Source: a virus. From it: DNA of 28,806 nt. A program made the translations under genes and the position numbers. The notes below the pieces were generated by a model. The model was not told the DNA's origin, did not search any database, and saw nothing but the letters and a program-made list of their open reading frames with translations. The stretch is taken from the IMG/VR virus record IMGVR_UViG_3300030098_005415, positions 1-28,806 of that record; one strand, 5' to 3'. Positions 1-28,806 of this stretch are shown here, one piece after another. Numbering within the stretch: the first letter of the stretch is position 1; the number at the start of each line of letters is the position of its first letter.

Positions 1-384
1 AAGGGAGCAAAAGGCCCGGTGCAGGTTCACTACACGGGACCTTTTGATCCAATTCACGTCACGCGCTCAGACGGTGAACGGCACGTTATTATGCCAACGA
101 GGACCGATTTGCCTCCGGGACACCCGTATGTCTCTAGCAACAAGAATACAGCGGGCACTTTTTCGGAACCTGATGTCATAGACACGGGCTCTACTGCTGA
201 ACAGGAATCTAAACCAGAGTCTGCAACAGATGCCGTAGACATGGACGCTCCTATCGAAGAGGTGCCAGAAGAAGAACCAGAGCTTACCAAGGGTGAACAA
301 TCTGAATTTGATAAGCACTTTGAAGACTTAGTGTCTGATGACGATTTAGACGCTCTGTTAAAAGATGTGGAGGATTGTGCATGA
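1..384 (+). CDS. Acidic protein of unknown function, 3' part only
   Basis: The reading frame is open through the left edge, so this is probably the C-terminal part of a longer protein. A GTG at 19 could be a start, with AGGGAG at 2-7 as a rather distant ribosome site, so a 121-residue protein is possible but less likely. The first ~45 residues look folded (aromatic, Pro and Gly). From about residue 55 the protein is dominated by Glu, Asp, Ser and Pro and is probably disordered. The stop (382-384) overlaps the next start in an ATGA arrangement, so the two are translationally coupled. No known domain is recognised. Its place at the edge of a head-gene cluster suggests a virion or assembly role, which is inference only. 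Confidence 0.6.
   Translation, partial: KGAKGPVQVHYTGPFDPIHVTRSDGERHVIMPTRTDLPPGHPYVSSNKNTAGTFSEPDVIDTGSTAEQESKPESATDAVDMDAPIEEVPEEEPELTKGEQSEFDKHFEDLVSDDDLDALLKDVEDCA
369..373 (+). promoter_or_regulatory. Ribosome binding site deciding the start at 381
   Basis: GGAGG lies seven bases before ATG 381. An in-frame TTG at 375 would leave no room for this site, so the ATG that overlaps the upstream stop is the likely start. Confidence 0.7.
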
Positions 385-2597
385 ACGATCTGATTAAGGC
401 GTCAAAGACGTGTTCCCCTGAACAACTAGCTAAGTTAAAAAAGCATTATATCGATCACAGCGCCAAGCTTTTTGAACTCAGTCAGCTGCCACAAACTAAA
501 TCTACAAAAGCTGCTGTACGTAAAATAGAACAAACTTTATCGAAAATCCGCCCGCTTATCCCGTTAGGAACTCAAGAGGCCGGTGCTTCGTCTGTGCGTG
601 TTCAAGCTCCTGGGTTGGAAGGAGAGCAGGGTGATACAGTAGATGTAGACCAGAAGACTTATGCAGTTTCCATGTTGGACGGCACTAAGCGTCACGTTAC
701 CGTTAACGTGACAGACAAAGAAGGCAATCAATTATCCCCGGATGCCATCCGAAAAGAGGTCAGAAATCAAGCTCAACAGATAGCTAAGTTTGAGTCGGAA
801 GTGGGGATTACTCGTACCCCTTCTAAGCGCAAAGAGGTGCTAAGGTGGGGCGGTTCTCCTCGACAAGGAGGGCCTCCTGCCAGACCTGAGCTAACAGAGG
901 AAGGCAAGAAAAAGGCTGCTAAGGCGGGCGAGCGCAGGGATAAGAAAGAAGAGGAAAAGCAAAAGTTTATCGATGGCTCAAAGAAGAGTGGTAAGGACGG
1001 GGCTCTCTATCTTGGAGACAATAAGTGGGTTGTATCCCTCGACGGGGAAACACACGAAGTGCCTGGAAAAAGAGGCGCTAGTGAAAAAGATGTTATCGCT
1101 GCTACTAGAGAAAATTTAAAGACTAAGGCCGACGAAACAAAAGAACCCGAAGAGGTTAAACCAGCGCAAAAGAAGAAGCCTGAGGCTAAGCCTAAGCAGG
1201 TAGTGCGTAAACCAATTACCTCCAAAGCTGATCTTCCTGACCACACTAAGGATGAAACGCTAAGGGCCATAGGCCATACGCTTACTTATGGTAAGTACAG
1301 CGCTGCGGTTAAAAAGTTTTATGAAGATCGCGGAGCTACTGCAGAGAAAATAGAAGCTACTCGTGATAGAGCCCTTACTAAATTGCGGATACGGCGCAAC
1401 AATGACTCTATAACGGAGGGTGCTTATAAGCGAAGAACCGCTGACGTTAATCGCCAGTCCCAAGAAGTTTTAGACGCTTTAGATGGGCGCATAGGCGATG
1501 ACGGATCTCTTACGAGAGACCACGCTAATCTTGTTAGAGATGCTGCTAAAGACCCGGATAAGTTAGCTGAGATCCATCGAACTAATCTTAAGTCTGGAGC
1601 GTATTTCCCTGGAAAAAAACAAGAAGATGAAAAATCTCTTAGGTCTGCCAAAATAGAAGACCTAGTAGAGTCTTTAGCTTTACCAGATAAGAAAAGAGAT
1701 GTGTCTCAAAGTGTTAAAACTAGTCTTTCTCCTCTGAGACAGGCTTTGGGATTACCCACTAAGTATAAGTACGGGGCCAGTAAAAAGGTCTTGAAAGACT
1801 TTGAGGCTGCGGGGGTCACCTCTGCTCCCAAAGATATCGAGGAGGGGGAAAGCTCTTTTCAAATACTAGAAGGTCGTGAGGCCAAATCAACCCCTAAAGT
1901 GTCTGCGCGCCAAGGGGAAAAAGAGAGAAATGCCTTTAAGAGGGATTTACAAAAACAAGGCTACGACAAAAGAAGTGACGAGTATAAAGCCTTAGTGTCT
2001 GACTTTGAAAATCAGCAATTAGAAGAGTTGTACGGGCGCGGGCAGCAGCGAGGAGAAACTACTGCCGAAGCTCGCAATAAAAAACAACTGATGGATTGGG
2101 CGTCAGGTGTTAAAAATAACGTCAGGCGCTACCTGGACTCGTCTATTAAGAGCCACGACATAGACTCCATAGCCGACAGCAAGAAAAAGCAGAGGCTATT
2201 GCGAGAAATACAAGACGAGTTCCAAGACATCATGCAAGGCTTAGCCGGTAATTTGAGCGATAAGTGGGAGCCTAACCCCGTATTCGACACTTTAAGTGAG
2301 AATTCCAAAGCTGAGATACTTGATAAGCTTACTAATATTAAAAAATCTGTTATAGGTAATTTAACTGATAATGGAGCTGCTTCGATGGCTGGCTTATTTT
2401 TGCCCTCTACTCTCTTCAAAGCTCTCAATTTGAGCGAAAAGCACAAGATTGAGAAGTATAAGAACTCTTTTGGACAGGGAACGTCAGGCGTTAACCCTGT
2501 AACCATGAACTCTGAGTTGTTCGAAAAAGACAAAGAAGAGAAAGACGACGACAAGGTTAAGAAGAGTCTTAATCTTGGTTTCTATGTGGGTGTTTAA
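381..2597 (+). CDS. Large charged protein of unknown function, probable internal head protein
   Basis: A 738-residue protein very rich in Lys, Glu, Asp and Arg, with no recognised domain. Two segments resemble each other: one near residue 95 (VSMLDGTKRHVTV) and one near residue 217 (VVSLDGETHEV). Each is followed by a helix ending in xxDxIxxxxRxxx, suggesting a duplicated small beta-alpha unit. Residues ~160-290 are Lys/Glu/Pro-rich and probably disordered; the C-terminal half looks helical. The protein starts MNDLIKA, and LFKA, IKKS and VKKS occur in its last ~100 residues. These match the hydrophobic-x-Lys-Ser/Ala motif that recurs in the head genes, so it may be packaged in and processed within the prohead. 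It overlaps the upstream gene by four bases and abuts the next. Function is unknown. Confidence 0.85.
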   Translation: MNDLIKASKTCSPEQLAKLKKHYIDHSAKLFELSQLPQTKSTKAAVRKIEQTLSKIRPLIPLGTQEAGASSVRVQAPGLEGEQGDTVDVDQKTYAVSMLDGTKRHVTVNVTDKEGNQLSPDAIRKEVRNQAQQIAKFESEVGITRTPSKRKEVLRWGGSPRQGGPPARPELTEEGKKKAAKAGERRDKKEEEKQKFIDGSKKSGKDGALYLGDNKWVVSLDGETHEVPGKRGASEKDVIAATRENLKTKADETKEPEEVKPAQKKKPEAKPKQVVRKPITSKADLPDHTKDETLRAIGHTLTYGKYSAAVKKFYEDRGATAEKIEATRDRALTKLRIRRNNDSITEGAYKRRTADVNRQSQEVLDALDGRIGDDGSLTRDHANLVRDAAKDPDKLAEIHRTNLKSGAYFPGKKQEDEKSLRSAKIEDLVESLALPDKKRDVSQSVKTSLSPLRQALGLPTKYKYGASKKVLKDFEAAGVTSAPKDIEEGESSFQILEGREAKSTPKVSARQGEKERNAFKRDLQKQGYDKRSDEYKALVSDFENQQLEELYGRGQQRGETTAEARNKKQLMDWASGVKNNVRRYLDSSIKSHDIDSIADSKKKQRLLREIQDEFQDIMQGLAGNLSDKWEPNPVFDTLSENSKAEILDKLTNIKKSVIGNLTDNGAASMAGLFLPSTLFKALNLSEKHKIEKYKNSFGQGTSGVNPVTMNSELFEKDKEEKDDDKVKKSLNLGFYVGV

Positions 2598-4394
2598 ATG
2601 TCTTTGCGCGATAAGATATTAAAAAAGGGAGTGCCTGGAATAAAAGGCATCAAACCTGTTCACCCTGCCGAGAGAAAGTGTACCAAGACGGTTACTAAAC
2701 TAGGAAGACCTCGGTATATCTGCCCCCCTTCTGGTGGAAAAGAAGCTGTTCGTAGTCTTGAAAATTTACCAGTTAAGCCAGAAGACGTCCCCAGAAAGTT
2801 ACAAGAAATAAGCACTCTTGCTCCTGAGCAGAAGTTTACTCCGAAGCAGCAGCGAGAGGAACCAGAGAAGATTAAAGAGGCGCTCTTTAGGGCACCTAAG
2901 ACGTTACACCTTAAAGAGACCACAGAGGCTGGGCCTGACAAAGTGCAGGATAACTTGCACTTTAAAGAGCCTGAAGAGGCTGGGCCTGACAAAGTACACG
3001 ACCACTTACACCTTAAAGAGCCTAAAGAGGCGGGTCCAAAAAAAGGTACTAAGGACTCTAAGAAGAAAAGCGATAAGGAGGAAGACGTGGAGAAGGCTTT
3101 GTTTTTAGATTCCTCAGTGTACTTTAGGGATTTGTCGCCTGCTGCGACGAGCTTACATAAGGCTTTGTACGTTAAAGATAGTAAAGGCGATCTTCGTGGA
3201 CCTTCCATAGGTAAACCTACACAGTCTCGTAAAGAGCAGCGTGCGAGCGAAGAACAAGTTAGAAAAGATGTCGCTAGACAGAAGTTTTTAGTGGGCGAAA
3301 AAACTGCTCCTGAAGACATGTCTGATTTTGGTAAATTTTTATCAGAAAATAGTGATGCGCTTTTAAATATTGCACTGATGGTTCCTGGCGGGTCCGCAGC
3401 TTCAAGCACTGGAAAGTTAGCCTCTGGTAGCGCTTCAGCTCTTACGTCACTCGCTAAAAAACACGGACTAAAGCTTGTAGAGGTGGCGGCAGGAGCGGCC
3501 AGGACACCTCTTATGGTTGCTATGCTTTCTCTTCCTGGACCTGCTGCTAGAAATGTAGTTACTGGTGCTGCAGCAGCGCCTAAGGCTAAGTACGCACTTG
3601 TGGCGTCTTCAAAAGAGATTGCCGAGAAAGCTGCAAAAGAAATAGCTCCTCAAGCTAAGACTCTTGTGACTGCTGCTAAAGAGACGGCCAAGTCTCCTGC
3701 TACTAAGATTGCGGCTAAAACTGCAGCAACTAAGACTGCGGAGACAGCAACAAAAGAGGCAGCGAAGCGATCTACTGCGACTACTGCAGCTACTGCGGCT
3801 ACTGCAGCTGCGACTGCTAAGCCCGCCCCTGCTCCTACTAAGGCGGAAGCACCTGCTCCTACTAAGACTACTACTTCAGCTCCAAAGCCGGGAGGAGCAG
3901 GACCTGCTCGTCCTGCTCGTCCTGCTCGTCGACTACCGCCGCCCCCTGATACCTCGGAAGGTCGAAAGGCACCTGAAAAGAAAAAACGTCGAGGAAAACC
4001 TTTCCCCAAACGTGCAGTAGCTGTCCGTAAACCCGAAAGTAGAAAGCAGCGACTTCAAGAAGCCTTATCGACAGCAGAAGAAAAGCATAGAGCAGCAAAA
4101 ACTAGGCGAGGAGCCTACTCCAAAGTGGGTCGGCAGAAAGAATTGAGTGAGATTCAAGAGAAGCACTCTGCTGCTTACGGCGCAGAAAAGCAAAAGAGAC
4201 AATCAGATTTGTTTTCTTCCCTAAGCGCCTCTTTTGGAGAAAACCGATTCGAAAAAAGTGCTGCTTTTGTCGCTCCGTATGCCCGACAAGTGCTCAATAA
4301 AAAGATGTCTTTAACTGCGGCTCTAGATAAGGTGCCGTGGTACATGCAGGATGATTTATTGCAATACCTCAGAGATAAAAAGAAGAAGAGGTAA
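2598..4394 (+). CDS. Repetitive, histone H1-like tailed protein of unknown function
   Basis: A 598-residue protein starting directly after the preceding stop. Order of regions: a short N-terminal part with two cysteines (C28, C42); about 2.7 copies of a 17-residue repeat around LHLKEPEEAGPDKVHD (residues ~103-149); a hydrophobic Ala/Gly/Leu stretch (~245-325) that could be membrane-active or helical; an Ala/Thr/Lys/Pro tract (~334-434) like the tail of histone H1; three PAR triplets (436-444); and a strongly basic segment (~456-490). The C-terminal ~100 residues look helical. VEKA, LHKA and FEKS match the recurrent hydrophobic-x-Lys-Ser/Ala motif. A basic, DNA-binding internal head or ejected protein fits these traits. 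That is inference from composition and neighbours; no domain family is recognised. Confidence 0.85.
   Translation: MSLRDKILKKGVPGIKGIKPVHPAERKCTKTVTKLGRPRYICPPSGGKEAVRSLENLPVKPEDVPRKLQEISTLAPEQKFTPKQQREEPEKIKEALFRAPKTLHLKETTEAGPDKVQDNLHFKEPEEAGPDKVHDHLHLKEPKEAGPKKGTKDSKKKSDKEEDVEKALFLDSSVYFRDLSPAATSLHKALYVKDSKGDLRGPSIGKPTQSRKEQRASEEQVRKDVARQKFLVGEKTAPEDMSDFGKFLSENSDALLNIALMVPGGSAASSTGKLASGSASALTSLAKKHGLKLVEVAAGAARTPLMVAMLSLPGPAARNVVTGAAAAPKAKYALVASSKEIAEKAAKEIAPQAKTLVTAAKETAKSPATKIAAKTAATKTAETATKEAAKRSTATTAATAATAAATAKPAPAPTKAEAPAPTKTTTSAPKPGGAGPARPARPARRLPPPPDTSEGRKAPEKKKRRGKPFPKRAVAVRKPESRKQRLQEALSTAEEKHRAAKTRRGAYSKVGRQKELSEIQEKHSAAYGAEKQKRQSDLFSSLSASFGENRFEKSAAFVAPYARQVLNKKMSLTAALDKVPWYMQDDLLQYLRDKKKKR
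2904..3044 (+). repeat. 51-bp in-frame tandem repeat, about 2.7 units
   Basis: Units begin at 2904, 2955 and 3006. Each encodes Leu-His-(Leu/Phe)-Lys-Glu followed by an Ala-Gly-Pro-Asp/Lys-Lys core. Units 1 and 2 are full 17-codon copies; unit 3 decays after about 13 codons. Confidence 0.9.
3903..3929 (+). repeat. Three perfect 9-bp repeats (Pro-Ala-Arg)x3
   Basis: CCTGCTCGT occurs three times in a row, in frame, encoding three Pro-Ala-Arg triplets inside the basic Ala/Pro-rich tail of the 2598-4394 protein. Confidence 0.9.
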
Positions 4395-4397
4395 GGG

Positions 4398-5282
4398 ATG
4401 TCATCCTACAATAAGCGCTCCTCCAAGAAATTAGGCTGGACTCCTGAGTGGTTTGGTCTGGATTCTTTTGGAGAATCGCTTCAATTAGCTGTTAGAAAGT
4501 TCCAAGAGGGCTATCCTGACCTGCGCGTGGACGGCATGTGCGGGCCGTCTACGTTCAGACGCCTTAAATTGGAGAGAGATGCAGCTAATGTAGGTCCTAC
4601 GCCCCAGGATAACATCCTTATAGGGGGTAAATTACTCCCGATTGCGTGGGACAACGTAGTTGTGCCTGGGGAAGACGGCTCTTTGTCCCTTTCTAAGGGT
4701 TTTAGGCGTAAAAAAGAGCGATACACCAACATGGTTATCACTCACTGGGACGTTTGTACGTCTGCTCAGAAGTGTTTTCGTGTTTTAGAGGGAAAAGGTA
4801 TCTCTACGCACTTCTGTATTGATTGGGATGGTACTATTTACCAGTTTGTGGACGTAGTTCATGAGGCTTGGCACGCAGGAGTGTCAAAAATCAACCGACA
4901 AAGCGTTGGAATCGATCTAAACAACCCAATTTACCCAAAATATAACGATATTTTAGTAAAAAGAGGACAAAAAGAGCGTCCTATTATAAAAGGGTACAAG
5001 ATTAACGGTTGGAATCCTGGTGAGTTTTTGGGGTTTCACCAAGTGCAAATTGATGCGTATACGGCGCTATTGGCGGCGTTAGATGAGCATTTACCTGATT
5101 TAGAGTTGATTCCTACGGGAGATACCGGGAATCCCAAGGTAATTAATACTATAAAAGTAGACAAGGCTGTATCTGAGGGTGGTGTGATGCACCACGCTCA
5201 TGTTAAAAAGAGAAAGTGGGACACAGCGGGCGTAGATATCGCTGCTTGCTGCGAGGCCGCTAAATTGGTTGGTACTAAGTGA
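4398..5282 (+). CDS. N-acetylmuramoyl-L-alanine amidase with peptidoglycan-binding domain (endolysin-like)
   Basis: A 294-residue wall hydrolase predicted to cut the amide bond between N-acetylmuramic acid and L-alanine. Residues ~12-60 match a PG_binding_1 domain (AVRKFQ, then VDGMCGPSTFRRL). Residues ~105-290 match the Amidase_2 family: VITHWD with His116 as the likely first zinc ligand, HFCIDWDGTIYQFVD, and AWHAG. Near the C-terminus HVKKRKWDTAG places His268 and Asp275 as the other probable ligands, like the H...K.DPG motif of AmiD-type enzymes. There is no signal peptide, so it would need a holin or virion delivery to reach the wall. It starts three bases after the upstream stop, and its stop overlaps the GTG of the transglycosylase gene, so the two wall enzymes are coupled. 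Confidence 0.9.
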   Translation: MSSYNKRSSKKLGWTPEWFGLDSFGESLQLAVRKFQEGYPDLRVDGMCGPSTFRRLKLERDAANVGPTPQDNILIGGKLLPIAWDNVVVPGEDGSLSLSKGFRRKKERYTNMVITHWDVCTSAQKCFRVLEGKGISTHFCIDWDGTIYQFVDVVHEAWHAGVSKINRQSVGIDLNNPIYPKYNDILVKRGQKERPIIKGYKINGWNPGEFLGFHQVQIDAYTALLAALDEHLPDLELIPTGDTGNPKVINTIKVDKAVSEGGVMHHAHVKKRKWDTAGVDIAACCEAAKLVGTK

Positions 5283-6322
5283 AACACTTTATACGAAAAT
5301 CTGGTTCTGTCTTCTTAGACACCGACCTGTATAAGGCTGTTCCTAGCGAGACGTTTCAAGCTCCTCCTATGGAGATAAAGGGTAAGCGTTGGAACCCTAC
5401 TCACGGGGAAATACAACAGGCCGTATGGAAGGAAGTTACTACGGGTATGGGTCCTGGTGTCTCTGACGCTGCAAAGAAAGATTTTTACGACAGAGTGATG
5501 CGCGGAGTGTACGTAGAAAGTTCCGGTAAGCAGTACAAGCGTCCTGGTAAAATATTAACTAGCGAAGCTGGGGCTCAGGGGATTGGACAAATTATGCCCA
5601 AGACTGCTCAAGCTTTAGGGGTAAGCCCTGAAAAGAGTTGGAAAGAAGGCATTAAGGGTAAAGTTAAATACTACAAGCAGCATTACGATTTCGGCCTTAG
5701 GCATGGGATGAAATCGGACGATGCTTTAGATTATGCGTCGATGTCTTATTTCTCGGGGGGTGCGGATCGAGCTAAGAATGTCTCTGAGTTAGCTCGTCTG
5801 CAAAAAAAGAATCCCCAAGCTAACCTGTTTATGGTTCAGCAAAAGAAGTTAAAAGGCGCTCCCAGTCAGGTGGCTAAATTTGCTAACCCAAAAACTGGAA
5901 AACTAAGCCCAAATTGGCGTAGTCAGTTTTCTGCTGCCGCTAAAGATTCTCCCCGAAGAGAAGACGGTTCTAAGTCTTTTATCGGGGCTCTTGAGGGTTA
6001 CGCACAGGCAGCAAAGTCGGGTAAAAGATTTCCTAAAAATGCAGCCCCGTTGCGTGTTCCAGAGGAGCAGGCTAGCCGATACGGGTTATCTCATGGCGTC
6101 CAGATGTCAGAAGGTAAGCCGGTGGCTTCTGTGCCGGTCCACCAATCCCGACCTATGGCTTCAAGACCATCGCCTTCGGTGGCGTCTCAGAAGCCTGGGC
6201 TATTTAATAGGCTACGTAGTCGCGTTGAAGGTTTACGAAGTGGTAACCGTGCCGTATCGGCTTCAAATCCGTCTGTGACTAAGTCTATTAGTTTCGAATC
6301 TGAATTATTTGTAGAGGAATAA
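5279..6322 (+). CDS. SLT-type lytic transglycosylase, possibly virion-associated
   Basis: A 347-residue protein with a soluble lytic transglycosylase domain at ~60-170. YVESSG supplies the catalytic Glu80, followed by GAQGIGQIMPKTA, the hallmark GxxGxxQImpxTA box, and later ASMSYFSGG. It would cleave the glycan strand between MurNAc and GlcNAc with anhydro-ring formation. The C-terminal third is Ser/Pro/Arg-rich and probably disordered. The GTG start overlaps the amidase stop (GTGA) and has a poor ribosome site, implying coupling. The N-terminus carries two hydrophobic-x-Lys-Ser/Ala motifs (IRKS at 5-8, LYKA at 17-20), and VTKS lies near the C-terminus. If these are capsid-targeting cleavage tags, the enzyme is carried in the particle and helps DNA entry rather than, or as well as, lysis. 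Confidence 0.9.
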   Translation: MKHFIRKSGSVFLDTDLYKAVPSETFQAPPMEIKGKRWNPTHGEIQQAVWKEVTTGMGPGVSDAAKKDFYDRVMRGVYVESSGKQYKRPGKILTSEAGAQGIGQIMPKTAQALGVSPEKSWKEGIKGKVKYYKQHYDFGLRHGMKSDDALDYASMSYFSGGADRAKNVSELARLQKKNPQANLFMVQQKKLKGAPSQVAKFANPKTGKLSPNWRSQFSAAAKDSPRREDGSKSFIGALEGYAQAAKSGKRFPKNAAPLRVPEEQASRYGLSHGVQMSEGKPVASVPVHQSRPMASRPSPSVASQKPGLFNRLRSRVEGLRSGNRAVSASNPSVTKSISFESELFVEE

Positions 6323-8290
6323 ATGGGGCTTTTAGACAAAGCATTATCTAAGATATATCCAACCATTATATCTCCCACTGGAGAAGACCTTACTAAGGGT
6401 TGGAAGAAGATTCCAATGACGGATGCAGAGCGTCCTCCTAAGTCTTTAGCTTGGGATCCGATGTCGTTGGTTTATTCTTTGGGATACAAAGATCGTCGAA
6501 CGAACCTTACGTATGACATCTTACGCCAAATGGTCGGTTCGTTAAGTATTCTCGCTGCTATTGTTAACACTAGAGTTAATCAGGTGGCTACGTTTACGTC
6601 TCCTTACCGTCGTACTCGTAATATTGGTTTTGAAATAAAGCACAAAGACCGAGATCATAAATTAACTAACTCTGAAAAGAGATTTATTACCGAGTTAGAG
6701 TCCTTTATTTCTAACTGCGGTAAGCCTAAAGTTAACAGATTTGTTAAGCGTCCTAGAGACAATTTTGAGCAGTTCACTCGTAAGGTTATTCGCGATCGAA
6801 TGACTTACGATCAGATGACGTTCGAGGTTGTGCCTGATCGTCGGGGTGGTCCTTTTGAGTTTGTAGCTGTTGATGCTTCTACGATTCGGTTAGCGGCAGA
6901 CCCTACGGCAGACAAGTACCGTAATAAGCGTCAAGAGAAGAAAGAGCTGAAAGAGTTTTTAGAGAATTACTCTGGTTCTGCTTTGGCTTACCCGGTTATT
7001 CAAGACCCGGCTAAGAAGAACACTGCGGATTACGTACAGGTGTGGCAGGGGTCCATTATTCGTGCGTATAAGTACGATGAGCTGGCGTTTTGTATCGCTA
7101 ACCCGCGCACTGATATTCGTTCTAACGGCTATGGGTACGCTGAGACTGAGCAGTTAATTAACGTCATTACGTCCCAGTTGTGGGCTGAAGAGTATAACCG
7201 TAACTTTTTCAAACAGGGTTCAGCACCTAAGGGTCTTCTTAACATTCGTGGTGATAATATTGCACCAGAGCAGTTAGAGGCTTTTAAGCGTCAGTGGGTC
7301 GCTAATGTGGCGGGTGCAGAGAACGCTTGGAAGACGCCTATTTTGCAGAGTGAGGAGATTCAGTACCTTAATATGCAAACTAGTAATCTTGATATGGAGT
7401 ACTCGCGTTGGCTTGAGTACCTAATCAAGATTATCTGTGCTGTATTCTTAATTGCCCCGGAGGAGATTGGTTTCAATTTATCTCCTGGTGGTATGCAGCA
7501 GCCCGGTTTTGACACTAATAATGAGTGGAAATTAAAGGCATCAAAGGACCGTGGTCTACGGCCTCTTTTGCGTTATTACGCAGATGCCTTAAACAGGCAT
7601 GTTGTCGATCAGATTGACGACAAGTTTTACTTAGACTTTGTCGGTCTTGACGAATTGACCGAGAAAGAGCGTATTGAGTTGCGTAATTCTCAGGTTCAGT
7701 ACTTTAGGACTGTTAATGAGATTCGCGCAGATGAAGATCTGCCACCAGTCGAAGACGGAGATATCATTCTCAATCCTGTTTACCTGCAAAAGCTGCAAAT
7801 TGAGCATCAGTGGAAAGTTGAGGCTGAGCAGCGAAAAGACAATAAGAAAATGCAAGAAGAGCAGATGGCCATGCAGAAGCAGCAGATGGCAGCTCAGCAG
7901 CAAGCGCAAGAGCAGCAGGTGGCCATGCAACAGCAGGCACAAGAGCACCAACAGGGGGCCATGCAACAGCAGGCTGATATGCAACAGCAGCAATTGGACG
8001 CTCAGGGTGGTGATGCTCCTCCTGAGGAGGCACAGGCGTCGTCCCAAGAAGTAGGAGCTTCTTTAGAGGAGCTTGATGCAGCAGACGGTGTGCAGCCTAC
8101 AGAAGAGGTTTCTGAAGAGGCTGTAGCGGAAGAAATGCCTGAAGAGGGGGGCGCTCCTCCCGAAGAGATGGTAGCGGCGGAAGAGACTGAAGAGTCCCCC
8201 GTAAGTAAAAAACAACAACTTCAAGAAATTTTAAATTCACTTCCCCCTGAGATGTTGAGTAATAATACTCAGGGAATTGGTGAGGAGTAG
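6323..8290 (+). CDS. Portal protein
   Basis: A 655-residue HK97-type phage portal, forming the ring at the DNA-packaging and head-tail vertex. Features typical of the family: a helical N-terminal region with LAAIVNTRVNQVA, a clip/stem region with DVVPD-like and AVDASTIR segments, PRTDIRSNGYGYAETEQL near residue 265, NFFKQGSAPKGLL, and a C-terminal LNPVYL segment near 490. Residues 510-561 form a Gln/Met/Ala-rich repeat tract, followed by a Glu-rich acidic tail, making it longer than most portals (about 400-550 residues). MGLLDKA at the N-terminus matches the proposed protease-site motif at K6/A7. The start follows the upstream stop directly, with AGAGGA as ribosome site. The terminase is not in this window. 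Confidence 0.92.
   Translation: MGLLDKALSKIYPTIISPTGEDLTKGWKKIPMTDAERPPKSLAWDPMSLVYSLGYKDRRTNLTYDILRQMVGSLSILAAIVNTRVNQVATFTSPYRRTRNIGFEIKHKDRDHKLTNSEKRFITELESFISNCGKPKVNRFVKRPRDNFEQFTRKVIRDRMTYDQMTFEVVPDRRGGPFEFVAVDASTIRLAADPTADKYRNKRQEKKELKEFLENYSGSALAYPVIQDPAKKNTADYVQVWQGSIIRAYKYDELAFCIANPRTDIRSNGYGYAETEQLINVITSQLWAEEYNRNFFKQGSAPKGLLNIRGDNIAPEQLEAFKRQWVANVAGAENAWKTPILQSEEIQYLNMQTSNLDMEYSRWLEYLIKIICAVFLIAPEEIGFNLSPGGMQQPGFDTNNEWKLKASKDRGLRPLLRYYADALNRHVVDQIDDKFYLDFVGLDELTEKERIELRNSQVQYFRTVNEIRADEDLPPVEDGDIILNPVYLQKLQIEHQWKVEAEQRKDNKKMQEEQMAMQKQQMAAQQQAQEQQVAMQQQAQEHQQGAMQQQADMQQQQLDAQGGDAPPEEAQASSQEVGASLEELDAADGVQPTEEVSEEAVAEEMPEEGGAPPEEMVAAEETEESPVSKKQQLQEILNSLPPEMLSNNTQGIGEE
7850..8005 (+). 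repeat. Gln-rich imperfect repeat tract in portal C-terminus
   Basis: Codons 510-561 are mostly CAG/CAA/GCA/ATG, with short recurring units such as GCCATGCAACAGCAGGC at 7921 and about 7957. The tract is in frame and probably codes for a flexible or coiled-coil extension. Confidence 0.8.
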
Positions 8291-8292
8291 TC

Positions 8293-9357
8293 ATGAAGAC
8301 TGACGAGCACGAAAAATCTATGACGGCAGATCCTGAAGAAGTGGAAGGAAAGCCTGATATTGTTAAGGATATGACGAGTGGGTACGTAGATCCTCCCGCA
8401 GCGTCATCGCGAATGAACGCTGGGAACCCTACCCCTCCTGCATCGCCTCCCCCTGCGATGGTGAAGTCGGGTTTTATGTCTGTGTCATTGAGCAAAGCTC
8501 ATGGCTCTCCGTGCCCGTCTAAGCCCAAGTACGTAGACAGTGGTCCTGAGTGGGAAGAGGGTAAATCTTCTAAGGAAGAGCCTGTAGAGGAAGATGGGCA
8601 GTATCTCCCCCCAAGCATGAAGATGGTAAAAGAGGACGGGGAAGATAAGGTCGTAAAGAAGTCTTTCGTCTCTGCTCAGCTTAGTAAAGCAGTAGGGGCT
8701 AGTCCACCTAAGTCTGCTGCCCCTAAAGCTGGTTATGAATGGGGTAACAAGCCACCTCAAACTAAGACCCAAAATTTAACGTATTTACCTGATGATCGTT
8801 GGGATACGGGGTACGAGGAAAAAATAGCATCCCCCCAAGCAGTTAAGAAGTCTTTCGTCTCTGCCCAGCGTAGTAAGGCTGTTGGGACTACTTCACCTAA
8901 GTCTGCTCCAGCGCCTAAAACACAATTAGTAACTTCAAAGCAAAAACCGATGTCACCCAGTGATGCCCCTATAGGGACAAGAAGTGCAGGACATGGAGGT
9001 GCTTCGTACCTTCACGCAGGCAAGGGTCGTCATATTAAGGTGGGGGATCCGAAAGACCCCCAGGGCGCTAAAGAAGGACAAGAAGTATACGCGGGTACAA
9101 AGGGAGTCTCGGTAAAGAAGTTAACTCCTACAGTGCGTGAGGTAATGTCAGGTGCTTTTGCAACGCCCCAAGCAGTAAAGAAGTCCCTCACAGAGCTTCG
9201 ATACGGCTCTCAGTTAGCCCGTAATCATGACATTGGTAAGTCCTGCGGTATGTGCGGCAGGATCTCCAAATCCTGCGGTGACCACGACGGTGGTTGCTGT
9301 GGGGATTGTAAAAAATCTATGAGTTCTGTTAATTGGCACGACTCACATCTCGCATAG
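8293..9357 (+). CDS. Repeat-containing protein with C-terminal cysteine cluster, function unknown
   Basis: A 354-residue protein starting two bases after the portal stop, with GAGGAG (8282-8287) as ribosome site. It is mostly low-complexity (Pro, Ser, Lys, Gly) with three spaced copies of a ~25-residue unit: residues 56-79, 121-145 (VKKSFVSAQLSKAVG) and 184-209 (VKKSFVSAQRSKAVG), plus a shortened VKKSL at ~295. Most copies hold two hydrophobic-x-Lys-Ser/Ala motifs. Residues ~230-275 (YLHAGKGRHIKVGDPK and following) look like a small folded domain. The C-terminus carries C318, C321, C328, C335, C336 and C339 with H331, a probable metal-binding knuckle. Position between portal and protease, and the motif density, suggest an internal or scaffold-associated head protein. 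No family is recognised. Confidence 0.85.
   Translation: MKTDEHEKSMTADPEEVEGKPDIVKDMTSGYVDPPAASSRMNAGNPTPPASPPPAMVKSGFMSVSLSKAHGSPCPSKPKYVDSGPEWEEGKSSKEEPVEEDGQYLPPSMKMVKEDGEDKVVKKSFVSAQLSKAVGASPPKSAAPKAGYEWGNKPPQTKTQNLTYLPDDRWDTGYEEKIASPQAVKKSFVSAQRSKAVGTTSPKSAPAPKTQLVTSKQKPMSPSDAPIGTRSAGHGGASYLHAGKGRHIKVGDPKDPQGAKEGQEVYAGTKGVSVKKLTPTVREVMSGAFATPQAVKKSLTELRYGSQLARNHDIGKSCGMCGRISKSCGDHDGGCCGDCKKSMSSVNWHDSHLA
8653..8919 (+). repeat. Two diverged copies of a ~75-bp coding repeat
   Basis: 8653-8727 and 8842-8919 both encode VKKSFVSAQxSKAVG followed by a Ser/Pro-rich stretch ending in Pro-Lys. A weaker third copy lies at 8458-8529. The DNA differs mainly at third codon positions. Confidence 0.85.
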
Positions 9358-9367
9358 GAGAATTAAA

Positions 9368-9778
9368 ATGGCAGAAGATAAAGCTAGAATGAAGGTGCCT
9401 TTGAACTCTCCTATGAGTAAGGATCGAAACCCTTCGTGGCGTAAGCAGCAACTATTCAACCCCAAGTACGATGCCCCAGAGGCTGTTTGGCAACCCCCCA
9501 ATGCTATCTTCCGCAGGTACGCAAATGGGATGCTAGACTACGATTACGCTTGCGCTAAGATTTTTGATGCCATGGACAAAGCCCAAGAGCACGCTTCTCT
9601 TACCGAGTTTGAGAAGCTTATCTTGAGTGTTATTGCTCCAGGTATTGAGAACATGGGCGGTCCCCCCAATGCAGTAGCTGCAACTAAAGTACGATTGTCT
9701 CCTGAGGAGGTGATGAAGCTTCGTATTTTAGTTTCTGCGCGTAAATCTCAAATTAGGAATTACCGCGCCGGGTGGTAG
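9368..9778 (+). CDS. Conserved-looking hypothetical protein of head cluster
   Basis: A 136-residue protein with a good ribosome site (AGGAG, 9356-9360) eight bases before the ATG. It has an ordinary soluble composition: a Lys/Pro-rich first 40 residues, then probable helices (YDYACAKIFDAMDKAQEHA; SLTEFEKLILSVIAPGIE; SPEEVMKLRILVSARKSQI). It holds no convincing hydrophobic-x-Lys-Ser/Ala motif (ARKS near the C-terminus is a weak form), unlike its neighbours. No family is recognised. It is followed three bases later by a GTG-start gene, so it is part of the head operon. A small structural or chaperone role is possible, with nothing specific to support it. Confidence 0.8.
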   Translation: MAEDKARMKVPLNSPMSKDRNPSWRKQQLFNPKYDAPEAVWQPPNAIFRRYANGMLDYDYACAKIFDAMDKAQEHASLTEFEKLILSVIAPGIENMGGPPNAVAATKVRLSPEEVMKLRILVSARKSQIRNYRAGW

Positions 9779-9781
9779 GTC

Positions 9782-10459
9782 GTGAAAAAAAGACTCTTTA
9801 TAGCCGACGAATTCTTCAAAGGAATTCGTACCGTTGGTCAGGGGGGCAATGCTCCCTATTTTAGCGGGGCCAAAGGGAACGAAAAAGGCGAGTTTGCGGG
9901 CGTACACACAGGGAGCATAGGAGCCCCTATGCCTAACGTAAGTGCGCCTGCTGCTGGTAAGCAGACTTCCCCCAAAGGTCAGTATGGACCTAAGGGTGGG
10001 CACATTAAAGAGATAAGTCCCACCACCGGCAAACCTGTCTATTATAAAAAGTGGTCTTCAGGCTCTAGTAATAAAGTTGCGTTAGCCCAAGCTTCTTCGA
10101 AAGGTGCTCCACAAGGTTATCACGAGTATAAGTCTCACCCTGAGCACGTAATCGGTAGAACCTCGCGAGGACATGATATTCATGCCCATTCTGGGGTTAA
10201 CAACACCAAGCATTACAAATGGGACGACCACCGGGACGCTAGTCACGCGCACTTTGCCCTGTCTCAACACTTGATGAATGAGCTTAGGGAACGCGCAGGA
10301 GCAGGCAAAGACGTAGATAAGCTCAGAGGGCTCATAAACGCTCACGCTAACTTTGCTAGGCACCACCGGGAAGAAGCACTGAAAGACCTGCTCCACGGCA
10401 AACAACAAGCGGCTTCTGAAGAAGATTTGAGTTTGCGGGAGAAGCCAAAAAGTAAATGA
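9782..10459 (+). CDS. His/Lys-rich hypothetical protein of head cluster
   Basis: A 225-residue protein starting with GTG. The first ~100 residues are Gly/Lys/Ser-rich and include PKGGHIKEISPTTGKPVYYK, a pattern seen in short linkers of other phage head proteins (weak resemblance only). The last ~120 residues look helical and contain an unusual number of histidines (SHPEHVIG, HDIHAHSG, WDDHRDASHAHFALSQH, NAHANFARHHREEAL), so metal or nucleic-acid contact is conceivable. Its stop overlaps the start of the next, 59-residue gene by ATGA. No domain is recognised. FFKG near the N-terminus is close to, but not an exact match for, the recurrent motif. Confidence 0.78.
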   Translation: MKKRLFIADEFFKGIRTVGQGGNAPYFSGAKGNEKGEFAGVHTGSIGAPMPNVSAPAAGKQTSPKGQYGPKGGHIKEISPTTGKPVYYKKWSSGSSNKVALAQASSKGAPQGYHEYKSHPEHVIGRTSRGHDIHAHSGVNNTKHYKWDDHRDASHAHFALSQHLMNELRERAGAGKDVDKLRGLINAHANFARHHREEALKDLLHGKQQAASEEDLSLREKPKSK

Positions 10460-10635
10460 AAGTAGATTTTGAAATAGACACTGTCCAAGTACGTAGTGGT
10501 GAGATTAGGAAGTCTTTATCTGTTTACAATGACCCTGCGTCTATTGCGGTTAAGCTCTTGCTGATTAAGAGCGAGGTAGAAAACCTAAATGACGTACAAA
10601 GGCTGTTTAATCAGTTCTCGGTTATAGATGAATAA
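10456..10635 (+). CDS. Small 59-residue protein in head cluster
   Basis: The ATG overlaps the preceding stop (ATGA, 10456-10459) and the stop TAA (10633-10635) overlaps the next start at 10628. The ORF therefore exactly bridges an otherwise unexplained 168-base gap in a densely coupled operon, which is the main support. The protein begins MKVDFEIDTVQVRSGEIRKS, a beta-strand-like start ending in an Ile-x-Lys-Ser motif shared with neighbouring head proteins. The rest looks helical (IAVKLLLIKSEVENLNDVQR). No family is recognised. Confidence 0.75.
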   Translation: MKVDFEIDTVQVRSGEIRKSLSVYNDPASIAVKLLLIKSEVENLNDVQRLFNQFSVIDE

Positions 10636-11074
10636 TCCGCTATCAGAAGAAGATATTTCGAAGCACTTAGAAGCTCTTTCTAAGGCTGCACCGCTTGAGA
10701 GCTATTGTACGAACTGCGGTGATTGCTGTCGTCCCAGCGTCACGGTAAAAAGTATTAATCATTCGCCTTTTAAAATATTAGTTAAAGGGTTGAGTTGTAA
10801 GTTCAATAAATCTATTGGCGGAAATAGTACTTGCACTGTTTATGAAGAGCGGTTTCAGAAAGCTGGGTGGTGCTTGGACCTCAAGGGAATGATTAGTGAG
10901 GGAGTAGCCCCTAGCGATTGTCCTTACGTTGATACCCTTAAGGGGTATCAGCCGACTCTAGATTTAGAAAATAATCAGTATAAATCTGTTTTACCTTTGT
11001 TAAAAAAAGCTATATCGTCTGCAGATACCAGCCCATTCGCAGACGAAGACATTGATGGTTTTTTGGGAAGCTGA
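10628..11074 (+). CDS. CxxCxxCC metal-cluster protein (YkgJ-like)
   Basis: A 148-residue protein with C27, C30, C33 and C34 in the arrangement CTNCGDCCR, then C57 (LSCKF), C69 (STCTVYEER) and C82 (GWCLDL). This is the layout of the YkgJ/UPF0153 family (CxxCxGxCC..., then C.vY..RP..C), thought to bind zinc or an iron-sulfur cluster; the biochemical role of that family is poorly defined. ALSKAAP at 16-22 and LKKA near the C-terminus match the hydrophobic-x-Lys-Ser/Ala motif, hinting at processing in the prohead. It overlaps the previous gene by eight bases and is followed directly by the protease gene. The metal-binding call is good; the function in a phage head cluster is unknown. Confidence 0.8.
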   Translation: MNNPLSEEDISKHLEALSKAAPLESYCTNCGDCCRPSVTVKSINHSPFKILVKGLSCKFNKSIGGNSTCTVYEERFQKAGWCLDLKGMISEGVAPSDCPYVDTLKGYQPTLDLENNQYKSVLPLLKKAISSADTSPFADEDIDGFLGS

Positions 11075-11815
11075 ATGAACGAGACACTGAACTTTAATTT
11101 TTGGGTACCCATCAGTAAGGCTAAGTCTACTGATAAGGGTGACGCGCGTATCATTGAGGGTATTGCGTCGACCCCTCATGTAGACTTGCAAAACGAAAAA
11201 GTAGCTCAAAACGGTATCAATTATGACTACTTTTTAAAGCATGGGTATTTTAACTGGGACCATAAGCCCGGTGCCGAGAACAAGATCGGAGAGCCCTGGG
11301 AGGTTAAAGTCACCCCTAAAGGACTTTATGTTAAGGGCATCATCTACAAGGGTAAGAAGGTAGCTGATGCTGTGTGGGAGCACATTAACGCTCTTACTAA
11401 GAACCCTGATTCCAAGCGTAAGGTTGGTTTTTCGTTGCAAGGGAAGACTGTCCGTCGCAATGGAAATTCCATTCTGAATTGTTGGATTCAGGATATTGCT
11501 ATTACGACGGCCCCTATCAACTACAACACTTACTTAGATGTAGTTAAGGCGTTTAGTGGGTATAGCTGGGAAGAAGGCAATATAAATAAAACACTAGCCG
11601 CTGGGGGTTCTGTATTGACTCCAGAGTCACTACATGGGGACCCCGAAGATGTGTCTTTTGGCGGTAGTTCAGAAAAAAGTAAAAAAAGCAAAAAATATAC
11701 TGAGAAAAGTCTTGCAAATCTGATACAACGTCAATTAGGTTACTCATCAGGAACATCTGAGAAGCTCTCAAATGTGATTTTCAGGTTGGGCATTGCCAGG
11801 AGAACAACAGAATGA
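11075..11815 (+). CDS. Prohead serine protease
   Basis: A 246-residue protein that should mature the prohead by cutting scaffold and capsid proteins. Residues ~20-155 fit the S78/XkdF-like caudoviral prohead proteases of herpes-assemblin fold: IEGIASTPHVDLQNE, then FNWDHKPG with catalytic His63, GLYVKG, VGFSLQGK with nucleophile Ser120, and IAITTAPIN. The His-Ser spacing (57) is close to the family norm. The C-terminal ~80 residues are Ser/Lys-rich and may be removed by self-cleavage; ISKA (13-16) and VVKA (just after the domain) match the proposed site motif. It lies immediately before the scaffold-like and capsid genes, the classic order, and its stop overlaps the next ATG (ATGA). Confidence 0.88.
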   Translation: MNETLNFNFWVPISKAKSTDKGDARIIEGIASTPHVDLQNEKVAQNGINYDYFLKHGYFNWDHKPGAENKIGEPWEVKVTPKGLYVKGIIYKGKKVADAVWEHINALTKNPDSKRKVGFSLQGKTVRRNGNSILNCWIQDIAITTAPINYNTYLDVVKAFSGYSWEEGNINKTLAAGGSVLTPESLHGDPEDVSFGGSSEKSKKSKKYTEKSLANLIQRQLGYSSGTSEKLSNVIFRLGIARRTTE

Positions 11816-12534
11816 CAACGCAGATTACACCAATGCAGCCGGGTAACCACCAACCTATGGGAGTTGAGTGGGCCGGTAGCAAGCCCGAGAAGATTGATAA
11901 AGAGGAAGAGGATCGAGTAGCCGAGAACGGCACCGATTATGTTCCTTTTAAGAAAAGCCAGCGGCTTTATAAGTCTTTAATTCAGGACACTGAGTTAGTC
12001 AAGGCTATGGATGACGAGCCTGAGGACGAGGATGCTGAGGAGCAGATGGACAAGGCTGGTTACGGTCACATGGCCGCTCCTGTCCGTAAGTCTTTCTTTG
12101 AGTACGTTGAGAGCAATCCGACTTTAATGGCCGGTATTGATAGCTCGCCGTTTTTATACGAGATGGTTAAATCCATTGGGTACTCGTTCCTTAATTTAGA
12201 GGATCGTTTGGGTACCCAGATGTTCCAGATGGACACGAATTACGACCAGTTTGCCAAGAGCGTCGATGGCGTTTTTGACGACTTGGGTAAAAGCCTTGGT
12301 TTCATCAATGGTACAGCTGAGGATATTGAGGTTCAGAAGTCTGTCCAGACTACTGAGAATGTAGAGTACCTTGAGAAGGGTGGTTTCGGTGAGACTGCTG
12401 GTCCTGGCCGACAGCAGATTGTCAACGCTCTGATGAAGGGTGTTGAGGCCGGTCAGATTTCCCCGACCGAGGTTATTAAGTTTGAAACCACGGGGGCTCT
12501 GTCTCCGCACATCCAGAAAAGCCTGGGACTGTAA
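11812..12534 (+). CDS. Scaffold-like head protein 1 (paralogue of the next gene)
   Basis: A 240-residue acidic protein between protease and capsid genes, the usual scaffold position. It begins with PGNHQPMGVEWAG and ends with ALMKGVEAGQISPTEVIKFE and IQKSLGL; both blocks recur in the next gene, which is also 240 residues long. Ten hydrophobic-x-Lys-Ser/Ala motifs are spaced along it: FKKS, LYKS, LVKA, MDKA, VRKS, MVKS, FAKS, LGKS, VQKS, IQKS. Cutting at these would reduce the protein to small peptides, as expected for a scaffold expelled during maturation. AGGAG stands 10 bases upstream of the ATG, which overlaps the protease stop. Scaffold identity is inferred from position, paralogy and motif density. 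Confidence 0.8.
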   Translation: MTTQITPMQPGNHQPMGVEWAGSKPEKIDKEEEDRVAENGTDYVPFKKSQRLYKSLIQDTELVKAMDDEPEDEDAEEQMDKAGYGHMAAPVRKSFFEYVESNPTLMAGIDSSPFLYEMVKSIGYSFLNLEDRLGTQMFQMDTNYDQFAKSVDGVFDDLGKSLGFINGTAEDIEVQKSVQTTENVEYLEKGGFGETAGPGRQQIVNALMKGVEAGQISPTEVIKFETTGALSPHIQKSLGL

Positions 12535-12539
12535 GGGGA
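12533..12539 (+). promoter_or_regulatory. Ribosome binding site for the gene at 12545
   Basis: AAGGGGA overlaps the stop of the preceding gene and ends five bases before ATG 12545. It fixes the start there rather than at the in-frame codon at 12440, which lies inside the upstream gene. Confidence 0.7.
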
Positions 12540-12544
12540 TATCG

Positions 12545-13267
12545 ATGTCTGACACGTTATATGAGTCTGAGATTTTAAAATCTTTGGAAACTTTGGACAA
12601 TATCCTTTCCAAAGCCCAGATTGAGAAAGAGCAGCCCGGTAATCACCGCCCGATGGGCGTTGATTGGGCTGGTACGGATGTTGAGAAAGAGGACGAGCGC
12701 GATAACGTCCCTGACGGCACGGACTACAAGGCCATTAAGAAGGGCCAAGAGGCCCGTGAAGAGGCCGACGTAGACGAGTACCGTAAGGGTAAAGAGCAAG
12801 GCTTCTGGGAGGCAGAAGAGAAAGAGAAGGACGAGAAGATGGACAAGAGCGTCCGCTCTGGTGTGGAGGTCAGTGACTTCCTTAACGAGTTGACCAAGTC
12901 GATTGCCGTCTACTGCGCTGATTTAGAGGACCACGTTGTCAAGTCGTTGGAGCAGATCCACGAGGAGAACGGCGCGATGTCCAAAGCGATTGCGGAGAAC
13001 CTTGCTGTTCTCACTGATGTTGTTGCCAAGTCGCAAGGCAACATCGCTGAATACGCTGAAGGCCCTGCTCGGGGTCCGAAGAGTATGCTCGATATGAGCA
13101 AATCGGTTTCGGGCTCGAATGAGCCTGAGCTGTCCAAGAGTGTCGTCCTTGACGCTCTAATGAAGGGTGTTGAGGCTGGCACCGTTTCTCCTCTTGATGT
13201 TGTCAAGGTGGAGCAATTTGGTGTTCAGGCCATTAATCAAGATGTCGTCAAAAGCCTTTTAGCTTAG
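12545..13267 (+). CDS. Scaffold-like head protein 2 (paralogue of the previous gene)
   Basis: A 240-residue acidic, probably helical protein, the same length as its upstream neighbour. It shares the block PGNHRPMGVDWAG (residues ~35-47) and the C-terminal block DALMKGVEAGTVSPLDVVK. It carries ten hydrophobic-x-Lys-Ser/Ala motifs: ILKS, LSKA, MDKS, LTKS, VVKS, MSKA, VAKS, MSKS, LSKS, VVKS. The first lies at residues 10-13 and the last five residues from the end. Codon choice shifts here toward C-ending codons, as in the following capsid gene, suggesting high expression. It lies 19 bases before the capsid start. Scaffold function, with destruction by the prohead protease, is inferred from context; the paralogy is directly visible. 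Confidence 0.82.
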   Translation: MSDTLYESEILKSLETLDNILSKAQIEKEQPGNHRPMGVDWAGTDVEKEDERDNVPDGTDYKAIKKGQEAREEADVDEYRKGKEQGFWEAEEKEKDEKMDKSVRSGVEVSDFLNELTKSIAVYCADLEDHVVKSLEQIHEENGAMSKAIAENLAVLTDVVAKSQGNIAEYAEGPARGPKSMLDMSKSVSGSNEPELSKSVVLDALMKGVEAGTVSPLDVVKVEQFGVQAINQDVVKSLLA

Positions 13268-13274
13268 AAATTTT

Positions 13275-13279
13275 AGGAG
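13275..13279 (+). promoter_or_regulatory. Ribosome binding site of major capsid gene
   Basis: AGGAG, seven bases before ATG 13287, in a short A/T-rich spacer: a strong site suiting a highly expressed gene. Confidence 0.75.
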
Positions 13280-13286
13280 TTAGTAA

Positions 13287-14723
13287 ATGTTACCTCAGAT
13301 AAGCATGAAGGACTACGACGGGCTGAACGGCTTCGGCACATCGACGATGGGCGATGTTAACGAGCTGTCTAAGGCACTTAGCGCAGGTTATCAGGTCTCC
13401 AATCAAACTGGTGGATCTGCTCTTCGCGTTGAGAGCCTTGAGGCCAGCCTGAAAGTAGTCACTTTCACGAACAAGCACATCAAGCTCTGGAAGAAGATTC
13501 CAAAGAGCCCTGCCTACTCAACCGTTGAGGAGTACAACGTCCTCAGCCAGTACGGTTCGCAAGGTTTCGGATTCACCCGCGAGGGTGAGCTTCCGCAGAG
13601 CCAGGATAGTACCTTCACGCGCATGACCGCGCTGGTGAAGTTCATCGGTACGACCCGTGCCGTGACTCACCCAGCCACCCTGGTCAACCCGGCGCACGGA
13701 GATGTTATCGCTCTGGAGAACCAGAACGGTATCCTCTGGCTGTTGGAGCGTGTTGAGGATTCCCTCTTCCACGGCAACTCCGGTCTCGCCTTTGACGGTG
13801 AGGCGGAGCAGTGGGACGGCCTCGATACCATGATCGCCAACGCCAATGTTGTCGACCTTGAGGGTCAACCCCTTCAGGAGGCTGACATTGAGGAGGCGTC
13901 CAACCTCGTCATCGAGAACTACGGTTACCCCACGGATATCTTCCTTGGTACCCGCGCGATGAGCGACCTCGTCAAGACCTTCTACCCGCGTGAGCGCGTA
14001 CAGATGCCTGCCCCTTCGGACGGTAAGGTTGGTCTTAACGTGACCTCGATGGCTACCCAGGCTGGTACCATTGAGTTCAACCCGGACGTCTTCCTGCGTC
14101 AGGGCAAGAACCCGCCCGCTGCTGCCACGAGCGCTAACGCTCCTGCTGCGCCAAGCGCTTGTGCGTTGGGTGTGGGCGCTTTGACGACTGGCTCCTGGGC
14201 TAAGTCGCTTGGTGCCGGTGCGGGTAACTTTGCTTACGCAGTTACCGCGTGTAACCGCTTTGGTGAGTCGGCTCCGTTTATTTCGGGGCTTCAGGCTCTT
14301 ACTCCTGCCGAAAACGCAGCGGGTAACCAGATTACGGTTGCTCCCAGCAACGCTGCGGTTGTTGGTGCCAACCCCACTGAGTACTTGATTATCTACCGTA
14401 CTCGAACGGTGGCGGGCGCTGCTGCCCCGACCGACCTTAGCGCGTACAGTGAGATTGCTCGGATTCCGGCCACCACTCAGGCGGCTGGTGCGGCACACAC
14501 CGCGTTCAACGACATCAACGCAATCATGCCCTTTACGGAGACTGCTTACTTGGGCGAGCTTACCCCTTCGGTGCTCACCTTCCGTCAGCTTGCTCCTCTG
14601 ATGCGTATGGACCTTGCTGTGATGGGACCGGCTTACCGCTGGATGGTCCTGATGTACGGTACGCCTATCCTCTTCGCTCCGCGTAAGTGGGTACGGCTGA
14701 CCAACATTGGTCGTATGGCCTAG
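13287..14723 (+). CDS. Major capsid protein with inserted Fn3/Ig-like domain
   Basis: A 478-residue HK97-fold capsid protein. It shows the pattern of capsid proteins of large myoviruses: SALRVESLEASLKVVTF, LWKKIPKSPAYSTVEEYN, TREGELPQSQDSTF, VKFIGTTRAVTHPATLV, NGILWLLERVEDSLFHGNS, and a C-terminal LMRMDLAVMGPAYRWMVLMY. Residues ~1-29 look like a short propeptide, since ELSKAL places the proposed protease site between K29 and A30. Residues ~275-412 interrupt the fold with an Ala-rich linker and a segment like fibronectin-III/Ig domains (FAYAVTACNRFGESAPF; YLIIYRTRT), probably surface-exposed on the shell. Codon use outside the insert favours C-ending codons, as in strongly expressed genes. The TAG stop shares a base with the next GTG. 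Confidence 0.92.
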   Translation: MLPQISMKDYDGLNGFGTSTMGDVNELSKALSAGYQVSNQTGGSALRVESLEASLKVVTFTNKHIKLWKKIPKSPAYSTVEEYNVLSQYGSQGFGFTREGELPQSQDSTFTRMTALVKFIGTTRAVTHPATLVNPAHGDVIALENQNGILWLLERVEDSLFHGNSGLAFDGEAEQWDGLDTMIANANVVDLEGQPLQEADIEEASNLVIENYGYPTDIFLGTRAMSDLVKTFYPRERVQMPAPSDGKVGLNVTSMATQAGTIEFNPDVFLRQGKNPPAAATSANAPAAPSACALGVGALTTGSWAKSLGAGAGNFAYAVTACNRFGESAPFISGLQALTPAENAAGNQITVAPSNAAVVGANPTEYLIIYRTRTVAGAAAPTDLSAYSEIARIPATTQAAGAAHTAFNDINAIMPFTETAYLGELTPSVLTFRQLAPLMRMDLAVMGPAYRWMVLMYGTPILFAPRKWVRLTNIGRMA

Positions 14724-14881
14724 TGAGAAATCCAGGGATTAAGCCTGAGGATAAAGAATGGCTCTGGGGAGAAATCCCCAGCGCCTCTCCTCAGGCCCCT
14801 GGTACCAACCACCCCTTTCTTTTTGAAGAAGTTCAAGAGGAAGAAATTAAGAAAGTTAATGTTGGGACTTTGGAGCTGTAA
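14723..14881 (+). CDS. Small 52-residue protein after capsid gene
   Basis: GTG at 14723 shares its G with the capsid TAG stop, so translation is probably by termination-reinitiation. The predicted protein (VRNPGIKPEDKEWLWGEIPS at the start) is acidic with an amphipathic C-terminal end. An in-frame start at 14687 would lie inside the capsid gene and is less likely. The next gene's ATG follows the stop directly. No domain is recognised. A small minor head protein is possible. Confidence 0.6.
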   Translation: MRNPGIKPEDKEWLWGEIPSASPQAPGTNHPFLFEEVQEEEIKKVNVGTLEL

Positions 14882-15064
14882 ATGCGCACAAAAGAGCAAA
14901 GAAAACTAGCGGAAGAGCACTTTGCTCAGGGCAAAACAGATTCGGCAGTGTTACACGGTCAATCTGCTTCAAAACCTAAAGCTGCTTCAAAACCTAAAGC
15001 TGCTTCAAAACCTAAAGCTGCTTCAAAACCTAAAACTGCTAAATCCGACAGCAAATCGAAATAA
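14882..15064 (+). CDS. Small Lys/Ala/Pro-repeat protein
   Basis: A 60-residue protein with GGAG (14872-14875) ahead of the ATG. The first ~27 residues could form a helix (RTKEQRKLAEEHFAQGK); the rest is four copies of Ala/Ser-Ala-Ser-Lys-Pro-Lys followed by a Lys/Ser tail. The composition resembles histone H1 tails and would bind DNA or acidic surfaces non-specifically. It sits in the head operon, which would suit an internal DNA-condensing peptide. No family is recognised; the function is inferred from composition only. Confidence 0.7.
   Translation: MRTKEQRKLAEEHFAQGKTDSAVLHGQSASKPKAASKPKAASKPKAASKPKTAKSDSKSK
14963..15034 (+). repeat. Four 18-bp tandem repeats (A-A-S-K-P-K)
   Basis: Units begin at 14963, 14981, 14999 and 15017. 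Units 2-4 are identical (GCTGCTTCAAAACCTAAA) and unit 1 differs at its first codon. Perfect identity at wobble positions implies recent expansion, probably by slippage. Confidence 0.95.
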
Positions 15065-15079
15065 TAGGGAGAGCTACCA

Positions 15080-15619
15080 ATGGCTGTACTGTCGAAAACT
15101 TTTATTAATGATTTAGGCTCGGATGTAGTTGCGGAGATTGTTTCCCAGCTTAACTCAGCATCCGGGTTCGTTGTTGGTCCTGCTCAGAACGATACTAGCG
15201 GCGGACTAACTGTTAATCTCACTTGGATCCCTAACGAAGACGTTTGGGTTGAGGACATCCAGTTTCTAACTGTCGGTGCCACAGACCACACGTCAGATTC
15301 GTTGTTAGTTTACGTAGGGGAGAACGCTACTATTGATAATGTCGCAAACACAAAACGGTTTGAGAAAACTAATTTTAACGTTGTTAATTTAGCAGCAGGT
15401 ACGCATGCATTAAGTAGTACTGCTGGTGATGATGCTGCTGGGTCTTGGAACGCTTTTTCGTTAAACTCAGGAGAGCGTCTTTGGTTCCAGTTTGTGGTTA
15501 ACACCGGTAGTACCCAGACTTTATTGGACGCAATTACGATTTGTTACCGACCTGTTGAGGACAAGCTTACCTTGAGCCCCCCTCAGTCAGTTAAGGCGTT
15601 TAATTCTGTTAATCGCTAA
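15080..15619 (+). CDS. Probable virion protein (head decoration candidate)
   Basis: A 179-residue protein with GGGAG as ribosome site. Apart from a helical start (VLSKTFINDLGSDVVAEIVS) it is rich in alternating hydrophobic residues typical of beta-sandwich virion proteins (LTVNLTWIPNEDVWVEDIQF; RLWFQFVVNTGSTQTLL). MAVLSKT resembles the N-terminal hydrophobic-x-Lys motif seen in the portal, with Thr in place of Ser/Ala. It is the last gene before a strong terminator, so it closes the head operon. Decoration or head-completion roles are plausible from position; no family is recognised. Confidence 0.78.
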   Translation: MAVLSKTFINDLGSDVVAEIVSQLNSASGFVVGPAQNDTSGGLTVNLTWIPNEDVWVEDIQFLTVGATDHTSDSLLVYVGENATIDNVANTKRFEKTNFNVVNLAAGTHALSSTAGDDAAGSWNAFSLNSGERLWFQFVVNTGSTQTLLDAITICYRPVEDKLTLSPPQSVKAFNSVNR

Positions 15620-15653
15620 AATCGCCCTGCCCCTTACATAATATCCCCCCTAG

Positions 15654-15695
15654 AATCCCTCGCTTTAGTACTTACCTAAGGCGGGGGATTTTTTT
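15654..15695 (+). terminator. Strong intrinsic terminator closing the head operon
   Basis: The stem CCCTCGCTTTAG (15657-15668) pairs with CTAAGGCGGGGG (15676-15687), giving 12 pairs including two G-U. Three further A-T pairs extend it outward, around a seven-base loop. It runs straight into a seven-base T tract (15689-15695). It lies 34 bases after the stop of the preceding gene. Confidence 0.9.
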
Positions 15696-15700
15696 ATATT

Positions 15701-15717
15701 TATTTTTTAAAAATTAG
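15701..15717 (+). promoter_or_regulatory. AT-rich near-palindromic element, copy 1
   Basis: TATTTTTTAAAAATTAG lies 79 bases before ATG 15797, just after a terminator. A near copy (19676-19691) sits 78 bases before the ATG at 19770, also after a terminator. The repeated spacing suggests a shared promoter or leader element. Function is inferred. Confidence 0.5.
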
Positions 15718-15746
15718 TTGAAAGACCTTTTCTTAGGTTTTATGTT
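15718..15746 (+). promoter_or_regulatory. Candidate sigma70-like promoter for the fibre gene
   Basis: TTGAAA (15718-15723) and TATGTT (15741-15746) are separated by 17 bases, matching five and four of six consensus positions. It follows a terminator and precedes a long monocistronic gene, so a promoter is expected here. Phage late promoters may not follow this consensus. Confidence 0.45.
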
Positions 15747-15796
15747 TGCCTCGCCAATGGGGCACTTTACTGATTTTCACTTTAGGGGAATACTAA

Positions 15797-18700
15797 ATGG
15801 GTTTTGCAGAGAGAAATAGCAAAGCTGGAAGGATGTCTAGCGTATCCTTCCCGGACGCTATCAAGCGCGGATCGAGCGATTCCGCAACACAGTTCACTAT
15901 TCAGATCACTGACGCTAACGGGTCGCCTAACGACCCTGATAGCGCTACGCTTTACGTCCGCGTAACTAACGCGGCTGGTACAGCGCAGGATAGTCTTCTT
16001 TACACCGATTCGGGCCTTAGCAGTGCAGCCACTAATAGTACCAACGGTACTTACGCTAACTCTGGTAGCGCTTTTTGGAAGTCTGCCAGCACTTCTAACG
16101 GTTCGGTTACGCTCTTTCACAAGACGGGTACTGCGTCTAGTGTAGAGGGAATTTACCACCTTGAGTACGCTTGGTTTGAGGGCGGAGAGGCGATCAGCGG
16201 CTCTCAGATGTTCCGCATCATTGACCTTGCGGACATGGACGACCTCAATACCAATGTTGGTAGTGACTCCGATGGTTCTAGCGCGAGTGGTTCGGTTCAC
16301 GCCAAAATAAAAGACGTTAAAGCTGCTGTTGCGGCTCTTAACGACCCTACCGCTGCTGGAAATGCTGACGCCGTTTGGGACGAGGCTACTTCAGGGCACA
16401 GTAACGCAGGAAGTGCTGGTAAAGCACTTACTGACATCCTTGCCGACACCAATGAGCTTCAGGGCGATTGGACTAATGGCGGTCGCCTCGATGCCATCTT
16501 AGACGCTGCCGCTACTGCTGCTGCCCTTGCTGTTGTAGATCAGAACGTAGACGACGTTGAAGCCGCTGTTGGTGCTCTTAACGATTCGGCTTCTGCTGAC
16601 TACGGTACCGATAAGACCGCAATGGGGATGCTCCGTAAGTTAGGAGCTGATGTTGCTACAGTTGACGGTGTTGCTGACGCTATCCTGGTTGACACTGGCA
16701 CGACTATACCAGCTACGCTTGGTAGTCCTGCTGGTGCGTCTATGGCCGCTGACATTGCTGCGGTTAAGGCTGTTGTAGATAGTATCTTAACGGATACGGG
16801 CACTACACTAGACGACCTTATCGATACCGAAGTTGCAGCTATCTTAGCCGACACCCATGAGCTTCAAGGTGATTGGGTCGATGGAGGTCGCCTCGATGCT
16901 ATTTTAGACGCCGTTAAAGCGGTTACTGACGTTCTTCCTGACAGTGGTGCCCTTAGTAGTATTGCTACTGCTGCCGCACTTGCCGTTGTGGACCAGAATG
17001 TCGATGATGTCGAGTCTGCTGTTGGCGCGTTAGATGCCGCTGCTTCCGCTGACTACGGTACTAGCCGACCCGCAATGGCTATGCTCCGTAAGTTGGGGGC
17101 TGATGTTGCCACTGTCGATGGAGTAGCTGATGCTATTCTGGTCGATACCGGTACGACTCTTCCAGCTACTCTCGGTAGTCCTGCTGGCGCGTCTATGTCG
17201 GCTGACGTCGCTGCGGTTAAGTCGGTTGTGGATGGTATTCAGTCTGACCTTAGTAATGGTACTGACGGTCTTGGTGCTCTTAAGGATCTTATTGACACGG
17301 TCGACACGGTTGCTGACGGTATTCAGTCTGACCTTAGTAATGGTACTGACGGTCTTGGTGTTATTAAGAGTGCTATTGATGCTGTTAGTACGGCAGTTAG
17401 CGCGGTTCAGAACAACACTCGATTTGTTGCTGTTGTTCCTCCGAAGCTCAATCGCCCAGGTAGTGGGTCTGAGGCTGTTGGCATCGTGGCGTACCTGTAC
17501 GACACCTCAGGCAACATGGAAGATCCTGACAGCAACGAATTGTTCGTCAAGATTATGCAGGTCGACGGCACAGCTATTGCCAGTCGTTACTACTCAGACT
17601 CGGGGTTAAGTTCGGCTATCTCGGCAGAGGGATCGGGCACTTTTAGTGGCTACTACCCTCTGACACGAGTTGCTGCCGGTAAGTACATGTTCTTCTACAA
17701 GAGCAGTACCGGAGATGCAGAGGAAAGCTTATCTGTTGAGTTTGGCTGGGAAGAGGGCAGTGCTGCTCGCCTCCAAGCTCGTGGTATGCAGATCAGCGAT
17801 GCTGCTGACCTCGACGATATCGTCGCGGACACCAATGAGCTTCAAGGCGACTGGACCGACGGTGGTCGCTTGGACACTATCCTCGATAGTGTTTTAGCCG
17901 ACACTGCTGCTCTTGACTCAGCTTGGGCTGACGGCGGTCGTCTCGATGCTATTTTAGATGGCGTTCTTGCTGATACTGCCACTTTAGGCGCTCCTGCCGG
18001 TGCTAGTCATGCGGCGGACATCGCAGCTATCAAGACGGTTGTGGACTCCATCCTGGTGGATACCGGAACTACCCTTGACGACTTAATCGATACTGAAATC
18101 GCAGCTATCCTTGCGGACACCCATGAGCTTCAAGGTGATTGGGTCGATGGAGGTCGCCTCGATCTTCTCTTAGATGCTGTCAAGGCGGTTACGGATGCTC
18201 TTCCCGATAGTGGTGCCCTTAGTAGTATTGCTACGGCGGCAGCGTTAGCTGTTGTAGATCAGAACGTAGACGACGTTGAGGCTGCGGTTGGTGCTCTTGG
18301 CGCTGCGGCTTCTGCCGACTACGGTACCGATAAAACCGCAATGGGAATGATCCGCAAATTAGGTGCGGACGTTGCTACGGTTGACGGTGTGGCAGATGCC
18401 ATTCTGGTTGATACTGGCACGACCATCCCAGCTACCCTTGGTAGTCCAGCGGGTGCGTCTATGTCGGCTGACGTTGCTGCGCTTAAGACGGTTGCCGATG
18501 GCATCCAGACTGATCTTAGCAACGGTACTGATGGCCTTGGCGCTCTTAAGAGCCTTATCGATACCGCTGACGCGGCTATTGATGCTGTTGGTGTTGATGT
18601 TGGCGACTTTAGTGGCGGAAGTAATCTTCAGTCCCTCAAGGCGGTTATCGGTACCAAGCTGGATGCCCAGAACGTAGCTCTCGACGCTATGCTCATGCTG

Positions 18701-19582
18701 GCTAACGGCAGTGTCTACAAGGTAGCAAGTAACAGCCACTCTGGGAGCGGTGGTACTTTCACCCTGACGACGTTAGGCTCTGGGTACCACGGTGCTTCGG
18801 CGGCTAACGACGAGTACGTTGGTGGCACTTTCTGCGTTCTCGCAGGAAGCAATGTCGGTCGCATCGTACAAGCCGTAGACTACAACGGAAGTAACGGTCA
18901 AGTTACTTACGGTGGAGCGTCCCTCGCTGACGATGACGTCATCGGATTTATTCCGGCATGGGGCTACATTGGTAGGTCTGACGACGCGGCTGCTTCTAGT
19001 GCTTCTGACGCAGGCAAAAGCTTGTTTGCTCGTTTGCGCTACATGGCAGATCAGATGGAGGCCAATAAGGGTACCCAACGTGGTACCTTTAAGAAGTACC
19101 TTAAGCGGTCTACTGCTGGTACTTTAGGCAACGACCCAACTGATACGGCGGAGTCGGCAGCGGGTACCACTACTTCTGATGCGTTTACCATTCTGGATGT
19201 CCAGACTATCTCGTTTGACGAGGGTTCGGACGCTTCTATCGAAGACATCTTTGCTGTCTTCAAGTGGAAGCACCAGGGCACTAATGGTGGCGGCGGTGGC
19301 GGTATCACCACCAAGTGGTACATGTCAGGAGGAGCCAGTGCTCCTAGTGCAGGTGCTGCCATCAGCAGTGTGGGAGATGCAGTAGCAGTATCAGACGGAA
19401 TTGCTGGTACTTCGACGGCTTCCACTAATAGCGTCAGTGGTCTTATTAATCAGAACGCACTTGATGCGTTCTCGAACGGTAAGATTCATGTCATGCTTTG
19501 CGGTAAAGCGGGTACTTCTGGGGACACTTGCACGGGTTGGATCTTCCACTCGTCAAGCCTTGAGGTTACCTACGAGGTGTAA
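15797..19582 (+). CDS. Large repetitive fibre-like virion protein
   Basis: A 1261-residue protein alone between two terminators, with AGGGGA as ribosome site. Order: a beta domain (~15-150); a long heptad-like region with repeats; a second beta domain (~540-680) that resembles the first (shared DPDS...L, YxDSGLSSA, E.GWEEG/E.AWFEGG and a closing Asp-Leu-Asp-Asp); another repeat region; and a beta-rich C-terminal part (~970-1261) with a six-Gly hinge before ITTKWYMSGG. The motif LADTxELQxDWxxGGRLDxxLD occurs five times, a pattern common in fibre-like proteins of environmental phages. It probably forms an elongated trimer on the head or tail surface that contacts the host; the C-terminal domain would be the binding end. 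Receptor and exact position are unknown. Confidence 0.82.
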   Translation: MGFAERNSKAGRMSSVSFPDAIKRGSSDSATQFTIQITDANGSPNDPDSATLYVRVTNAAGTAQDSLLYTDSGLSSAATNSTNGTYANSGSAFWKSASTSNGSVTLFHKTGTASSVEGIYHLEYAWFEGGEAISGSQMFRIIDLADMDDLNTNVGSDSDGSSASGSVHAKIKDVKAAVAALNDPTAAGNADAVWDEATSGHSNAGSAGKALTDILADTNELQGDWTNGGRLDAILDAAATAAALAVVDQNVDDVEAAVGALNDSASADYGTDKTAMGMLRKLGADVATVDGVADAILVDTGTTIPATLGSPAGASMAADIAAVKAVVDSILTDTGTTLDDLIDTEVAAILADTHELQGDWVDGGRLDAILDAVKAVTDVLPDSGALSSIATAAALAVVDQNVDDVESAVGALDAAASADYGTSRPAMAMLRKLGADVATVDGVADAILVDTGTTLPATLGSPAGASMSADVAAVKSVVDGIQSDLSNGTDGLGALKDLIDTVDTVADGIQSDLSNGTDGLGVIKSAIDAVSTAVSAVQNNTRFVAVVPPKLNRPGSGSEAVGIVAYLYDTSGNMEDPDSNELFVKIMQVDGTAIASRYYSDSGLSSAISAEGSGTFSGYYPLTRVAAGKYMFFYKSSTGDAEESLSVEFGWEEGSAARLQARGMQISDAADLDDIVADTNELQGDWTDGGRLDTILDSVLADTAALDSAWADGGRLDAILDGVLADTATLGAPAGASHAADIAAIKTVVDSILVDTGTTLDDLIDTEIAAILADTHELQGDWVDGGRLDLLLDAVKAVTDALPDSGALSSIATAAALAVVDQNVDDVEAAVGALGAAASADYGTDKTAMGMIRKLGADVATVDGVADAILVDTGTTIPATLGSPAGASMSADVAALKTVADGIQTDLSNGTDGLGALKSLIDTADAAIDAVGVDVGDFSGGSNLQSLKAVIGTKLDAQNVALDAMLMLANGSVYKVASNSHSGSGGTFTLTTLGSGYHGASAANDEYVGGTFCVLAGSNVGRIVQAVDYNGSNGQVTYGGASLADDDVIGFIPAWGYIGRSDDAAASSASDAGKSLFARLRYMADQMEANKGTQRGTFKKYLKRSTAGTLGNDPTDTAESAAGTTTSDAFTILDVQTISFDEGSDASIEDIFAVFKWKHQGTNGGGGGGITTKWYMSGGASAPSAGAAISSVGDAVAVSDGIAGTSTASTNSVSGLINQNALDAFSNGKIHVMLCGKAGTSGDTCTGWIFHSSSLEVTYEV
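16721..17299 (+). repeat. 193-codon coding repeat, copy A
   Basis: This segment aligns without gaps to 17987-18565. About 22 of 193 residues differ by eye, while the DNA differs at many third codon positions. It begins with Gly-x-Pro-Ala-Gly-Ala-Ser and ends with Leu-Ile-Asp-Thr. Confidence 0.9.
17234..17360 (+). repeat. Exact 43-bp direct repeat
   Basis: 17234-17276 and 17318-17360 are identical (GGTATTCAGTCTGACCTTAG and following) with an 84-base period. The repeat is in frame, giving two copies of GIQSDLSNGTDGLG. Confidence 0.92.
17987..18565 (+). repeat. 193-codon coding repeat, copy C
   Basis: Gapless counterpart of 16721-17299, placed after the second beta domain of the same gene. A partial additional copy of the same unit covers about 16510-16760. 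Confidence 0.9.
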
Positions 19583-19608
19583 AGTAACCTGTAGATAGTG
19601 TGCTTAGT

Positions 19609-19644
19609 CCCCCGCTTATGGAAATTCTGTAAGCGGGGGTTTTT
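19609..19644 (+). terminator. Strong intrinsic terminator after the fibre gene
   Basis: A perfect 10-bp stem CCCCCGCTTA (19609-19618) / TAAGCGGGGG (19630-19639) with an 11-base loop is followed by TTTTT. It isolates the fibre gene from the genes downstream. Confidence 0.92.
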
Positions 19645-19675
19645 ATTTATGTAGAAGTAGTAATTTCGTGTAAGG

Positions 19676-19691
19676 TATTTTTAAAAATAAG
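19676..19691 (+). promoter_or_regulatory. AT-rich palindromic element, copy 2
   Basis: TATTTTTAAAAATAAG contains the perfect 14-base palindrome TATTTTTAAAAATA and ends 78 bases before ATG 19770. Its partner is at 15701-15717. No good sigma70 -35/-10 pair was found in this leader, which makes the shared element the best promoter candidate. Confidence 0.5.
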
Positions 19692-19769
19692 CCCTTCTTT
19701 TTAGAAGTGTGCTCTTGTGTAAAGGGTCCGTCTTTTATGAGACCCGTTGGAATAAGGACAATTTGAAAG

Positions 19770-20198
19770 ATGCTTAACGCGCCAAAACCAGTACATATTA
19801 ATATCGGAACCGGTGCTGCAAATAGCGGCGTAAACGCCGCTGCGACGGGGGCCGTGGCGACTCTTGTTCCTCAGCTTTATTCGCCGTATGTTGCGGTTCC
19901 TGCCGGGGGTAACGAGGCTTTGCGTATCACTATCCCCGGTATGGGCGCAGGACCAGACCCCTCTATTGGGGAACGATCTACATGGAGAAAGGCTACTTGG
20001 ATTGCTATATCTAATTTAGAGGCGGCTGGTGGCGATGCTCTTGAGGTTAGTTTTGACAATGGAAATAACTTCATGCGTATAGCCCCGGCTACTACGTTCA
20101 CAGCAGCCCTTGCGTTTAGGTTCTTTTTCCTTCGTGGTGTGGGCAGTGGCGTAACCAACATACAAGTTAACTGCATCGTTGGCATTAACCAGACCTAG
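19770..20198 (+). CDS. Small beta-rich virion protein candidate
   Basis: A 142-residue protein, first gene after the second terminator, with AAGGA 10 bases before the ATG. It has an Ala/Gly-rich start and alternating polar/hydrophobic strands (EALRITIPGMG; ALEVSFDNGNNFMRIAP; LAFRFFFLRGVGSG), suggesting a compact beta structure such as a decoration, fibre-cap or fibre-attachment protein. A bulky aromatic cluster (FRFFFLR) is notable. It has no signal peptide and no recognised family. Confidence 0.75.
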   Translation: MLNAPKPVHINIGTGAANSGVNAAATGAVATLVPQLYSPYVAVPAGGNEALRITIPGMGAGPDPSIGERSTWRKATWIAISNLEAAGGDALEVSFDNGNNFMRIAPATTFTAALAFRFFFLRGVGSGVTNIQVNCIVGINQT

Positions 20199-20214
20199 AC
20201 TAACAGGGGTAGTG

Positions 20215-20559
20215 ATGTCTGAAGAAGTTCAAGCTAATAGCGCCTTAAAGAAGTTAAAAGCGTATTGGCCTTTTGTGGTGGGCCTCGGAGGTGCGTTGGT
20301 TTGGGTTGTTACGTCGTTAGTGACGGCATCCTTGTCTATGGCAGCTATCCAGTCAGATGTTTCTACGAATAAAAAAGAGATTTCTAAGATTTCTACAGAA
20401 ATTAAAGATCAAGATAAGTCAGCCAATAAGTTAAACGAACGGCTCATCAAAGTAGAAGCAGAAGTTAATCACATCCGAGTGCAGCAAAAAGAAAACCACG
20501 AGGATATCAAGCAGCAGCTAACCATCATGCAGCAAGACATTAAGAATATGTCTAGGTAG
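20215..20559 (+). CDS. Membrane-anchored coiled-coil protein (holin or spanin-like candidate)
   Basis: A 114-residue protein with AGGGG six bases before ATG 20215; an in-frame ATG at 20179 lacks a site and overlaps the previous gene. Residues ~18-45 form one strong hydrophobic segment (WPFVVGLGGALVWVVTSLV), with Lys before it. Residues ~46-114 are a Lys/Glu/Gln-rich coiled coil without Cys. One N-terminal membrane helix plus a long coiled coil is the layout of i-spanins. The reverse layout occurs in XhlA-like proteins, so both lysis roles remain possible. A virion membrane-contact protein is another option given its tail-gene neighbours. The topology is clear; the function is uncertain. Confidence 0.75.
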   Translation: MSEEVQANSALKKLKAYWPFVVGLGGALVWVVTSLVTASLSMAAIQSDVSTNKKEISKISTEIKDQDKSANKLNERLIKVEAEVNHIRVQQKENHEDIKQQLTIMQQDIKNMSR

Positions 20560-20568
20560 GAGAGCCTC

Positions 20569-21441
20569 GTGGCAGATCAGGTATTCTCAACAATACAGAT
20601 TCCTGTAAACCAGTGGCGCTGGTTACCAGTAACTTGTTTACACCCTACTACCGGCCAAGGAATAACAGGCGTTACGGCAGCTGTTACAGATGTCTCTTTT
20701 ATTCGTAGCGGTGAACTTTCCGTTACTCAATATGTTGGAGGGTACGACAGTACTGGAGATCAATTGGTAGGTAGTACCCCTGCTGGATCAACTACCATTA
20801 AGTTAATGGATAGTAGTCAGTTTCCTCCAGAAAACGGAAAGATATACATCTCAGGAGTTGGGGCCGAATTTGTAGAGTATTCTTATAATAATGTCTCCAC
20901 TGGGGAGTTAGTTTTAAAAGCAGCAACAGAGAACCCGCATGACGCTGATACACTTGTTGATCGAGTAGATTGGGTAGAGGTAAACGCTACGGTAGCTCCT
21001 GGAAGCTACTTACTACTTCTTCCGCCTACAATTTTAAATAAAGAAGATATATTTACTTATATAGTAACAGATATTACCGGCGGTGGACCTGAAACATTTG
21101 AGCGTTATTTTAATACAATTGATATTGTAGGAAGTAACGACCCCGTCACAATGACTACCCCCTCGGTAGCCACTTGTAAGATGTATGGGTTTTTAGTCGA
21201 TGTCGGAGGGAACGCTATTTTTAACTCAGTAGTTTCTGCTCGATTGTTGGGGACGCCCGCTACGTCTGGTAGCTTAGCTATCTCGGATAGTATTGTAAGT
21301 ACCAAAACTGACGCCAATGGCTACTTTGAGTTTTCGGTAGCTCAAGGTGCTACGGTTGATGTCATCATACCCGACGCTGGGTACAGAAGAACTTTAACAG
21401 TGCCCAATACTACTCTCGCTAAATTGTTCGAGATCGCGTAA
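20569..21441 (+). CDS. Virion protein with carboxypeptidase-regulatory-like domain
   Basis: A 290-residue protein with GTG start and AGGAGAG (20558-20564) ahead of it. The N-terminal two thirds is beta-rich. Residues ~200-290 match the carboxypeptidase regulatory-like (transthyretin-fold) pattern, in which V.G.l.D..G.pv.n..V.a is followed by TDanGyFef.v..Ga.V.V.IP..Gy...l.VP: here CKMYGFLVDVGGNAIFNSVV, TDANGYFEFSV and VIIPDAGYRRTLTVPN. Such domains are frequent in phage neck, baseplate and fibre-attachment proteins. The stop overlaps the next ATG (TAATG). A structural role at the head-tail junction or tail surface is inferred. Confidence 0.8.
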   Translation: MADQVFSTIQIPVNQWRWLPVTCLHPTTGQGITGVTAAVTDVSFIRSGELSVTQYVGGYDSTGDQLVGSTPAGSTTIKLMDSSQFPPENGKIYISGVGAEFVEYSYNNVSTGELVLKAATENPHDADTLVDRVDWVEVNATVAPGSYLLLLPPTILNKEDIFTYIVTDITGGGPETFERYFNTIDIVGSNDPVTMTTPSVATCKMYGFLVDVGGNAIFNSVVSARLLGTPATSGSLAISDSIVSTKTDANGYFEFSVAQGATVDVIIPDAGYRRTLTVPNTTLAKLFEIA

Positions 21442-22922
21442 TGGCTATTACGACGATTACATCCATTGCTGTAAATAAAAACGAATACAGCAGATTTGAA
21501 TCTAATAACGCAATCATTGAGGCACGCGTCTTCTTAGGCGGTACGGTTAGTGCAACTGCGTCTGAAAACACTTTACGATTTGAAATTCGTAAAGCACGAA
21601 GATCCAGAGATGTAGTAGTTTATACGTATGATGTAAACGCTGCTACGTACTTTACTTTAGGTGTTGGTGCTCCGTTTGACGCAAACACTCCGCTGTACGC
21701 TTATCTAGATATTAGATTGGCAATTTCTTCTCCTGACCTTATTAGCTTAATTCGTCGGGGCGAATACTACGTAAAGGTGTACCGGAGTGACGAGGTCTCG
21801 CCTTTCCCTGTAGCGGGATCTAAAGAGTCAGACAACTTCCACATCAGTCCGATCACCGTAGACCGCATGAAATCGGACTGGTGTTTTGGTATTGATTTCC
21901 AATCCTCTGATATCAGAACTTGGAAGTTTCAACCCCGGCAGATAACGGGTGTGACCATGAAGGAAGTGAGCCGGAATCACATGCTCTCCTTCTTCACCCT
22001 AAGTTATATTAGGGATGCAGCTACTGGCCTTTCGTTTTTGTCTTGGAACAGCGGGAAGGCTATTCCCATTACTGCAGCGTACAAAGAGTATATGCTCCCT
22101 GCAGGAGGACCAAGCGCTGAGTATATTATAGTAAACGTAGATTTTATTAGATTGCCTACGGCAAGCATACAAGAAGAGCTGTATATTGAGGAAAAGAATC
22201 TAGACGAGGTTACTCTTCGTAGATACATATATGATTCTATTGATCACGCTGAGAATACCTTACTCCAGGTCTACATAGAGCCCACGGAATTGGTCACCGA
22301 CGTTGATCCTTCTCAACTTACGTATAGCGGGAGCGGGGGCTCACTAGTCATAAACAGTGATTACGATTTTATCGTGTCACCTATTACTTTTTACCCTCGC
22401 ACCCCTGGGGAGTGGATTGATATCCAATTCCCATTCCCGAGCTTACTTCGAGTTGATCAGCTTTACGGCGCGGTAGCCAACACTCGCGTAGTCCACATTA
22501 ACCCTGAGTGGATCGAGATTGCTGAAAAAAGCGGTTACGTACAGCTTGTTCCTTTTAATACAGAAATTGCTTTTGACTTTATTGGGTTAATTTGGGTGGA
22601 GTCTCTTAGGAGTGCTACTCCGGTACCAAACTTTTGGCACTACAATCTATTGGCAGGATTACGGGACTGTCCGGGAGACGTATTAGAGTTAATAGGTCGA
22701 CACGCTGCTATCCCGATTCTCACTGCGGCGGGTGCTGCTTTTCGTGGTGGTTACTCCAGCCAGAGCATCTCTAGGGATGGCGTCTCGGAGAGTGTTTCTT
22801 ATACCTCGTCCGCTATTTATGGTATCTATAGTGCGAGTATTGAGGATTACCGTAACTGGATCCGAGAGCACTTACCTGCCATCAGAAGTCGATACCGTGG
22901 TCCTCAAATGATTGTAATGTAA
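21441..22922 (+). CDS. Conserved large-phage virion protein, unknown function
   Basis: A 493-residue beta-rich protein with TAATG overlaps at both ends. The C-terminal part (~400-493) has a pattern I associate with virion proteins of many large myoviruses: DVLELIGRHAAIPILTAAG, then a Ser-Gln-Ser-Ile/Asp-Gly-x-Ser-(Glu/Gln)-Ser box near 440-450, YTSSAIYGIYSASI, and a final LPAIRSRYRG. Such proteins lie between capsid and sheath genes and are probably part of the neck or collar, but their function is not established. Only one hydrophobic-x-Lys-Ser/Ala match (IRKA) was noticed, in contrast to the head genes. Exact role unknown. Confidence 0.8.
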   Translation: MAITTITSIAVNKNEYSRFESNNAIIEARVFLGGTVSATASENTLRFEIRKARRSRDVVVYTYDVNAATYFTLGVGAPFDANTPLYAYLDIRLAISSPDLISLIRRGEYYVKVYRSDEVSPFPVAGSKESDNFHISPITVDRMKSDWCFGIDFQSSDIRTWKFQPRQITGVTMKEVSRNHMLSFFTLSYIRDAATGLSFLSWNSGKAIPITAAYKEYMLPAGGPSAEYIIVNVDFIRLPTASIQEELYIEEKNLDEVTLRRYIYDSIDHAENTLLQVYIEPTELVTDVDPSQLTYSGSGGSLVINSDYDFIVSPITFYPRTPGEWIDIQFPFPSLLRVDQLYGAVANTRVVHINPEWIEIAEKSGYVQLVPFNTEIAFDFIGLIWVESLRSATPVPNFWHYNLLAGLRDCPGDVLELIGRHAAIPILTAAGAAFRGGYSSQSISRDGVSESVSYTSSAIYGIYSASIEDYRNWIREHLPAIRSRYRGPQMIVM

Positions 22923-23728
22923 TGTCTGATAAAAAGAACATCGCACGAAGATTGAACTTGCAGACTGGCTTAGGTGTAGGCTGGTCTGACAATTTTCGTA
23001 TGCAAGATGGTCTTATTGCCAACAGAGGGCAAGTTGTCATCCACGAGATAGGGATTGCTTGTACGTGCCGGTCTGGGCCTCGTGACGAACCTGTTGTTGG
23101 TGGCAGTGGTAAAATGCACTGTAATAAGTGCGAGAACGGTATTCTTTACAGAGAGCCTCTTCAAATAATGGGGCTGGTAGTAGGTACTCACTCTACCAAA
23201 CAATTATTGGAGACCGGGTTTGTTAACCCCGGTGACTGCATTCTTTCTGTGTCTCCTAACTTAAAGACTCCACCTTCTGACTTTGATAAGATTACTTTTA
23301 CTTGGCCTGAAAATGTAGGGGAAGGTCAGGTAATAGTGCGTGGGTTAAGCGCTAAAAATAATCCACATAATTTAGAGTTAAATCCCTATGGGTTAAAACC
23401 CAACGAGGATTTGTTGCATTACCAAGGTGCTCACGCCATTTACTGTGAAGATGAAAACGGTAAAGTGTATAACCAAGACGCTAACTTCTATTTTGAGGGA
23501 AGAAAGTTGGTTTGGGTTGCAGGACCCGAAGAGAACGTCCGATACACTATAAAGTATAAAGCTTATCTAGAGTGGCTTGTTTACAACTCTCCTATGACCC
23601 GTAGGGATAAAAATACAGACCTTGGAGACAGGATTGCTCTGCGTAAAAAACATCTTGTAAACTTGAGAGATGCTGTAGACGTCGACCCGATGAATCTTGG
23701 ATTGTTCCGTTCTCGGGTGAGCGCATAG
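22922..23728 (+). CDS. Neck-region protein with CxC...CxxC zinc site
   Basis: A 268-residue protein that overlaps the previous gene by one base. C47 and C49 (ACTCRSG) and C67 and C70 (HCNKCENG) form a compact zinc-ribbon-like knuckle, probably structural. The remainder is beta-rich (KITFTWPENVGEGQVIV; KLVWVAGPEENVRYTIKYK) and ends with a helical basic segment. The order conserved protein, Zn protein, gp10-like protein and TIG protein suggests head-completion or head-tail joining. No named family is recognised with confidence, and the hydrophobic-x-Lys-Ser/Ala motif is absent. Confidence 0.8.
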   Translation: MSDKKNIARRLNLQTGLGVGWSDNFRMQDGLIANRGQVVIHEIGIACTCRSGPRDEPVVGGSGKMHCNKCENGILYREPLQIMGLVVGTHSTKQLLETGFVNPGDCILSVSPNLKTPPSDFDKITFTWPENVGEGQVIVRGLSAKNNPHNLELNPYGLKPNEDLLHYQGAHAIYCEDENGKVYNQDANFYFEGRKLVWVAGPEENVRYTIKYKAYLEWLVYNSPMTRRDKNTDLGDRIALRKKHLVNLRDAVDVDPMNLGLFRSRVSA

Positions 23729-23729
23729 A

Positions 23730-24458
23730 ATGGCGACTAGGATTACACATGCGTTCACCCAAGAGGAGCGCAAGAGATACGTCAAGCTTAGCCCTGAATT
23801 TGATCGTGAGGCGGAAGTTAGGCAGCTTGCGCTTGCTGCCGCCGCAATGATTCAGTGGGTAGACCACGCGAAAGCGACGTTTAGTGCTTCTACGGCCACT
23901 CGTTATCTTGAGAGTCTTTATTGGGATCCGTCCAACCCGAATCGGATTGAGATGGGCGTTCTTCCTAACACCCTAGCCGACCTGCTAGAGTACGGACAGG
24001 ACCCTAAAGATTTAAATAGTATTTTTCTTAGAAAAGCTAAGCTTAATAAGAAGACGCATCAGCCGTATAGGGTCATCCCTATCGATGATAACAGGCAAGC
24101 TCAGTACGAAGGCGTGGGTGAGTCAGTTGAGGTAAGCCAAGAGGAGATCAGATACTATCTCCAGAACATGTCTACAAAGATTGCAAAGATTGCTATTACC
24201 TCAAAGATGAGCCGTTTTAGTCGAGTTCGTGCTGCTGCTCACTCGTTTAAGCCTGCCGGGAAGTTTATCAAAAGCAAAGGTTCCGTTAAGTTTAGGACGG
24301 TTACTTCTCCTAACACCGATGTAGTAAATAAGCCTGCTGACATTTGGAAGCACCCTGGCATTAGGGCTGCGCTTATAGGCAACCAAATATCATCTTGGAT
24401 GGAAGTTAATAGAGCCAGCTATATTAGCCCTATATTTAATAAAGAACCGGGTCTTTAA
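23730..24458 (+). CDS. HK97 gp10-like neck/tail-completion protein
   Basis: A 242-residue protein starting one base after the previous stop. Its pattern resembles the HK97 gp10 family of head-tail joining proteins: a helical start, FSASTATRYLESL, the ie.Gv.n.LA..lE.G element as IEMGVLPNTLADLLEYG followed by a Pro/Asp-rich loop, and near the end FRTVTSPNTDVVNKPADIW leading to KHPGIRA, close to the family's W.HPG motif. It would sit at the neck between connector and tail. The assignment rests on pattern recognition without a search. Confidence 0.72.
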   Translation: MATRITHAFTQEERKRYVKLSPEFDREAEVRQLALAAAAMIQWVDHAKATFSASTATRYLESLYWDPSNPNRIEMGVLPNTLADLLEYGQDPKDLNSIFLRKAKLNKKTHQPYRVIPIDDNRQAQYEGVGESVEVSQEEIRYYLQNMSTKIAKIAITSKMSRFSRVRAAAHSFKPAGKFIKSKGSVKFRTVTSPNTDVVNKPADIWKHPGIRAALIGNQISSWMEVNRASYISPIFNKEPGL

Positions 24459-24460
24459 AC

Positions 24461-26014
24461 ATGAGCATTATACCAGAGATAATAATACAACGAGCTTTGG
24501 TAAACGGTATTCGTCAGATTAGAAGCTCTCCTTGGAGATCTGATCAGTTATTTAAAACTGTTCCACAGACCTATGCCCGAGAGTTCTTTAATTTAATAAA
24601 GAATACTCCGATAGATATTACTATGAATTACCCAAGGGAAGACAGTCAGTTCCCTTGTGTATGTATTTTACTTAGGGCAGAGGAAGAGACCGATGTCTTC
24701 TTAGGGGATTTTATGTCGGGAGGATATACCGACAAAGGTTCCCTTATGGGCACAAATGAGTTCTTCTTCACCGACGAAGCTACTCAGCCTCCGTCTACCG
24801 CTTTTGGGTCAATAAATTCCATAGGCGAAGCTCCTCGACTATTTGATCGAAAAGAAAGAACTTATAAAGAGGTGATGGGTTCTGGTTTTTCATGCAGTTA
24901 CTTGCTGCAGGTAATGACAGATGACCAGGATTTTACAGTCTTTTTGTATCATCTTGTGCGATATATCGTTCTTTCTAACATTTCTATGCTTACCGCTAAT
25001 GGTATCCACCAACTTCGTCTGAGTGGTACAGACTTTCTTCCTCAAGCGTCTCAGCAGCCTAATTTCATATTTATGCGCGGCATAAACATGAGCTTTCTTT
25101 ACTTTGCAGATCACTTCCTTGTTGAGGGTGATGAGGGTATGGAAGGGATTGCTAAAGCGTTTGTCATTGATATGGGCTTGGCGAGTAAAAAGGATTTTGG
25201 AGTTTTAACTTCTGTTCAAAAGCCTGCTATTGAATCGATAAATCCAGCAACGGGAACACAAGGAACTACTGTGTCCTGCACCGTGACGGGTATAAACTTC
25301 CAAGCAGAGATTGGGCATTACGATTATCTAACAGTGATAGATATAAACATGGAGGACAACTTCCTCACGCTGTCATCAGATACTACGATTAAGCATGTTC
25401 ACCTCGCGGGGGAGGCATTGTCTGGAGGAGGCGGCATTAGTACGCTCTCCAAAGCCATTCGTCCTGGGGACGAAGTGGTGTACGTGGATGACGCTACTGT
25501 GTTTGCAGAATTTGCTGCGCTTGGGAGCGGAGAATTTTTTGCCTCTATCGGAGCCGGATTAAAAATAGATTTTATAAAGAGTGGGGAAAAAACTTCTGGC
25601 AGTTCAGGATATATAAAATCAGATAGTATTGTAGTCGGGGATGTTAATAACGAAATTATTTATTCTAACTCTTCTCCTGCAGCCAATATTTCTACGTCTG
25701 ATAAATATGTATCCCCCACTGCGGTGCCTGCGTCAGTTGGTGCAGGTATGTTTTTGCAAATAATTGGGCCCACAAGTCACCCCGCGTACAACGAACAACG
25801 ACGGATAACTAGTGTTGTGGGAGATAGTGTAGTCGTAGCGAATAAATTTTCTGGAAATTTAGTCGGAGCTACTGTAAGGGTACTTAAGAGAAGTAACACA
25901 ATTACATTCAATGCGACTATTTCTTCCGATGCGCCATTAGGTTCGTGGGACGTAGTACTGACTAATCCAGATTTAATTACGGCTACCCTGAAGAATTCAT
26001 TTACGGTTACATAA
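24461..26014 (+). CDS. Neck/tail protein with split TIG (Ig-like) domain
   Basis: A 517-residue protein. Residues 1-~250 form a folded domain with the segments QFPCVCILLRAEEETDVFL, DFTVFLYHLVRYIVL and LRLSGTDFLPQ, seen in head-tail proteins of large myoviruses. Residues ~254-287 start an IPT/TIG domain (PAIESINPATGTQGTTV, TVTGINF). The expected second half (ISSDAPLGSWDVVLTNPD ... NSFTVT) appears only at ~478-517, so about 190 residues of another beta-rich segment are inserted in the Ig-like fold. The region around 360-470 contains Ser/Gly-rich strands. It ends 42 bases before the next gene. It is probably an exposed tail or neck protein, with no catalytic motif. Confidence 0.78.
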   Translation: MSIIPEIIIQRALVNGIRQIRSSPWRSDQLFKTVPQTYAREFFNLIKNTPIDITMNYPREDSQFPCVCILLRAEEETDVFLGDFMSGGYTDKGSLMGTNEFFFTDEATQPPSTAFGSINSIGEAPRLFDRKERTYKEVMGSGFSCSYLLQVMTDDQDFTVFLYHLVRYIVLSNISMLTANGIHQLRLSGTDFLPQASQQPNFIFMRGINMSFLYFADHFLVEGDEGMEGIAKAFVIDMGLASKKDFGVLTSVQKPAIESINPATGTQGTTVSCTVTGINFQAEIGHYDYLTVIDINMEDNFLTLSSDTTIKHVHLAGEALSGGGGISTLSKAIRPGDEVVYVDDATVFAEFAALGSGEFFASIGAGLKIDFIKSGEKTSGSSGYIKSDSIVVGDVNNEIIYSNSSPAANISTSDKYVSPTAVPASVGAGMFLQIIGPTSHPAYNEQRRITSVVGDSVVVANKFSGNLVGATVRVLKRSNTITFNATISSDAPLGSWDVVLTNPDLITATLKNSFTVT

Positions 26015-26055
26015 AGAAAGTATTAGTGTTATACCAGAAATCACGGTGAACCTAG

Positions 26056-26289
26056 ATGGCAACTAAAAAATCTACTAAATCGACCAAGAAAACGCCTGTC
26101 GATCCTCCCAAGAAAGAGGAAAGTGCGCCGTTTCGTGTCGTAGATGACCCCATCATGCCGGTTGAAAATTACTTAATGAGTGTTGGGACACGTCCGCATC
26201 GCATAAAACCGATGTCTGTGTGGGCCGCAGGGAAGGGACTCTCTGTTGCTACTGTTTCTCAATGGAAAACATTGTTTAAGAGCTATTAG
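26056..26289 (+). CDS. Small basic-tailed protein before the sheath gene
   Basis: A 77-residue protein. The first ~25 residues are Lys/Thr/Ser-rich and disordered; the rest is a compact domain (VENYLMSVGTRPHRIKPMSV, then a short helix ending LFKSY). The ribosome site is weak (GGTGA about 7-11 bases upstream of the ATG). The sheath gene's AGGAG starts within two bases of the stop, so the two are closely linked. No family is recognised. A tail-assembly accessory is plausible from position only. Confidence 0.65.
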   Translation: MATKKSTKSTKKTPVDPPKKEESAPFRVVDDPIMPVENYLMSVGTRPHRIKPMSVWAAGKGLSVATVSQWKTLFKSY

Positions 26290-26292
26290 GAG
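26288..26292 (+). promoter_or_regulatory. Ribosome binding site of sheath gene
   Basis: AGGAG overlaps the stop of the preceding gene and stands seven bases before GTG 26300. It supports a GTG start, as no ATG is available nearby. Confidence 0.75.
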
Positions 26293-26299
26293 AGCGTAA

Positions 26300-28806
26300 G
26301 TGGCAAAATTCATTACGTTTAACGGGACTACGCTCATTCACCCCGGAGGTCTTACGAAAGTAGACGCGGAGGGCATGGCTCAAGTCGGTGCCGGTGTCAG
26401 CGGTGTGGTGGGTATAATTGGCGAGGCTGATTATGGTCAGCCTTATGACCCCGGTGCGGCAGCTGATGCTGGCGTAGCTCCTAAGGTCTGGGCCTTTACT
26501 GACCCCGACGCTATGGCAGAGACCTTTAAATCGGGCCCTCTTGCAGACGCTGTAGATTTTTTGTTTAACCCGTCCAACGATGTTCGTATCCCTGGAGGGG
26601 CGCAGAAGGTAATTGCTCTTAAATCGAATTTAGATACTCAATCTGCCGTAAGCGCTGAAGATATTTTAACTACGAACGTATCCTGTGTTCTTACGTCAGC
26701 AATTTACGGAAAATACGCTAATAATCTCTCTGCTACGTTAAATGTAAACGCTGTAGATACAGACATGCTCGACCTTTCTATTACCGATGGTAATACGAGC
26801 ACGGTTGAGACCTTTACTAAGATCTGTGGAAACCCTCTTTTAGATGTTCAGTACGCACCTAGCGATCCTACCGTAGCTGTTGCGGAGATTACCACTAATG
26901 GTCTGGCTGCTAATGCTCACGAACTGCCGATGGCCTCTACTCCTGCGGGTTGTGCTGCGGGGCGATGGGTCCAGATTACAGGACACAATGCGCAGCCTGA
27001 GTTGATGGGTCAGGTACGAAGAATTCAGAGCATCAGTGGTGGGCATGTTATCACTCTCCAGGCTGATTTTCTTACTGACGACGGTACAGGCACTGTAATT
27101 CCAGACGCGGGAACTAAATTTAAAGTTATTCGTGAGGCTGTGGGGCCGTTCTTTGTTAACGCCTACAATTCTACTACGAAAGTCATCACTTTAGAGGGCG
27201 CTAAGGACAATCAACCAGCTTCGTACACTGCGGGATCTCCTCTGTTCTGGGTTAATGGCACTGGTGCTGGTCATATAGCTAGTGCCACTAGCGGTCCTAA
27301 TTATATACATATTATTTCTGGTGCTGGAGCGGGGCAGATTAGAAGAATTAATGCTGCTGCCTCTGACGTCAATGGTAGGTCTACAATAACGATAGAAAAC
27401 GGATTTTCCGTACCTCCCGACAATACTTCCCAATTTGTGTTTATTAACGCGGTCGCTGACACGACTTCTCCAACGTATGTTGGGGGGAATGCAATGGGTG
27501 CGGGAGCTATTGGTGTGGTGGCCGGATCAAGCGGTTTAGCAACTACTTTGACGCTTCAAGTTCGCCCCGGCGCGGGAGAGCCCGCCACTCATGGAGGTGC
27601 GGCTATCCCCTTCACAGGTGCGGGATCTGGCGGAGCTGGGTATCGACCGGCTGACTGGGTTTTCACCCTCTCGTCTTCTTTAAATGTTAACGCCTTAGTT
27701 ACGGCTCTTAACAAGAGCAACGCTATTACCGGTGCTACGAAAGGCGCAGACACTACAAATGGTGCGTGGAAAGCTCGGGTAGGGCTCGGAAGGGCACTAG
27801 ACTTGCCTACCAGTCGGCTAGACTTTTCAGGGCGCGCAAATGGCGCTTTTACGGGCGCGTCTGGAGCAGCCGCTGCTGGTGTGGATTGCTTATGCGATTT
27901 TGATACTAAAGGTGCTGCCTCCGATGGTACGTATAGCTCAGACCCGGACAGGTACCACCGTTTTGTGGACAATCTGGCGTTGTTGGTGGACACGATTAAC
28001 GCTCAGAGCGCCCTTATTACTGCCGCGAGAGCTACCGCTGCAGGAGGTTTAGGTGCAGCTTACGGGGATGGTGTCCCTGCGCTGGGGAAAACATTCGCCT
28101 TGGCTGGGGGTAATTACGTTGCTACGACAGCTTCCAGCCTCAATGCGTGCTTTGATGAGTTAATTAAGCATCGGCACAATACTGAAGTTGCGCTGTGGAG
28201 TGAGGATACGTCCAACTTTACAGTTAGCTATGTCCACTCCTTGTTGGCCACTAACGCTAAGAATGGTGCCGGGGCATATGACAACGAAGTGGATTGCATT
28301 GCCGCGTTCCGTCCCGCAACAACGGATGTTACTCCGTTGGACACCATTAAGGGCTACGCAAACACTTTAAACGACAGAAACGTAGCACTGACATTCCAGG
28401 ATATTAAGCGTCCAGGGCTTAACGGTCAGGTCAATCAGTACCCTCCTCACATGCTTGCTTGTGCTGTAGCGGGTATGCAAGCTGGTGCTGTTGTGGGTAC
28501 GCCGCTTACGTTCAAGCTTGTGCGCGCGAATGAAATCTTGTGCCGCAACACCCGCGTAGATACGTTAGATAAGACTACGTCTGATGACCTTCTCCTGAAC
28601 GGCTGCTTGTTTACAGAGAAGATTAAAGGTCAGGGGTATCGGATTACTCGTAACCTGAGTACGTATATAGCTACGGATAATCTGGCGTATACAGATCGCC
28701 ACGTTAACTACGAGCTTAACTTCATGGCGTATGACCTGCGCACGTTCATTGTTGATAAGTTCATTGGAGTCAAAGCGACTCCCGGGACGGTAGCGTCCAT
28801 CAAAAG
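26300..28806 (+). CDS. Contractile tail sheath protein, 3' end missing
   Basis: The frame is open from GTG 26300 to the right edge (835 codons, no stop). The N-terminal part (LIHPGGLTKVDAEGMAQVGA, GVVGIIGEADYG) and the last ~160 residues fit phage tail sheath proteins: DIKRPGLNGQ, a PLTFKLVRANEIL segment, DTLDKTTSDDLLLNGCLFTE, GYRITRNLSTYI, then a long YELNFMAYDLRTFIVDKFIG helix. Sheath subunits stack around the tail tube and contract to drive it into the host. At over 835 residues it is longer than T4 gp18 (659); the extra length is a Gly/Ala/Thr-rich beta region at ~150-480, probably inserted surface domains. It defines the phage as a myovirus. Confidence 0.85.
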   Translation, partial: MAKFITFNGTTLIHPGGLTKVDAEGMAQVGAGVSGVVGIIGEADYGQPYDPGAAADAGVAPKVWAFTDPDAMAETFKSGPLADAVDFLFNPSNDVRIPGGAQKVIALKSNLDTQSAVSAEDILTTNVSCVLTSAIYGKYANNLSATLNVNAVDTDMLDLSITDGNTSTVETFTKICGNPLLDVQYAPSDPTVAVAEITTNGLAANAHELPMASTPAGCAAGRWVQITGHNAQPELMGQVRRIQSISGGHVITLQADFLTDDGTGTVIPDAGTKFKVIREAVGPFFVNAYNSTTKVITLEGAKDNQPASYTAGSPLFWVNGTGAGHIASATSGPNYIHIISGAGAGQIRRINAAASDVNGRSTITIENGFSVPPDNTSQFVFINAVADTTSPTYVGGNAMGAGAIGVVAGSSGLATTLTLQVRPGAGEPATHGGAAIPFTGAGSGGAGYRPADWVFTLSSSLNVNALVTALNKSNAITGATKGADTTNGAWKARVGLGRALDLPTSRLDFSGRANGAFTGASGAAAAGVDCLCDFDTKGAASDGTYSSDPDRYHRFVDNLALLVDTINAQSALITAARATAAGGLGAAYGDGVPALGKTFALAGGNYVATTASSLNACFDELIKHRHNTEVALWSEDTSNFTVSYVHSLLATNAKNGAGAYDNEVDCIAAFRPATTDVTPLDTIKGYANTLNDRNVALTFQDIKRPGLNGQVNQYPPHMLACAVAGMQAGAVVGTPLTFKLVRANEILCRNTRVDTLDKTTSDDLLLNGCLFTEKIKGQGYRITRNLSTYIATDNLAYTDRHVNYELNFMAYDLRTFIVDKFIGVKATPGTVASIK

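Follow-up and report, generated by a model that had tools for sequence, protein, structure and literature searches.

Gene organisation of the head locus

The window, that is the whole stretch of 28,806 nucleotides that was analysed, represents 28.8 kb out of a 32.5 kb virus record and holds head and tail genes of a SPO1-like phage. Between the gene of a head maturation protease and that of the major capsid protein (MCP) lie two scaffold-like genes, called here A and B, at the coordinates and with the 240-residue length that a preliminary description of this DNA had given for both. The features to which we refer below are:

11075-11815, plus strand: head maturation protease, 246 aa; phrog_1028, E 1.2e-46; relative of SPO1 gp3.2
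11812-12534, plus strand: scaffold paralogue A, 240 aa; phrog_3660, E 1.2e-4, and phrog_15087 (head scaffolding), E 1.8e-4
11839-11877, plus strand: PGNHQPMGVEWAG block of A, an A-family feature within the window's subclade
12088-12144, plus strand: KSFFEYVESNPTLMAGIDS helical KSFF segment of A, residues ~93-111; kept as in the single-copy form, for the most part lost from B
12148-12336, plus strand: long central helix of A, residues 113-175; AlphaFold block pLDDT falling from 92 to 56 at the C-terminal end
12409-12525, plus strand: C-terminal three-helix domain of A, residues 200-238; contains ALMKGVEAGQISPTEVIK at 12427-12480
12545-13267, plus strand: scaffold paralogue B, 240 aa; phrog_15087 (head scaffolding), E 3.1e-7
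12551-12622, plus strand: N-terminal amphipathic helix of B, residues 3-26; the same in the single-copy form, absent from A
12635-12673, plus strand: PGNHRPMGVDWAG block of B, in 2/14 B proteins only; probably from an A-type gene
12875-13060, plus strand: long central helix of B, residues 111-172; AlphaFold block pLDDT falling from 93 to 56 at the C-terminal end
13064-13084, plus strand: PARGPKS linker motif of B, kept in 14/14 B and lost in 14/14 A
13136-13261, plus strand: C-terminal three-helix domain of B, residues 198-239; contains ALMKGVEAGTVSPLDVVK at 13154-13207
13287-14723, plus strand: MCP of SPO1 type, 478 aa; phrog_752, E 3.1e-103

The stop codon of the protease gene overlaps the start of gene A as ATGA (11812-11815), A and B are separated by ten bases, and an AGGGG is found 7 bases 5′ of the B ATG. 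B is counted as 240 aa from the ATG at 12545; a mechanical ORF list has a longer GTG start at 12440. The equal length of the two proteins, pointed out in the preliminary description, is a coincidence, the relatives having A proteins of 209-259 aa and B proteins of 230-304 aa. Directly 5′ of the protease gene, 10628-11074 encodes a small cysteine-rich protein with a weak, sub-threshold match to CxxCxxCC (PF03692), and next to the head genes, 15797-19582 encodes a protein of 1261 aa that contains long ADIAAVKAVVDSILTDTGTTLDDLIDTE-type repeats in its interior.

Family assignment and paralogy of A and B

The term "scaffold-like" is borne out for both proteins, which match phrog_15087, the family of SPO1 gp3.3, at the E values listed above. 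Gene A matches gp3.3 genes of the SPO1 group in tblastn, and the profile of the single-copy homologues aligns with SPO1 gp3.3 (E 1.8e-13) as well as with the profiles of A (E 2.5e-36) and B (E 7.4e-42). As in the SPO1-type family, A and B sit between the maturation protease and the MCP, the position which in SPO1 is occupied by gp3.3, a putative scaffold according to its annotation. We infer a scaffolding function for gp3.3-type proteins from where their genes lie, from their architecture and from the annotation. Searches of Pfam up to E 1 gave no match of A or B to PF12699 (phiKZ-type inner head paralogues), and T4-type core families were absent from the PHROGs and Pfam results of these family searches.

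In BLASTP, residues 3-238 of A and residues 24-238 of B are 31% identical (E 1e-22). When the families of A and B, with 14 orthologues each, are compared by hhalign, the alignment covers 210 columns with a probability of 99.94 and E 5.7e-37. Judged by these alignments, A and B are full-length paralogues, as had been proposed. The common motifs PGNHQPMGVEWAG / PGNHRPMGVDWAG and ALMKGVEAGQISPTEVIK / ALMKGVEAGTVSPLDVVK are present as described, and the middles are indeed diverged, yet homologous. The opposite reading, chance similarity confined to the two blocks with different folds outside them, was dismissed on both counts: the BLASTP and hhalign alignments extend over the full length, and at the level of predicted helices the AlphaFold models of A and B have one architecture.

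These models, made from 38-sequence alignments, consist of an acidic, disordered N-terminal half, a helix of ~62 residues, whose block pLDDT is 87-93 in the first half and drops to 56 where it ends, and a domain of three helices at the C-terminus (block pLDDT mostly 84-91). They differ by an extra N-terminal helix (residues 3-26) in B and an extra helical segment (~93-111) in A. In all relatives, the length of the acidic disordered regions varies freely. Overall model confidence is low (mean pLDDT 66, pTM 0.30 and 0.24), which is no surprise with an extended scaffold, and thus the arrangement and partners of the proteins are not readable from the models. Foldseek against viral models returned one weak significant match per protein, unnamed or uncharacterised, and the sole PDB match, a 608-residue "spike protein" chain (E 8e-5), is a probable coiled-coil match.

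Copy number among relatives and origin of the pair

Searching viral contigs with the MCP gave 80 loci. The 16 loci whose MCP shares 68% identity or more with that of the window all carry two scaffold genes, and their protease-MCP interval measures 1453-1648 bases; the other 64, at 66% identity or less, have one ORF in a gap of 902-1176 bases, this single middle ORF being under the phmmer cut-off in L084 and L092. Together with loci from other searches, the 16 two-copy loci were reduced to 13 distinct genomes. Besides the window, 13 distinct loci have the order protease-A-B-MCP, and A and B are adjacent and co-oriented in every case. One main ORF lies between protease and MCP in the isolates SPO1, LysYB1, EalM-132, DAC19, BM15 and A9, and also in Remus, Bacchae, S25-3, phiAGATE and P100plus. 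For the middle ORF of Kayvirus S25-3 no homology to the scaffold was detectable, and the annotation of Enterococcus phage Carl is fragmentary in this interval. The duplication had been called unusual, which holds with a restriction: only a single metagenomic lineage, of large uncultured phages, has the two copies, and none of the isolates inspected does.

In Thermus phage TMA and Chryseobacterium phage MA9V-3, no separate scaffold gene follows the protease, which at 532-544 aa has double its normal length (L125 3489-5087 and L132 3312-4946 for MA9V-3 and TMA). These long proteins are perhaps protease-scaffold fusions, although profile comparison detected no scaffold homology in them.

The scaffold tree recovers an A clade of 14 (support 99/94) and a B clade of 13 when L098 is set aside (100/99), the B of L098 being a long branch that branches first. 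A and B group together against all single-copy forms at 87/82. In the MCP tree, 13 two-copy loci form one clade (99/98), and a single origin for all 14 two-copy loci, L098 included, was not rejected (p-AU 0.51). The trees fit one ancient tandem duplication, with the A+B grouping itself not fully supported.

Some of the relatives have features of their own. The MCP gene of the early-branching, two-copy L098 is split by two group I introns (6233-6478 and 6599-6878; Rfam RF00028, 90 bits each). Relatives of the window's MCP (46-59% identity) are encoded by contigs of a Myxococcales groundwater MAG and by L120, a contig of 59 kb that is listed as an uncultured archaeon (LFW-28).

Probable exchange of sequence between the copies

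The PGNHxPMGVxWAG block near the N-terminus had been taken as pointing to shared ancestry. In the window's subclade it characterises the A proteins; among B proteins only 2/14 have it (those of the window and L014), and the remaining ones carry a different sequence at this position, as do the single-copy forms. Over 42 nucleotides, the block in the window's B has 81-86% identity with A genes, within the range found among A orthologues themselves (76-98%), and over a stretch of 113 nucleotides the identity with the A gene of L009 is 83%. On the block stretch alone, A as a single clade is rejected (p-AU 0.008, for a stretch of ~40 residues and a group chosen after the pattern was noticed), when the whole protein supports it. 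Inherited homology was thus discarded as the source of this block: it is rare in B, its DNA is A-like and the A clade is rejected on the stretch, so that sequence appears to have moved between the paralogues after their divergence. The block in the window's B is best explained by such an exchange, probably received from an A-type gene.

Complementary loss of segments

HMMs built from segments of the single-copy proteins were run over A and B, with shuffled sequences as the control. The central helix and the C-terminal domain were found in 14/14 A and 14/14 B; the PARGPKS linker was detected in every B (14/14) and no A (0/14), and the KSFF...EN segment in 13/14 A and 3/14 B. For the N-terminal helix (7/14 B, 1/14 A) the comparison is weak because the motif is short. 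Its loss in A would rest mainly on the start of the A proteins at a Q[IL] motif, which in B and the single-copy forms follows the helix. With dN/dS of 0.06-0.21 in both copies, synonymous sites being near saturation in several pairs, the substitution pattern indicates that A and B are under purifying selection.

Features of the single-copy form are divided between two copies, both constrained, as in subfunctionalisation. Such complementary losses are the pattern expected when ancestral features are split between duplicates, and the functions may have been split as well. The suggestion that the two genes serve two functions gains plausibility from the complementary losses and the selection acting on both.

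Putative cleavage sites and the maturation protease

The preliminary description counted ten protease-like motifs in each protein. Read as K[SA], ten is the number in A, and B has 12; shuffled sequences hold 2.1 and 3.8 respectively, and none of 20,000 shuffles reached the observed values. A and B are thus dense in putative K|S/A sites, as are the SPO1-group scaffolds (mean 13.3 K[SA]). Among 23 window proteins tested, just two had a weak excess, 8293-9357 (p 0.011) and 10628-11074 (p 0.010). The latter holds six K[SA] sites against 2.2 expected. The former is 354 aa long, contains repeats of a KKSFVSAQLSKAVG-like unit, has 15 sites against 8.4 and is possibly another head protein cut by the protease.

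The MCP propeptide is predicted to be cut at ELSK|ALSAGY, between residues 29 and 30, and KA before xxGY is found in 69/72 relatives. From this site conservation we infer a K|S/A specificity for the protease. Computed full cutting of A and B at K|S/A would yield pieces of 4-60 residues. In the related Listeria phage A511, the capsid protein is cut between lysine and serine; for SPO1-like phages, we found no published K|S cleavage data in the open-licence literature.

The C-terminal tail of the protease holds a copy of the MCP cleavage site together with the mature N-terminal arm. An example is the L017 protease (residues 172-211), where NVDK|ALSAGYQTSNQTGGSALRPESLD corresponds to ELSK|ALSAGYQVSNQTGGSALRVESLE of the MCP (HMM E 4.6e-16); the copy is also found in SPO1 gp3.2 (L001, 1.6e-9) and LysYB1 (1.5e-12). 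In the window's protease the copy is degenerate, NK|TLAAGGSVLTPESLHGDPEDVSF (11588-11659, residues 172-195), and in most single-copy metagenomic relatives it was not detected. It may act as a substrate mimic or as a capsid-docking peptide.

Discussion

We consider it rather probable that A and B arose by one tandem duplication of a SPO1 gp3.3-type scaffold gene and that they now form a two-component, cleaved scaffold. In the ancestor of the lineage, a single head scaffolding gene of this type would have been duplicated in tandem to give A and B. Both proteins, probably produced in quantity, would build an internal core by joining along their long central helices, and their common C-terminal helical domain would contact the capsid shell. 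The maturation protease encoded upstream would then cleave A and B at K|S and K|A into small peptides, and the head would fill with DNA. With the ancestral features divided, the N-terminal helix and the PARGPKS linker to B and the KSFF segment to A, the two proteins would most likely work jointly rather than as spare copies. What the analysis establishes is the paralogy, the position, the family, the restriction to one lineage, the complementary losses, the purifying selection and the enrichment in sites; scaffolding, joint assembly, cleavage and a division of labour are proposed. A stronger version, in which duplication and splitting have made the two-component scaffold obligate and repeated exchange keeps the copies compatible, is a serious possibility, but one that we put forward tentatively.

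Other fates of a duplicated scaffold gene are conceivable. Perhaps one copy, more likely B, is the true scaffold and the other an internal core or ejected protein, as are the duplicates of phiKZ-like phages. A lacks both the N-terminal helix and the PARGPKS linker, and phiKZ/SPN3US phages do possess duplicated, protease-processed inner head proteins (PMC5694885). Nonetheless, neither the central helix nor the C-terminal domain has been lost from A, and its K|S/A sites are dense. A protein that is ejected usually has a large part left after maturation, whereas A, if fully cut, would leave at most one 60-residue piece; we regard such a division as unlikely. An effect of dosage only, with A and B interchangeable and their segment differences reflecting neutral drift in a tolerant disordered protein, would agree with the freely varying length of the acidic regions, and exchange between the copies implies that one N-terminal stretch, if nothing more, can replace the other. 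However, the losses are fixed in all or nearly all orthologues across wide divergence, and outside the exchanged stretch A and B remain distinct in the scaffold tree, which makes this reading improbable as well.

It is quite unlikely, in our opinion, that no duplication took place in this lineage and that the second gene was acquired from a related phage by recombination. The support of the A+B grouping, under a strong threshold, and the early branching of the L098 B would leave room for such an origin, yet none of the sampled single-copy lineages groups with A or with B, and the two are always adjacent and in the same orientation. Little credence is given, too, to the division suggested in the preliminary description, one copy as shell scaffold and the other as portal-proximal core. 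Complementary losses would permit separate roles, and the N-terminal helix of B is a candidate for a separate contact; the C-terminal domain, however, is common to both copies, and no observation links either of them to the portal.

The two-component scaffold that we favour has its nearest counterpart in SPO1 gp3.3 (phrog_15087, Herelleviridae), to which A and B are similar in position between protease and MCP, homology, acidic and helical character and richness in K|S/A. The difference lies in copy number, SPO1 and the other checked isolates having one scaffold and the window's lineage two, which have lost complementary segments. In Thermus phage TMA and Chryseobacterium phage MA9V-3, protease and MCP belong to the same families and are adjacent, with no separate scaffold gene. 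T4 offers the likeness of a multi-protein core cut by a prohead protease, which for A and B is predicted from the genes; the proteins of the T4 core are not known to have arisen by duplication of a single scaffold. In that core, made of gp22 with gp67 and gp68 and served by the gp21 protease, several internal proteins are cut small by the prohead protease (PMC5694885). The inner head paralogue family A of phiKZ and SPN3US (PF12699) is likewise processed by the prohead protease and differs in copy number among phages (PMC5694885). Those are inner-body proteins retained in the virion, whereas scaffolds leave, and A and B have no PF12699 match. According to the SPN3US paper, paralogues are rare in most dsDNA phages (PMC5694885). 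Protease-cut multi-protein cores and processed inner-head paralogues are therefore known, and what is new here is probably the lineage-specific, two-component duplicate of a gp3.3-type scaffold, of which we found no report in the open-licence literature.

When a single scaffold does everything, it is hard to tell which part sets the shape of a large capsid. In the lineage described here, evolution may have split the parts of the scaffold into two genes, with the single-copy relatives serving as the reference state. If the parts were indeed split, their functions would be assignable by ordinary deletion and swap tests.
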